Origin: Prorocentrum cordatum
Taxonomy: Eukaryota; Sar; Dinophyceae; Prorocentrales; Prorocentraceae
DNA: 64,000 bases
Direction: 5' to 3'
NCBI GenBank assembly: GCA_963575745.1
Contig: CAUYUJ010000666.1
Location: 32,172-96,171, forward strand
The notes below the pieces were generated by a model, which did not search any database, had not been told where the DNA came from, and saw only the letters and a list, made by a program, of their open reading frames with translations. The position numbers and the translations under genes were made by a program. Of the stretch, positions 1 to 64,000 are shown piece by piece (the first letter of the stretch is position 1; every line of letters begins with the position of its first letter).

Positions 1-1
1 T

Positions 2-3000
2 TTGGAAGAGTGGGCGCGGTCGGAGACTGACGACAGAGCGCCCTTGAAGATCACGCACGAGACCACGTTCTTGTCTGCTCGCACGCCGAACTTTTGGGCG
101 TCCTGCTTCGTTCGGCTGTTTCCTCGGGGAGATTGTCAGGAAACATGCCCAGAACGTAAAGCGGCGGATAGTACCGTATCGTTCTTGTCTTCCAATAAGT
201 GGATCCAGTGCTTACTTAAACGAGCAGATTGTGATTACTGGCGGAAGGACCTGGAGTTCGTCGCATCCGTGGTCAACATCTTTATGCGTCGAGATCAAAT
301 GAGTAAGGTGGAAGCGTGCATGAGGGAGACGCCCGGCGGCGGCTTCATGGGCATAACTCCCGATGAGATGCAAAGGGTGAACGAGATCACAGCGGAAGGT
401 TTGGTTGCCGCCGCGATCGCGATGGGAGGTGATGCGAAGGGCATGAGCGATCTTCTGAGGAATAAAAAGTTGACCCAACCAGTCCGCACAGCCGCTGAAA
501 AAACGCAGGCCGTGTCCCGGAAAGTGCGCGGATCTGCCGAAGAGCGGGACTCGTACAGGTGGAATTTCCGAGCTCTTCAGATAAACTCGGGCTGCTCGAC
601 TTTGTTCTTTACGCTGAATCCCCACGACATTCGCAGTCCGCTGACGGTGCTACTGGTGCAGGACGGCACGGAGATGCAGAGGCGATTCTCCCTGAACATG
701 AGCGACAAGGAGGCGGAGGACTGGATGAAAGAATTTCAAGCAGAGCACCCTCGTCTTCTCCACCGTCGCGTGGCGCAAGACCCTTACTATGCCCAACGTG
801 TTTTCCACTCGACCGTCAAAGACGTGATGCGCTATATATTCAACTGCGCTGATGGACCCTCGAACCTGCCTCCGGATGGCATCGCGGCGAGCGAGGTGCC
901 GGGTGTATTCGGGTACGTGCGCTCCTATCTCGGAGTTGTTGAGGAACAGATGCGGAAGGCGCTGCGCATACACATGCTCGTGCAGATTCTTGGCTTCTCG
1001 CATCCCGACGATATCTTCAAGAAGAACTCTTTCTTCGACGAATTTAAGCGTCTCTACTACTATCACGCCTCAGTCATGTTCCGCAGCCAGGAAGCCGTAG
1101 CGCATCATTTCGCCGTTCCTACGGCGATGAGAACCACCGCCGGGCTGCCGTTGTTCCCGGTGACTCTGAAGCAGCGGAGCATGATCGGCAGCTCTCGCGT
1201 TGAGGAGAGCAACCTCGCGCAGACCGTGGCGCGCGGACTCGACGTGCCGCCTGCTCTATCCAGGAGCGTGCCTGAGTATCCCTTCTTCGTGGGTTCGTAT
1301 CACGGCGACGAGAACGTGTCTGGTAGCGACTGGGGCAGCCGCGCTGTTGTCGAGATTTTTTCAAGGAGTCGCAAGACGGGCAACCACGTGTGCAAGCCGT
1401 CCGTCTGTCACAAGGGGCGTCTCGGAAAGCGTGGTTTCTGCCGCATGTTCTATTGGCATCTCGTGAAGGTAGAGGACCCAAAGACGGGGCGCCTCGTCGC
1501 CAAACGACAGCATGGCTTGCAACTGCATCCTCGATGGGATGGCGTTGGGCCTCCGCCGATTCTAGGTTATCCACACGTTGGGTTGCCGGCTCTGGAGACG
1601 ACGCACCAGTGGCACTTCAAGCTTTCTTACCCGATCATTCTCGGCCCGCAGTGCAATCACGACATCCAAGTGCTCCCGCGGTTGTGCGCTCTGAAGAGCA
1701 GCAGCCCAGACGCCGAGCCCGATGAGGCAGTGGTTGCCACCGCCAGAGCGGGAATGATAGAGCAACAGGCGGCGAATGAGTTTTACTGTTCGTCATACTC
1801 TAGCAAGTCCGCGCCGCACGCGGAGGGACTCGTGCTGACTCTTGCAGTCTCGCTCCATCAGAAAGAGCACGACGCGAAGGAGGCTGCTGGCCGCGGCGAC
1901 GAGCCTGAGAACGTGCACGAGAAGGCGAAGCGGATTCTCCACAGGCTGTTGTCGGCGACGAACAACAGGATGCACAAAGGGTTTCCAGAGATGCTCAGTT
2001 ACCTGCTTCAGGAGCCGACCCTGTACTCTAGCCACGAGTTCGTTACCGTCTTGACGCCAGGCCTCAGCATGCTGATCTCGAAAAGGTTGAGCGAGGTCGC
2101 AACCGGTGCAGAGACGAGTGGACCCTCCACTGCCGCGCGTCCGTACTCTACGAAACTCTACCGAAGGCCGTTCCTGACGGAGTACGATTACCTCTACCGC
2201 CCCGACGAGCTGGAGGATTTCCCATTGTACTTTCTCTTCGCGGCTTGCGAAGCTCGGCAAGCTCGCCCTGACGGACATCGCCCCGTGAACACTCTGGCGT
2301 GGCACGTCGCGGCCGACGGTAAGCGTCAGTTCTCTGCAGAAAAGCTATACAGCCGGGAGCACGAAAAAGTGCCTCTGCGCGGAGATCCTTCGGAGCATCA
2401 CCCCCTCGGGCCTGAGCTATGCAAGTGCGCGTGCTACGTGACCGTCCGCTTGAGCATCGCGTGGCGGATACCTGTTCTTCGCGGATTTCTCCCTCCGTGC
2501 CCGGAGGCAAAGAAAGACGGAGATGACGAAGCTAAGAGATTAGAAGACGAGGTTAAGTACGCGGTGTACGTGCAACTGCTCTTTCGACCTTTCCGAACAG
2601 TGGAAGACGTGCTGCGTCGCGCCCCGCCCGCGCCGTGGACGCACATACCTACGGAGTACTACGGCGCATTTTTGAATGAGTTCGAGGATTGGCGCAGCAC
2701 TCAGGAGTCCATCGCTTCTCGAGCACGTAGTGATACGCCACCTCTCAGCAAGGAATGGTGGGCTTGTCGCGTGTGTGAATGCCTGAGGAATTACGACCTC
2801 GTCGCAAAGCGCCACGTATCGGTTGTTGATCGTGTGCCGACAGGGGACGCTCTCCGTGGTTATCCCGACGCTGCTGCCGATATCGATGGCCCCGATCCGA
2901 ACAGGGCCGACGACGAGGAGATGTTGATGGAGTCCGATTCGGACGAGAGACGCGGCGATGCTGCGATGGAGGACGATGCCCCCAGTGATGCGGCAGTTCC

Positions 3001-4611
3001 TCGCGCGTCGGGTCGCGAAGCAGATCCAGTCAGCCAGCTTTGCGGAACCGTGGAGATTGACTTGAACGAACTGGTCAACTCGGATACTCTGGCGAAAAGC
3101 AGATCCAACGAGGCAGAATATCTCCGTGGCTTTATCGAAGAGGAAAAGAAGTGCGTTTCGGGGCGCACAGCTGCCGCTGACGGCGACGGTGCGTTCCAAG
3201 AGTGCTCGTTGTCAGCACGAAAGTCGCTCATCGTCTCTGACATGCAGCAGAAATTTTTCAAGATCGTCAACGAGGGCGAGGATAATGTCGAGATGGTCAG
3301 GAAAGTCGAGAAGACGAAGTCAGATGTGCTACAGCAACGCATCGACGCGGCGATGGCGAGTATTCCCGTAGCACTTGAGCGCAAGGTGCCCTTGTTGGCC
3401 CGTAAGTCATCGACGTCTGTTGTAGAGGCTGCGTTGTTCTTGTTGAGCCAAAAGGTTCTCGACATCCCTGATGTGGGCGGTATCAACGTGAAGCAGGCGC
3501 GGGCGCTTCTGTGGAATGCGTTGTGGCTGCAAGACGTGATGAATCGGGAATGGTCCCTGGACGACCCGTCCAGATCGCAGTGCTCTTCGAGCTCCTCTTT
3601 GGCGGACGGCTTTCAGCTCGCGCTCATGGGCCCTGGCGGCACCGGTAAAACTGCGGTGCTCCGCGTTACGGAGGCATTGGTCTCTTATTTTTTGGGAGCC
3701 GAATCCGTGCGAAAGTGTGCTCCATCCAACTCGGCGGCCCGGCTCATCGGCGGCGACACCGCACACGCTGTGTGTAAGCTCCCGTTCGGGAACATTTCTG
3801 TGAGGGACCGGAAAGCCCGTTTGAGCGTTGCTGCGCTGGAGAAGCACAGACAACGCTGGAAGAAAGCTCGCGCGTGCTTCATTGACGAAGTCTCTATGGT
3901 CTCCAGTGACCAGCTCCATGCCTCCGAGGTCCGCATCAGGGAAGCGAAGGATGACAGGAAACCCTTCGGGGGCCTCGGTATGATTCTTTCTGGAGACTTT
4001 TTGCAGTTGCCCCCCGTGGATCCAGGAGACGCGCAGAAGAGTTTAGCGACTCCTCTGAAGGAGACTGGCGCCCTGGACGCGGCCCCTGAGAACCCCGACG
4101 CAAAGGATCAGGACGTGAAGCGAAAGAAGCTCGCCGATGCCGCTCAGGGGGTTCAGTTGTGGCAACGGGTACGGCATGTCGTGTGCCTTGACGTGAACAT
4201 TCGCGCCCCGGGTAAGCTCAGCAAGTTACTCGCGGAGATGCGAGACGGCAAGGGTATCTCTTCCGAGTGTTGGCAGATGTACCTGGATCGCATCATGGAG
4301 CGGAACGACCAGAGACTTTCCGAGGGGAGTTCTCCTTTCAGTAAATACGACTGGCAGTTCATTGTTCATCGCCACAAGATCCGCGTGCATCGCTCGCTCG
4401 TGAACGCCAAGGCAGCTACGTCTTGTGGGCATAAGCCGCTATTCATCGTACAGGCCAGGGATGAGGCGGTGCATTCGAAAGATGATCGCAAAATGCCACA
4501 CGTCAGGGAAGAGCTTTTGCGCAGAGCGTCGCCCCGAGACACTCAAAGCTTGCCAGGCATACTTCCACTGTACGTCGGGATGCGGTTGACGTTCCAGGAG
4601 AAGGACGGGGT
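2..4611 (+). CDS. Helitron-like Rep/PIF1 helicase, exon 1 (5' partial)
   Basis: Large replication/helicase protein of Helitron type; in this family the Rep part nicks DNA and the SF1B PIF1-like helicase unwinds it during rolling-circle transposition. The frame is open from the first bases, so the N-terminus is cut by the window edge. Visible regions in order: a Helitron_like_N-type segment (LFFTLNPHDIRSPL near residue 200), a Rep-core segment (GYVRSYLGVVEE...ALRIHMLVQILGF near 310-325), CNHDIQVL near 550, a conserved middle region (YSSHEFVTVL, YDYLYRPDELED), then PIF1 helicase with Walker A GPGGTGKT near 1210, Walker B FIDEVSM near 1293 and GDFLQLPPV near 1331. The canonical first His of the HUH pair appears replaced by Arg (LRIHML), so nicking activity is doubtful. 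The frame meets TGA at 4622, but codon phase and homology support splicing after 4611 (V codon split GT|T) to 6142. Confidence 0.8.
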
Positions 4612-6141
4612 GTTCTGGAAATGATCCCTGTCCGTGCTCCTTCCTTCTCCTTCTCTCCAGCGGTCTCGTCTTTTTCCGCTCCTTGCACCCTCGTACGGGG
4701 GAGGCAGCAGGGGCACGGCAGACCGCAGGAGCACGGCAGTCCACAGGAGCATTATGCGGCAGCCGTCCTGCGGTGGTATGCTGTGTTTCTGTGGTTTGTC
4801 ATGTTTGTCTTCCGAGTCGTCCTCCAAAAAAGCGGGAATGCTGCCAGAGTCCAGTATCCCAAGACAGCGTTTTTAGAGCCAGGGTGGCAGACCACACAGG
4901 AGCACGGCAGACCCCGCATGAACACGGCAGACCACAAAGGAGCACGACAGACCACAGGGGCACGGCAGACCACACAGGAGCACGGCAGACCACACAGGAG
5001 CACGGCAGACCACACAGGAGCGCGGCAGACCACACAGGAGCACGGCAGACCGCACAGGACCACGGGAGCATTGCAGAGCACACAGAAGCACGGCAGACCT
5101 CACGGGATCCCCGCAGACTTCAAGGAACACGGCAGACCACACAGACGCACGGCAAGCCACACACGAGCACGGCAGATACCAAAGGAGCACAGCAGACACC
5201 AAAGGAGCACGGCAGACCCCAAAAGAACCGGCAGACCACCAGGGTACGGCAGACCACACTGGAGAACGGCAGACCCCACAGGAACACGGCAGACGCCTCA
5301 GGAGCACGGCAGGCCACACAGGAGCACGGCAGATCCCACATGATCACGGCAGACCACACAGGAGCACGGCAGACCACAAAAGAAGCATGGCAGACTTCAC
5401 AGGAGAACGGCAGACCACACAGAAGCACGGCAGACCCCACATGAGCACGGCAGAGTTCAAAGGAGCACGGCAGACCACGCAGGAGCACGGCAGACCCCAC
5501 AAGAGCACGGCAGAAAACAAAAGGAGCACGGCAGACCACACAGGAGCACGGCAGACCGCACAGGAGCACGGCAGACCCCACAGGAGCAAAGCAGACCACA
5601 CAGGAGCCCAGTAGACCAAAAAGAAGCACGGATGACCCCAAAGGAGCACGGCAGACACCAAAGGAACACGGCAAACCTCAAAGGAGCACGGCAGACCACG
5701 CAGGAGCACGGCAGACCCCACAGGAGCACGGCAAACTACAAAAGGAGCACGGCAGACCACACAGGAGCACGGCAGACCACACAGGAGCACGGCAGACTCC
5801 ACAGAAGCAAAGCAGACCACACAGGAGCCCAGGAGCCCGGTAGACCATAAAGGAGCACGGAAGACCCCAAAGGAGCGCGGCAGACCCCATAGGAACACGG
5901 CAGACCACAAGAGCACGGCAGACCACACAGGAGCACGGCAGATCACACAGGAGCACGGCAGACCACACAGGAGCACGGCAGACACACAGGAGCACAGCAG
6001 ACCACAGGAGCACGGCAGACCACACAGGAGCACGGCAGACCCCACGGGAGCACGGCAGACCCCACAGGTGCACGGCAGACCACAGGAGCACGGCAGACAC
6101 CACAGGAGTTGTCATCTGCCGTGTTCATCTTGTCTTTTCAG
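4612..6141 (+). other. Intron of the Helitron helicase, built of 20-bp satellite
   Basis: Inferred GT-AG intron of 1,530 bp. The donor is GTTCTG at 4612. The acceptor is a pyrimidine-rich TTCATCTTGTCTTTTCAG ending at 6141. Joining 4611 to 6142 restores the helicase as ...RLTFQEKDGV-TREDCPRLGIMKG..., matching the usual PIF1 order (strand before the NGT/KGT loop). The alternative GT at 4610 gives the wrong phase. About 80% of the intron is the 20-bp satellite also found between genes across the window. Confidence 0.72.
4886..6115 (+). repeat. 20-bp satellite array (in the intron), + orientation
   Basis: About 60 copies of a 20-bp unit, consensus caggagcacggcagaccaca, with 1-3 substitutions or small indels per unit; some units vary as cccca, caaa or gacg. 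Two stray units lie at 4704-4757. The unit has no stop in any of six frames, so long apparent ORFs on both strands here (peptide period 20: QEHGRPHRSTADHTGARQTT forward, CGLPCSCVVCRAPVWSAVLL reverse) are artefacts of the repeat. Confidence 0.95.
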
Positions 6142-6760
6142 TACCCGTGAGGACTGTCCGCGCCTCGGAATTATGAAAGGATGCGTGTGCACAGTTCGGC
6201 ATATAGTTTTCTCGGAGAGCGAGATATTTCCAAAGCCGAACGAGAACGATAATGTGGTCCACTTGCGCTGCATGCCAGTGTCGTTGTGGCTGCAGGCGGC
6301 GGATGTCTCGTGGACGTTGGATGAGTCACACTTCCCAGACGACATGCCAGTCACGACGGACCGCAAAGGATTGTTTCAGCTGCGTCCCACGTGTGAGTAC
6401 TTAAGCGCGACTTGGGAGGAGGAGACATTCAGCGTACGCCGTACCACTTTCAAAGTTCTCCCCGCCGACACTATCATCGTCTACGGCGCACAGGGCGGTA
6501 CGTTCGACGCGGCGATAGTGGACATGAAGAAGCCGCCGACAATGGATGCGGACACGCACTGGCTTGCCTGTTACGTTATGTTGTCGCGGCCGAGATCGTT
6601 AGAGGGTCTGCTGATTCTTCGTGCCGCCGAAAAACACGAGCTCGAAAGGCCGCCGCCTGCTTTCCTTACACGAGAGTTGGAGAGGCTGAAGGACCTGGAG
6701 GACTCAAGCCGTTCAAAACGTATTCGAAGCTTTAGTTTTTCTTATAAAAAACGGTATTAG
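6142..6760 (+). CDS. Helitron-like PIF1 helicase, C-terminal exon
   Basis: Continues the helicase after the satellite intron. It begins TREDCPRLGIMKGCVCTVRHIVF, the KG loop that in PIF1/Helitron helicases follows the LT.N strand. It then has the C-terminal helicase motifs TIIVYGAQGGTFDAAIVDM (position of the usual HKSQG/TL.VVVD) and WLACYVMLSRPRSLEGLLIL (YVALSRVRSLDGL type). The HKSQG motif reads YGAQG here, losing the His/Lys. The frame ends with TAG at 6758-6760 after a basic tail. A GT lies just before the stop (6754), but its phase does not join the next open frame, so this is most simply the protein end. Confidence 0.75.
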
Positions 6761-6825
6761 CCACCAATAGCCATACATATCGTGCACTCACCTCCAACAC
6801 CCTCCCCCGCGTTGCTCGCTGACAG

Positions 6826-7293
6826 GAGTGTGCGTTGGGCGAGCTCATCCAACGTATGAAGAACATGAACGACCTCCACATTCCTGACAGCATCCGCGCC
6901 GAGATCTGGAACAGCGTGTTGGCAAGGAACGGTGGCCCAAAACAGGCGGCGGCAGTCGCCGCGGCGAGAGCGAAGCGTCCGGAGGCCGCCTGTTCGCAGC
7001 AAGTGTCAACAGGCACAGTTGTGCACGATGCTGCTGACGACGAGCCTGCAGGACCACCTGCGCTTGCCGAGGGATCTCGGAGACGCCTCCGCGCGAAGAC
7101 TGCGGTGGGCCCTGGCAAATCTTATCCTGGCGAACTTTATCCACCCGCTAAGAGTGCACGGACGGATAAAGGGCAAGGGTCGTCGACGACGGAGGCGCTG
7201 CCGGGAGACCAGCTAAGAGCGCCAGGGTGGGAAGACGCGAGCAGCTGTGCCCGGCCCTCGACGAGGGACGCAAGGCTGCCGCGGAGAGTATGA
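6826..7293 (+). CDS. Possible exon, hypothetical protein (N-terminal part of the OTU gene?)
   Basis: Open frame preceded by an acceptor-like CGTTGCTCGCTGACAG ending at 6825; the first ATG is at 6856. It reads ECALGELIQRMKNMNDLHIPDSIRAEIW and then an Ala-rich, charged stretch. The first 35 residues look like a real helical segment; the rest is low-complexity. No known domain recognised. It overlaps the start of the OTU-like frame (open from 7152) in another frame, so a short intron or a frameshift between 7152 and 7293 could join them. Borders are not resolved. Confidence 0.35.
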   Translation, partial: ECALGELIQRMKNMNDLHIPDSIRAEIWNSVLARNGGPKQAAAVAAARAKRPEAACSQQVSTGTVVHDAADDEPAGPPALAEGSRRRLRAKTAVGPGKSYPGELYPPAKSARTDKGQGSSTTEALPGDQLRAPGWEDASSCARPSTRDARLPRRV

Positions 7294-8354
7294 GAAAGCC
7301 GCGCCTCCACATGTGCACAGAATACACGCATGTCTGCGCGATTGACAAAGAGTTTGGATGTCGCTCGTGTTCCCGCATGTGTCACACAGATTGCACAAGT
7401 GTTCTCTGCCAAGATAAACCTTGTGAATTCTGCCTCAGTTTCGGCGAGATCGTTGCTGCCGGTTCCCCTGAGTGCTCAGGATTTCAGAGGCGCCATGGAT
7501 GCCATTCCTGTGGTCGAAATCGGTGCTGGAACTTCTCTCCGACGTGCCTTGGCAGCCGCGACGATTCCGTCAACGCACAGAGTGCCGGGTTCGCCTCTGC
7601 TGACTCCTCACTTGCCCCCCCAGGCACGTGTTTGCAGTACAGCCACCGCTGCTGCGAAGACCGTGACGACGGATGTCAAAGCTGTATGAAGACTTGCCAC
7701 CGCGACAACACTAGCCCCCTATGTCCTTATTTCGGTCGAGACCGCGGACAGCTCGCGTGGACACCGAACGCGGATGACATGCTCGACACGCAAAGGTTTC
7801 TTCGCGATCTTCGAGGTCGGAGGAGGCACCGTACGCAATTTCAGTGGCAGCGCGAAGGCAGAGATGCTGAGGGACGTCGGATTGTGCACATCCCTGGAGA
7901 AGGTTATCATTACTTGGGTGTCGCTGATGGCCATGACTGCAACTGCTTCGTGTACTCTTTAGAGCAGTGTGTTGAAATCGCAACGGACGTGGACGCTGTC
8001 AGGACAAGCTTGCAGGTGGAATTCCCGCGCGTGTGCGGGGTCGGCTGCTCTCCCACCGCTGATGCCTGCACGGGCAATTGCATGAAAGTCTACCCGCGGA
8101 ACTATTTGAGTACAGATCACTGGTCCGCCGTGCTACGGAGCATCGGGCAACATGCGCGTGCAGGGCCTCAGAATGTCGATGAGTCTCATTACTGTCTGCG
8201 CGTGATGGACCTCGCTTACGACGGAAGCGGCGTCGTTCTCGGGAACCCATCTGCCCCTCGACGGATCACCGTTGCCAGAGAGAATCGCAACCACTTTGTA
8301 CCTGTGTTACCTTACCCTCACAATACTGAAGGCGGGCGCTGGTTGCCCTGGTGA
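7227..8354 (+). CDS. Cys-rich protein with OTU-like cysteine protease domain
   Basis: The frame is open from 7152; the first ATG is at 7290. The N-terminal half carries repeated Cys/His units: CTEYTHVCAIDKEFGCRSC...CHTDCTSVLC, a shorter CSGFQRRHGCHSC unit, and CLQYSHRCCEDRDDGCQSC...CHRDNTSPLC. These are probably zinc-binding modules duplicated in tandem. The C-terminal half has an OTU signature, DCNCFVYSL (the family core is D-G-N-C, so the Gly is Cys here), and ENRNHFVPVLP near the C-terminus, matching the catalytic-His strand. OTU proteases cleave ubiquitin-like conjugates, and OTU domains accompany Helitron proteins in several eukaryotes, so a role in the adjacent element is plausible. It lies 466 bp after the helicase stop, same strand. 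Function is inferred from motifs only. Confidence 0.58.
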   Translation: MGRREQLCPALDEGRKAAAESMRKPRLHMCTEYTHVCAIDKEFGCRSCSRMCHTDCTSVLCQDKPCEFCLSFGEIVAAGSPECSGFQRRHGCHSCGRNRCWNFSPTCLGSRDDSVNAQSAGFASADSSLAPPGTCLQYSHRCCEDRDDGCQSCMKTCHRDNTSPLCPYFGRDRGQLAWTPNADDMLDTQRFLRDLRGRRRHRTQFQWQREGRDAEGRRIVHIPGEGYHYLGVADGHDCNCFVYSLEQCVEIATDVDAVRTSLQVEFPRVCGVGCSPTADACTGNCMKVYPRNYLSTDHWSAVLRSIGQHARAGPQNVDESHYCLRVMDLAYDGSGVVLGNPSAPRRITVARENRNHFVPVLPYPHNTEGGRWLPW

Positions 8355-8690
8355 GCGGATAGCGCGATTGCGATGTGGGCTGTCAAGTGCACTTTGCTGA
8401 CTGTCCGAAATCTTAGTGCATTTGGTGTGAGTAAGGCTTTTTACCCAAAGACGTCGATAGGAGCGCCTACTCTTCGCCGCGCGTTCTGAGTTCGAGCGAA
8501 CGTTATTGAAACGCGCGCTTAGCACGGTATGTCTGCTTTATATACGGTGGTGATGCTTTAAACCCACTGGCGCTCCGTGGTGCCACCGTGACATGCATAA
8601 TTGCGGCTTGCATTGCACGCGACGGAATCTCAAAAAAAAAAAAAAACCCATTGTTCTGTGCATCGCGCCTCTTTGTGAGATTCTGTACCA
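8355..8690. other. Gene-free stretch after the OTU gene
   Basis: No coding exon seen. It holds a run of 15 A at 8632-8646, perhaps an old poly(A) of a retroposed sequence, although no gene body precedes it. No clear Helitron 3' hairpin plus CTRR end was identified. Confidence 0.5.
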
Positions 8691-9202
8691 GATATCGGAG
8701 CACCGCATACGATGCAGGAGCACGGCAGAACACACAGAACGCACAGGAGCGCGGCTGTATGCACAGGAGCATGGCAGACTGTACAGTAACACGGCGGAAC
8801 ATACTGAAGTACAGCAGAACGCACACAACACAACGGAGCACGGCATAACGGACAGGATCACGGCAAACTCCACAGGAGCACGGCATACCATACAGGACTA
8901 CAGCAGACCACGCATGAGCACGGCAGACTACGCACGAGCACGGCAGACCACAGGAGGACGGAGGATTACACAGGAGCAAGGCAGACCACAGGAGCACGGC
9001 AGACCCCAAAGGAGCACGGCAGACCACACAGGACACGGCAGACCCACGGGAGCACGGCAGACCACACAGGAGCACGGCAAACCACACACGAGCACGGCAG
9101 ACCATACAGGAGCACGCCAAACCACACAGGAGCACGGCAGACCACACGTTCGCACGGCAAACTCCACAGGAGCACGGCAGACACCAAAGAAGCACGGCAG
9201 TG
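8691..9202 (+). repeat. 20-bp satellite array, degenerate to regular
   Basis: Units of the caggagcacggcagaccaca satellite. The first ~200 bp (8691-8890) are strongly diverged (period still visible), grading into near-consensus units from 8920. This suggests an older array edge. Confidence 0.9.
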
Positions 9203-9330
9203 GTACGTGGCACTGCTGTGGTATGCCGTACTAAAAACGTGGAATATCTCATAAGCCCAGGGGACAAAAGGACGCTTCCCGTTCTTGTCCGGTCAGGTTC
9301 CCCAAAATGGCCATTTCGCTCGAGACATCC
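9203..9330 (+). repeat. Dispersed module with TTCCCGTTCTTGTCCGGTCA
   Basis: Segment GGTACGTGGCACTGC... through CCCGTTCTTGTCCGGTCAGG. Near-identical copies lie at 11621-11750, 47690-47820 and 49832-49965. The core CGCTTCCCGTTCTTGTCCGG also occurs at about 13427, 35476, 45908 and, with one change, 51222. Confidence 0.85.
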
Positions 9331-9568
9331 TCGAAAAATCGAGGTGTTGGAGGCTATCGTTTAAGACGTCTTATGTTAAAAATGACGGTTTCGCTCGAGA
9401 CATCCTCAAAAAATCGGGATGTTGAAAAATATCAAAAAATTTTTGTTATGCATGAAAAATGAGCGTTTCGCTCGAGACATCCTCGAAAAAATGAGATGCC
9501 GACAGAGGTGTTTACAACCTCTTATGTTAAAAATGACGTTTTCGCTCGGGACGTCCTCAGAAAATGAG
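9306..9568 (+). repeat. 75-bp tandem repeat, CTCGAGACATCC family
   Basis: Four copies of a ~75-bp unit starting TTTCGCTCGAGACATCCTC (9314, 9389, 9465, 9540). Some carry a small hairpin CCTCGAAAAATCGAGG (9327-9342). Homologous blocks lie at 13895-14157, 35510-35768 and 45940-46200, with single units at 11731, 12930, 14204, 35817, 46250, 47801 and 49946. Confidence 0.88.
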
Positions 9569-9569
9569 C

Positions 9570-10150
9570 AGGAGCACGGCAGGCGGAAAAAAAGGAGCAC
9601 GGCAGACCACACAGGAGCACGGCAGACCCCACAAGAGCACGGCAGACCACAAAGGAGCACGGCAGACCAAAGAGACGACACAAGGAGCACAGCAGATCCC
9701 GCAGGAGCACGGCAGACACCACACGAGCACGGCAGATCCCAAATGAGCACGGCAGACCACAGAAGCACTGCAGACCACACAAGGGCACCGCAGACCTCAC
9801 AGGAGCACGGCAGACCCCACAGGAGCACGGCAGACCCCACAGGAGCACGGCAAACCACAAAGGAGCACGGCAGACCACAGGAGCACGGCAAACCACACAG
9901 GAGCACGGCAGACCACACAGGAGCACGGCAATCCCCACAGGAGCACGGCAGGCAGACCGCGCGCAGGTACAACATAAACGCGCCTTTTGTTGTACCCCGA
10001 ACGCCGCTGGCGTTTCCCCCACAGGAGCACGGCAGACCCCACAAGCTCGCGGGAAACCCCAAATGAGCACGGCAGACCACAGGAGCACGGCAGACCACAC
10101 AGGAGCACGGCAGACGCCACAGGAGCACGGCAGACCGCGCAGGAGCACGG
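9570..10150 (+). repeat. 20-bp satellite array with hairpin module
   Basis: Plus-orientation satellite, interrupted at 9967-10021 by the 54-bp double-hairpin module (see separate entries and findings). Ends directly against the 197-bp satellite. Confidence 0.92.
9967..10021 (+). repeat. 54-bp double-hairpin module inside the satellite
   Basis: Begins GTACAACATAAACGCGCC and runs to GGCGTTTCCCC. Two inverted repeats: GTACAACA...TGTTGTAC, and AACGCC-GCT-GGCGTT. It is always flanked by satellite units. Other copies: 12433-12486 (minus), 15425-15478, 43988-44042, 47123-47176, 48450-48503 and 49267-49320. Confidence 0.88.
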
Positions 10151-10990
10151 CCGGCGCCGGAAAATTGAATTCCGAGGCGGTGCCGAAAAAAGGCCACTCC
10201 AAGACATATTTTTCTTTCGAAAATATTGATTTTCTCCTCCCGGCGCCCTGGAACCCCTTCCGGGCCGATTCCGGCACCCGGGCCGGCGCTCGAGCCAAAC
10301 GCCCGGGCCGGCACCCGGGCCAGCGCCCGGGCCGGTTCCGGCGCCGGCCGGCGCCGGAAAATTGAATTCCGAGGCGGTGCCGAAGAAAGGCCACTCCAAG
10401 ACACATTTTTCTTTCGAAAATATTGATTTTCTGCTCCCGGCGCCCGGGAACCCCTTCCGGGCCGCTTCTGGCACCCGGGCCGGCGCTCGAGCCAAACGCC
10501 CGGGCCAGCACCCGGGCCAGCGCCCGGGCCGGTTCCGGCGCCGGCCGGCGCCGGAAAATTGAATTCCGAGGCGGTGCCGAAAAAAGGCCACTCCAAGACA
10601 TATTTTTCTTTCGAAAATATTGATTTTCTGCTCCCGGCGCCCGGGAACCCCTTCCGGGCCGCTTCCGGCACCCGGGCCGGCGCTCGAGCCGAACGCCTGG
10701 GCCAGCACCCGGGCCAGCGCCCGGGCCGGTTCCGGCGCCGGCCGGCGCCGGAAAATTGAATTCCGAGGCGGTGCGGAAAAAAGGCCACTCCAAGACATAT
10801 TTTTCTTTCGAAAATATTGATTTTCTGCTCCCGGCGCCCTGGAACCCCTTCCGGGCCGATTCCGGCACCCAGGCCGGCGCTCGAACCGAACGCCCGGGCC
10901 GGCACCTGGGCTGGCGGCCGAGCCGGATCCAGCGCTGGCGTCGGCTCTGGCCGTCGCCGGAAAAATTGAATTCCGAGGCCGCGCTAACAA
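10151..10990 (+). repeat. 197-bp GC-rich satellite, four units plus a partial
   Basis: Units start CCGGCGCCGGAAAATTGAAT at 10151, 10348, 10545 and 10742 (period exactly 197 bp); a diverged partial unit begins near 10939. Each unit combines an AT-rich middle (TTTTTCTTTCGAAAATATTG) with CCCGGGCC-rich flanks able to fold. Sister arrays are at 15633-16487 and 44198-44793. The 66-residue ORFs inside recur with the unit and are not evidence of genes. Confidence 0.95.
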
Positions 10991-11238
10991 AACTCATCCA
11001 AACAGATTTTTCGAAAGTGCATCATTTCTGCTCCCGGCGCTCGGAGGCTTCTGCGTCTCAAGGAGAGGTGGAGCAGACATTAAAGGAGGTAAAAGCAAGC
11101 ACACGAACGCTATGGACGCGCGATGCGCTGCCACAAGCCAGCTTCCCGCAAGATCGGTCCAGAGTGGGAGGGGACGGAGCTGGGCGGGTGAAGGACCACC
11201 AGAGCACTGCTCCAGCCTTCCCTCAGCCCTGGGTCTGC
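10991..11238 (+). repeat. Dispersed segment linking 197-bp and 20-bp satellites
   Basis: Non-tandem segment (TCATCCAAACAGATTTTTCG... to CCTTCCCTCAGCCCTGGG) repeated at 16488-16672 (5' part), 44794-44918 (3' part) and 34655-34735 (3' end). Part of the segmental duplication blocks; no gene recognised. Confidence 0.8.
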
Positions 11239-11620
11239 TGACCACACAGGAGCACGGCAGACCACACAGGAGCGCGGCAAACCACAAAGGAGCAAGGCAG
11301 ACCCCAAATGAGCACGGCAGTCCACACGTTCGCACGGCAGACCGCACAGGAGCACGGCAGACCCCACATGAGCACGGCAGACCAAGAAGGAGCACGGCAG
11401 ACCACACAGGAGCACGGCAGACCACACAGGAGCACGGCAGACCACACAGGACACGGCAGACCCCACGGGAACACGGCAGACCACACAGGAGCACGGCAAA
11501 CCACACAAGAGCACGGCAGACCATACAGGAGCACGCCAGACCACACAGGAGCACGGCAGACCACACGTTCGCACGGCAAACTCCACAGGAGCACGGCAGA
11601 CCCCAAAGGAGCACGGCAGT
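11239..11620 (+). repeat. 20-bp satellite array, + orientation
   Basis: Regular units with recurrent variants (a 'cacgttcgcacgg' unit twice, a shortened 'ggacacggcag' unit). The same order of variants recurs at 34736-35135, 44919-45300, 47325-47690 and 49470-49832, showing block duplication rather than independent arrays. Confidence 0.93.
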
Positions 11621-11762
11621 GGTACGTGGCACTGCTGTGGTATGCCGTACTAAAAACGTGGAATATCTCATAAGCCCAGGGGACAAAAGGACGCTTCCCG
11701 TTCTTGTCCGGTCAGGTTCCCCAAAATGGCCATTTCGCTCGAGACATCCTCCTAAAATCGAG
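11621..11762 (+). repeat. Dispersed modules (CCGTTCTTGTCC and CTCGAGACATCC)
   Basis: Copy of the 9203-9330 module followed by one unit of the CTCGAGACATCC family. Confidence 0.8.
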
Positions 11763-12012
11763 GTGTGGTCTGCCGTGCTCCTGTGTGGTCTGCCGTGCTC
11801 CTGTGGTCTGCCGTGCTCCCCACAGGAGCACGGCAGACCGCGCGCAGGAACCGAGAGGAGCACGGCAGACCAAGACGAGGAGCACGGCAGACCAGGCACC
11901 AAGAGCGCCCTCAAGACGACGGAAAGGATGACCAAGACGAGGAGCACGGCAGACCAAGACGAGGAGCACGGCAGACTATGCCCTAAGAGTGCCCTCAAGA
12001 CGGCCGAACAAT
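11763..12012. repeat. Inverted satellite units and AAGACGAGG-spaced satellite block
   Basis: Minus-orientation units (11763-11819) meet plus-orientation units, forming a hairpin. There follows a composite block in which satellite units alternate with CAAGACGAGG spacers and an AGAGCGCCCTCAAGACGACG segment. The same block recurs at 14315-14535, 14605-14830, 35920-36150, 46355-46530 and 47910-48135. Confidence 0.88.
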
Positions 12013-12094
12013 CATCAAACAAACAATGAGTCTAACGTCGTCTTGGAAACGTTTCTGAGGGCATCAGTACGGCCCCCCAAAAACAAATGTCCTG

Positions 12095-12938
12095 TGTGGT
12101 CTGCCGTGCTCCTGTGTGGTCTGCCGTGCTCCTGTGTGGTCTGCCGTGCTCCTTCTTGGTCTGCCGTGCTCATGTGGGGTCTGCCGTGCTCCTGTGCGGT
12201 CTGCCGTGCGAACGTGTGGACTGCCGTGCTCATTTGGGGTCTGCCTTGCTCCTTTGTGGTTTGCCGCGCTCCTGTGTGGTCTGCCGTGCTCCTGTGTGGT
12301 CAGCCGTGCTCCTGAGGCGTCTACGGTGCTCCTTTGGGGTCTGCCGTACTCATTTGGGGTCTGCCGTGCTCCTGTGGTCGGCCGTGCTCATTTGGGGTCT
12401 GCCGCGCGCCTGTGAGATCTGCCGTGCTCCTGTGGGGAAACGCCAGCGGCGTTCGGGGTACAACAAAAAGGCGCGTTTATGTTGTACCCGCGCGCGGTCT
12501 GCCGTGCTCCTGTGGGTTCCGCCGTGCTCCTGTGGCGTCTGCCGTGCTCCTGTGGCGTCTGCCGGGCTCCTGTGTGGTCTGCCGTGCTCCTTTGTGGTCT
12601 GCCGTGCTCCTGTGGAGTCTGCCGTGCTCCTGTGTGGTCTGCCGTGCTCTTGTGGTCTGCCGTGCTCATTTGGGATTTGCCGTGCTCATGTGGGGTCTGC
12701 CGTGCTCCTGTGTGGTCTGCCGTGCTCCTGGCGTTTGCCGTGCTCCTGTGGGGTCTGCTGTGCGAACGTGTGGTCTGCCGTGCTCCTGTGGGGGTCTGCC
12801 GTGCTCCTGTGGTCTGCCGTGCTCTTGTGGGGTCTGCCGTGCTCGTGTGTAGTCTGCCGTGCTCCTGTGGGGTCTGCCGTGTTCCTGTGTGGTCTGCCGT
12901 GCTCCTGTGTGGTCTGCCGTGTTCCTGTGTGGCCGTTT
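12095..12938 (-). repeat. 20-bp satellite array, minus orientation
   Basis: About 42 units reading tgtggtctgccgtgctcctg on the plus strand, i.e. the only long array in inverted orientation. It holds one inverted copy of the 54-bp hairpin module at 12433-12486. Confidence 0.93.
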
Positions 12939-13445
12939 CGCTCGGGACGTCCTCAAAAAATCGGCTCCGGAGGGGACTCCGAAGCAGCATTATCTTGGAA
13001 TCGCTCCCGGAGGGCCTCCAAACGGCCCAAGAAAACCCCCGAAGGCCCCCCAGAGGACCCCCAGAGCGCCCCAAGAGACCCCCAAGAGGCCCCCAAGGGG
13101 CGGCCAGAGGCCCGCCAGAGCGCCCAAAACGCCCCAAGAGACCCCCAAGAAGCCCCCCAGGGGCTCCAAAGAGGCGGCCAGAAGTCCCCCAGAACGCGCG
13201 AAAAGGCTCCAGGAGTTCCCTGAGAGCTTCATATCGCCCCATAGAGCCCCCGAAGGCCCCCCCCGGGACTCCCCCAAGAGGCCCCCGAGAGGCCAGAGGC
13301 TACGACAGCCCCAAGAGCGTCCAAGATACCTCCAAGACGGCGCCGAAGCCAGGAAACGCAACAGGGATGTTCTCTGACGTTCTCGCCAATACGGTCTCTG
13401 ACGCACGTGGTGGATAAAAAACTGCGCTTCCCGTTCTTGTCCGGT
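12939..13445. repeat. Degenerate CCAAGAGGCCCC repeat and dispersed module
   Basis: After a single CTCGGGACGTCC unit, 13010-13345 is an irregular array of ~10-14-bp units around CCAAGAGGCCCCC. 13370-13450 carries TCTCTGACGTTCTCGCCAAT and the CCCGTTCTTGTCCGG core, also at 35420-35500 and 45855-45930. Related degenerate arrays are at 35133-35385 (inverted) and 50018-50770. No gene seen. Confidence 0.75.
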
Positions 13446-13637
13446 CAGGTTTTTCGACGGGAAGCGTCTTCGAGGTACGAGAAGCAAGCGGGACGTTCTG
13501 GCTGAATCCTTGAGTATATATATATATATATATATATATATCTTTATATCTATGGGTTGCGGGGCTGCACGGGAGTTTGACGGGAAGCGTCTTCGAGGTA
13601 CGAGAAGCAAGCGGGACGTTCTGGCTGAATCCTTGAG

Positions 13638-13704
<67 letters not shown>

Positions 13705-13801
13705 TTATATCTATGGGTTGCGCGTTGCACGGGATTGGCGGATGACGGGAAGCGTCTTCGAGGTACGAGAAGCAAGCGGGACGTTCTGGCTGAATCCTTG
13801 A

Positions 13802-13837
<36 letters not shown>

Positions 13838-13875
13838 ATCTTTATATCTATGGGTTGCGCGATTGCACGGGGGTT
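13446..13875 (+). repeat. Three copies of a (TA)n compound repeat
   Basis: Each copy has a conserved 5' part (GACGGGAAGCGTCTTCGAGG ... GCTGAATCCTTGAGTA), a (TA)n tract of 26-70 bp, then TCTTTATATCTATGGGTTGC. Copies start near 13456, 13579 and 13746. A relic lies at 48134-48195 with the TA tract almost lost. Confidence 0.9.
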
Positions 13876-13889
13876 TTCATTTGCGGATT

Positions 13890-14160
13890 CCCCAAAATGG
13901 CCATTTCGCTCGAGACAGCCTCGAAAAATCGAGGTGTTGGAGGCTATCGTTTAAGACGTCTTATGTTAAAAATGACGGTTTCGCTCGAGACATCCTCAAA
14001 CAATCGGGATGTTGAAAAATATAAAAATTTTTTGTTATGCATGAAAAATGAGCGTTTCGCTCGAGACATCCTCGAAAAAATGAGATGCCGACAGAGGTGT
14101 TTTACAACCTCTTATGTTAAAAATGACGTTTTCGCTCGGGACGTCCTCAGAAAATGAGCA
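13890..14160 (+). repeat. 75-bp CTCGAGACATCC tandem repeat block
   Basis: Four units, nearly identical to 9306-9568; starts a long block duplicated again at 35505 and 45935. Confidence 0.88.
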
Positions 14161-14161
14161 G

Positions 14162-14200
14162 GTGGTCTGCCGTGCTCCTGTGTGGAGCACGGCAGACCAC
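14162..14200. repeat. 17-bp-arm hairpin of inverted satellite units
   Basis: Perfect inverted repeat GTGGTCTGCCGTGCTCC / GGAGCACGGCAGACCAC around a 5-nt TGTGT loop. Equivalent junctions occur at about 35772-35810 and 46205-46243; a second hairpin type with loop CCACA lies at 14278-14312. Confidence 0.9.
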
Positions 14201-15632
14201 GGCCATTTCGCTCGAGACATCCTCAAAAAATCGAGGTGTGGTCTGCCGTGCTCCTGTGTGGTCTGCCGTGCTCCTGTGGTCTGCCGTGCTCCCCACAGGA
14301 GCACGGCAGACCGCGCGTAGGAACCGAGAGGAGCACGGCAGACCAAGACGAGGAGCACGGCAGACCAGGCTTAGGAACCGAGAGGAGCACGGCAGACCAA
14401 GACGAGGAGCACGGCAGACCAGGCACCAAGAGCGCCCTCAAGACGACGGAAAGGATGACCAAGACGAGGAGCACGGCAGACCAAGACGAGGAGCACGGCA
14501 GACTATGCCCTAAGAGTGCCCTCAAGACGGCCGAACAACGGCAGACCCCATAGGAGCACGGCACCTGTGGTCTGCCGTGCTCCCCACAGGAGCACGGCAG
14601 ACCGCGCGTAGGAACCGAGAGGAGCACGGCAGACCAAGACGAGGAGCACGGCAGACCAGGCTTAGGAACCGAGAGGAGCACGGCAGACCAAGACGAGGAG
14701 CACGGCAGACCAGGCACCAAGAGCGCCCTCAAGACGACGGAAAGGATGACCAAGACGAGGAGCACGGCAGACCAAGACGAGGAGCACGGCAGACTATGCC
14801 CTAAGAGTGCCCTCAAGACGGCCGAACAACGGCAGACCCCATAGGAGCACGGCAGACCACAGAAGAGCACGGCAGACCAACAGGAGCACGGCAGACCACA
14901 CAAGAGCACGGCAGGCCACACAGGAGCACGGCAGACCACACAGGAGCACGGCAGACCACAAAGGAGCACGGCAGACCACACAAGAGCACGGCAGACCCCA
15001 CAAGAGCACGGCAGACCCCACAGGAGCACGGCAGACCCCACAGGAGCACGGCAGAGCAGACCCAAAAGGAGCACGGCAGACCACACAGGAGCAAGGCAAA
15101 CCACAGGAGCACGGCAGACCACACAGGAGCACGGCAGACCCCACAGTAGCAAGGCAGACCCCAAAGGAGCACGGCAGACCACCGGAGCACGGCAGACCAC
15201 ACAGGAGTACGGCAGACCCCACATGAGCACGGCAAATCCCAAATGAGCACGGCAGACCACAAGAGCACGGCAGACCACACAGGAGCACGGCAGACTCCAC
15301 AGGAGCACGGCAGACCACAAAGGAGCACGGCAGACCACACAGGAGCCCGGCAGACGCCACAGGAGCACGGCAGACGCCACAGGAGCACGGCGGAACCCAC
15401 AGGAGCACGGCAGACCGCGCGCGGGTACAACATAAACGCGCCTTTTTGTTGTACCCCGAACGCCGCTGGCGTTTCCCCAACAGGAGCACGGCAGATCTCA
15501 CAGGCGCGCGGCAGACCCCAAATGAGCACGGCCGACCACAGGAGCACGGCAGACCCCAAATGAGTACGGCAGACCCCAAAAGAGCACCGTAGACGCCTCA
15601 GGAGCACGGCTGACCACACAGGAGCACGGCAG
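14201..15632. repeat. 20-bp satellite block (composite plus regular)
   Basis: Composite AAGACGAGG-spaced block, itself tandemly duplicated here (14290-14555 and 14575-14840), then a regular plus-orientation array to 15632 with the hairpin module at 15425-15478. The order of unit variants matches 46200-47320 and the two halves 35770-36231 and 43462-44197 around the LINE. Confidence 0.92.
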
Positions 15633-16487
15633 CCTGGGCCGGTTCCGGCGCCGGCCGGCGCCGGAAAATTGAATTCCGAGGCGGTGCCGAAAAAAGGCCA
15701 CTCCAAGACATATTTTTCTTTCGAAAATATTGATTTTCTGCTCCCGGCGCCCGGGAACCCCTTCCGGGCCGCTTCTGGCACCCGGGCCGGCGCTCGAGCC
15801 AAACGCCCGGGCCAGCACCCGGGCCAGCGCCCGGGCCGGTTCCGGCGCCGGCCGGCGCCGGAAAATTGAATTCCGAGGCGGTGCCGAAAAAAGGCCACTC
15901 CAAGACATATTTTTCTTTCGAAAATATTGATTTTCTGCTCCCGGCGCCCGGGAACCCCTTCCGGGCCGCTTCTGGCACCCGGGCCGGCGCTCGAGCCAAA
16001 CGCCCGGGCCAGCACCCGGGCCAGCGCCCGGGCCGGTTCCGGCGCCGGCCGGCGCCGGAAAATTGAATTCCGAGGCGGTGCCGAAAAAAGGCCACTCCAA
16101 GACATATTTTTCTTTCGAAAATATTGATTTTCTGCTCCCGGCGCCCGGGAACCCCTTCCGGGCCGCTTCCGGCACCCGGGCCGGCGCTCGAGCCGAACGC
16201 CTGGGCCAGCACCCGGGCCAGCGCCCGGGCCGGTTCCGGCGCCGGCCGGCGCCGGAAAATTGAATTCCGAGGCGGTGCGGAAAAAAGGCCACTCCAAGAC
16301 ATATTTTTCTTTCGAAAATATTGATTTTCTGCTCCCGGCGCCCTGGAACCCCTTCCGGGCCGATTCCGGCACCCAGGCCGGCGCTCGAACCGAACGCCCG
16401 GGCCGGCACCTGGGCTGGCGGCCGAGCCGGATCCAGCGCTGGCGTCGGCTCTGGCCGTCGCCGGAAAAATTGAATTCCGAGGCCGCG
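15633..16487 (+). repeat. 197-bp GC-rich satellite, four units
   Basis: Units start at 15655, 15852, 16049 and 16246 with a diverged end; same 197-bp period and unit order as 10151-10990. Confidence 0.95.
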
Positions 16488-16915
16488 CTAACAAAACTCA
16501 TCCAAACAGATTTTTCGAAAGTGCATCATTTCTGCTCCCGGCGCTCGGAGGCTTCTGCGTCTCAAGGAGAGGTGGAGCAGACATTAAAAGAGGTAAAAGC
16601 AAGCACACGAACGCTATGGACGCGCGATGCGCTGCCACAAGCCAGCTTCCCGCAAGATCGGTCCAGAGTTAGTAAGTTTCCCGCGCGAGCTTGGTTTCTT
16701 ATTCTCATTACGATCAGAATAAACCGAAAACAAAAACTCCGATCAGAGTAAACATCATCACGATCAGAGTAAACCGAACAAAAAACTCCGTTCACAGTAA
16801 ACATCATAACAAAATCATAGCAGCAACAACGAAGCGTTGAAACGAACAGCATAGAGGCCAACGCGCGTGCGACCCTCAGTTTTCTGGATCGTGATCCGTA
16901 CGATCGGAGCAGGCG
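16488..16915. repeat. Dispersed segment and a short ~53-bp duplication
   Basis: 16488-16672 copies the 10991-11238 segment. 16700-16810 holds two imperfect copies of a ~53-bp AT-rich unit (CGATCAGAGTAAACC...AAAAACTCCG). The rest (to 16915) shows no gene. Confidence 0.65.
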
Positions 16916-16954
16916 TTGATTGCAACTCATGTCGACGATGTCCCGCAGGTTCCC

Positions 16955-17545
16955 CCCCCCCCGCGCACTTCTCGCTGGAATCCAAGCGCGTGCGAGCGCC
17001 AGAGGACATGCTGGTCGGTCGACGACGACGACGACGACGACGGAGGCGACGACGACGACGATGACGACGACGGCTGTGGTGACCACCCTCACCACCACCA
17101 CCACAAAACCACCACCACAACCACCACCTTCACCACCACCACCACCACCTCTACCACCACCACCAGCACCACCACCACCACAAAACCACCACCACCACCT
17201 TCACCACCACCACCACCACAACCTCTACCACCACCACCACCACCAGCAACACCACCACCACCACAAAACCACTACCACCACAACCACCTTCACCTTCACC
17301 ACCACCACCACAACCTCTACCAGCACCACCACCACCACCACTCGTCGTCGTCGTCGGTCGTCGTCGGTCGTCGTCGATCGTCGTCGGTCGTCGTCGTCGC
17401 CGTCGTCGCCAGACTCGTCGCCGCCATTGTCGTCGTCGTCGTCGTCGGTCGTCGGTCGCCAGTCGTCGGCGTCGTCATCGTGGTCGTCGTCGTCGTCGCG
17501 GTGGTGGTGGCAGGTGGTGGTGGTCGTCGTCGACTTCGTCTGTAG
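16955..17545. repeat. Trinucleotide tract (GAC)n/(CAC)n/(GTC)n
   Basis: Compound simple repeat: GAC/GACGAC, then CCACCA-rich, then GTCGTC-rich. The His/Thr/Pro- or Ser-rich ORFs through it are not credible genes. Confidence 0.9.
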
Positions 17546-17639
17546 AATGACGCCCGACGCCAGCATGGGGAGGGGGTGGGGCCGCCCAATTTGCAATTGC
17601 TGTCCCATGCACCCCTCTCTTATCCAAGCTGCCGTTTTG

Positions 17640-17775
17640 GCTTTGCTGCGCAATGCTGTGCGCAATGATTGCCCAACCAAGTGGGATCACTTCTCAGCTG
17701 AAGCTTTGCTGCGCAGTGCTGTGCGCAATGAGTGCCCGACCAATTTGGATCACTTCTCAGCTGAACTCGCGCACG
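17640..17775 (+). CDS. Possible exon with a 21-residue tandem duplication
   Basis: A 63-bp direct duplication (17640 and 17703) in a frame shared with the next exon encodes ALLRNAVRNDCPTKWDHFSAE and ALLRSAVRNECPTNLDHFSAE. Differences are mostly conservative, as expected if translated. The frame enters the (CAC)n tract upstream and stops at 17859, so any link to the 17877 exon needs splicing. Unknown function. Confidence 0.35.
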
Positions 17776-17939
17776 GTCCGTCCACTTCCAGGCCTGAGCG
17801 AGGCAGAATTGAACATCGATGCTGTTGGAGGGGCGGCGCATTTTCGCAGTTTGATGGTTAATGTGCATCCTGCTCAGCATGGGGGGATATTGTAGCTCTT
17901 GCAACGGTCATCGAGCGTTATGACACAATCGACCGCCTG

Positions 17940-19301
17940 ATGCAGCTTTCAGATGAGGATCGTTATAGTTGGGAGGCACACGGAAAAGATCCAGCCAGCT
18001 TGTGGGACGTCACGGCGGTGTTGCCTTTGCAACCGCCGCTGCGGGCACAGCACTCAGGGAAACACGTTTTCCCATCGAGCACCATCTTTGTATTGGCCAA
18101 TCATACCGTTGACGAGTTGCTGCAGAATGCCCAAGTGAAGGATTTCTTGCAAAACGCTGGCTGTTCAGAGGAGACAATTCCCAGATCGGCACTTCAACTG
18201 CACCCCCTGATGGCCGCGTTGATTGCCGCAGATCTGTGGAAGGTGATTTGTTTCAAACATTCCAGCAAAATCGACAGATCTTCTGAATTTTTACAGTTCT
18301 CACATATGGGAGGACAGAGAGTGGTTCGAGTTCGCCCTGGACTTGCTGCCGCCCAGGCACTGGATGATGGCGATGGCTTTGAGGATGCTTGGTCGGCTTG
18401 GTCGTGGTTTTGCCCCTCCACTTTCAGGAGCCTCGCCAATGCGGTGCGGGAGATGAATGCTGCCATTTCCAATCCCCTCGACGACTGGATCGATCGTCAG
18501 TCTCAGACCGAAGCATGCGACCATTGGATCGGGGTAGCAGAGACGATTGCAGACAGCCTGGACGTGACCAAACTAAATCAAACTGTGAAGGCTCATGGAG
18601 GCAAACGTTATACATTGGACTTTTTGGTCAAAGTTGTTTTGTTCGCCAACGTCCTGCGGAACGACAGGGAGCTGGTGCGTGCCTTGCAAATTGCCATCAG
18701 TACGACGCTGCCCCCCGCGATTGCGCAGTATTACGTGTCAGTTTTGGGCGACGGTACCTTCAAGGTTCCTGTGGCGAGCACGGTCTCGCACATGAGGTTT
18801 GTCCTTGATATGTCTCTCATGATTTGGCAGCAGCGGGAAGTTGATAGACTGCGGGAGGACCCCACTCCACCGTGTTTATATTTACTGAGCGATTCATCTC
18901 CACAAGGAGGTATCAATTGGCAGATCACTTCGTATGACTTCATATATGGCGAAGCATTGGCTCCCTTGGCCCAGGATGCTAAGTCGTTCATTCGATATTG
19001 CGTGGGCCTTGCTAGGACTGACGGAGCCTTCCGAAATAGAAACCGTCGGAACCTTGCCCGGGTCATGTTTGATGGCTGGGGGCACTGGGGGCCCCCCTGG
19101 GGGCGCGGCATTTGGGGGTTGAGTTGCAAGGTTGCGGGTCGGGAGGTGGGAGGGGCAGAGGTGGAGGAGGCTGAGAAAGTGAACTTAATTCGGTTGGACT
19201 GGCAGACTGGGCAGGTTCCGCGGTTACTTTTTCGGGCGGCCATCCCAGGTGTAGGCGCCACGGCAAGCTCTGCGCGACAGAGACAGAGCTTGCGCGCATG
19301 A
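17940..19301 (+). CDS. Unrecognised large protein, N-terminal exon (DDE-like motif)
   Basis: No family recognised with certainty. The frame is open from 17862, and the reading upstream of the ATG (DIVALATVIERYDTIDRLM) looks coding, so an acceptor CATCCTGCTCAG ending at 17876 may start the exon. Residues look globular up to LARVMFDGWG (19080). After that the frame turns Gly-rich and is probably intron, giving a splice from about 19061 to 19289 into the next exon. It contains SDSSPQGGINWQITSYDFI, resembling the first catalytic-Asp strand of RNase-H-fold (DDE) nucleases. It overlaps the next ORF by 4 bp (ATGA). With the next exons it would form one protein of over 1,000 residues; a transposase-like role is inference only. 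Confidence 0.55.
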   Translation: MQLSDEDRYSWEAHGKDPASLWDVTAVLPLQPPLRAQHSGKHVFPSSTIFVLANHTVDELLQNAQVKDFLQNAGCSEETIPRSALQLHPLMAALIAADLWKVICFKHSSKIDRSSEFLQFSHMGGQRVVRVRPGLAAAQALDDGDGFEDAWSAWSWFCPSTFRSLANAVREMNAAISNPLDDWIDRQSQTEACDHWIGVAETIADSLDVTKLNQTVKAHGGKRYTLDFLVKVVLFANVLRNDRELVRALQIAISTTLPPAIAQYYVSVLGDGTFKVPVASTVSHMRFVLDMSLMIWQQREVDRLREDPTPPCLYLLSDSSPQGGINWQITSYDFIYGEALAPLAQDAKSFIRYCVGLARTDGAFRNRNRRNLARVMFDGWGHWGPPWGRGIWGLSCKVAGREVGGAEVEEAEKVNLIRLDWQTGQVPRLLFRAAIPGVGATASSARQRQSLRA

Positions 19302-21436
19302 GTGGCATGCGTAACAGCATCAAGAAAGTACACTGTGTACCGACGGGCTTGGGCACCAGGCGAGCGAGTTTGGGCCACAAGATGCACTGCTTGTACCACC
19401 AACTATTTCTCAATACATCTTCTATCTCTTGTCTGCGCTGGTACTGTACATGCATTGTGTCGTGCACCACAGACCAAGGAACTGAGTCGAACATCTCTGA
19501 GGCACCTCCAGTTCGATTCCGCGATTTGTTTCCATACTTCAGCGCCAGTCTGGATGACGAGGCGGACGCCGCGGACTGTCTTTTTGGCTTGCAGAGTTCC
19601 CTGCAAATCCCTGGAGGTATCCACATCATCCACAATGCTACTAAAGGCTGCCTTTACGCAATGAGTAATTTCGATGAGACGCACGATGGGATCAATGCAG
19701 TTTCAAAGTTCTTGCATCAGAAGTGGACCAGGGAGTTGTTCTCGGAGTACTGTTTATCTGGAGGACCTTACGATTGCTTCTCTGGGCTATTCGACACATT
19801 CGATGCTACTTTGATTGGTTGGCGCTGGGGGTCAGTGACAAGAGTGGTGACCCTGTTGCTCGCCAGGGAAGTCCCCCTCAGAGGAGCTTGGAATGCTGAC
19901 CGGATGCTTCAGCACGGGGCACAAGCTCGCCAACGCGACCCAAACAAATTTCCGAGCCAGATCAGGGATGTCAACAACGCGATCAAGAGTACGGCATTTT
20001 GGGAGCACATGCGCATGATAAAAGAGCTCGCCGATTGCACGGCGAGGATGACCTCGTGGATGGAGTCCTGCCCATGCCACTGGAACGTTCACCCGCACAG
20101 CATGGCAGGGCCCGAAGTGGACGAGACCCTCAACCCCGATGTTATCAGGTGCAGCTGTCCTCTGAACTCGCGCCGGGGCGTCGAGATGGCAACTGGTGTG
20201 TTTGACAGGTTTGCTCGCTTCTTACTTGACACTGCAGGCGGTCGCATACTTCGGGCCATTCACTTCCTGTCTGTGGACCAGCAGTTAAAGATCCTGGAGG
20301 ACTTCGAAGCTGGGCGCTCGCATCTGTTGCTGAACCTGGATATCAAGACGTCAGTTTGGCAGCAACTCCCACTGCTTCTTTGCGGGCTCGGCCATTGGAA
20401 CCCAGTTCATGCGAGGGCGTGCGCCCACAAAGCTTTCGCCCAGTGGGGCCGCATGACTGAGGATCTTCGAGGGCGCGCCCATCCTATCACCAGAGCAGTT
20501 TTCAGAGAGGACGCTCAGCTAAGTTCAGAAATGAGAAGATTCTGCACAGGGACTGATATGGTTGGCTTGCCTGGGTTGGAAAATCTGTCAGCCAGATTGT
20601 TTTTCGTATTGGTGTCTGAGCGAGGCGCTGAGCGGCCTCACGCTTTGCTCCACAAGGAGCTTTCTCATGCGCCAGGGGCGAGCGCTGCATATCTCAGTCT
20701 GTCATTGCGTTTAGGCAACTTCAAGTTCAGCCTCATCGACAAGCCATCCGAGTTGAGCGCATTGGCAAAAATATGTCGACTCGTCCATCACCCCCTGAAG
20801 GCAGCGCAAGCTTTGCGAGTTGAAACGCACCCTGATCTAGATGAAGCGTTCAGTTCTGCAGTCGACGTCAGCAACCATCAACTCTCTGTCGTCTTGGGGT
20901 CCACCAAAGAGCACGACCGGGTACTCAAGCGCGTAGTATACCATTTGGATCGTTTGAGCAGGTATCGGGACTCAGTGTTCGCAGATGGCGGCGGCCACGA
21001 CCCTGGCGATGACTTGTTGGCGGCGGTTGGCTTTGATGCAGGCGGGTCTGAGTTTGACGATGGTCCATCTGGGGGCGGCGAGGTGTCGACAACAGCAGTG
21101 GCGCCAGAGGCACGCATACCTGTCGATGGCCACGTCGGCTCAGGTCTTTCAGCCGGTCTAGACATGTCAGGTCTGAGCGTGCTGCGAGAAGCCTACGCTG
21201 TCGTCTCGTTCCGCCAACATGCCCAGAAAGCGTGCGAACGCAATGGGGCGGCTACGTATTTTTCCATCGAGGCGGCTCCAGCTCCAGCGCCAGATGACGC
21301 TCTGGACTCGGGAGGCCAAGCTCCGCAGATAACATCGTTGCTGGATTCCTTCGAGCTCGCGCCGGGCAGCGGCCTGGCTGCGACATCGCGGGGCAGGACC
21401 CCTATTAGCTTAAACTCGGATAACTCAGTCATCTGA
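19298..21436 (+). CDS. Unrecognised large protein, main exon (DDE-like motif)
   Basis: 712 codons, compositionally coding throughout. It begins GMRNSIKKVHCV and contains VSCTTDQGTESNI, which resembles the second catalytic D region (D.GTE) of DDE nucleases. A Cys-rich pair follows, SCPCHWNVHPH and IRCSCPLNSRRGVEMATG, possibly metal binding. The last ~120 residues are Gly/Ser/Ala-rich and likely disordered. The true coding start is probably an acceptor near 19288 (phase-compatible with a donor at 19061) rather than the ATG. I know of no named family with this layout. Confidence concerns being a gene, not its function. Confidence 0.6.
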   Translation: MSGMRNSIKKVHCVPTGLGTRRASLGHKMHCLYHQLFLNTSSISCLRWYCTCIVSCTTDQGTESNISEAPPVRFRDLFPYFSASLDDEADAADCLFGLQSSLQIPGGIHIIHNATKGCLYAMSNFDETHDGINAVSKFLHQKWTRELFSEYCLSGGPYDCFSGLFDTFDATLIGWRWGSVTRVVTLLLAREVPLRGAWNADRMLQHGAQARQRDPNKFPSQIRDVNNAIKSTAFWEHMRMIKELADCTARMTSWMESCPCHWNVHPHSMAGPEVDETLNPDVIRCSCPLNSRRGVEMATGVFDRFARFLLDTAGGRILRAIHFLSVDQQLKILEDFEAGRSHLLLNLDIKTSVWQQLPLLLCGLGHWNPVHARACAHKAFAQWGRMTEDLRGRAHPITRAVFREDAQLSSEMRRFCTGTDMVGLPGLENLSARLFFVLVSERGAERPHALLHKELSHAPGASAAYLSLSLRLGNFKFSLIDKPSELSALAKICRLVHHPLKAAQALRVETHPDLDEAFSSAVDVSNHQLSVVLGSTKEHDRVLKRVVYHLDRLSRYRDSVFADGGGHDPGDDLLAAVGFDAGGSEFDDGPSGGGEVSTTAVAPEARIPVDGHVGSGLSAGLDMSGLSVLREAYAVVSFRQHAQKACERNGAATYFSIEAAPAPAPDDALDSGGQAPQITSLLDSFELAPGSGLAATSRGRTPISLNSDNSVI

Positions 21437-21804
21437 GGGGGCTAAGCTAATATTCCTCATCGGATCGATCAGGACCCAATCAATTCAGTACTGCCAGCGT
21501 GGACCCCAAACAGTAGGTTCCTTCAGTCTAGACGGTTAAACGAAGTGGAACACTTAGTGCAAGCACCTGTTTGGGGAATTAACCTAACACTAACATCCTA
21601 GCTAGGCCGTTCCAGCCCTGCTATTTACCCCCCCCTGCTAGTTGGAGCTGCCGCCACCCCTGGGCCAACCCAAGTAAGTCAGATGTCTTCATGTGTGCAA
21701 GTTCCATGACATTCTTGCCAATTCGCGCAGGCGTTTGAGCATTAGGGTTGGTTGTTTTGGTGCCCTTCTGTTGCATGTGTTGAGAGTGCGAGAGCTTTGA
21801 GAGT
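21437..21804. other. Non-coding, probably an intron or intergenic
   Basis: No exon seen. Contains GAGAGTTTGAGAG short repeats at its end and an acceptor-like GTTTGCCGCAG ending at 21822. Confidence 0.4.
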
Positions 21805-22395
21805 TTGAGAGTTTGCCGCAGGAAAGTGGGCGCCCAGGCCGAGGGCATCCACGGCGGTGACGCGATGGACAGCGACGGCTCTGACAGCGCCATCCTCGAG
21901 GCTTGTGATTTGGAAGCTGATGGTACGTGCGGTGGAGATTTGGATGCTGATGGCGCGCATGCAGGCGCGTGCCAAAGCAACTACACATTCTTTCGGCTTC
22001 TGCACAGCAAGCCTTCGCAGCTTAAAAGACAGGCCACTGATATTGCCATCAGTTTGCGTTTGGAGGACATCGCCGTTTCAAAGCACGCCATCTCCGCCAT
22101 TAACGATGACGGTACGATTGATGTCGATGTGATCTCGAGCAAGTTTCTTTCAGGATCGTCGTATTCAAATGCAATGCTGCTGAGTTCCGCAAGTCTGCAC
22201 AGTGTGCGGGTCTGGCAGAAGCAAGGTCAGAACATTCGGTTTCACAGTAATCGCCTCGACGAAATCCCTGAAGACGTTCGTTCATCTGTTGATACTTTGA
22301 TTGATCGTCTTGTAGATGCGAGTGCGTGGCCAGGTACGCTCAAGTCGCTAAATTCGAAGGCTTCGCTTGATGTTACCGTCGCCCATCAATCTTGA
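21805..22395 (+). CDS. Hypothetical protein, possible C-terminal exon
   Basis: Probably starts after an acceptor at 21822 rather than at the nominal start. Acidic Asp/Gly/Ala-rich N-terminus (MDSDGSDSAILEACDLEADG), then a globular-looking part (YTFFRLLHSKPSQLKRQATDIAISLRLEDIAV ... WQKQGQNIRFHSNRL) and a stop at 22393. Same strand as the preceding unknown gene and possibly its last exon; no recognised domain. Confidence 0.5.
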   Translation: MRVCRRKVGAQAEGIHGGDAMDSDGSDSAILEACDLEADGTCGGDLDADGAHAGACQSNYTFFRLLHSKPSQLKRQATDIAISLRLEDIAVSKHAISAINDDGTIDVDVISSKFLSGSSYSNAMLLSSASLHSVRVWQKQGQNIRFHSNRLDEIPEDVRSSVDTLIDRLVDASAWPGTLKSLNSKASLDVTVAHQS

Positions 22396-22690
22396 GGGGG
22401 AGGTTTGGGGCCGACCAGTTGCGGCTTCATTGTGGCATCCCTGGGGCTTCGTAGGGCCTCCAACGGAGCTTACCAAGGGACCCCATGTGTGGTAGAGGGC
22501 CCCAAGAAGGCTCCAAGAGGGGCCCAACATGGCCCCAAGAAGGCTCCAAGAGGCGCCTGGCGTTGGCATAAGTGGTGCCCGACCTAGAGGAGGAGGAGGA
22601 GGAGGAGGAGGAGGAGGAGGAGGAGGAGGAGGAGGAGGAGGAGGAGTTGGTTGGTTGCTTGGTTGGTTGGTTGGTTGGTTGGTTGGCCTT
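22396..22690. repeat. Short CCAAGAGG repeats, (GGA)n and (GGTT)n
   Basis: 22490-22560 has CCCCAAGAAGGCTCCAAGAGG-type units, 22587-22646 is (GGA)n and 22647-22686 is (GGTT)n. No gene. Confidence 0.85.
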
Positions 22691-23292
22691 AAGTTCCCTC
22701 CCTAGGCTCTGCCTAGAAAGGTTCTTACCCTGTGTGCTTAAAAGGGCCGGGCCGTGCAACTCGCCCTGGGCGGTTCCCCCAGGATCCGCCCCGCGGTTCC
22801 CCCAGTTACGTCCCCTCAGCTTAGCGTTGCTTATCTCATCTTAGCTTCGCTTATGTCATCTTAGCTTAGCTTAGCTTGGTCTTAGCTCAGGTTTGTCTTA
22901 GCTTAGCTTACCTTCACCTTAGCTTCGCTGAGCTTTAGCATAGCATAGCACAGCACAGCATAGCATAGCGTATCATAGCATAGCGCAGCACATCATATCA
23001 TAACATAGCCCAGCATACCATAGCATAGCGCATCCTAGCATAGCATGGTATAGCATAGCATAGCATACCGCAGCACAACACAGCATAGCACAGCGCAGCA
23101 TATCATACCATAACATAGCTTAGCATAGCACAGCGCAGCATGGCATACCATAGCATATCATAGCATAGCATAGCGCATCCTAGCATAGCATAGCATAGCA
23201 TAGCATAGCGCAGCATAGCATGGCATGGCATAGCATAGCAACTAATGCTACTGTCCTAGGGGCTCCAACTTCTAGTAAAGGTCGCACTGGGG
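22691..23292 (+). repeat. Left arm of a ~600-bp inverted repeat pair
   Basis: Begins CCCTCCCTAGGCTCTGCC, then a GGTTCCCCCAGGATCCGCCC segment, TTAGCTT-rich sequence, a (TAGCA)n pentamer array at about 22935-23245, and ends GGGGCTCCAACTTCTAGTAA ... GTCGCACTGGGG. The same order appears reverse-complemented at 33001-33671. The two arms bracket about 9.7 kb. Confidence 0.85.
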
Positions 23293-23299
23293 TAACCAT

Positions 23300-23302
23300 A
23301 AC

Positions 23303-23340
<38 letters not shown>

Positions 23341-23565
23341 GCATCATCATTGATAGCATTTTCAATGAACGCCAAATGCTGCATTTCCCTAGGGGGTCCT
23401 GAGGATATACTTTGAAAGTGAGCATTTTTCAATGGACGCCACGTGCTGCATTTCCTTAGGGTTTCCTGGGGATGTATTCAATGAGCGCCAAATGTTGCAT
23501 TTCCCTCGGGTTTCCTGGGGACTCATGTTGAAAATGAGCATTTTCAATGAACGCTGCATTTCCCG
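23300..23565. repeat. (ATC)n and a 60-80-bp tandem repeat
   Basis: 23304-23350 is (ATC)n. 23350-23563 holds about 3.5 copies of a unit containing TTCAATGAACGCCAAATGCTGCATTTCCCTAGGG and TTCCTGGGGA. No gene. Confidence 0.8.
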
Positions 23566-23743
23566 CCCTTCCCCTCCCCCTCCTCCTGTGGAAACGGGAC
23601 GGGGCAATCCCAATATGCCCTGCTCTCAGTCAGCCCTCCCGGCGTGAGTCGTTCGGGCCCCTCCTCCTCCTCCTCCTCGTCCTCCTCCCCTCCCAAGATG
23701 CGTCTGCCGTGTCTGCCTCCTCCTCCCCCTCCTCTGCCGTCCA

Positions 23744-25255
23744 TTGTTTGTTGCTGTCTGGTGTCTGCCCAGGCCTCGGGGAAGTCAAACACTCGCTTCG
23801 CGTACCTCTAACATCCATGGCGCCTCATGTAGGCATGCGGACTTAGAGAGCACAGAAAACGATCTCACAACAGGGTGCTTACATGCCATGCGCTCAGCTG
23901 GGTGGGTGCAGGAGTTTCAGTTTCCTGAGGCAACTTCAGCAGCAGCTGGCTTTTCCAGATGGCAGTTGACAGAGGATGGGGTCCGCACACTCAAACCAAC
24001 GGTGCGACTCACGAATGGCAGGATGTTGATGGCACCAGAGGAGGGTGCTGATCTCAGCTCCCTGGATGTATATCAGCTCTACATGCGTTTGGACGAGTTG
24101 GGTTGGAAGCACAAACAATGGAACGGTGACAAGCTCGATTGCCCGCCGTTAGAGCTCCAAGGAGGCGTCTGTCAGAAGGTGTATTGGTCAGCCGCTGGCG
24201 CAGCAACAATATTGAAAACTTATTTGCTGGTGCTGTGCTACTATTGTACAGAAATTGGCATCACAAGGTTGAAAGACTCCAACATCAAGAGCATCGAGCA
24301 CATACGTGGCCAGACATACTACCATAAACTTCTGTGCATATTGGAACCCAGCAGATATTCCAGTGTCAATGCTGGAGTCCTTGACATATCTCTACTGGAT
24401 GTGGACGGTTTCGGTGGCTTGCACGGCGCCTTAGATGATGATGATGTCGACCAGGGGCACGATATTGACTATCAATTGCATGGCAGCAGCGACGATGACG
24501 ATTTCGGCACGCAGCGACGCTCCCACGTGAAGGCGTTCAAGCTTGAACAATCATTTCGCTGGTTTGGCGTGCCCTTCATGCACATATCCAAAGCAAAGGC
24601 TGGCGGTTTCCAATGTGATTGCCCTCGTAAGTCTCATCGAAAGTATCTCCCAGGAGGTGGTGTCACCCAGTGCTCGTGGACTTTGACGGGGCCTACGCCT
24701 GAGGATATCAAGAGCCGACTGAAATGGTGGGTGGCCAGCGCACGCAGCTTTGAGTGTCGGGATGATCATATGTCTTTCAGGCCGACGCTTGAGGAGGTGC
24801 CAGATCAGATTATCATTGAGAACTTGATGCAAGAAGTCACTGAACGACCAGATAGCGACACGGAGGCAGCTCAGGCGGCCCCGACCGCGGCGCCCAGGGG
24901 AAAGCGCCAGCGGAGCCGCCCAAGCAGAGGGGGCGCACCTGAGGACGCCGAGACCGCTGGGCCGCCCCCACCGCAGAGGCGCCCACGCAAGAGGAAGGTG
25001 CCCGAGGATGCCACGCGCGGCGGAAGCGGCCGTGGACGTGGCCGCGGGCAGGCCAAGGCCCGCCGACGCTCGGGCACAGGAGATGCAGCCAAGGAGATCG
25101 CCTGTCGGGGCCGCGGCCGCGGCGTGGCAGACGTTGAAGCAGCTGGCCACTCTACTGCCGCAGCTGCGGGATCATCCAGCAACTCTGGCGCCTCCACCTC
25201 TTCTCAGTCGAGTTCTGACTCCACGTCAGCTACCAAGTCGTCGTCTTCTGATTGA
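23744..25255 (+). CDS. Unknown protein with a Cys/His segment and basic tail
   Basis: Real coding probably begins near 23843 after an acceptor-like GCATGCGGACTTAG (HADLESTENDLTTGCLHAM); the first ~30 residues of the nominal frame look like intron. Middle: globular region with WQLTEDGVRTLKPTVRL and an Asp-rich linker. At about residues 270-345 is WFGVPFMHISKAKAGGFQCDCPRKSH...TQCSWTL...LKWWVASARSFECRDDHM, whose C-x-C, C and H pattern suggests a metal-binding module, a layout I associate with expanded dinoflagellate families of unknown function. The C-terminus is Arg/Gly/Pro-rich with RGRGRGQAKARR-type RG motifs, then Ser/Thr-rich, suggesting nucleic-acid binding or a nuclear location. Lies just inside the left inverted repeat. 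Confidence 0.58.
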   Translation: MFVAVWCLPRPRGSQTLASRTSNIHGASCRHADLESTENDLTTGCLHAMRSAGWVQEFQFPEATSAAAGFSRWQLTEDGVRTLKPTVRLTNGRMLMAPEEGADLSSLDVYQLYMRLDELGWKHKQWNGDKLDCPPLELQGGVCQKVYWSAAGAATILKTYLLVLCYYCTEIGITRLKDSNIKSIEHIRGQTYYHKLLCILEPSRYSSVNAGVLDISLLDVDGFGGLHGALDDDDVDQGHDIDYQLHGSSDDDDFGTQRRSHVKAFKLEQSFRWFGVPFMHISKAKAGGFQCDCPRKSHRKYLPGGGVTQCSWTLTGPTPEDIKSRLKWWVASARSFECRDDHMSFRPTLEEVPDQIIIENLMQEVTERPDSDTEAAQAAPTAAPRGKRQRSRPSRGGAPEDAETAGPPPPQRRPRKRKVPEDATRGGSGRGRGRGQAKARRRSGTGDAAKEIACRGRGRGVADVEAAGHSTAAAAGSSSNSGASTSSQSSSDSTSATKSSSSD

Positions 25256-26073
25256 AGGCATTTTTCTACAAGCACTGCTGGTTGCGTCTTATCAACCATG
25301 GACAGGAAGGCTGGAACTGTGAACTGTGCGTTTGGAAAGAAAAGAGCGGGGGCAAAAGGGCTCGAACAATGTAAGTGCCTAAAGAAGCTTGAAAAAGCCA
25401 GAGAAAGTTTGAAAAGCTTGAAAAAGCCTGAAAAGCTTGAAAAAGCCTGAAAAGTTTGAAAAGCTTGAATTTGGTCTTCTGCGGCCTACCCTGGGCCAGC
25501 CTGGGCGACTACGCGGGGAGTGCGATTTTGGGCTGCCCGAACCGAAGCAAAATCAACCGAAAAACGCTTGAAATCATTAGAAATCCATCCGATTTTCATT
25601 GATTTTGGTCCGTTTTGGTCAAAAAAACACCGAAAACGTCCCAAAAAGGTGTTTTCCCCGGAACTCCCCGGAACTCCCCGGAACTCCCCGGAACTCCCCG
25701 GAACTCCCCGGAACTCAATGGAGCCAACACGCACGTTTGGGTTTTTCTGGAGCGCGGCCGCCCTGGATTGACAATTTCTGGCTTTTTCAAAGAATTCAGG
25801 TTTTCCGATGGCCCATCGCATTGATATGTGGCTTGCTCGTTCTGACATCACAACATCTGGAGGGGATCGGCCCATAAGCGCGGTAGAAGAAACAAGAGTG
25901 GGCGATTCTAAGGTTAAGGTAGCAAGTTGAGTTTCGAAAGACAGGAGTCCTCCTCGTCCTCCACTCCCACCCTCCTCACCCCCTCTTCGGAGGAGTTCCC
26001 GTCCAAGTCTCTCTCCTAACAAGACTTCGGAGCATTCAAGTTCCTACGATAGACGCTTGTTCCTGCTCGCTGG
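25256..26073. other. Gene-free stretch with two short tandem repeats
   Basis: 25384-25467 is an AAAAGCTTGAAAAAGCCTG-type tandem repeat. 25656-25718 is a 10-bp tandem repeat (CCCCGGAACT, about 6 units). Otherwise intron-like or intergenic; no exon seen. Confidence 0.7.
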
Positions 26074-27741
26074 TTGAGGCCCAAATCGTTTGAGGCGACG
26101 GGCAGGCCGCCCGCTTTTCCAGTGATGACGCGCGACTTGTCTCGCGTTGATGGCCCGAGCAGTTTCGAAGCGATCTGGGCGTGGCCAAACGATCTCAACA
26201 AGATGATTTTACAGAAGGACGCCATGCGTGAGCGGTACTTCGACAACTTGCGGGAGGGCGTGCGCATGCGGCTGAACTACGCTGGTTGCCTCGCTGAGAC
26301 CGTGGGTATGCATTACGTGGTTGCCGACCTCCATAAGCGTGGCGTAGGCGGCCCCATAGACGCGAAGACGGTCCACTCTTGCGATTTCGCCGACGGCCCC
26401 CAGAAGATCTTCCACAACGCGCCAGAGGAATTGCGCCCGCTACACGGCTTTGATAACATAGAAGATCTATTGCCAGAACAAGTGCGACACGCCCTAGATG
26501 ATATGCAGCCGAACTTTGCGGAGTGGGCCATGGCAAAGACAGATTCGGATAGGAACCAGGTGAAGGAAAAGCACATGCAGGCTTACATGGAGATGGCGAA
26601 GTACCTGAAGAGGCAGGTCGAGAAGGGCACGCTCAAAAACGGCACGGCCAAATGCATTCGCCATGATTCCGCGTGCCCAACATCGTGCTGGGGTCCAGGG
26701 CCACAGGCTCCAGGGGCCAGTAGGACGTTGAAGATTGAGTCAGCTGGGTCAATTTGCGTCGCCTGGAGCGATGCGGGAAGCCATATGGGTTTCGGTCACC
26801 CATCTATGCGCACAATGTTGGTGTGGGCCTCAATCGTTCTCAATACCTCGCCGGATGTTATCTCCCACGAGTGCGTCAAGGGCTTCCCCATTTGGGTGTT
26901 GGAGTCTTTCTTTGGTCGTGACTACATCATGCACGTGTTCGAGAGCATGAGCCCCGTGACCAGGGGCTTCCCAAGTGTGCGGGAGAGGCGCTACACATAC
27001 TTCTTTAAGAAGTCCGCTGTGCTTTTCTTGGGATCATCTCAGGAGTTCGAGGCCATGTTCAACAAGGAGTGCGTGCTTCCAGGGTCAATCTACTACAGTG
27101 ACTCCGACGAGAATGTGAGGGAAGAGTTCGAAGAACTTGCTGGGAGGCGCAAGCTGAACCCAATATGCATGAGCCACAAGATGGACTGGAGTGAGATCTA
27201 CGCGCCTGGGGCTCAGAAGCGCCTCGAAGCTGAAGTTAAGAGGAACAGGTGCAACATCAAGGCGTCCGCAGACATCGTTGTTGATGTGGACAGGCTTGGC
27301 GTCTCGGGGCACGTCTTCCCCTCCATGGTGACTCACGGGTTATGGTACTCCACGAAGCACCGCAGGCACATGACCCCCAGGGAGACCTTGTGCGTTGCAG
27401 GCATACCTGCAACTCCAGCCGCCATGGACATCTTGGACCTCCCTTGGAAGAATGCTCTCAACATGCTGTCAGTGGGTGAGGTGAAGACCCTTGCTGGCAA
27501 TACCATGCACATGGTGGTCGCCACGCAACTGCTGGCCTACGTGATCGCAAACACACTGAAGATCGATCCAGGGCCGGCTTGCTCCAGCATCGACTTCGGC
27601 GACGACGGCGACGACGGCGCCATCGTGATCGAAGACGAGAGCCAGGTCGCAGACATCGAGCTCGCCAACATCCAGTTCGAAGGCACTGGCGTGATGGACC
27701 CGGCTGCGCCTTCGGCATCGAAGAGGCGCCGGACAGAGTGA
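26074..27741 (+). CDS. C5-cytosine DNA-methyltransferase-like protein
   Basis: The first ATG is at 26125, just after an acceptor-like CCCGCTTTTCCAG (ends 26122); upstream exons are possible. Family motifs in order: a motif II/III-like segment VHSCDF...FDNIEDLLP; motif IV GSICVAWSDAG (canonical G-x-P-C-x-x-x-S-x-x-G, Pro replaced by Ile, the catalytic Cys position kept); motif VI HECVKGF (canonical E-N-V, Asn replaced by Cys); motif VIII SVRERRYTYFF (R-x-R-x-Y); motif IX RRHMTPRETLCVAGIP; motif X LAGNTMHMVVA. These enzymes methylate C5 of cytosine in DNA. A recognisable motif I (F-x-G-x-G) is not evident, so cofactor binding may be altered. The C-terminal tail is Asp-rich. Such methyltransferases occur in some eukaryotic retroelements, including dinoflagellate ones. 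Activity uncertain. Confidence 0.68.
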   Translation: MRPKSFEATGRPPAFPVMTRDLSRVDGPSSFEAIWAWPNDLNKMILQKDAMRERYFDNLREGVRMRLNYAGCLAETVGMHYVVADLHKRGVGGPIDAKTVHSCDFADGPQKIFHNAPEELRPLHGFDNIEDLLPEQVRHALDDMQPNFAEWAMAKTDSDRNQVKEKHMQAYMEMAKYLKRQVEKGTLKNGTAKCIRHDSACPTSCWGPGPQAPGASRTLKIESAGSICVAWSDAGSHMGFGHPSMRTMLVWASIVLNTSPDVISHECVKGFPIWVLESFFGRDYIMHVFESMSPVTRGFPSVRERRYTYFFKKSAVLFLGSSQEFEAMFNKECVLPGSIYYSDSDENVREEFEELAGRRKLNPICMSHKMDWSEIYAPGAQKRLEAEVKRNRCNIKASADIVVDVDRLGVSGHVFPSMVTHGLWYSTKHRRHMTPRETLCVAGIPATPAAMDILDLPWKNALNMLSVGEVKTLAGNTMHMVVATQLLAYVIANTLKIDPGPACSSIDFGDDGDDGAIVIEDESQVADIELANIQFEGTGVMDPAAPSASKRRRTE

Positions 27742-28337
27742 CGATGCCAGGTTCAGGCTTTCATTTCAAGTAAGGGGTGCGCACGAGGGGTAGTAGCGCG
27801 TGCTGATATAGAACATACAGTTCGATTTTCCAGGGGTGCATGGCGTGTTCAAGAGAGATCGTCCGCCCACTGGGATAAAATGATAGTTGCAAGTTTGGGG
27901 GGTATTCCGAATGCGTCGACATGAATTGACGGCTTTCCTGAATCGTTCTTGTTCTCCCTCCCGAGTGGCTCATCCGCCACGAGTGCCTAGAGGACATCAG
28001 TCGTGTCGCTCCGAAGTTTGTCAGATCCAATGTCTGAGTCAAGTAAGGATGATCATGACGGATCGGCTCGGAAAATTGGTCAGATTACCAGTGTTCGGCA
28101 AATGGGTCCTCGTCGCCACGTGGTGCCGTTACGTTCTGCAACTGTTTCTGGGGCAATCGTTTTTCAGAAACGTTATGTCTGGCTATGCTGCTATGCGCGC
28201 GGTGCCGTGAGGGCGGTGATGCCGATGGTGAGCGTCATAATGGTGGTAGCGATGATGATGATGATGATGATGATGACGATGACGATGACGATGACGATAA
28301 TGATGATGATGATGAGGATGATAATGATGATGATGAC

Positions 28338-28408
<71 letters not shown>

Positions 28409-28801
28409 CGATGACGATGACGATGACGATAATGATGATGATGATGAGGATGATAATGATGATGATGACGATGATGATGATATAGTGATAGTGATAGTGA
28501 CAGTGATAGTGATAGTGATAGTGATATCAAGCAAGAGTTAGCTTTTTACGAGCGGTGCCGTGTGGTGATGATTGTGATTGTGGATGTTTCGGGGGCGCCC
28601 GCGTTTCGATTTGCTTGGTCGTGCAGTGCGCGTGCTGCTGTGCGGTGCCCGTGTTAGTCCTTCTCTACTCGGGTCCAGATACTCACAGCATGATTCGGCA
28701 TTGCGACTGTTGCAATGCTATGGCATGGCAGAGCTTCTTACCTCAAGCTTGGTTTCGAGGGACCGCAGCGTCTGGAGTCGTTAGCCTTCCTGGGGTAAGC
28801 C
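27742..28801. other. Non-coding, with a long (GAT)n microsatellite
   Basis: 28251-28487 is (GAT)n with AAT/GAC variants, followed by (TGATAG)n to 28527. No convincing exon; poly-Asp, poly-Met and poly-Ser ORFs here are artefacts. Confidence 0.8.
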
Positions 28802-29521
28802 ATGGATAAGTTCCTGGGTAAGCACGCGATGGCGAAGGCCGGGCCTCGGCCTGCGGCTCGCCGCGCCCAGGCGACACAACCAAAGGCAGCGCCGCAGCCC
28901 GCGCCGAAGCCTGCGGGTCGTCGCGGCCGCAGGGGCGCGGCCGAGTCTGGCCCAGCGGAGGAGCAGCCGCCGCGCACGGCGGCACCGCGGGCTCAGGAGC
29001 CAGTGCCCGAGCAGCCCGCCTCAGCGGAGGAGCAGCCGCCGCCCGCGGAGGCGCCGGAGGCTGAGGAGCCAGCGCCTGCGGCGGCCCAGGCCGCGCCGTC
29101 GCCTGGGGCTGCCCTGGGGGCTCAGGAGGTTGAGGAGACGTTGCCTACGCCCGCCGCCTCGGGGCCCGTGGCAGCCCAAGAGACGGCGGCCCAGGCAGCT
29201 TCGGCAGGAGGTGAACCGCCCGCGGCGCTGGAGGCGGCTCATGCTGCAGTGGCGGGTGCTGTCGATGGGGCCCGCGATTCGGCCCAGACGGCAGGCGAGG
29301 AGGCCGAACGTGCGGCTGCCAAGATGGCCGACGGCCACGGCGGCGGCGACGGCGCTGCCGAGGACGCTGAGGATGAGGACAGGGCTGAGGATGAGGAGGA
29401 GGTGGATGTGGCCGAGGGGCTAATCCAGCTGGTTCCACACAGACACAGACACACACACACACATTCACACACACACACACACACCCTAGACATTGGGAAG
29501 GTCAAGCATGTTTCGATTTAG
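28802..29521 (+). CDS. Ala/Pro/Glu-rich hypothetical protein or exon
   Basis: Starts MDKFLGKHAMAKAGPRPAARR at an ATG after GGGTAAGCC. Almost entirely Ala, Pro, Glu and Gln, with a basic N-terminal fifth and an acidic end (EDAEDEDRAEDEEEVDVAEG). The frame then runs into a (CA)n tract at 29435-29485, which is probably an intron, so real coding likely ends near 29430. Disordered; no domain recognised. May be an upstream exon of the 29918 gene (same strand). Confidence 0.42.
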   Translation: MDKFLGKHAMAKAGPRPAARRAQATQPKAAPQPAPKPAGRRGRRGAAESGPAEEQPPRTAAPRAQEPVPEQPASAEEQPPPAEAPEAEEPAPAAAQAAPSPGAALGAQEVEETLPTPAASGPVAAQETAAQAASAGGEPPAALEAAHAAVAGAVDGARDSAQTAGEEAERAAAKMADGHGGGDGAAEDAEDEDRAEDEEEVDVAEGLIQLVPHRHRHTHTHSHTHTHTLDIGKVKHVSI

Positions 29522-29917
29522 TCTGCCTGCCTCGGCCTGCCAGGTGCATGATCGCGCAAACGGTGACCGAGACGGGCCCCAGCATGCGGCGGCCCCACCT
29601 GGCCCAGGCGCCTTGGCGCAGGATGTCGCGTCACATGGCGTCGGCGGCAACGGTGAACCGCGGGAGCTCCAGGAGCCACTCTATGCGCGTGTATGACATA
29701 CATCGTTTATCGCAAACTATTTCTTGTCGTTGCGTGCAAAGCTGCGTGTGTGTGTGTGTGTGTGTGTGAGTGTGTGTGTGTGTGTGTGCGTGTGTGTGTG
29801 CCTGTGTTGTTACGGGCGATGCCCGAGAAGTTGATGTTTGGAGCGTTGTCGGATCCCCATATGCGCTTCCTGGAGCCTGTGGAATGCCCCTCCTAACCCA
29901 GTGCCTATTGCAAGGAG
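29522..29917. other. Probable intron sequence with (GT)n
   Basis: 29745-29806 is (GT)n. The region ends in a possible acceptor CCTATTGCAAG at 29915. A short possible exon (29548-29690) is not well supported. Confidence 0.45.
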
Positions 29918-32362
29918 TTGGGGGGCGAAGAACAACGCCGCGTAGACCAGTGGCGGGCCAGGGGCGCTCGCGCTGACGGAGATGAGGGAGACAGTGACGG
30001 AGGTACGGAGATGGGCGGTGACGGTGAGCGCCCATTCAAGAGGAGGCGGCAGCTACTTATGTCAGGCGGATCGGCCCAATCACCATCTGACCTGCTAGGT
30101 GGTGATTCCGACCCCGACCCCTTGTGCAAGGCAGAGCCCAAAGGGAAATTCGCGGCATTGCTCGAACTATTCGATGAAGAACCAGACGTCACTCTCGGAG
30201 CTGGGTTGAACTTGGACCCTTCCAGTGCAGCCAGCCCAATGCCAAGCCGTGTCCAGGGGGAGCCAGGCGGAGTTGTTGGTGGATCGCCGCCGCCATCAGT
30301 TGATTCTAAGAGGTCTGCGAAAGGTTCGAAGAAGCAGCCCTGCAAGGTCTGCAACCAAGTATTCGACAAGATGCCGCCCAACTCACCCTACTGTTACGAC
30401 CACAAGGAGATGGTTGAGTTTGCCTGGCATCAAGCGTGCAATCAATCCACCGACGAGGAGACGGAGGAGGCCAAAGAATACTTCAAGCACTGCCGGGATA
30501 AGGACCCCGCCAAGTTCACTCAGCTCATCTTTGACGCGGAGATCCAGGCTGGGGGGAGGCGTGGGCGAGGCATCAAGCGTAAGTGGTTGGACTGGTCCCA
30601 GTACACAATTACCATGTCTTCCAAGAAGGAGCAGGAGGACCAGAGCAAGTTGAAGTGGTGCGACTGCATCGACTGGACATACCATCACACGGTGAAGCGC
30701 ATGATGCCCAGACCCGAGTCCGACAATGAATGGAAGGAGGCACTGGAGAAAACGAAGGGCACGAAGTGGCAGAGGGGCACGGGCACGACTATGCAGATCT
30801 TGGTGAAGAAAGGCGACTACGCTCTTTACAAGCAATCTCTTGCTCAGACCCAGTCCTGGACGACTGGGGAGAAGCAGAAGAAGAACCCGTCCGAGGCAGA
30901 CTTCAAGAAAGGCATCGAGAAGATCAAGCAGGGCCAGGCGTCTTTCACCGACGACACCTTCGACGGTTTAGGTGGCAGCGTCGGAGCTGCGCCCGCACCT
31001 CATGGGCAAGAGCATGATGTCGGCGGCGGCGCATTCACCGACCCCGGCACGGGCGCCGACGAGCCGCGCTCGAAGAGGCGGAAGACCTCCACTGCCTCCG
31101 CTGATGGATCTGTAGCTTTGCAGTCTGAGCCAGCTGGTGGAAAGCATCGGAAGAGGGCGCATATCTTGGGATCGTTGCAGCTGCAGACAGAAGGATCGCT
31201 TAAGTCCCTCGTCGCGACCGAGGTCGCGCGTTGGGAAGGCACCGCTTCCACACTTTCCGTCCCTCAGAGCGTTGAAGCGGCAATTGCAGAGTCGAAGCAT
31301 GGTATTCCTGAAGCGGGTGTGCACGCAGAGGTATGCGGTGGTCACTTGAAGAGTCTGGATGTGCGCCTCAGCATCTTAGCGGCAATCCACAGCGGCCAGC
31401 TTAAGACGAAGGTCGACTCCCTCGACACGAGGAGCAAGGCGCAGCTCCCTGTTTCGACCGAGTGTCTGGTAGAGATTTCGGAGATCAAGCAGAGGATCAC
31501 CCAGGTCATGGACACCTCAAACAAGGAGGATCTGAAGAAGTTCGAGGAGTCGATCATCGAGAGTATCAACTACATCTCTCAAGTCCGCTCCGCTGTGGCC
31601 ACTGGCATCAAAGACCTGGGGCAGGCTGTGAAGCAGCACCAGAAGCGAGAGCAGAAAGACAAAGCAAATGCTGAGAAGCAAGTGCAGAAGGAGAAGAGGG
31701 CAAAAGCAAAAGCAGAGGCAAGAGCTCTTGCGAGGGCTCAGGTTGCGACGGCGCCAGCGGTCCAATCGCCCAAGACCATCTTCGACGTCAGCTGGGAGGG
31801 TGTCGCTCAGAATATTTGCAAGTACAAGGACATGGTTGAGTTTGAGACGCTCGGTGGGAGGTCTCCCCCAAACGAGCCGTGCATGATCAACGTCGCGGAC
31901 AAGATCAAGTCCTTCATCGATCAGACCGGGAACATCAAAGCTGGGCTGGCCTCGTTCACTGCCACCTTCACCTCCTCTCCCCAAGCGACGCTCACGGGCC
32001 GGGCGTCCTGCCCCTTGAATGCTACGTCTGGCGCGGTGGCTAGCCAGAAAGCAATTGTGCGACAGTGTGCTCCGCGTATCCCTCATGTACTGCAGGTGGA
32101 AGACAAGGTGCCTGCTATGGGTCTGAGCTTCAGCGGGGCGTTGGAAACTCATCGCAGCGCTTACTTTGAGCATCTTGCTTTGGGTTCGATTCGCTTCAGC
32201 GTCAGTGGCACCAGGGATGTAGTGATCTTCAAGTACGAGACGTTGGACAAGGCCTTCCCGGAGCAGGGCCCGTTCAACATGATTAAAGAGCTCTCGAAGG
32301 TTTCACGGGATCTTCGGAGGGAAGAGGAGGAGGAGGAGGAGGAGGAGGAGGAGGAGGAGTGA
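29918..32362 (+). CDS. Large unknown protein with a Cys/His finger
   Basis: Coding-like from about 29916 (acceptor) to about 32325, where it runs into a (GGA)n tract giving a poly-Glu end, so the last ~15 residues are probably intron. It has an acidic/basic N-terminus (GERPFKRRRQLLMSGG), a probable zinc-binding segment PCKVCNQVFDKMPPNSPYCYDHKEMVEFAW near residues 140-170, a basic GRRGRGIKRKWLDWSQY motif, and a Lys/Glu-rich helical region KQHQKREQKDKANAEKQVQ that may be a coiled coil. The C-terminal region looks globular (SWEGVAQNICKYKDMVEFETLGG). No named family recognised; the finger plus basic segment suggests a nuclear or nucleic-acid-binding protein. Confidence 0.58.
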   Translation: MGGEEQRRVDQWRARGARADGDEGDSDGGTEMGGDGERPFKRRRQLLMSGGSAQSPSDLLGGDSDPDPLCKAEPKGKFAALLELFDEEPDVTLGAGLNLDPSSAASPMPSRVQGEPGGVVGGSPPPSVDSKRSAKGSKKQPCKVCNQVFDKMPPNSPYCYDHKEMVEFAWHQACNQSTDEETEEAKEYFKHCRDKDPAKFTQLIFDAEIQAGGRRGRGIKRKWLDWSQYTITMSSKKEQEDQSKLKWCDCIDWTYHHTVKRMMPRPESDNEWKEALEKTKGTKWQRGTGTTMQILVKKGDYALYKQSLAQTQSWTTGEKQKKNPSEADFKKGIEKIKQGQASFTDDTFDGLGGSVGAAPAPHGQEHDVGGGAFTDPGTGADEPRSKRRKTSTASADGSVALQSEPAGGKHRKRAHILGSLQLQTEGSLKSLVATEVARWEGTASTLSVPQSVEAAIAESKHGIPEAGVHAEVCGGHLKSLDVRLSILAAIHSGQLKTKVDSLDTRSKAQLPVSTECLVEISEIKQRITQVMDTSNKEDLKKFEESIIESINYISQVRSAVATGIKDLGQAVKQHQKREQKDKANAEKQVQKEKRAKAKAEARALARAQVATAPAVQSPKTIFDVSWEGVAQNICKYKDMVEFETLGGRSPPNEPCMINVADKIKSFIDQTGNIKAGLASFTATFTSSPQATLTGRASCPLNATSGAVASQKAIVRQCAPRIPHVLQVEDKVPAMGLSFSGALETHRSAYFEHLALGSIRFSVSGTRDVVIFKYETLDKAFPEQGPFNMIKELSKVSRDLRREEEEEEEEEEEEE

Positions 32363-32521
32363 GAAAGGAGATGGAGGAGTGAGAAAGGAGATGGAGGGAG
32401 GAGAAGTGGAGGGAGGAGAAGAGAGGAAGGATGGAGGAGTGAGGACTTCAGAGCAAGGCCAGATCATTTAAGGGTTTAGCTTCGCTCCGACCGACGCCAC
32501 AGCAGGTGGCCCCCGACTAAG

Positions 32522-32838
32522 CGAATGCCATTCTCGAGCAGGGCATTTTCGCACGGGCGCCCCCTGGCTCTGTGTTGGTTGTACCAGCTGCTCATATCAT
32601 TCTTGAGCAGGCACACAAGGGGCAGCAAAGTTTGGGGTTACGTTTGAGCTACATGGACTTGGACGAGAAGGACGCCTTCACCGCATTTGCAGCCGACATC
32701 CGCAAGTTCGATCCGAAGTTCTCCCAGAATCAGCTGATGGTCAAGCTCGTGAGGGCGTTAGAGGGGCTCGACAACCTTACAAAGTCGAGCTCTGGCAGTG
32801 CTGGCAGCGGCATGGCGCCACCCGTTGGCGGATCGTAG
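32522..32838 (+). CDS. Probable last exon of the preceding unknown gene
   Basis: The frame opens right after a stop, with an acceptor-like CCCCCGACTAAG ending at 32521. It reads ANAILEQGIFARAPPGSVLV ... LSYMDLDEKDAFTAFAADIRKFDPKFSQNQLMVKLVRALEGLDNL, then a Ser/Gly tail and TAG at 32836. The amphipathic helical look supports coding; ATG codons inside (e.g. MDLDEKD) could also start a short protein. No domain recognised. Confidence 0.45.
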
Positions 32839-33000
32839 GTCGAGAGCTCGAGGGTAGTGCAGATTTTGTCAGAATTTGTTGTGCCGTGCGACTGTGCGGC
32901 TGGTACTAGTACGTGGGCTCACTGTACGGATCACTCGACTGCGGAGTGTGCAAAGACGTTTTGCTCGGATGCGCCAGGAAGAATGTGCGATGATCGATTA

Positions 33001-33671
33001 CCCCAGTGCGACCCTACCTAGAAGTTGGAGCCCCTAGGAAATCAGCATTAGTTGCTATGCTATGCTATGCAATGCTATGCCATGATATGCTGCACGATGC
33101 TATGATGTGCTATGCGATGCTATGCTGCGCTATGCTATGCTATGGCATGCTATGCTAAGACATGCCATGTCATGCTGCGCTGTGCTATGTTGCGCTATGT
33201 TATGCTATGATATGCTATGCTATGCTAAGCTGCGCTATGCTATACTATGCTATGCTATGCTGCGCTGTGCTATGCTGTGCTGTGCTGCGCTGTGCTACGA
33301 TATGCTATGCTGTGCTATGCTGCGCTATGCTATGCTATGCTATGCTGGGTTATGCTATTATATGATGTGCTGCGCTATGCTACGCTACGCTTTGCTATGC
33401 TATGCTGTGCTCTGCTATGCTAAAGCTCAGCGACGCTAAGATGAAGGTAAGCCAAGCTAAGATAAACCTGAGCTAAGATGAAGCTAAGCTAAGCTAAGAA
33501 GAAATAAGTTAGGCTAAGCCAAGATGAGATAAGCAACGCTAAGCTAAGGGGACGCAACTGGGGGAACCACGGGGCGGATCCTGGGGGAACCGCCCGGGGC
33601 GTTTTCCACTGCCCGGCCCCTTTAAGCTAAAACAGTCAGAACCCTTCTAGGCAGAGCCTAGGTAGGGAATT
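33001..33671 (-). repeat. Right arm of the ~600-bp inverted repeat pair
   Basis: Reverse complement of 22691-23292: starts CCCCAGTGCGACC...TAGAAGTTGGAGCCCCTAGG, then (TATGC)n at about 33052-33421, AAGCTAAG-rich sequence, GGGGAACCGCCC, and ends CTAGGCAGAGCCTAGG near 33661. Similarity by eye is roughly 80-85% outside the pentamer array. Confidence 0.85.
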
Positions 33672-34735
33672 ATGCACGTCTTGAAGTATACCTCCCAACA
33701 TTGCTAACATCATATCTGGTGAGCCCACTTGGGGCGACTGCATCTTTCCGATTCTCTCGACGGGCTCCGCGATGAGGAAGCGGAGGAGCAGCAGCAGGGA
33801 AGTGAGGGTCGAGGTGGAGGAGGTGCGCCTCCTTCGTTCTTCATGTTATGCCGATGTTGCAGGGCCACCGTTGGTTTGGCATTGCAGCGTTCCCCAAATA
33901 AGTGCTTGCGATAGGGGTTCCTACTTCGTTCAACCATCTGGACATGGCTCGTAATCGCATGCATTGCATAGCATCTGTTGCACCGCGCATACAACAATAA
34001 ACTACGGCTTGGGGTCCACGCTGGCAATAATTCATAGGCTCACGCCGAACCGCCGAACCGTTAGGACCCTCGGATGCCGAGGATCAAACTTGTTGACAGA
34101 AGGTCGACGGAATAGTTGATGTGCTCTTCCTCCTCCTCCTACTCTCCTCCTCGATTCCATCCCTCCTCCTACTCACCCTCCTTTCCTCGATCCTTGCTCG
34201 ATCCAGCGACAACGCCGCCAAAAAGAGGCATACAGGGCCCCCGAAACGTCAAACCCTGCCCCTTGACCCTGTGCGCCTGCGAGGGGCCTCTTTGGAGCTT
34301 CTTGGGGGCACGTTGGAGCTTCTTGGGAGCTTCTTGGGGGAACCTGGCCAAGTATAGAATCCGGAGGAAACTCGAGGAACCCTGAGGAACCTATATGAAT
34401 GCAGAGGAATCCAGAGGAATCCGTCGGAATCGGGGGAAACCCTGATGGATCTGTGGAACCATGAGGAGTCCCGAGGACACCTGAAGAATCCGGATAACCA
34501 AAAAAGAAACCCCATGAATCTGGAGGAGCCTTAAGGAACCCTGAGGAAACTTGAGGAATCATAAGAAGTTGGGGGGCTTGGGCGATTCCAAAAATAGTCT
34601 GGAGGAATCTTGGCTGAAACCAAAAACCAGGCTCCCCAGGGAAACTTACTATCCAGAGTGGGAGGGGACGGAGCTGGGCGGGTGATGGACCACCAGAGCA
34701 CTGCTCCAGCCTTCCCTCAGCCCTGGGTCTGCTGA
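33672..34735. other. Gene-free stretch with short degenerate repeats
   Basis: 34120-34195 is TCC-rich. 34360-34620 is an irregular repeat around GAGGAATCC. 34655-34735 is the end of the dispersed segment also at 11160-11238. No gene recognised. Confidence 0.6.
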
Positions 34736-35135
34736 CCACACAGGAGCACGGCAGACCACACAGGAGCGCGGCAAACCACAAAGGAGCAAGGCAGACCCCA
34801 AATGAGCACGGCAGTCCACACGTTCGCACGGCAGACCCCACAGGAGCACGGCAGACCGCACATGAGCACGGCAGACCAAGAAGGAGCACGGCAGACCACA
34901 CAGGAGCACGGCAGACCACACAGGAGCACGGCAGACCACACAGGACACGGCAGACCCCACGGGAGCACGGCAGACCACACAGGAGCACGGCAAACCACAC
35001 AAGAGCACGGCAGACCATACAGGAGCACGCCAGACCACACAGGAGCACGGCAGACCACACGTTCGCACGGCAAACTCCACAGGAGCACGGCAGACCCCAA
35101 AGGAGCACGGCAGACCACAGGAGCACGGCAGACCG
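34736..35135 (+). repeat. 20-bp satellite array, + orientation
   Basis: Same variant order as 11239-11620, ending instead in degenerate CTTGGGCCGTCTTGG repeats. Confidence 0.93.
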
Positions 35136-35500
35136 TCTTCGAGGCCTCTTGGGCCGTCTTGGGGCCCTCTTGGAGCCATCTTAGCCGTCTTGGAGGCCAT
35201 CTTGGCCGTCTTGGAAGACATCTTGGGCGTCTTGGAGGCCTCTTGCGCCGTGTTAGGGCCCTCTTGGGACCGTCTTGGGGACTTCTTGGGCCGTTTCGGG
35301 GCCATCTTGAAGGCCTCTTGGGCGATCTTAAAGCGATCTTGGGGGCCTCTTGGGCCGTCTTGGGCCGTCGGAACGCGGCAGGCCATCATTTAGTCTGTTC
35401 TGTTGCGTTTATGGGTTTCTCTGACGTTCTCAAGAAAAGGGTCTCTGACGCACGTGGTGGATAAAAAACGGCGCTTCCCGTTCTTGTCCGGTCAGGTTCC
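35136..35500 (-). repeat. Degenerate CTTGGGGCCTCTTGG repeat plus dispersed module
   Basis: 35136-35385 is the inverted counterpart of the CCAAGAGGCC arrays. 35420-35500 is the TCTCTGACGTTCTC / CCCGTTCTTGTCCGG module. Confidence 0.78.
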
Positions 35501-35504
35501 CCCC

Positions 35505-35768
35505 AAAATGGCCATTTCGCTCGAGACATCCTCGAAAAATTGAGGTGTTGGAGGCTATCGTTTAAGACGTCTTATGTTAAAAATGGCCGTTTCGCTCGAG
35601 ACATCCTCAGAAAGTCGGGGTGTTGAAAAATGTCAAAATTTTTTGTTGTGCATGACAAATGAGCGTTTCGCTCGAGAAATCCTCGAAAAAATGAGATGCC
35701 GACAGAGGTGTTTTACAACCTCTTATGTTAAAAATGACGTTTTCGCTCGGGACGTTCTCAGAAAATGA
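35505..35768 (+). repeat. 75-bp CTCGAGACATCC repeat block
   Basis: Four units, slightly more diverged than the 9306 and 13890 copies. Confidence 0.87.
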
Positions 35769-35769
35769 G

Positions 35770-36231
35770 CAGGTGGTCTGCCGTGCTCCTGTGTGGAGCA
35801 CGGCAGACCATGGCCATTTCGCTCGAGACATCCTCAAAAAATCGAGGTGTGGTCTGCCGTGCTCCTGTGTGGTCTGCCGTGCTCCTGTGGTCTGCCGTGC
35901 TCCCCACAGGAGCACGGCAGACCGCGCGTAGGAACCGAGAGGAGCACGGCAGACCAAGACGAGGAGCACGGCAGACCAGGCTTAGGAACCGAGAGGAGCA
36001 CGGCAGACCAAGACGAGGAGCACGGCAGACCAGGCACCAAGAGCGCCCTCAAGACGACGGAAAGGATGACCAAGACGAGGAGCACGGCAGACCAAGACGA
36101 GGAGCACGGCAGACTATGCCCTAAGAGTGCCCTCAAGACGGCCGAACAACGGCAGACCCCATAGGAGCACGGCAGACCACAGAAGAGCACGGCAGACCAA
36201 CAGGAGCACGGCAGACCACACAAGAGCACGG
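35770..36231. repeat. 20-bp satellite block interrupted by the LINE
   Basis: Hairpin junction, composite AAGACGAGG block, then regular units that stop exactly at the LINE 5' end; continues after the LINE at 43462. Confidence 0.92.
36217..36231 (+). repeat. Target-site duplication, left copy (15 bp)
   Basis: CACACAAGAGCACGG directly 5' of the LINE. An identical copy is at 43462-43476 directly 3' of it. The bases next to each copy differ, so the duplication is 15 bp. Confidence 0.9.
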
Positions 36232-36253
36232 TCCGTAGCCATTTTGGCTCAAG
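36232..36253 (+). promoter_or_regulatory. Complete 22-nt dinoflagellate spliced leader (DinoSL)
   Basis: Starts TCCGTAGCCATTTTGG and ends CTCAAG, matching the published DinoSL consensus (first base D = T, A or G) at all 22 positions. It abuts the target-site duplication upstream. In RNA it is added by trans-splicing; here it is genomic because cDNA was integrated. ATG follows 3 nt downstream at 36257. Confidence 0.95.
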
Positions 36254-36256
36254 GCC

Positions 36257-39200
36257 ATGGCGCACCCGACGACCGCGAGTCCGTCGGGCGTTCTTGAGCG
36301 CGAGGGGCGCTCTGCCACGAACCAGAAGCTTCGCCTTCTTTGGTTTCCTTCGCGCCTGCAGGGCAGAGTGTTTCGGCCGAGCAGCGGCCAGTCCCTCTGG
36401 GTGCCGCCATGTCGGAGGTTGCCTCGGGGCTGGCGAGGCGGGCGTACTGGTTGTGTGCTAAGCGTGGCTGTAACGCTTGGAACTGGTGTGACAAGCGCTG
36501 GACGTGCAAGGAGTGCGGCACCAGTGCTCCCCCATGGACGAAGGAGTACCGCTCCGACAAGGCCCCCCCGCGGGTGGACGCAGACGGGTTCGTGCAGCAA
36601 CCCAGGGGAAGGGCTGCGCAGCGCGCGGCGAAGCGCTCGGCCTCCCAGCGGGCCCTCTCTGGGAGTACCGCGCCCAGCAGCGCCCCCAACAGCAGGGCAC
36701 GGCGAGCGCGACCTTGGGGAGAGGCCAAGACCCAGATCGAGGGGCTGCAGGCGCAGCTCGTGGCGGCCAGGGAGCGCGTCGACACGCTCCAGGGGGCCTC
36801 GGCGCTCGGGCTCTCGGCGGACTTCCAGCGTGAGGCGGAGAATGCCCTCCAGCAGGGCAAGGACCAGGTCGCCGCCCTGGAGCTGGCCGTCCAGGAGGCC
36901 CAGCGGACGGAGCGCCCCCCTCACTCGGTGCTCCACATCGAGGCCAACGCCATTCAGAAGGTCGAGCGCCAGCTGGCCACGGCACGCACCAAGAGGGAGA
37001 AGCTCCAGCTGCAGGCGTCCGAGCTGCGCGAACTCATCGCGGAGAAGCAGGAGCAGCTGTCCGCAGCCGAGTTGGGAGTGGATGAGGTCACGGGGCAGAT
37101 TGCCGAGCTGGAAGAGACCAGCGCCAAGGTCACGCAGCAGGCGATCCAGCGGGCCAACGCGGCTGTCGGAGGCGTTCCGAGCCCGCTTGGGGACGCAGTC
37201 CAGGGGTTGCTCACTCAAGTCGGCGCCCTGTCGGATCTCCTCAAGCAGCACGGAGCCGAGCTGCCCCCCAGGTTTTCCGAGATCGTCGGGATTCTCAACA
37301 CGCAGAAGGAGGCGGTCGCTGATGTGCTCAGGCCCAGCAGCAGCTCGGCCAGGAAGCGTTGGGGCGACTGCGTCGGAGACGACGGCTTCGCGACTGAGGA
37401 TGACGACATGCCGCTCGATATCGTGGCCTCTGGGGGGCCGGCGGCCGCCCCTCCCGCTGCCGCCACGCAGGCAGGGCCTACCGCGGCTGGGCCGCCAGCC
37501 TCGCGGGCCAGGCCAGCGGACGGGCCCTACGGCCCTGCTGCGGTCCGCGGCCAGCACGGGGCGACCCTGGGCGCGTGGCCTCAGGTGGAGCCGTGCCTCG
37601 CAAAGGCCCTCGCCGAGCAAGGGGCGGCCCTCTCGGACGGCGACCCCTTGGTGGCTGCGGCTGCTGTCGTTGCTCCTGCTGCTGGGTACGGGCCGCGCCG
37701 TGGGTGATGCGGGAGCGTTGGAGTGGTCAGCTTCCACCGTCGGCCTCGACGTCGAGGACAGCGGGGCGCCTCCCCCTCGGGACGTGCGCGGGCCCAGCTG
37801 CTGGGACAGGTGGAGGAGGCGCTGCGACGGCCGCTGGCGCGTCCGCGCCCCTCGCAGGCGGCGGGCGGCGCCGAGCACCCTTGCCCGAGGTAGCCAGCTG
37901 GCGCGGTCGGGAACACCGAGGTGGCCCCCCGACGGCCAGTCAGGGGCCGAGAGCGGTGGGATTCAGCCCCACGACGCCGCAGCTCTCGGCCCCGATGGTG
38001 ATGGGCAGGCGCACCCCCCGCTGGCAACCGGAGGGGCGGAGGGACGGCCACCTCCTCAGCGACGGCCACCTCCCGTGCTTGCGAGCGGCCCGCCGACGCC
38101 GATGAGGAGCGCTGGAGCGAGGGGCCAGGTCCCCCCTCCAGTCCTGGTGGGGGCGGAGGGTCCCGCGACCAGGGGCGCGGCGGGCCTTGCGTCGGGCGCT
38201 GGCGAGCGCGCCGCTCGCGAGGCAGCCGTCATCGGCAAGGCGCCGCTGGTTGACAGTGCAGGAGGCCAGCAGCTTCGATCTGGCCTCGTCATGTTCGGCT
38301 GCAATGGCAACGCTTGGAGCAGGAGCATTGAGGCCATTGAGGCCTTCTTCAAGGCGTACGACTACTGGCCCGACGTAGTGGCGCTGCAGGAGACGAGGCT
38401 CCCGCATGAGCGCCTGCCCAGTGCGGTGGCTCAGGCCCGAGGCCTGGGTTACGCGGCCTTCCTCCACGAGGCAGCGCTGACGGAGAAGCAGGGGCCCCAG
38501 GCGACCTCAGGCGGCGTGGCGATTCTGGTGCGAGACGGCTTGCAGGCCGACGAGTCTGCGTACCCGCTGCCCTCGGCCTTGCGGCACCGCCTCATCGGAG
38601 TGGAGGTCGCCGCCGCCTCTGGCCTGCGGTTCCTGGTGCTCGCTGGGTATTTTCAGCACTCTGTGGGCCCTCGAGGCACCAACCTGGACATGTTTTCGGC
38701 CATCTCGGAGGTGACGGGCTTCTCTGCCGACATCCCGTGGGTCCTCCAAGCCGACTTCAACATGGAGCCCGAGCCCCTGGAGGAGTTGGGGTGGCCCGCG
38801 GCGGTGCGGGGGCACGTCCTGGGGCCCTCGGAGGCGACGTGCCATGCCGAGGGCTGTGACCACCTCTACGACTGGTTCGTGGCTTCCGCGGCGTTGGCAG
38901 CCTGCACGGCCTCCTGCGCCACCACGCTCGAGGGCTTCGGTCTACACCCTCATCGCCCAGTCCTGCTTCGCCTCCAGGATGTTCGGGCAGATGCGTTGGT
39001 GGAGGTTCCGTCCAGGCCAGCACGCTTCCCCGAAGTTGCCCCTGAGCTCCTTCGGGCGCACGAGGACGCCGAGATTGTGTGCTACACGGTTGGCAAGAAG
39101 GGACAGGTCGCGCCCAGGGGCGTCTCGTGGTCCTGGGACGCAGGCACTCCACCGACCAGCCTCTCCGCCGCCTTCAGCGAGTGGGCGGCAGCTGCCGAAG

Positions 39201-42200
39201 GCACCCTGGTCGGCATCCACGGCATCGGCCAGGCAGACTTGGCCCGTCATCTCGGCAGAGGAGAGGGGCCTAGGCTGTCCCTCAAGCCTCTCAGTGCCCT
39301 GGTCAGGCGGGATGCCAGGTTCAGGTTCAGCCTCCTCACGCACCGCTTGAGGAGCTGCCTGGACGTGGCCCTCCAGCGGGTGCGCGCGGAGAGGACTGGC
39401 CGCTGGCACCCTCGGCATGCAGACTGGTACGGGCACCAGGCCGAGCTCAGGGCGCAGCTCTTGCTAGAGGCGGTGCAGGAGGCTGCCGACTCGGTCGGTG
39501 GGGCTCTCCCTGGCGCAGCTCCTGATCGACTAGGCGACCTGGTGTTTCAAGCGGGCGTCCACGGCAGCCCTGATGCTGTTCGGGATCTTCAAGGGCTGCT
39601 CAGTGTATCCCAGCGCCGCGACGCGGCTCAGAGCGCCCAGGCCTGGCGCAACTGGGCACAGACAGCGGTCGAGAAGGGCGGTCGTCTGGCCCACCGCTTC
39701 TCGAAGGCGACGGCCCCGCCGACGGTCAGGGGCGCTGGCTCGGGCAGGAGGCTGGTTGGGATGGCAGCGATTGGAGAGCTCACGAGTGTCTGGCAGAAGC
39801 TGTGGCTCCAAGAAGGGTTTGCCCTTGGCGCAGGGGCCAGCAGCTGGGACGTTGGCGAGTGGCGGCTGCCACCCATCTCGCTGGAGCAGCTCCAGGCAGC
39901 CTGCAAGCGCTACAGCCCCTCGGTGGGTCTCGGGTGCGACTCCCTGCGCCCTCGGCAGATCCTCCTGCTGCCCGTGGCGCTGCAGCAGCGCATCCTGGAC
40001 ATCCTATCGGCCTACGACGACGCCCCTGCATCGATCAACGGGCAGGTCTCCCTGATGGTGTTCATCCCGAAGGCAGATGGGGGGGTAAGGCCCATTGCGT
40101 TGCTGCCGCTGGTCCTGCGGCTGTGGTCGCGCCTCCGCCAGCCGTGCTGTGCCCGCTGGGAGGCTGACCACAACTTCCCTTTCTTCTGGGGACGTGACGG
40201 GCGGGACTGTGAGCGGGCTGGGTGGCTGCACAACTGTTTTGCGGGGTTCGCGAAGGCGAACCAGCAGTTCGAGGCCGCGAGCCTCTTCCTGGACATCAGC
40301 AAGTTCTACGAGCATGTGCGTCACGATGTTCTCTGGGCGAATGCTGTACGTTTCGGGTTCAACCTCAGGCTGTTGCGCGGCCTCCTCACCTCCTACCAGG
40401 CCCCTAGGATGCTCCTTGCGGCGGGCATGGCTTCCCCCGCCTTCGGCACTACTGGTACGGTGTTGGCTGGGTGTGCGTGTGCGACAGCAGTTGCGAAGCT
40501 CCCAGTCCTGGGAGCCCTCCTGGCCGCGGGGGCGACGTGCCCGTTGGTCACGCCGAGGAATGTGGTCGACGACATCTCGCTCCAGGCGGTCGGCACGGCC
40601 CGACTCGTGAAGCAGCAGATGTTGGCCTCCAGCTGTGCAGTGGTCCGCCAGCTGCGTGAGCAGCACCTCCCACTCAACGAGAGTAAGTCGGTCTTCCTGG
40701 CCTCGTCGCCGCAGCTCGCCAAGGAGCTCTCCGAGGAGTGGGCTGCGCAGGGCTTGGCCTTCAAGAGGGGACTACAGGCGAGGAACCTCGGCACCGACGC
40801 CAACATCACTCGTCGTGGAGTGCATGAAGGTGCTGTGCGTGCGGTCGGCGGCCTTCGGCGAGGACGCAGGCTAGGGGTGCTTCGCTCAGCTGGTGCGGCG
40901 ACCGAGATGGTCCACCGCGCTGGGCCCACCGCGGCGATGCTGTGGGGGCGTACTGTGACGGGTGTACCTGATAGGGAGCTTCATTCGTGGCGCTTGGCGG
41001 CTGTGCGATCGGCTGGGAAGTTCCCTAAGGGCGCCTCACTCGGGCTGAGACTCAGAGCGGTGGAGGTCATGCGGTCCATCGACCTCGACCCGAGCCCCGC
41101 GCTGCTTCGTGCCGCAGTGCAGATGGCGGCCAGCCTCCTTCAGTCGGGGGAGGTCCCGCAGCGCATGTTCGAGACGGCCTTGCAGGAGGCGGGGCGGAGG
41201 CACGCGGGAGCAGCAGCCCCTTGGGCGCACTGCCGTACGCCTGTGGATGCCTTGGCCCTCTCGCTCACCAGGGTGGGCCGGAGGCTCGTCCAAGGCACCC
41301 GCCTCGCCACCGACGACGGCCACATCCTGGACCTGCGCATGATGGGGCCGCGCGAGCTGGGCCTGCTGGCAGCGGCAGGGGCGCGGCGTGCTTCGGACAG
41401 GTCGGAGCTGGCCCGCCTCGGCCACGGTGCGCTCCCCCCGTCGCCCCTGTTCTGGGAGGCCTTCTCGGAGGTCCTTGGGCCTGGCAGCAAGCTCAGCCCC
41501 AGGGAGAAGGCGGCGGTGGTGAGTTTCCTTTCCAACGCCCACTGGCCCCAGACCCGTCTGCACTCGGCGGGGGAGAGGGAGCACGCTCGCTGCTGCGCTT
41601 GCGATGCCTCCCGCGGCAGCCCCTGGCACAGGCTGTTCGAGTGTCCAGTCCTCGCGGGGCCGAGGCGCGACTCTACCTCCGACCGCCTACGGGGCTGCGC
41701 ACACCGTGCACGTGGCCGCGGTGAAGAGGCGGGGGAATGCTTCGCGCGCTGCTGGCTTCCGCAGCCCCCGAGGGCCGCCTCGAGGTCGGATGCCATGGCG
41801 GTCAGGTGGTGCAATCGCCCAGCTGACGGTCTCCTCGGGGGGCGCCTCTACTTGGATGGGTCGGCGCTCGACCCCGGGCACGAGAGCCTACGGCGTGCGG
41901 GTTGGAGCATCGTGCAGTGCGACTCCGACGGCAACATGGAGTGCGCGGTGTACGGCAGCGTGCGCCAAGACCTCTGCCCTTTCCAGACGGCGAAGGACGG
42001 CGAGGATTTCGCGGTCTGGATGCTTTCTCGCTTCCTGGGCCCGAGTGTGGGCGAGATCCTCATCGATTGTGCGTCTACGGTCAGCTGCCTCACGTTGGGC
42101 AAGAGGTACGCGACGGCAGCCAACAAGCCCAATGCCCATCTCTGGGAGGGGATCTACGCTTCGCTGGACGTGGACATGCTCAAGGTTACCAAAGTGGCGG

Positions 42201-43147
42201 CCCACTGCACCGCCAGAGACGTGATGGATGGCAAGATCACGGAGTCGGACCTTCGCGGCAACGGTCATGCAGACCGCTGGGCCAAGGCAGGTGCGGAGCT
42301 GCACCGCGCCAGCCCCGTGGCCAGGCGCGAGTTCTTCGGCACGATGGAGGTGGTGAGGGAGCTCTCATGCTGGGTGGCGCAAGCCTCCCTCATCTGGCAG
42401 GGGATCGAGGTCAAGGACTGCGAGGGCCTACCCGAGGGCAGCGAGCGGACGGCTGTCTCCTTCGCCGTGCCCGTGGTGGAGCCCGCCAGCAGCCGCCCGT
42501 CCGACTCGGGTTCGGGCGACGGGTGGGCGTCGGCGGCGCGCGCTGGTGGCGTATCCCTCGGTGCGACGGCCTTCGTCGTCGCTGGCCACGTCCTGGCCTT
42601 CGCCAGGTGCGGGGAGGGCGCCGCCGAGCAGGAGCTGATGGCGTGCACCCGCTGCGGGGCGTGCGCGCGGCTGGGCGGACGCTCAGGCGCGGCGCCCAAG
42701 CTCAAGGAGCAATGCCCAGGGTCTTCTGGGCTTCCCAAGGGCAGGCGAGACCAGAAGGCGCGCTGGCTGCAGGGGCGGCATCCTGCTGGCACGCCCCACA
42801 GCGGCAGCAAGCGGGTCGGCGCGACAGTGCCCAGCCTGCGCAAGGAGGACGTGGTGCCGATGGACGCCAGGGTGCGCTTCCTGCAGTGGCTGGGGGTCCG
42901 CCCCGAGGATGCCCCTGGCGGCGAGGCCGCCGGCGCCAGCAGCGGGCCCCCCAGCGGCGCGGTGGCCGCTGGCGAGGAGGCGGCAGAGCCGCTGGCGCCT
43001 GGCCCCGCGGGGGCCTCGAGGGAGGCATGGCTGAGCGCCTACGGACTTGACGAGGCGAGCCTCCTCCAGTGGTCAGCCGCGGCTGAGACGGCGCGCGAGG
43101 ACAGGCGCAAGAGGCGCCGCCGTGCTGATGATGACGAGGGGGAGTGA
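36257..43147 (+). CDS. LINE ORF2: endonuclease, reverse transcriptase, RNase H
   Basis: Open frame of 2,296 codons from the first ATG after the spliced leader. Its first ~480 codons lie in another frame over ORF1 and read as Arg/Ser/Pro-rich, probably untranslated, so functional ORF2 may begin later (ATG at 38102 or 38291). Domains, numbered from 36257: APE-type endonuclease at about 679-940 (NGN near 682, QETR near 711, ADFNMEP near 834, final PHRPVL); reverse transcriptase at about 1220-1520 (FIPKADGGVRPIALLP, FLDISKFYEHV near 1344, GTVLAGCACA, NVVDDIS near 1435, i.e. VVDD for YADD); a C-x-C...H...C knuckle near 1779; RNase H near 1866-2020 (YLDGSALD, E, IDCAST, GNGHADRWAKAG); and a C-terminal Cys/His cluster near 2110. 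All key acidic residues seem present, so it may be active. Confidence 0.88.
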   Translation: MAHPTTASPSGVLEREGRSATNQKLRLLWFPSRLQGRVFRPSSGQSLWVPPCRRLPRGWRGGRTGCVLSVAVTLGTGVTSAGRARSAAPVLPHGRRSTAPTRPPRGWTQTGSCSNPGEGLRSARRSARPPSGPSLGVPRPAAPPTAGHGERDLGERPRPRSRGCRRSSWRPGSASTRSRGPRRSGSRRTSSVRRRMPSSRARTRSPPWSWPSRRPSGRSAPLTRCSTSRPTPFRRSSASWPRHAPRGRSSSCRRPSCANSSRRSRSSCPQPSWEWMRSRGRLPSWKRPAPRSRSRRSSGPTRLSEAFRARLGTQSRGCSLKSAPCRISSSSTEPSCPPGFPRSSGFSTRRRRRSLMCSGPAAARPGSVGATASETTASRLRMTTCRSISWPLGGRRPPLPLPPRRQGLPRLGRQPRGPGQRTGPTALLRSAASTGRPWARGLRWSRASQRPSPSKGRPSRTATPWWLRLLSLLLLLGTGRAVGDAGALEWSASTVGLDVEDSGAPPPRDVRGPSCWDRWRRRCDGRWRVRAPRRRRAAPSTLARGSQLARSGTPRWPPDGQSGAESGGIQPHDAAALGPDGDGQAHPPLATGGAEGRPPPQRRPPPVLASGPPTPMRSAGARGQVPPPVLVGAEGPATRGAAGLASGAGERAAREAAVIGKAPLVDSAGGQQLRSGLVMFGCNGNAWSRSIEAIEAFFKAYDYWPDVVALQETRLPHERLPSAVAQARGLGYAAFLHEAALTEKQGPQATSGGVAILVRDGLQADESAYPLPSALRHRLIGVEVAAASGLRFLVLAGYFQHSVGPRGTNLDMFSAISEVTGFSADIPWVLQADFNMEPEPLEELGWPAAVRGHVLGPSEATCHAEGCDHLYDWFVASAALAACTASCATTLEGFGLHPHRPVLLRLQDVRADALVEVPSRPARFPEVAPELLRAHEDAEIVCYTVGKKGQVAPRGVSWSWDAGTPPTSLSAAFSEWAAAAEGTLVGIHGIGQADLARHLGRGEGPRLSLKPLSALVRRDARFRFSLLTHRLRSCLDVALQRVRAERTGRWHPRHADWYGHQAELRAQLLLEAVQEAADSVGGALPGAAPDRLGDLVFQAGVHGSPDAVRDLQGLLSVSQRRDAAQSAQAWRNWAQTAVEKGGRLAHRFSKATAPPTVRGAGSGRRLVGMAAIGELTSVWQKLWLQEGFALGAGASSWDVGEWRLPPISLEQLQAACKRYSPSVGLGCDSLRPRQILLLPVALQQRILDILSAYDDAPASINGQVSLMVFIPKADGGVRPIALLPLVLRLWSRLRQPCCARWEADHNFPFFWGRDGRDCERAGWLHNCFAGFAKANQQFEAASLFLDISKFYEHVRHDVLWANAVRFGFNLRLLRGLLTSYQAPRMLLAAGMASPAFGTTGTVLAGCACATAVAKLPVLGALLAAGATCPLVTPRNVVDDISLQAVGTARLVKQQMLASSCAVVRQLREQHLPLNESKSVFLASSPQLAKELSEEWAAQGLAFKRGLQARNLGTDANITRRGVHEGAVRAVGGLRRGRRLGVLRSAGAATEMVHRAGPTAAMLWGRTVTGVPDRELHSWRLAAVRSAGKFPKGASLGLRLRAVEVMRSIDLDPSPALLRAAVQMAASLLQSGEVPQRMFETALQEAGRRHAGAAAPWAHCRTPVDALALSLTRVGRRLVQGTRLATDDGHILDLRMMGPRELGLLAAAGARRASDRSELARLGHGALPPSPLFWEAFSEVLGPGSKLSPREKAAVVSFLSNAHWPQTRLHSAGEREHARCCACDASRGSPWHRLFECPVLAGPRRDSTSDRLRGCAHRARGRGEEAGECFARCWLPQPPRAASRSDAMAVRWCNRPADGLLGGRLYLDGSALDPGHESLRRAGWSIVQCDSDGNMECAVYGSVRQDLCPFQTAKDGEDFAVWMLSRFLGPSVGEILIDCASTVSCLTLGKRYATAANKPNAHLWEGIYASLDVDMLKVTKVAAHCTARDVMDGKITESDLRGNGHADRWAKAGAELHRASPVARREFFGTMEVVRELSCWVAQASLIWQGIEVKDCEGLPEGSERTAVSFAVPVVEPASSRPSDSGSGDGWASAARAGGVSLGATAFVVAGHVLAFARCGEGAAEQELMACTRCGACARLGGRSGAAPKLKEQCPGSSGLPKGRRDQKARWLQGRHPAGTPHSGSKRVGATVPSLRKEDVVPMDARVRFLQWLGVRPEDAPGGEAAGASSGPPSGAVAAGEEAAEPLAPGPAGASREAWLSAYGLDEASLLQWSAAAETAREDRRKRRRRADDDEGE
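36409..37707 (+). CDS. LINE ORF1 protein: zinc ribbon plus coiled coil
   Basis: 432 residues from the ATG at 36409 in a good context (GTGCCGCCATGTCGG) to TGA at 37705. The N-terminus carries CAKRGCNAWNWCDKRWTCKECG, a Cys-rich finger similar in spacing to RanBP2-type or zinc-ribbon modules. A long helical coiled-coil region follows at about residues 105-250 (LQAQLVAARERVDTLQ ... ELRELIAEKQEQLSAAELG). The C-terminus is Ala/Pro-rich. In LINEs ORF1 binds the RNA and forms the RNP; that role is inferred from position and architecture. The frame is +1 relative to ORF2's, which is also open across the whole of ORF1. Confidence 0.72.
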   Translation: MSEVASGLARRAYWLCAKRGCNAWNWCDKRWTCKECGTSAPPWTKEYRSDKAPPRVDADGFVQQPRGRAAQRAAKRSASQRALSGSTAPSSAPNSRARRARPWGEAKTQIEGLQAQLVAARERVDTLQGASALGLSADFQREAENALQQGKDQVAALELAVQEAQRTERPPHSVLHIEANAIQKVERQLATARTKREKLQLQASELRELIAEKQEQLSAAELGVDEVTGQIAELEETSAKVTQQAIQRANAAVGGVPSPLGDAVQGLLTQVGALSDLLKQHGAELPPRFSEIVGILNTQKEAVADVLRPSSSSARKRWGDCVGDDGFATEDDDMPLDIVASGGPAAAPPAAATQAGPTAAGPPASRARPADGPYGPAAVRGQHGATLGAWPQVEPCLAKALAEQGAALSDGDPLVAAAAVVAPAAGYGPRRG

Positions 43148-43461
43148 TGCAGCATCATCTTCTTCCTCCTGTTGTGTCCGCCCCCCTCGTCTTCTTTTTT
43201 TCTGTGAGTGCGTGAGGCAGCAACTTCTGCCCCGCGCCTCCTTTGCAGCGAGGAGGGCTTGTTGGGCGTGCTTGCGCGCCTCGGCCCCTGCTGCCTTCTT
43301 GATTTCTTTGAAATCGTGCGCTTCGCGCGTCTGGCGCTTCGCGCCCTCCCCTGCGGTGGCTCCTTAGGGGCCCCTAGGGTTGGCCCTTGAGGCCCTGGGG
43401 CCAACGGGCTCCGCGGGCCTCGGGCTCCTTTTAGCCTTCACAGGCCCCGCAGCTCACAGCT
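43148..43461 (+). other. LINE 3' UTR
   Basis: No ORF. Contains a T-rich stretch, a TTCGCGC-rich segment, and a stem at 43380-43404 (TTGGCCC ... GGGCCAA) about 55 nt before the end. Such 3' structures can be recognised by LINE reverse transcriptases; that role is inference. No polyadenylation-like tail. Confidence 0.6.
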
Positions 43462-44197
43462 CACACAAGAGCACGGCAGGCCACACAGGAGCACGGCAGA
43501 CCACACAGGAGCACGGCAGACCACAAAGGAGCACGGCAGACCACACAAGAGCACGGCAGACCCCACAAGAGCACGGCAGACCCCACAGGAGCACGGCAGA
43601 CCCCACAGGAGCACGGCAGAGCAGACCCAAAAGGAGCACGGCAGACCACACAGGAGCAAGGCAAACCACAGGAGCACGGCAGACCACACAGGAGCACGGC
43701 AGACCCCACAGTAGCAAGGCAGACCCCAAAGGAGCACGGCAGACCACCGGAGCACGGCAGACCACACAGGAGTACGGCAGACCCCACATGAGCACGGCAA
43801 ATCCCAAATGAGCACGGCAGACCACAAGAGCACGGCAGACCACACAGGAGCACGGCAGACTCCACAGGAGCACGGCAGACCACAAAGGAGCACGGCAGAC
43901 CACACAGGAGCCCGGCAGACGCCACAGGAGCACGGCAGACGCCACAGGAGCACGGCGGAACCCACAGGAGCACGGCAGACCGCGCGCGGGTACAACATAA
44001 ACGCGCCTTTTTGTTGTACCCCGAACGCCGCTGGCGTTTCCCCAACAGGAGCACGGCAGATCTCACAGGCGCGCGGCAGACCCCAAATGAGCACGGCCGA
44101 CCACAGGAGCACGGCAGACCCCAAATGAGTACGGCAGACCCCAAAAGAGCACCGTAGACGCCTCAGGAGCACGGCTGACCACACAGGAGCACGGCAG
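43462..44197 (+). repeat. 20-bp satellite array, continuation after the LINE
   Basis: First 15 bp are the right target-site duplication. Order of units then equals 14912-15632, including the hairpin module at 43988-44042 and the GAGCACCGTAGACGCCTCAGG unit. Confidence 0.93.
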
Positions 44198-44793
44198 CCT
44201 GGGCCGGTTCCGGCGCCGGCCGGCGCCGGAAAATTGAATTCCGAGGCGGTGCCGAAAAAAGGCCACTCCAAGACATATTTTTCTTTCGAAAATATTGATT
44301 TTCTGCTCCCGGCGCCCGGGAACCCCTTCCGGGCCGCTTCTGGCACCCGGGCCGGCGCTCGAGCCAAACGCCCGGGCCAGCACCCGGGCCAGCGCCCGGG
44401 CCGGTTCCGGCGCCGGCCGGCGCCGGAAAATTGAATTCCGAGGCGGTGCCGAAAAAAGGCCACTCCAAGACATATTTTTCTTTCGAAAATATTGATTTTC
44501 TGCTCCCGGCGCCCGGGAACCCCTTCCGGGCCGCTTCCGGCACCCGGGCCGGCGCTCGAGCCGAACGCCTGGGCCAGCACCCGGGCCAGCGCCCGGGCCG
44601 GTTCCGGCGCCGGCCGGCGCCGGAAAATTGAATTCCGAGGCGGTGCGGAAAAAAGGCCACTCCAAGACATATTTTTCTTTCGAAAATATTGATTTTCTGC
44701 TCCCGGCGCCCTGGAACCCCTTCCGGGCCGATTCCGGCACCCAGGCCGGCGCTCGAACCGAACGCCCGGGCCGGCACCTGGGCTGGCGGCCGA
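44198..44793 (+). repeat. 197-bp GC-rich satellite, three units
   Basis: Units start at 44220, 44417 and 44614. It lacks one internal unit compared with 15633-16487, as unequal exchange would produce. Confidence 0.94.
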
Positions 44794-45415
44794 CGCGCGA
44801 TGCGCTGCCACAAGCCAGCTTCCCGCAAGATCGGTCCAGAGTGGGAGGGGACGGAGCTGGGCGGGTGAAGGACCACCAGAGCACTGCTCCAGCCTTCCCT
44901 CAGCCCTGGGTCTGCTGACCACACAGGAGCACGGCAGACCACACAGGAGCGCGGCAAACCACAAAGGAGCAAGGCAGACCCCAAATGAGCACGGCAGTCC
45001 ACACGTTCGCACGGCAGACCGCACAGGAGCACGGCAGACCGCACATGAGCACGGCAGACCAAGAAGGAGCACGGCAGACCACACAGGAGCACGGCAGACC
45101 ACACAGGAGCACGGCAGACCACACAGGACACGGCAGACCCCACGGGAGCACGGCAGACCACACAGGAGCACGGCAAACCACACAAGAGCACGGCAGACCA
45201 TACAGGAGCACGCCAGACCACACAGGAGCACGGCAGACCACACGTTCGCACGGCAAACTCCACAGGAGCACGGCAGACCCCAAAGGAGCACGGCAGACCA
45301 CAGGAGCACGGAAGACCGCACAGGAGCACGGCAGACCACACAGGAGCACGGCAAACCAAGAAGGAGCACGGCAGACCACAGGAGCACCGCAGACGCCACA
45401 GAAGCACGGCAGATC
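44794..45415 (+). repeat. Dispersed segment then 20-bp satellite
   Basis: 44794-44918 repeats the 3' part of the 10991-11238 segment; 44919-45415 is a regular plus-orientation satellite with the usual variant order. Confidence 0.9.
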
Positions 45416-45830
45416 GTCGTCGTCGTCATCGTCGTCGTCGTCGTCTTCGTCAATAACGATCTCGAAAATTACGACAAAAAACGATGACAGAAAACGACCA
45501 CAAACATAACACAAAAACCAACCGAACACGGAATCCAACAACAAAAAAACAATCAGAAAAACGACCGCAATCATAAAATGATAACGACGGCGACAGCGAG
45601 AACGGCAACAGCGGACGATTATAATGAAAACGACGACCACGACAAAGGAAAGGCACGCGACGACGACGACGGACAAACAAAAGACAAGACAGGCTGGAAC
45701 AGAAAAAGTAGGCTGGGCGACAACGGGTGGGGGCCCGCGTGGCCGAGAGAAAAGCACGGTGTCGACACCATGATGTGGCCAGGGCAGCAGACTACCTCGA
45801 CAGACCAGCGCGGCAGGCCACCATTTAGTC
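45416..45830. other. Unique AC-rich stretch, no gene
   Basis: Begins with (GTC)n at 45416-45450, then ACGAC/AAAACGA-rich sequence. No convincing ORF. Confidence 0.5.
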
Positions 45831-46202
45831 TGTTCTGTTGCGTTTATGGGTTTCTCTGACGTTCTCGCCAATACGGTCTCTGACGCACGTGGTGGATAAA
45901 AAACGGCGCTTCCCGTTCTTGTCCGGTCAGGTTCCCCAAAATGGCCATTTCGCTCGAGACATCCTCGAAAAATCGAGGTGTTGGAGGCTATCGTTTAAGA
46001 CGTCTTATGTTAAAAATGACGGTTTCGCTCGAGACATCCTCAAAAAATCGGGATGTTGAAAAATATCAAAAATTTTTGTTATGCATGAAAAATGAGCGTT
46101 TCGCTCGAGACATCCTCGAAAAAATGAGATGCCGACAGAGGTGTTTTACAACCTCTTATGTTAAAAATGACGTTTTCGCTAGGGACGTCCTCAGAAAATG
46201 AG
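45831..46202 (+). repeat. Dispersed module and 75-bp CTCGAGACATCC block
   Basis: 45831-45930 matches 35386-35500 (TTTATGGGTTTCTCTGACG...); 45940-46200 holds four 75-bp units. Confidence 0.87.
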
Positions 46203-47689
46203 CAGGTGGTCTGCCGTGCTCCTGTGTGGAGCACGGCAGACCACGGCCATTTCGCTCGAGACATCCTCAAAAAATCGAGGTGTGGTCTGCCGTGCTCCTG
46301 TGTGGTCTGCCGTGCTCCTGTGGTCTGCCGTGCTCCCCACAGGAGCACGGCAGACCAGGCTTAGGAACCGAGAGGAGCACGGCAGACCAAGACGAGGAGC
46401 ACGGCAGACCAGGCACCAAGAGCGCCCTCAAGACGACGGAAAGGATGACCAAGACGAGGAGCACGGCAGACCAAGACGAGGAGCACGGCAGACTATGCCC
46501 TAAGAGTGCCCTCAAGACGGCCGAACAACGGCAGACCACAGAAGAGCACGGCAGACCACAGAAGAGCACGGCAGACCAACAGGAGCACGGCTGACCACAC
46601 AAGAGCACGGCAGGCCACACAGGAGCACGGCAGACCACACAGGAGCACGGCAGACCACAAAGGAGCACGGCAGACCACACAAGAGCACGGCAGACCCCAC
46701 AAGAGCACGGCAGACCCCACAGGAGCACGGCAGACCCCACAGGAGCACGGCAGAGCAGACCCAAAAGGAGCACGGCAGACCACACAGGAGCAAGGCAAAC
46801 CACAGGAGCACGGCAGACCACACAGGAGCACGGCAGACCCCACAGTAGCAAGGCAGACCCCAAAGGAGCACGGCAGACCACCGGAGCACGGCAGACCACA
46901 CAGGAGTACGGCAGACCCCACATGAGCACGGCAAATCCAAATGAGCACGGCAGACCCAAGAGCACGGCAGACCACACAGGAGCACGGCAGACTCCACAGG
47001 AGCACGGCAGACCACAAAGGAGCACGGCAGACCACACAGGAGCCCGGCAGACGCCACAGGAGCACGGCAGACGCCACAGGAGCACGGCGGAACCCACAGG
47101 AGCACGGCAGACCGCGCGCGGGTACAACATAAACGCGCCTTTTTGTTGTACCCCGAACGCCGCTGGCGTTTCCCCAACAGGAGCACGGCAGATCTCACAG
47201 GCGCGCGGCAGACCCCAAATGAGCACGGCCGACCACAGGAGCACGGCAGACCCCAAATGAGTACGGCAGACCCCAAAAGAGCACCGTAGACGCCTCAGGA
47301 GCACGGCTGACCACACAGGAGCACGGCAGACCACACAGGAGCGCGGCAAACCACAAAGGAGCAAGGCAGACCCCAAATGAGCACGGCAGTCCACACGTTC
47401 GCACGGCAGACCGCACAGGAGCACGGCAGACCCCACATGAGCACGGCAGACCAAGAAGGAGCACGGCAGACCACACAGGAGCACGGCAGACCACACAGGA
47501 GCACGGCAGACCACACAGGACACGGCAGACCCCACGGGAGCACGGCAGACCACACAGGAGCACGGCAAACCACACAAGAGCACGGCAGACCATACAGGAG
47601 CACGCCAGACCACACAGGAGCACGGCAGACCACACGTTCGCACGGCAAACTCCACAGGAGCACGGCAGACCCCAAAGAAGCACGGCAGT
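46203..47689. repeat. 20-bp satellite block (composite plus regular)
   Basis: Hairpin junction at 46205-46243, composite block to 46530, regular array after it, hairpin module at 47123-47176. It joins directly to the 11239-type array at 47325, without the 197-bp satellite seen at the homologous place in the 15633 and 44198 blocks. Confidence 0.93.
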
Positions 47690-48195
47690 GGTACGTGGCA
47701 CTGCTGTGGTATGCCGTACTAAAAACGTGGAATATCTCATAAGCCCAGGGGACAAAAGGACGCTTCCCGTTCTTGTCCGGTCAGGTTCCCCAAAATGGCC
47801 ATTTCGCTCGAGACATCCTCCTAAAAATCGAGGTGTGGTCTGCCGTGCTCCTGTGTGGTCTGCCGTGCTCCTGTGGTCTGCCGTGCTCCCCACAGGAGCA
47901 CGGCAGACCGCGCGCAGGAACCGAGAGGAGCACGGCAGACCAAGACGAGGAGCACGGCAGACCAGGCACTGAAACCGAGAGGAGCACGGCAGACCAAGAC
48001 GAGGAGCACGGCAGACCAGGCACCAAGAGCGCCCTCAAGACGACGGAAAGGATGACCAAGACGAGGAGCACGGCAGACCAAGACGAGGAGCACGGCAGAC
48101 TATGCCCTAAGAGTGCCCTCAAGACGGCCGAACAAGCGGGACGTTCTGGCTGAATCCTTGAGTAAATATATCTTTTCTTTAACTATATGGGTTGA
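47690..48195. repeat. Dispersed module, composite satellite, (TA)n-family relic
   Basis: 47690-47820 is the module of 9203. 47835-48135 is inverted and composite satellite with an extra unit containing GGCACTGAAACCGAGAGG. 48134-48195 is a shortened copy of the 13446 compound repeat. Confidence 0.87.
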
Positions 48196-49831
48196 GCACG
48201 GCAGACACCACACGAGCACGGCAGATCCCAAATGAGCACGGCAGACACAGAAGCACTGCAGACCACACAAGAGCACCGCAGACCTCACAGGAGCACGGCA
48301 GACCCCACAGGAGCACGGCAGACCCCACAGGAGCACGGCAAACCACAAAGGAGCACGGCAGACCACAGAAGCACGGCAAACCACACAGGAGCACGGCAGA
48401 CCACACAGGAGCACGGCAATCCCCACAGGAGCACGGCAGACCGCGCACAGGTACAACATAAACGCGCCTTTTCTTGTACCCCGAACGCCGCTGGCGTTTC
48501 CCCCACAGGAGCACGGCAGACCCCACAAGCTGGCGGGAAACCCCAAATGAGCACGGCAGACCACAGGAGCACGGCAGACCACACAGGAGCACGGCAGACG
48601 CCACAGGAGCACGGCAGACCGCGCAGGAGCACGGCAGACCACACATGAGCACGGCAGACCCCACAGGAGCACGGCAGACCCCATAGGAGCACGGCAGACC
48701 ACAGAAGAGCACGGCAGACCAACAGGAGCACGGCAGACCACACAAGAGCACGGCAGGCCACACAGGAGCACGGCAGACCACACAGGAGCACGGCAGACCA
48801 CAAAGGAGCACGGCAGACCACACAAGAGCACGGCAGACCCCACAAGAGCACGGCAGACCCCACAGGAGCACGGCAGACCCCACAGGAGCACGGCAGAGCA
48901 GACCCAAAAGGAGCACGGCAGACCACACAGGAGCAAGGCAAACCACAGGAGCACGGCAGACCACACAGGAGCACGGCAGACCCCACAGTAGCAAGGCAGA
49001 CCCCAAAGGAGCACGGCAGACCACCGGAGCACGGCAGACCACACAGGAGTACGGCAGACCCCACATGAGCACGGCAAATCCCAAATGAGCACGGCAGACC
49101 ACAAGAGCACGGCAGACCACACAGGAGCACGGCAGACTCCACAGGAGCACGGCAGACCACAAAGGAGCACGGCAGACCACACAGGAGCCCGGCAGACGCC
49201 ACAGGAGCACGGCAGACGCCACAGGAGCACGGCGGAACCCACAGGAGCACGGCAGACCGCGCGCGGGTACAACATAAACGCGCCTTTTTGTTGTACCCCG
49301 AACGCCGCTGGCGTTTCCCCAACAGGAGCACGGCAGATCTCACAGGCGCGCGGCAGACCCCAAATGAGCACGGCCGACCACAGGAGCACGGCAGACCCCA
49401 AATGAGTACGGCAGACCCCAAAAGAGCACCGTAGACGCCTCAGGAGCACGGCTGACCACACAGGAGCACGGCAGACCACACAGGAGCGCGGCAAACCACA
49501 AAGGAGCAAGGCAGACCCCAAATGAGCACGGCAGTCCACACGTTCGCACGGAAGACCGCACAGGAGCACGGCAGACACCACATGAGCACGGCAGACCAAG
49601 AAGGAGCACGGCAGACCACACAGGAGCACGGCAGACCACACAGGAGCACGGCAGACCACACAGGACACGGCAGACCCCACGGGAGCACGGCAGACCACAC
49701 AGGAGCACGGCAAACCACACAAGAGCACGGCAGACCATACAGGAGCACGCCAGACCACACAGGAGCACGGCAGACCACACGTTCGCACGGCAAACTCCAC
49801 AGGAGCACGGCAGACCCCAAAGGAGCACGGC
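48196..49831 (+). repeat. 20-bp satellite array, longest plus-orientation stretch
   Basis: About 80 units with two hairpin modules (48450-48503 and 49267-49320). The first half resembles 9700-10150; the second half resembles 14860-15630 and then 11239-11620, so it is a fusion of two block types. Confidence 0.93.
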
Positions 49832-49985
49832 AGTGGTACGTGGCACTGCTGTGGTATGCCGTACTAAAAACGTGGAATATCTCATAAGCCCAGGGGACAA
49901 AAGGACGCTTCCCGTTCTTGTCCGGTCAGGTTTCTAAATTGGCCGTTTCGCTCGGGACATCCTCTAAAAAATGGATTTGGCGTTG
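49832..49985 (+). repeat. Dispersed module (CCGTTCTTGTCC, CTCGGGACATCC)
   Basis: Last copy of the 9203-type module; marks the right edge of the satellite block region. Confidence 0.8.
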
Positions 49986-50770
49986 GCTCCAGGCCGCCTT
50001 TGTGTTCAGATCGCTCTTGGAGCGCCCAAGAGGGTCCCTAGAAGGCCACAGGACGGCTCCAGGAGGCCCGCATGACGGTCCCAGAGGCCTCCAAGAGCAC
50101 CCCCAAGAGGGCCCAAGAGGCCAAAATCGTCAAATTCCTATGGGGAAACGTAAATTTTTAGTATATACGATTTTCTCGTCTTCACGGCGTCGAAGACGGT
50201 CCAAGAGTCCCCCAAGACCGACCCGCGACGGCCCAAGAGACTCTCAAGAGGCGCCCAAGACGGCCGAAGAGGGCGCCAAGACGGCCCAAGAGGCTCCCAA
50301 GAAGGCCCACGAGGGCTCCAAGAGGGGCCCAAGAGGGTGAACCCGAATTGAAAATCGGAGCATCCCGCCCAAAGACGGCCCTGGGAGGCCCCAGGAGGCG
50401 CCCAAGAGGTCCCAAGAGGCCCCCGAGAGGCCCCCAAGACACCCCAAAAGGCCCCCAAGAGGCCCAAAGGAGGCCCCAAGAGGACCCAAAACGGCCCGCG
50501 AGAAGCCTCCCAAGAGAGCCCAACGAACTTTCACTTCGCCTCATTCTCAATACCCCGGCACGGTGGCGGGACGGACCGAAGGTCACTAGATTTTCCATCT
50601 CCTTATCCCGAATTCGGGTTACACAGCCCCAAGGCAGCTCAAGAGGGCCCGAAAACGGCGCCAGAGGGATCCAAGAGGGCTTCATGTTACAGGCCTCTTG
50701 GACCGTCTTGGGGTTATCGCCGGTCGTATTCAAAATATAATGGGCCGTCTTGGAGCATCTTGGAGTGGCC
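49986..50770. repeat. Degenerate CCAAGAGGCCC repeat region
   Basis: Irregular ~10-14-bp repeats around CCCAAGAGGC, plus strand until about 50690 and inverted (CTTGGACCGTCTTGGGG) near 50695-50765. No gene recognised; proteins read through it are Lys/Arg/Pro-rich artefacts. Confidence 0.75.
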
Positions 50771-50993
50771 GGAGACGGCCGGAGGCATCCTGGGCATTCC
50801 TGGGAGGGGTGAGGGATCTAGTCCGTTTAACCGGATCCCCCCCCCCTGCAAGCCAGCCGGACCGAACCCCAAGGGGACGGCGGATAGCTCGGGATCTTGA
50901 AGGTGGACGCGGGGGCCGCGTGGTAATTGACCGCTTGCGCACAATACAAGTAATAGCGGTTCCAGGGCGTGAATCTGGCTGCACTTCTGTGGG

Positions 50994-51140
50994 TCTTGGT
51001 CGCCGAGGCATGAACCCAGAGTACTTTGCAATGGGTCGTGGCCTCGGAGGCGCGTATCGCGTGTACTTTACGAGGGATCTGCGCCTCGGGAGCGCGAGCG
51101 TCGTAAATTTTCGAGGGATCCTCGCCTCGGGCACCGCGCA
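50994..51140 (+). repeat. 42-bp tandem repeat, about 3.5 copies
   Basis: Units start at 50994, 51036, 51078 and 51119 (TCGTGGCCTCGGAGGCGCG ... TACTTTACGAGGGA type), diverged about 30%. Period 42/41 bp. Confidence 0.7.
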
Positions 51141-51221
51141 GTCCCCTCCTGTTCGCACAAGCGTTCCAGTTTTGACGTCCCCGTGTGATGCCACACCTGC
51201 AACGAACGTTCGAACATTCGC

Positions 51222-51340
51222 TTCCCGTTCTTGTCAGGTCAGGTTTTTGGGAGGGCACCTCCCCCGACCCATGGACCTGGCGACCGCGATCCCAAATCTA
51301 TGGATCGCTAATCCATGTCTGCGCGCCCCCGATCTTGGGC
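51222..51340 (+). repeat. Dispersed CCATGGA palindrome repeat, diverged copy
   Basis: Starts with the CGCTTCCCGTTCTTGTC core, then CACCTCCCCCGACCCATGGA and GGATCGCTAATCC...GCGCGCCCCC, homologous to 54700-54815 and 59340-59455. A further fragment lies at 51479-51515. Confidence 0.75.
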
Positions 51341-51658
51341 AGTGCATGGTCCCTCCCTGGGCAATCTCGGTGCATTCCTCCTCGCCGCCGCCGTCGTCGT
51401 CGCCGTCGGCCACCCTGCGCGGTCCTGCGGCCCTCCAGGGGGCGTTCCTGGCCCTTTCGCGGGGGGCCTCTGGCTTCTGGATCGCTAGTCCACGTCTGCG
51501 CGCCCCCGATCCGCCATCCCCCCCCCGCGGTCGGCGGCCTCCACCGCCCAGGTCGGGCGCGCCCGCGCAAAGTCTCCGTCGACGCTCGACCGTCCTGGCC
51601 GCGGGCAGCCCTCTGCAGAGGCAGCCTGCACAGCCTCAAGGGAAGGGGGGAGAATGAC

Positions 51659-51814
51659 GGGCCTGTTTTTCACCACCACCACCGTAAGTTGGAGGGGGGA
51701 GGAGGAGGAGGACGAGGAGGAGGAGCAGGAGGAGGAGGAGGAGGAGGAGGAGGAGGAGGTGGAGGAGAACTCCCTCCCCCTCCAACTTATGGTGGTGATG
51801 GTGGAAAACAGGCC
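51659..51814. mobile_element. Fold-back element with a (GGA)n core
   Basis: About 40-bp inverted arms: left 51659-51699 (GGGCCTGTTTTTCACCACCA... GTAAGTTGGAGGGGG), right 51774-51814 (CCCCCTCCAACTTATGGTGG ...), around a (GGA)n core. Related to 57754-57988. No coding capacity; classed as a MITE-like fold-back repeat by structure only. Confidence 0.6.
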
Positions 51815-52302
51815 CATCATAGAGGACCTCGGGAAAGCTGCGGACCAAAACGACTGGCCCACCCTCGTCGAGGGGAGAGAACCCTGACATAGCCATGAAG
51901 TCTCGGATGTCCGCGCGGATTTCTCGGATCGGCGCTGGGGCCCCCTGGCAGCGCCGCTCCTGGCTCGCTCCGCGCGCCAGGGAGGGGGGTCGAGCGCCGA
52001 TCCGAGAGGTCCGCGCGGACCTCCGAGTCTGAATCTTTATGCCAGTGTTCGTTTCCCTGTTGTCTGAGCTCTGGCTTGTCGCAACGACAGCGCATGGAGC
52101 GTATCGGCGGTCCTGGCAAGCATAGTGCAACACCTGCACCTGTGCTCGGCCAGCTTCACAGAACTCGTTCTCTTGGCTCCGTGAGCTCAATGGGCGGCAT
52201 AGCTCTTGGGGACTTCTGCGCCTGCATGGTCTCACTCCTGGGACGCACTTCCGCAGACAACCTGGCTGCAGACGGAGCCATCCAGGCGAAAACCTCAGCA
52301 TC

Positions 52303-52602
52303 CTACGTCTCACTCTTGAAGCTAGCAGAGTGGACGTCCTGCAGGACCTGAGCTACGGCATGACAATGAGCCTCAGCCTTGGCGAACACATCCGTCCACT
52401 TTTTGCCTAAGAGCCGACAAGCATCGCACTCGTCCCTGCCAAACAGATCCTCGAACTGCCTACGAGCACGGACCCACTCGAGCCCATGGGGGTCTGATTG
52501 GCACAGGGCATTAGCATTTGCCTCCAGATGCTTCTGGGCGAGGTCTTCGTCGTCTGCCCCCGAGTCGGGCTGCGTGTTTTTTTTGGGGGGCTTCTGGCCC
52601 AT
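52303..52602 (-). CDS. Hypothetical small protein or exon, minus strand
   Basis: Reads MGQKPPKKNTQPDSGADDED then HLEANANALCQSDPHGLEWVRARRQFEDLFGRDECDACRLLGKKWTDVFAKAEAHCHAV to SFKSET, 99 residues. Mixed composition with Cys/Trp/His looks like real protein, unlike the low-complexity ORFs around it. An acceptor-like CATCGAACTGCAG lies ~26 bp upstream on the minus strand. The frame continues coding-like past its TAG (EVFAWMAPSAARLSAEVRP), so this could be a broken gene or a read-through. No domain recognised. Confidence 0.35.
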   Translation of the reverse strand: MGQKPPKKNTQPDSGADDEDLAQKHLEANANALCQSDPHGLEWVRARRQFEDLFGRDECDACRLLGKKWTDVFAKAEAHCHAVAQVLQDVHSASFKSET

Positions 52603-52978
52603 TTTGGGCGGCTCAACGCGTGCTCCTGCAGTTCGATGTCCAGTAATCAAATACGGCATCCTTCCTCACTATTTCCTCGCTCGCTCGCTCGCTCCTCCGA
52701 ATCCTTCCGTATCCGCTTCTTCTTCCTCTACTTCGCTCGCATACCTTCCTTCCCATTTCCGTCTCCTTGGTCGCTTTGCTTTGCTATGTCGTGCTTCCTT
52801 CTCGATTTGCTTGTCCTCGTCCTCGTCGTCGTCATCCTTCTTCTCTTCCTCTTCATCCGCTTTCACACCCGAGCCTGAGGCTGGCAGACTCGTTCATGCG
52901 CAGCAGCAAGATGCACCAACAGGCGCCTCCCCGAAACATGTCAGATATGCCTTGCGCCATCTGGGGCCGAGCGATGCG

Positions 52979-53128
52979 CGGGAGGAGGGGGAGGGGGAGG
53001 GGGAGAGGGAGAAGGAGGAGGAAGAGAAGGAAGAGGAGGGAGAGGAGAAGGAGGAGGAGGAGGAGGAACCGAGGAGGAGGAGGAGGAGGAGGAGGAGGAG
53101 GAGGAAGAGGAGGAGCCGAGACGGAGGG
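52979..53128. repeat. (GGA)n tract
   Basis: Interrupted GGA/GAGGGG repeat about 150 bp long. Confidence 0.9.
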
Positions 53129-53870
53129 ACATGAGGAAGAGGAGTAGGAGGATGGGGTCCCGTATAATCCCAAGACGCATCAACGATGTTGCAGTAAACC
53201 TTCCCTCCATGTTTCCTCTGCGGAGGCCCCTACAGGAGTTTATCTTCATCACAGGAGGTGGCCTATTGAAAGACAGCTGGTCGAAACATTCAGGAACGGA
53301 AGGGTTTCACTCCCCCAGACTCCAATTAGGGAGAGATGCCCCGTCCGGGCCAGAACAGACACGACAAACAGAGTTCTACATGGTACTTTTGAGAGGGTTC
53401 GGGCACCCCTCAATTCCATAAATCATTTGAGATACGTAGAGTGCCGAAACGCTATTCTCAGGATTTCAACGCCGCGGGTTATCGTGACTGTTGCGTAGTG
53501 ACAGTGCTGAACCGTGCCAGGACACCCTCCCTGGGACATCAACACAGCGATATCGCTGCTGCGTCCTGTCGAACCTATATCGTGTTTTCTGGAACTTCAT
53601 CCCGACGAGACCTCGAACCAGTCGCAAACTTGGAGGCTAATTGGTCGTCGTTCTTATGCCCATCGGCGCGGGCCCTCGCACCCCCCCTCCCCCCATGGAG
53701 TGGATCTTTGCTGTTTTTGGCGCCTGTTTCAAGCAGGTGGGGTCTCCCCCATAGGACGCACTGCTGCAAGCAGTCGCATTAAGCAGGTTTTTCATCGGTA
53801 CGTCTTGTCACATCATGGTGCTGCGGAGGCCGCGCGCAGCTGCGGCCGTCTCGCTTCGACCAGCAGCTTC
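53129..53870. other. No feature recognised
   Basis: Unique sequence; short ORFs on both strands but none with coding-like composition or a recognisable domain. Confidence 0.4.
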
Positions 53871-53873
53871 GAG

Positions 53874-53885
53874 TGTATGTGTGTG

Positions 53886-53949
<64 letters not shown>

Positions 53950-53960
53950 CGTGCGCGTGC

Positions 53961-54001
<41 letters not shown>

Positions 54002-54090
54002 CGCGTGCGAGTGTGTGTGTGTGTGTATGTGTGTGTGTGTGTGTGCGTGTGTGTTTGTGTGTGTGTGTGTTTGTGTGTGTTTGTGACTTT
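53874..54090. repeat. (GT)n tract
   Basis: About 215 bp of interrupted GT/GC dinucleotides. Confidence 0.93.
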
Positions 54091-54403
54091 GTGGAGCGTG
54101 GTCAGCTGTGAGGCGAGGTGGTCGGCGCCTCCAAACCGCTGGTGCCCGCGCAGGCAGGCGCGCCGGGCGTCCCGCTCGCGTGGGCTCGCCCCGGAGCTGC
54201 CCCCCTCCGAGACCGGTGGCTGGACAGAGAAGGCGCCGCTTCTGTGCGCGGTCCTCCTCCTGTTCCCCCCCCCCCTGCAGGGGGGGGGGGCCGCAGCGCC
54301 GCTCAGCGGCGTGCCCGGTGCCCAGCACCAGAGCGCCACTGCCTCGCAGGGTGGGCCCTGTCTCGAGTCTGTGCTTCGGTGCGGATCGTTTGCGCGCCTC
54401 GTC

Positions 54404-54484
54404 GTCGCCGTCGCCGTCGCCGTCGCCTTCGTCGACTTCGTCGTCGTCTTCGTCTTCGTCGTCGTCGTCGTCGTCGTCGTATTT

Positions 54485-54571
<87 letters not shown>

Positions 54572-54577
54572 GCGGCG
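54404..54577. repeat. (GTC)n tract
   Basis: Nearly pure GTC over 170 bp with a few interruptions. Confidence 0.93.
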
Positions 54578-54657
54578 GCGTGGTCATGGCGCGTGTTGCT
54601 CTGCTTGGGATATGTTCCCCTGATGCATCAGGCGATCGCAAACATGGATCAAGGGGG

Positions 54658-54818
54658 CGAGGATTAGCGACGGGTCCCGTTTCCATGGGAAGTCGCGGAT
54701 CTCCGCCGCCGAGCGAGGCGGCACCGGCCGCAGTTTGGGGAGGGCAGCTCCCCCGATCCATGGATTTGGCGACCGCGCGCCGAATCCGTGGATCGCCAAT
54801 CCCTGTTTGCGCGCCCCC
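54658..54818 (+). repeat. Dispersed ~160-bp repeat with CCATGGA palindrome
   Basis: AGCGACGGGTCCC...CCGCCGAGCGAGGCGGCACC...GATCCATGGATTTGGCGACC...GCGCGCCCCC. Clearly homologous to 59296-59455. CCGCCGAGCGAGGCGG is itself a small hairpin. Confidence 0.85.
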
Positions 54819-55175
54819 GAATGCAGTGACCACCACCGCCAGCCTTAACCTTGTGGAAGTCGGTTAATGAAGAGGAAGCATGCTGCGAAATAATTTCCAG
54901 ATGTCTTAAACATGTTTCAAACATGGTTTTGATGATGTAAAAACATGTTTGGAACACTTTTAGAACATGTTTTACACATTTTAAACACATCGTTAATTCA
55001 ATTATTGGATTGTTAGAGTGTCCATTGTCATGGCATCCACAACCTTAACCCCCCCATCTGGGCCCCAGGCGTCCTCGCGAGAGAACTGGGAGACCGACAG
55101 GGGCATGGCGAAGCCATCGCCCCAGGAGCTGGCGGAGTACGAGGAGGCCCTGAAGCAGCACGTCCTCCAGGCAGG

Positions 55176-55226
55176 GGCAGAGGAGGAGGAGGAGGAGGAG
55201 GAGGAGGAGGAGGAGGAGGAGGAGGT
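55176..55226. repeat. (GGA)n tract
   Basis: Short GGA repeat next to the 55246 MITE-like element. Confidence 0.9.
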
Positions 55227-55245
55227 TCACGCCTCCAAAATGGGC

Positions 55246-55417
55246 TCCGAGTAGAGGGGGTCGGAGGATCGGGCCGAATCGCCGATGCATCGGCGATGCG
55301 GCTCGACGTAGAGCCCGATTTTCTCAACGCCGGCGGCGCCGATGCATCGCCGACGTCGCCGATGCATCGCCGATGCATTGGCAGCGCGGCGCGATCCTCC
55401 GACCCCATCTACTCGGA
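55246..55417. mobile_element. 172-bp MITE-like element with 26-bp terminal inverted repeats
   Basis: Left end TCCGAGTAGAGGGGGTCGGA (55246 on); right end is its reverse complement with one mismatch in 26. The interior has six or more CGCCGATGCATCG-type units, centred on the palindrome GATGCATC. No ORF of note and no obvious target-site duplication. Confidence 0.72.
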
Positions 55418-55419
55418 TT

Positions 55420-56275
55420 TGATTCGGGAGGCCTTCAGCAATAGGAGGAGCATCGAGATTCGATTGTCGAGGTTTTTGTGCGCTTCCGGACCTTCTTGGG
55501 CCTCTTCGAGCGCTCTCGTGGCCATGGGCAGACTTGCCTTGAAATTCTATCGCATTGCACCCCTGCCAGAGCCGATTCTTGCCTGTGGGGCTCAGTGGCG
55601 GCCAGTCGGGGCGCATGCAAGGGGCGGGGGGGGTGGGCCCTGACGCGGGCAGCCCGTCGCCTCGGATCTCCTCAGGTCTGTCCTGGGCCCGGGCGCGGCT
55701 GAGAGTTTCTTCTCGTCGCCACAGTGCCTCCTCCGCTGCATGGTCGGACGGTCCGCCTGGCCTCTTTGGGCGGCTCACGAGGCGCTCTTCGCCACGAGGT
55801 GGAGTTTGCTGATGGGGAGGTGCTGTCGAGAGCCCCTGGGACTCCTCGAGGCCGTTGGGTACCCCCGCGTGCTCCCAACACTGACCTGAACCTCTCAACT
55901 GGGGATGGTTGAGAACAACAAAAAATGTTCTGGGCCCCGGGAGCCACGCGGAGGCGTCCGCTCCCCTTCTTCCGCTGGCCTGGGCGTGGGAGCGACGACG
56001 TGGCCTGCCTAGGTGCGGGGCCTGACCGCCCCGGCTGACCCCAGGGTTCGGCAGCGTTTAGCCGGTCCCCATCCCCATCTCCATCCCCTTCGAGACACCC
56101 CCACCAAGTGTCCACCCCAGTGGGGGATACACCCCTCGAAGCCCGAAGGGGAACGGCCTATATCCCCATCTGGGGGGGGCAAATCGGCCAGTGGGGCCCA
56201 GGCCATGCCGCTGGGGATGGGGTTCGGTCAAACGATACTCAAGGTTCGCGCTGGCTGACCCGGGTCAGTGTCGTT
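55420..56275. other. No confident gene
   Basis: A short plus-strand reading (55724-55912, HEVEFADGEVLSRAPGTPRG) has partly coding-like composition but no support from splice sites or a domain. The rest is unassigned. Confidence 0.3.
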
Positions 56276-56436
56276 CAGGAGCGGGAAAAATCACACAGAC
56301 ACAATTTATCGTCGATCCCCAGAAAATATAAGAAAATATGGGAGGGGGGGGGAAGACGAAAACCCGGAACATCTGATAAAGTATAGGGAATCCTTTCAAT
56401 TGTGTGTATTTATTTGTGTGTCCCAGGGCCCCTTCA
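56276..56436 (+). repeat. Dispersed ~160-bp repeat, copy 1 (imperfect inverted ends)
   Basis: GGAAAAATCACACAGACACA ... AATCCTTTCAATTGTGTGTA...TTGTGTGTCCCAGGGCCC. Copy 2 is at 57468-57632. Ends are imperfect inverted repeats (CACACAGACACAATT / AATTGTGTGTA). Confidence 0.8.
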
Positions 56437-57099
56437 AAGGTAGCTCTTTGTCGGGCGTGGTCGGCGCCTCGCTTTAGCAGAGCACCACAAGAGGTCAGGT
56501 GCCCCTGGTCCAAATTGGAGGCGGATACCAAGAAACGCCATACGGTGGAGGCCGATGCCAAGAAACACCCTGCTTGCCTCCAGGGTGCCCTTGGTTTCGT
56601 GGGTTTCGATGGTTCTGCCATGGAAAGCGCAACGCGCCCACGCCGAAAATCCATGGACGCCCTGGGGTCTCAGGGTTGGGTTTCTTGTGGAAGGTTTCTT
56701 GTGGTCGGGCCTCCACTGTGTCGGGCCGAGCGAAAGGTGGGCGTAGGGAAAGGAGGTGTTACGAAATCTGCTGCATGCAGCTGATTTCGGCCCCGCCGCC
56801 AGGCCCATTCTTCGATAGATGGGCGCCTCCCGGTGCCGGGAGGCGCTGGGAAAATCAGCTACGTGAGCTGATTCTCTACCCTACCCTTTGCTATCCCCCG
56901 CTTTCGTTCCCCCCGACTGTAGCGCAGCGCATCCCCAGCAGAGAACGAGACGGCCGTCCAGACACGAGCTTCTGGCCGTCCGTGGGCGGTGTCTCTCGCC
57001 CCCTGGCGCCGTGCCCCCTCTGCTCACCACTGCTTCTGGCGCGCGGAGCGCACGGGGGGAAGGGGCGCCGAACATCCGCCGCCCGGGTGTGCGGAAGGG
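56437..57099. other. No gene; a strong small hairpin
   Basis: GCGCCTCCCGG-TGC-CCGGGAGGCGC-type stem at about 56823-56847 flanked by repeated AGCTGATT/AATCAGCT. Nothing else assigned. Confidence 0.4.
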
Positions 57100-57256
57100 T
57101 TAAGTCGGGCGTGTCCCTCTACAGGAGGAATATTCAAAGCAGTCCAAAAATAGTCTGGGGACGATTTGTTGAACACTTTTGACTGTTTTGAGTATTTTTG
57201 ACTGTTGTTTTAGTTTTCGCCCATTATCCCTCTGTAGGGGGACACGCCCGACTTAA
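57100..57256. mobile_element. 157-bp MITE-like element with TTAA ends
   Basis: 25-bp terminal inverted repeats: left TTAAGTCGGGCGTGTCCCTC... (57100-57124); right 57232-57256 is the reverse complement with one mismatch. Both ends show TTAA, which could be target duplication or part of the repeat. Related elements: 62104-62267 and a relic at 63598-63736. Confidence 0.8.
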
Positions 57257-57467
57257 CGGAAGGGGTATCCCTCGGTGGTTTCAGAAGCCAGGCGAGGGCA
57301 GGCAAACCCGTGGCTGCTAAAACGGAGCTTCTTCCGGGAGGCAGCCCTTCTATTTCGCGCGCCGAGTTTTATTCCCAGAGTGTTTTTTTTGTTGTTCTTC
57401 CAGGAGACCGTTTGGGCAGCCTCGGATTTGCCAGCCCTCGCCCCGCTTCCGACGGTTGCCCTCCTCT

Positions 57468-57632
57468 CAGGAGGGGAAAAACCACACAGACACAATTAAT
57501 CGTCGCCTTCAAGGAAAATATTGGAAAAGATGGGAAGTGGGGGGGGAAGACGAGAACCCAGAAAATATGGGAAAACATGGGGAATCCTTTGATTTGTGTG
57601 TATATATTTGTGTGCCCCATGGGCCCTTCATC
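57468..57632 (+). repeat. Dispersed ~160-bp repeat, copy 2
   Basis: About 80% identical by eye to 56276-56436, including the G-rich centre (GGGGGGGGAAGACG). Confidence 0.8.
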
Positions 57633-57753
57633 CTCCCCCGCCTGCCTCCCTCCGCGGCGGCCGCCCCTCCCCGCCAATTCTCCCTGCCTGCAGCTGGGCA
57701 GCTGGTGTGCCGAGCGCACCCAAACTTACCTGGCTTGTGTGTGTGTGTGTGTG

Positions 57754-57988
57754 ATGGTCAAAGTTGTCCACCACCACAACCATATGTAGGTCGGGGGGAA
57801 GACAGGAGGAGGAGGAGGAGGAGGAGGAGGAGGAGGAGGATAGGAGGAGGAGAGGAGGAGGAGGAGGAGGAGGAGAGGAGGAGAGGAGGACCTCCTCCTC
57901 CTCCTCCTCCTCCTCCTCCTCCTCCTCCTCCTCCTCCTCCCTCTCCTACATATGGTAGTGGTGGTGGAAAATGGGGCCATCAAAGTTT
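57754..57988. mobile_element. Fold-back element with (GGA)n/(CCT)n core
   Basis: Left arm TTGTCCACCACCACAACCAT ATGTAGG (57754-57790). Right arm CCTACATATGGTAGTGGTGG ... (57945-57988). The core GGA tract (57808-57890) faces a CCT tract (57889-57945), so the whole element can fold. Shares the TTTTCCACCACCAC end with 51659-51814. Confidence 0.65.
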
Positions 57989-58460
57989 TGGGCGGAGATC
58001 CAGCAGCTCGCTCTCATAGGGTCGAGCAGCTCACTGCACTCTGAGGTCTGTAACGCCTCAGGAGCCTCCGATGGAGTCATCCATAGCAGAATTTCTTGTG
58101 AGGTGGCCTGCTTGCGAGCGACTGCCAAATTGTGCCGAGCGCACACGGCAACTCGAGCGCGCGAGCGGATTGCCTCTGCCGCGCCGCGACAGAGAAGCGT
58201 GCGGGGAGGGGATTTTCGGGGGACCTCAACTGACCACCTCACCGATCTTCCATGTTCCCCTCTGAGCCAACCTCCCTTCATCGTTGCCTCTCGTCGGTCT
58301 GCTGAAGGGCTGCTTCTGGAGCGCTTCGGGGGGCCCCAGTACTGCCCCGTGGAGCGCCCCAGCAAGGCTTTGAGGCGGCCCAGCAGAGCCCCAGCAGGCG
58401 CCCCAGCAAGGCTTTGAAGGCCCAGGACAACTTTTGGATCTGTGTGACGCCAGCCAGAGT
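57989..58460. other. No gene recognised
   Basis: A plus-strand frame (57971-58417) has mixed composition (SEVACLRATAKLCRAHTATRARER) but no domain or splice support; ends in GCCCCAGCAAGGCTTTGA short repeats. Confidence 0.3.
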
Positions 58461-58465
58461 GCAAG

Positions 58466-59275
58466 GAGCAGGCGGAGGAGGAGGAGGAGGAGGAGGAGGA
58501 GGAGGAGGAGGAGGAGGGAGGAGGAGGAGAGGAGGAGGAGGAGGAGGAGGAGGTGTGAAACAGAGACCAGAGCAGCGTCGAGCCGGGGCCGCACCGTGCG
58601 GCTCCGAGGCCACCAGCGCGCCCTGGCCGCCGGGTGCGGCGACCGCTCGCTGTGCCCCGGGCCGCGCTCCCCCTCCTCCTCCCTCTTCCTCCTCCTCCTG
58701 CTCCTCCTCCTCCTCCTCGCTCCTCCTCCTCCTCCTCCTCCTCCTCCTCCTCCTCCTCCCCTCCTCCTCCTCCTCCTCCCTCCTCTCCTCCTCCTCCTCC
58801 TCCTCCTCCCCTCCTCCTCCTCCTCCTCCTCCTCCTCCTCCTCCTCCTCCTCCTCCTCCTCCTCCTCCTCCTCCTCCTCCTCCTCCTCCTCCTCCTCCTC
58901 CTCCTCCTCCTCCTCCTCCTCCCCTCCTCCTCCTCCTCCCTCGTCCCCTCCCCTCCTCCTCCTCCTCCTCCTCCTCCTCCTCCTCCTCCTCCTCCTCTTC
59001 CTCCTCCTCCTCCTGCCTTTGCCTGCCAAGGCGCAGTCGAAGTTTCCGGGCGGTGCCGATGAACGGCAAGCGCGAGATCAACGTCAAGGGCGCCGGGCCT
59101 GGGAAGGCGGCGCGCGGGAGCGCCGGCATGCCACGCTGGGGGAGGAGGGCGGGGGGAGAGGCGGAGGGGGGGGGGAGGGGAGAGGAGCACACTGCCAGAG
59201 AAAAGGAGGAGGAGGAGGAGGAGAGGAGGAGGAGGAGGAGGAGGAGGAGGAGGAGGAGGAGGAGGAGGACGTGGA
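58466..59275. repeat. Long (GGA)n, (CTC)n, (GGA)n tracts
   Basis: 58466-58557 is GGA-rich, 58668-59013 is almost pure CTC/TCC (about 345 bp), and 59203-59275 is GGA. The two GGA tracts and the central CTC tract could pair. Poly-Glu, poly-Ser and poly-Pro ORFs through them are artefacts. Confidence 0.93.
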
Positions 59276-59295
59276 GGCGGAGGCGGAGGCGAAGG

Positions 59296-59455
59296 GGGCA
59301 TGGCGACGGGTCCCTTTTTCATGGTTAATCGCGAATTTCCGCCGCCGAGCGAGGCGGCACCGGCCGCATTTTGGGGAGGGGGCCTCTCCCGATCCATGGA
59401 TTTGGCGACCGCGCGCCAAATCCATGGATCGCTAATCCCTGTTTGCGCGCCCCCA
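59296..59455 (+). repeat. Dispersed repeat with a perfect 17-bp-arm palindrome
   Basis: At 59391-59430, arms GATCCATGGATTTGGCG and its exact reverse complement flank a 6-nt loop ACCGCG. The rest matches 54658-54818. Confidence 0.88.
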
Positions 59456-59459
59456 TCTC

Positions 59460-59745
59460 CGACAGTGCTCGAGCTGAACGGCGGTCTGGCGATCTTGTGG
59501 GCCAGTATCGCGTTGATCTCGTTTCGCAGCGGAGGCGGAACGAGACGGAACGGAGGACAACGGAAACACAACCAAAACCAGAAGCATTGTTAAGCTCGAT
59601 CCCTGCCCTCCCCCTCTCTCTCCAGGCCCCTCCCCCCCGGGGCCCCCTGGAAGCTGACACAAGAGAGGGGAAACCATGATATCCTCCTGTCTTCCTCCTC
59701 CTTCCGTCCCCTCCCTGGGGCGACTCCAGAAGCAGCAGCAGATTC
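59460..59745. other. No feature recognised
   Basis: Unique GC-rich sequence without a credible ORF. Confidence 0.4.
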
Positions 59746-59769
59746 ATGAGCGTGAAAGCCTCCCCTCCT

Positions 59770-60358
59770 CCCCACCAGGGGCCTCGCAGAGGCCCCAAGA
59801 AGGGCCCCCAGATGTCCAAGAGCCTGGACCTTCGACCCTTCGCCCTCCCCCTCCCCTCCCTCCTTCCCTCCCGCGGGGAGGGCGCGCGGGGCACCGCGGG
59901 CGGGAGTTCCACGGGGCCCCCTCACGCGGCAGCGGGCTCTCGACCGCAGCACGTGGGGCGTGCGCTGGACTGCCAGGCAGCCCCTGGCTGACCCCTCTGA
60001 GCCGAGTCCGGCTGTCGGCAGACTCTTCATCCGCCTCCCCGGGGGGCCTCCAGCCCCCAGGGGCCCAAGGGGGCCCCCAGACGTCCAACAACCTCGATCG
60101 TCGATCCCCTTCTCCTCCCTCCCCCTGATCCCCTCCCCTCTCCCGACCCCCCCGCGAGGTGGTCGCCCATGGTTGACCCCTCTGAGCCGAGTCCGACTGT
60201 CGACAGGCTCGCCCGCCGCTTCCCCGGGGGCCCCGGAGGCCCAGGGCCCCAGAGATCCACGGTGGGCCCCTGACGTCCAATAGCCTCGATCGTCGATCCT
60301 TCTCCTCCCTCCCCCCTATCCCCTCCCCCTCCCGACCCCCCCCGCGAGGTGGTCGCCA
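59770..60358 (+). repeat. 182-bp tandem repeat, about 2.5-3 copies
   Basis: Units at about 59989 and 60171 both start TGACCCCTCTGAGCCGAGTC and end CCCCCCCGCGAGGTGGTCGCC; a more diverged unit precedes at 59770-59988. Confidence 0.82.
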
Positions 60359-60475
60359 CCAAGCTTCACGGGCTGAAGTCCCGCGCGAAGGAGCTGGAGA
60401 GACGGCCCAAGTCCGTCATCAAGGGCACGACCGTGGCGAAGAGGCGGAAGGCCAGGGAGGCCCCCACGAGGAGGA
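60359..60475 (+). other. Short basic coding-like segment
   Basis: Reads KLHGLKSRAKELERRPKSVIKGTTVAKRRKAREAP before the (GAT)n tract. Could be an exon of a Lys/Arg-rich protein, but no splice or start evidence. Confidence 0.25.
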
Positions 60476-60556
60476 AGAGGCCGACGACGAGGATGACGAG
60501 GATAATAATACGGATGATGATGAGGATGAGGATAAGGATGAGGATGAGGATTGGGA

Positions 60557-60593
<37 letters not shown>

Positions 60594-60594
60594 T

Positions 60595-60632
<38 letters not shown>

Positions 60633-60802
60633 CTGTTGTTGTTGATGATGATTTTGGTGGTGGTGGTGATGATGATGATGGTGGTGGTGGTAGTGATGAT
60701 GATGATGATGCTGATGATGCTGCTGATGATGATACAGACGATGATGATGCTGCTGTTGCTGTTGATGATGATGATGTTATGAATACTGATACTGTTGATG
60801 CT

Positions 60803-60845
<43 letters not shown>

Positions 60846-61338
60846 ACATTGATGACAATGTTAATATTGATGCTGATGCTGATGCTGAGGATGCTGCTGC
60901 TGCTGATGATGATGATGGTGATGATGATGACGACTGTGATGATGCGGATGATGATGGTGGTGGTAATGATGATGATGATGATGCTGATGTCGGTGCTGCT
61001 GCTGATGATGATGATGAGTATGCTGCTGATGATGACGATGCCGATGTTGATGATGATGCTGATGATGATGATGCTGATGATGATGATGATGATGATGCTG
61101 ATGAGGTTGACTCTACTGATTCTGTGGATCATGCTGCTGATGATGCTTCTGATGATGATGCTGCTGATGATGATGATGATGGTGATGATGCTGCTGATGC
61201 TGATTATGATGGTGGCGGTTAGATGATGCTGATGACGGTGCTGCTGATGATGCCGATTCTGATGCTGATGATGATATGGAGTATGCTGCTGGTTCTGATT
61301 ATGATGATGATGACCATGATGATGATGCTGCTGATGAT

Positions 61339-61369
<31 letters not shown>

Positions 61370-61384
61370 ACGCTGATGGTGATC

Positions 61385-61427
<43 letters not shown>

Positions 61428-61473
61428 CGATGACGATGCTGATGATGATGCTGATGATGCTGATGATGATGAT

Positions 61474-61504
<31 letters not shown>

Positions 61505-61640
61505 ATGATGATTGATGATGGTGGTGGTGGTGGTTATGGTGGTGCTGATGCTGCTGCTGATGATAATGGTGGTGGTGATGATGGTGGCGGTGAGGATGAT
61601 GCTGATGACTGTGCTGATGATGTTGATCTAGTAGTTTGCC
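60476..61640. repeat. Compound (GAT)n/(GCT)n tract over 1.1 kb
   Basis: GATGAT with GCTGCT, GGTGGT and GAC interruptions. ORFs of poly-Asp/Ala, poly-Met/Leu and, on the minus strand, poly-Ile/Ser are all repeat translations. Confidence 0.94.
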
Positions 61641-62103
61641 GTTGATGATGGTGACGATGGCAACTATGGTAATTGCTGCGTAACACATGTTGCATCTTTT
61701 CACGGAAGCAGCGGGGTATCAGAGACTGGTAGATCACCCGGTAAACAGGTAAAACAGGTAATGGCGACGATGACCCTGGTGGTGGTTGTGATCAGAATGA
61801 TGAGGACCGCTTGCGGCGCTCTAGTTGCCACAGTCGTATTCCCTTCAGTTCCCCGTGCATCGCGAGGCGTACGGCACCACTGCCCACGCCGAAGCAATCT
61901 CAGTCGGCCGTGAGGCCAGGCCACACAGGAACTGCCCGCCAGCAGCGTTTGCTCAGAGTGTCGCGCTTCCAGTCCTGGCCCACCGCGCTTCGGCGCGACA
62001 CGCCAAAGACGTCCCTGCCCCCAAGCATCAGCGCTCGGAGCTTGTCCCAGCCTCTCACCCCATGAGGCGGAGCGGCACACCATCAGCTTGAACGACACAG
62101 TGC
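61641..62103. other. No gene recognised
   Basis: Unique sequence; a minus-strand ORF and two plus-strand ORFs overlap but none is convincing. Confidence 0.35.
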
Positions 62104-62267
62104 TAAGTCGGGCATGCCTCTCTACAGGAGGAATCTTCGAGAATGGTTAGGTGGTTATATCTATATATGTAGATATAAGCTTATTTTCATTATATCATAT
62201 GTAAGGACTTTGTTATCTTTGTGATTGTTCTTCCAAACTCCGCCTGTAGGGGGACATGCCCGACCTA
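62104..62267. mobile_element. 164-bp MITE-like element, same family as 57100
   Basis: Left terminus TAAGTCGGGCATGCCTCTCT ACAG and right terminus 62244-62267, inverted with about 4 mismatches in 24. AT-rich interior with a TATATCTATATATGTAGATATA palindrome-like segment (about 62156-62178). Confidence 0.75.
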
Positions 62268-62364
62268 CGCATACTGTGTCGCGGGGCCCCGCCGCCAGGG
62301 TCGCGCGCAGCGAGAGTGCCTCGCCGCGAGAGCTGGCCGCGTGGTGCGCAGGGGGGACGTGCAG

Positions 62365-62580
62365 TCGGCGTCACCCCAACATATTCATACTATGTGTGCG
62401 TCGCCTCCCCAGGGGCGACGCGCGTACCGAGAAATCTTATAGTACATGCGTCGTGGAGGGCGCTTTCTGGCCACACCGCTCGGGAAACGATACACTACAA
62501 TATGGGTATACTATATGTTCGGGTCGGACGCGTGCCTCCAAGGAGGGCATATAGCATTAGTATGTCTCTGTGCGTCCCAT
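62365..62580 (+). repeat. Dispersed ~220-bp repeat, copy 1
   Basis: TCGGCGTCACCCCAACA ... CGGCCACACCGCTCGGGAAACG-like core ... GCGTCCCAT. Copy 2 is at 63734-63961, about 85% identical by eye. Both copies lie ~100 bp or less downstream of a 57100-family element end. Confidence 0.85.
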
Positions 62581-62719
62581 GCAGCGCGAGGCCGTGGAGC
62601 TCGCTGCGCGATCGCTGCCCAGGACGGCGCGCACCTCGCAGAGAGCCAGAGCGAGGGCGCCCTCGAGGGCGCGAAGCTACTCGCGCTTCGCGCCTCGCGC
62701 TTCGGCTCCGATTTGGTCT

Positions 62720-62955
62720 GCTGTGGTGTGCCGTGTTGGCCAGCTGTGATCCGGAGGCTCGCCGTGGTCTTGCGTGATTTGCCGTATTCCTTTGGTCTGT
62801 CGTGCTCCAATGGTATGCCGCATTTCTGTGGGGTCAGCCGCGTCCCTGTGGCTCGCCGTGCTCCTGCGCGGTCTGCCATGTTCCTGTGTGGTTTAACGCA
62901 CTCCTCGGATTTGCAACGCTTGTGCGTGGTCCATCATGCTCCTGTGGTACGCCGC
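62720..62955 (-). repeat. Highly degenerate 20-bp satellite relic
   Basis: Units such as GGTCTGTCGTGCTCCAATGG, GCTCGCCGTGCTCCTGCGCG and GGTCTGCCATGTTCCTGTGT: the minus-orientation satellite at roughly 65-80% identity to consensus, far more decayed than the arrays at 4-50 kb. Confidence 0.8.
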
Positions 62956-63329
62956 GGAGGCGGCGCGGGGGCGCGAAGTTGTTCACGCTTCGCGCGCTCG
63001 CGCGGCGCGGAGCGCGACGGTGGGAGCCCTTGGCGGAGCGCGGGCGAGGGAGGGCGGCGCCGCGGGCAGCGAGAGAGGGCGAACGGCCCGGCTCGGGCGG
63101 GTGGTGATGGGGGGTGACCCACACGGGGGGGTGAAGAAGAGGGCCCCGCAGGAGCCTTTTTCAGGGTCCCTTCTGGAGCCAGCAGGGGCCCGAAGGGTGC
63201 CCCTGCTGGAGCCTGAGGTGCCCCTCGGGGGCACTCTCCTTCGCCCCCCATTCAGGCCCCCCCCCCCTGCCACTCGCCCGACGGGTGCACGAGGCAGCCG
63301 ACGATGCGAAGGCGTGTGGACGCGCCATC
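62956..63329. other. No gene recognised
   Basis: GC-rich; one CCCCTCGGGGGC-type stem region. No credible ORF. Confidence 0.35.
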
Positions 63330-63495
63330 CCCCTCCTCCTCCCCCTCCCCTCCCCCTCCTCCTCCTCCTCCTCCTCCTCCTCTTCCTCCTCCTCCTCCTC
63401 CTCCTCCACCTCCCCCTCCTCCTCCTCCTCCTCCTCCTCCTCCTCCCTCTCCTCCTCCTCCTCCTCCTCCTCCTCCTCCTCCCCCTCCTCCTCTT
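63330..63495. repeat. (CTC)n tract
   Basis: About 165 bp of CTC/CCT repeats. Confidence 0.93.
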
Positions 63496-63597
63496 TTCCT
63501 GCAGGGGGCAACGTCAGGGGGGGGGACAGGCCCGTGGGGGGGGCGAGGCCTCGACCCCCGATCGCCCAGTCCTCGCCGACAGGGTGACGTCTCGGGC

Positions 63598-63736
63598 GCA
63601 GGAGAAGATTCAAACGCAGTCAAAGCATGGTCTGGGGACGATTTTCGTAAGATAAGCTCTAACCAGGGTCGAGTATTCTTGGCGTCTTTTCTTTAACATT
63701 GTTTTTCGCTCAAGATTCGCCTGTAGGGGGACATCG
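63598..63736. repeat. Relic of the 57100 MITE family
   Basis: GATTCAAACGCAGTCAAAGC...GGTCTGGGGACGATTT matches the interior of 57100-57256, and it ends GCCTGTAGGGGGACAT like the right terminus; the left terminus is lost. Confidence 0.65.
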
Positions 63737-63961
63737 GCGTCACCCCAACACACTTATACCGTATGTGCGTCGCCCACCCCCCAGGGGCGGCGCGCGCACC
63801 GATAAATCTTGTAGTGTATGCATCGTGGCGGGCGCTTTCCGGCCACACCGCTCGGGAAACGATACACCACAAGATGGGTACACTAGATGTTCGGGTCGGA
63901 CGCGCGCCTCCAGGGAGAACGCAGAGTACCAGTATGTCTCGTATGTCCCTGCGCGTCCCAT
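63734..63961 (+). repeat. Dispersed ~220-bp repeat, copy 2
   Basis: Homologous to 62365-62580; starts immediately at the decayed MITE end and runs to the window edge region. Confidence 0.85.
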
Positions 63962-64000
63962 ATCTTTCGCCCAAAAGGACCGCGTTTCGAGGATCGACGT

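Follow-up and report, generated by a model that had tools for sequence, protein, structure and literature searches.

A target-specific LINE whose 5' end is the dinoflagellate spliced leader

R1, TRAS and SART are target-specific LINEs with two ORFs and an AP-endonuclease, and they insert at a fixed base of a tandem repeat. SLACS and CZAR are site-specific LINEs that insert into SL RNA genes. Human L1, which mobilises other RNAs and has a coiled coil in ORF1, shows little target specificity and ends in a long poly(A) tail. In dinoflagellates, Slamovits and Keeling (2008) reportedly described DinoSL retrogenes and mRNA recycling. In the accessible sections of the later literature, a DNA-encoded DinoSL is the 5' mark of a reintegrated trans-spliced mRNA, and stacked DinoSL relics follow the AG at base 7 (PMC3229502, PMC6050394, PMC12014239). 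The available part of one review states that dinoflagellates return spliced mRNAs to the genome at large scale, and that the retroelement behind this recycling is unknown, LTR elements being thought likelier (PMC6050394). The trypanosomatid element L1Tc has its own promoter and a ribozyme and gives unspliced transcripts, according to partial texts (PMC8190864, PMC4035085).

Here we analysed a window of 64,000 nucleotides, the whole stretch of DNA presented above; all features are on the + strand. It contains a 7,230-bp LINE (36232-43461) headed by an exact DinoSL. The leader is complete with 22 nt (36232-36253): the exact 21-mer lies at 36233-36253 and is preceded by a T at 36232 (D = T). This was the sole match in the window with at most 3 mismatches, and 100 shuffles gave 0. 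In the 4.13-Gb genome, probably that of Prorocentrum cordatum, the 21-mer was matched 24,192 times (at most 1 mismatch; backwards control 0). Genomic DinoSL is therefore common here, and the telling point is that it sits precisely at the border of the element. A 3' UTR and tail (43148-43461) close the element, and a 26-bp piece of them is present at 151 places. The tail is short and of the CAGCT/CACA type, with no poly(A).

The element is flanked by identical 15-bp target-site duplications (TSDs), CACACAAGAGCACGG, at 36217-36231 and 43462-43476. The site lies in a tandem satellite (repeat analysis of the flanks placed arrays at 35847-36231 and, with a 20-bp unit, at 43462-44197), so the TSD at 36217 could be a mere repeat coincidence. 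The element flanks were joined, one TSD copy was removed, and the resulting 120 bp were searched within the window. Three empty target sites were found, at 14852-14971, 46551-46670 and 48694-48813 (0, 1 and 0 mismatches over 120 bp). The exact empty sites and the TSD variants on both sides ruled out a chance of satellite register. The first-pass annotation had described a LINE that begins at base 1 of DinoSL, with a 15-bp TSD and both borders visible, and all of this was confirmed.

The element 5' motif occurs at 114 places in the genome. As at the border of a retroposed DinoSL mRNA, the complete leader was present at 85/86 of the five-prime ends read, at the same position as here; 77 were exact from base 2, 4 had one change and 4 were stacked, so that the single or stacked leaders expected in other copies were indeed seen. 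The single end without leader (L064) starts at the first body base. Since the copies read nearly always start with the leader, the element is suggested to travel as a finished, capped mRNA. Sequence shared upstream of the element, which had been named as the observation to speak against this reading, was seen in many copies, but its cause is that the insertion target is the same. The sequence upstream of two copies (L017, L035) comes from the 3' end of a further copy.

Our results showed that 73 of the 85 leader-bearing copies lie no more than 3 bases downstream of [CT]ACGG in the 20-bp satellite. CCACACA stood directly before this motif in 65/73 of these copies versus 109/592 window [CT]ACGG sites (Fisher p 1e-33, with copies that are not all independent events). 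The other 12 leader-bearing places lay elsewhere, 10 not at [CT]ACGG and 2 one base short. The element thus inserts repeatedly and independently at one precise target base, and is R1/TRAS/SART-like in behaviour. The earlier reading is supported on the mature RNA and the borders; it missed the specificity for one satellite sequence.

TSDs of 11-17 bp, as expected of a LINE, were found in 16/17 copies with both ends read, in addition to the empty sites. Two loci (L043, L054) have TSD sequences found at no other place read. An extra G precedes the leader, where the 3' flank reads C, in 5/17 copies with both ends read, and one copy (L040) has an extra C rather than a G. The same satellite monomer carries junctions both with and without the extra G. 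Untemplated 5' guanosines of human L1 and SVA are interpreted as cap copies in the accessible part of PMC4859970. With DinoSL at 85/86 ends and a G that does not come from the target, the claim that a mature, trans-spliced RNA was integrated and had been copied as far as its 5' end is most likely correct. A 5'-truncated copy without leader lies inside satellite at L056 (near 4558), and for 42/100 of the 3' ends listed no 5' end or partner is on record in the vicinity, which indicates that not every insertion reaches the leader.

The leader could also have been captured once, with an internal promoter starting a capped RNA from the first base of the genomic leader and no new trans-splicing; we regard this as unlikely, although it is the strongest of the alternatives. 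The 5' conservation would fit it. In an alignment of the 30 best-scoring copies, only 1/38 columns was variable in the block directly after the leader (36254-36291), and 4/60 columns were variable in 36232-36291 versus 31/77 in 36332-36408. Trypanosomatid L1Tc-type elements have a conserved 77-nt 5' promoter, according to the sections available (PMC8190864, PMC4748587), and stacked leaders are few (4/86) despite many rounds. However, stacked leaders occur at more than one target place, which needs new trans-splicing; the leader has been re-acquired in at least some lineages. The first-pass annotation had proposed that the element cannot be transcribed unless it gains an SL anew or lies in a read-through unit; in view of the near-invariant first 60 bases this is one possibility. 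Furthermore, unrelated bodies at the same target are also headed by a complete DinoSL. These are L054, whose body is unrelated to the LINE, and the L013 family (complete DinoSL in 4/4 checked of 9 near-complete copies). An Rfam search of 36100-43700 gave no match at E <= 1, including no HDV-like ribozyme of the kind that marks the 5' end of L1Tc/Pr77-type elements; a promoter itself would not show there. The predicted folds of the 3' end (z -1.61), of the L054 3' end (z -1.35) and of the 5' UTR (z -1.20) were not clearly better than shuffles.

ORF1 (36409-37707, 432 aa) has an N-terminal Cys motif, seen by eye, and a coiled-coil-like middle. ORF2 (37708-43147) lies in the +1 frame relative to ORF1. 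Its frame is open from stop to stop across 36239-43147, and its codon pattern starts near 37.73 kb. The ORFs had been called intact; both reading frames are open, but ORF2 lacks an ordinary start because no ATG occurs from the ORF1 stop until 38102. ORF2 is probably reached through a +1 frameshift. As in other LINEs, endonuclease and reverse transcriptase share one ORF. The AP-type endonuclease domain PF03372 (38300-38638) scored above its cut-off (E 1.2e-7, 32.1 versus 24.5 bits), and the reverse transcriptase PF00078 (40064-40699) scored below its own (E 7.9e-5, 22.9 versus 29.6 bits), with a weak match of the region to GsI-IIC RT (E 0.0062). RNase H-like motifs (41849-42290) were seen by eye only; the region had no match in Pfam or PDB, and its predicted fold was not usable (pLDDT 38). 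In 6 copy pairs dN/dS was 0.14-0.20 for ORF1 and 0.16-0.26 for ORF2, and the wrong-frame control gave 2.1-3.4. Both ORFs are under constraint along the copy lineage.

These coding data bear on the idea that the locus is a passive, non-autonomous retrocopy, in which another enzyme inserted the SL-bearing mRNA of an RT-like gene. DinoSL retrogenes are common in dinoflagellates, as the consulted portions of PMC6050394 and PMC12014239 state. We nevertheless consider it very improbable, given the shared frame of endonuclease and reverse transcriptase, the constraint on both ORFs, the 5' motif at 114 places, most of those read being at one satellite target, and shortened LINE derivatives that keep the same ends. 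Cis-splicing was considered as a source of the internal deletions that the derivatives have in common; the junction 2375/2476 resembles GT-AG and the others do not. Other leader-headed sequences use the same satellite target, and the LINE's 3' end was found on 16/40 of them. A search of a phage collection gave no match, as expected.

If segmental duplication had multiplied satellite blocks around a single old insertion, the copies would not be separate insertions. The upstream 60 bp is common to many copies, and some locus pairs look like duplicates (L056/L097; C1780 and C14496, with equal spacing). Target-class changes were counted on a 45-copy element tree and compared with shuffled labels (200 shuffles). 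All target classes together clustered slightly (21 changes versus 24.7 shuffled; as low in 6/200 shuffles), but class A (17 rows) was as scattered as shuffled labels, with 14 changes against a shuffled mean of 14.0. In class B the flanks were closer than the elements (mean similarity 0.983 versus 0.935), and in its 14 most discordant pairs the flanks were 97-100% alike and the elements 88-94%. In class C the flanks were closer than the elements in only 8/15 pairs. The element tree barely follows the target, and the satellite target has been hit independently many times. Together with the junctions with and without extra G at the same monomer and the empty sites in the window, this leaves duplication a shade less probable than the passive retrocopy as the main copy source, although some duplicates exist. 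Satellite arrays are hard to assemble, but misassembly or a fortuitous repeat match as the source of the borders is hardly credible with the leader at the junction in 85/86 places on many contigs, TSD variants unique to single places and exact empty sites.

We therefore favour an autonomous, target-specific LINE that is likely to transpose through a capped mRNA to which DinoSL has already been trans-spliced. The endonuclease would nick the bottom strand of the 20-bp satellite at GAC|CACACA, and element RNA with CACA-like 3' repeats would be primed at the nick (target-primed reverse transcription, TPRT). Reverse copying would proceed through the body to the end of the leader and in some cases reach the cap, which may give the extra G, and a second cut 15 bp away would produce the TSD. 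The inserted leader would usually be replaced by trans-splicing in the next cycle: read-through RNA may be trans-spliced at the old leader's terminal AG, leaving one clean leader, or less often at an AG inside it, leaving a stacked leader and the relic CCATTTTGGCTCAAG. Tentatively, and at slightly less than even chances, the life cycle may run obligatorily through host trans-splicing, with the leader bringing its own acceptor, the 5' end renewed in each generation and other SL-headed RNAs mobilised.

If so, every copy, equipped with a splice acceptor in the leader it inserted, would act as a mobile trans-splicing unit, and such LINEs with different repeat targets, e.g. (TCC)n, would drive the mRNA recycling of dinoflagellates, for which an agent has long been sought. 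The element is a concrete, testable candidate for that role and combines target, TSD, a possible cap-G and the SL at a single junction. How it persists with no evident promoter is a further question; carrying a host splice acceptor may be the answer. Searches of an open-access library, in which most subscription papers are absent, turned up no published account of a LINE headed by DinoSL.

Among the known systems, DinoSL retrogenes share with this LINE the DNA-encoded DinoSL at the 5' end and the stacked relics, as far as the available parts of their descriptions go. The cargo here is instead an autonomous LINE with a known target and TSD, and a single clean leader, rather than accumulated relics, heads most of the copies read. 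R1, TRAS and SART share two ORFs, an AP-type endonuclease, insertion at one fixed base within a tandem repeat, nesting in head-to-tail order and a short repeated tail with no long poly(A). The likeness is one of behaviour; this LINE targets an unnamed 20-bp satellite and its 5' end is the host spliced leader. Like human L1, it appears to mobilise other RNAs and has a coiled coil (here coiled-coil-like) in ORF1, but it is target-specific with a short tail, whereas L1 is hardly selective and ends in long poly(A). An untemplated 5' G occurs in full-length copies of both (PMC4859970, accessible part). Trypanosomatid L1Tc/ingi elements with Pr77 also live in a trans-splicing host and have a short conserved 5' hallmark; this LINE ends in the host leader, with no ribozyme found by Rfam, in contrast to L1Tc as presented in the sources at hand. 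Finally, SLACS and CZAR are, like this LINE, site-specific and linked with spliced leaders, but they insert into SL RNA genes, whereas the leader here belongs to the inserted RNA.

The LINE at window positions 36232-43461 (7,230 bp) begins with an exact match to DinoSL, the 22-nt dinoflagellate spliced leader (SL), at 36232-36253, as the first-pass annotation had proposed. Identical copies of the target-site duplication (TSD) CACACAAGAGCACGG lie at 36217-36231 and 43462-43476 and place the element end at 43461. Because the insertion site is a 20-bp satellite, the TSD needed a stronger test than flank identity. One TSD copy was removed, the flanks were joined, and 120 bp were compared with the rest of the window (GC content 59.7%). 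Empty target sites were found at 14852 and 48694 (0 mismatches each) and at 46551 (1 mismatch), and homology around the site at 14852 extended further, with 98% identity over 1.7 kb to 14561-16227. This result showed that the insertion is real and clean, and that the 15-bp TSD is the element border, as had been claimed. Arrays of a 197-bp tandem repeat adjoin the 20-bp satellite arrays at 10148-10939, 15632-16443 and 44197-44783, and the two kinds of array jointly make up a larger repeated unit.

Inspection by eye shows a Cys motif at the start of the ORF1 protein (432 aa, 36409-37707), which also has a coiled-coil-like stretch. No stop interrupts the ORF2 frame before 43147. This frame matches an AP-type endonuclease with a score that passes the cut-off (PF03372) and a reverse transcriptase with one that stays under the bit cut-off (PF00078, E 7.9e-5). 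RNase H-like motifs were seen by eye only, and no family or structure match for them was found in Pfam or PDB. In comparison with eight other full-length loci, third positions carry most substitutions; the frame that shows this is that of ORF1 as far as about 37.7 kb and that of ORF2 beyond. In six pairs of copies, dN/dS was 0.14-0.20 for ORF1 and 0.16-0.26 for ORF2, versus 2.1-3.4 when the ORF1 stretch was read in the ORF2 frame as a control. With dS between copies of up to 0.40, these low ratios indicate lines of descent in which both proteins were required. The ORF2 frame is open throughout in six of nine full-length loci (window copy counted) and broken in L045, L055 and L057. The earlier description of the ORFs as intact holds for the two open frames but not for an ORF2 start, since the ORF2 frame has no ATG from the ORF1 stop to 38102. 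This suggests that ORF2 may be translated through +1 frameshifting where ORF1 ends. Within 37700-38102, the ORF1 stop TGA overlaps a third-frame ATG (TGATG), and coding goes on in the +1 frame without an ATG.

The genome (4,128,499,153 bases in 21,875 contigs, with the window at C666:32172-96171) was searched for other copies. A 29-base 5' motif beginning 9 bases past the leader (at most 2 mismatches) matched 114 places, of which 100 were listed; this search is blind to 5'-truncated copies. With a 529-base query, 40 copies were scored among 1,037 candidates, and their alignments started at base 1 in 36, base 2 in three and base 6 in one. In all, 86 five-prime ends were read, 84 from the 100 listed motif places and two from the 529-base search. 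A single DinoSL, exact over bases 2-22, was found at 77 ends, and a single DinoSL with one substitution at four. Another four are stacked, a full DinoSL being followed by CCATTTTGGCTCAAG, the relic of an older leader; two of these (L056 and L097) look like duplicates of one another, and L059 and L063 lie at other sites. The body of the leaderless copy L064 starts at the leader/body boundary, with the first post-leader base. The question raised by the annotation, whether other copies also begin at DinoSL, single or stacked, is thus answered positively for 85 of 86 ends.

TSDs of 11-17 bp were present in 16 of the 17 loci with both ends examined, L049 having none; the L056 match is shifted by one monomer, and its length may be inflated by chance. 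The TSD sequences of L043 (CAGCATGCCAGACC) and L054 (CACACAACAGCACGG) are unique among the places read. In five of the 17 (L039, L045, L046, L053 and L054), a G stands between the TSD and the leader T. A C follows the 3' TSD copy, so the extra G is not target-derived. L040 has C in place of G, nine junctions have T alone, and L055 has neither. Over 73 target junctions, the first bases were T alone in 35 and GT in 27. Untemplated guanosines in human L1 and SVA are taken as cap copies in one study (PMC4859970). In place of poly(A), CAGCT-, CACA- or CGACA-type repeats form the 3' ends and lead into the TSD.

Genome-wide, 24,192 SL sites have at most one mismatch. CCTCCTCCT followed by 0-3 bases and an exact SL gave 1,492 reverse-strand matches and 2,336 forward-strand matches, the latter with visible double counting. 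Estimated from the reverse strand, about one in eight genomic DinoSL sites lies directly behind (TCC)n (for example at L002, L005, L007 and L008). This hints at a second SL-headed retrocopy class with the microsatellite (TCC)n as target, though a pyrimidine tract upstream of the SL could arise from other causes.

Diverged lineages (dS to 0.40) mostly carry one clean leader. According to PMC3229502, a relic arises when the old leader is spliced at the AG that follows its base 7, and relics occur in 22-25% of full-SL ESTs. If this were the rule here, relics would accumulate, but the diverged lineages mostly lack them. The leader-terminal AG would instead be used in most cycles and reset the leader, and the four stacked copies show the alternative splice choice. 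In the 30 best-scoring copies of the 529-base search, only 3 columns vary in the 22 leader bases and 1 in the next 38, compared with 31 of 77 at 36332-36408. Some feature of this first-60-base block is under selection. An internal promoter, described for trypanosomatid L1Tc elements (PMC8190864, PMC4748587), is a possible reason for the near-invariant leader and following 38 bases; as an account of the leader-bearing 5' ends, it is less likely than transposition of a trans-spliced mRNA. No ribozyme was found in the element by an Rfam search of 36100-43700.

Among the 85 places with a leader, 73 are at most 3 bases past the satellite motif [CT]ACGG, and a further two are one base short. CCACACA stands immediately upstream in 65 of these 73, versus 109 of 592 [CT]ACGG sites in the window (Fisher p 1e-33, with copies partly related and not all independent). 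Of the ten places off this target, L022, L031, L036/L043 and L085 use a different register (..CAGACC), L059, L078 and L092 adjoin a T run, and L084, L086 and L094 have other surroundings.

Target place was set against the element tree for 45 copies, in which the long branch of L051_m2202, a 527-bp truncated copy, is meaningless. Duplication of same-site copies predicts that target classes (groups by target place) are clades. Class A (17 rows) required 14 changes versus 14.0 for shuffled labels, and class B 8 versus 9.3. For all classes jointly the number was 21 versus 24.7, and 6 of 200 shuffles gave so low a count, which indicates slight clustering. Similarity over the 300 upstream bases exceeded that of the elements in 43 of 45 class B pairs (means 0.983 and 0.935), in 95 of 136 class A pairs and in 8 of 15 class C pairs, where the means are reversed (flanks 0.930, elements 0.937). 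From tree and flanks together, we conclude that the same satellite monomers were struck repeatedly. That same-site copies are mostly duplications instead, as the slight joint clustering and the L056/L097 pair would favor, is very improbable given that class A is scattered as shuffled labels are and that class B flanks are closer than their elements.

Other sequences share the target. An exact DinoSL at most 3 bases after GCACGG occurs at 114 places genome-wide, equal to the 5'-motif count by coincidence; among 100 listed, 60 are LINE 5' ends and 40 are not. In 16 of these 40 a LINE 3' end follows 1.4-1.9 kb downstream on the same strand, versus one in each control (opposite strand; upstream). 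These 16, known from end positions only, appear to be short non-autonomous partners. L013:2470-3529 belongs to another SL-headed family that uses this satellite target, with eight further near-complete copies that each start at the first post-leader base. Four of the nine are at GCACGG-DinoSL places, and the L013 copy carries a 127-bp T-rich insert missing from its eight relatives. At L054:5070-7140, the target holds a third SL-headed element; its 529-aa ORF matched no Pfam family, its 3' end is (CA)n and its TSD is CACACAGGAGTACGG.

Nine internally shortened LINE copies without RT were found at eight loci (L039, L040, L041, L050, L053, L054, L056 and L058), with two deletion patterns and a common ~490-bp sequence not present in the window copy. 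L040 and L041 hold one and the same shortened element; among the seven different copies translated, six keep a 1,117-1,408-aa frame, and that of L039 is split. A shortened copy inside L056 (near 4558) is also 5'-truncated and starts at element base 445, directly behind satellite GGAGCACGGC. LINE 3' ends occur at 151 places; among 100 listed, a LINE 5' end lies within 7.9 kb of 42, a partner accompanies 16, and the other 42 have neither among the listed places, so further 5'-truncated copies likely exist.

In conclusion, the element is a real target-specific LINE that most likely moves as a trans-spliced, capped mRNA. In its mode of working, it resembles target-specific LINEs combined with DinoSL mRNA recycling.
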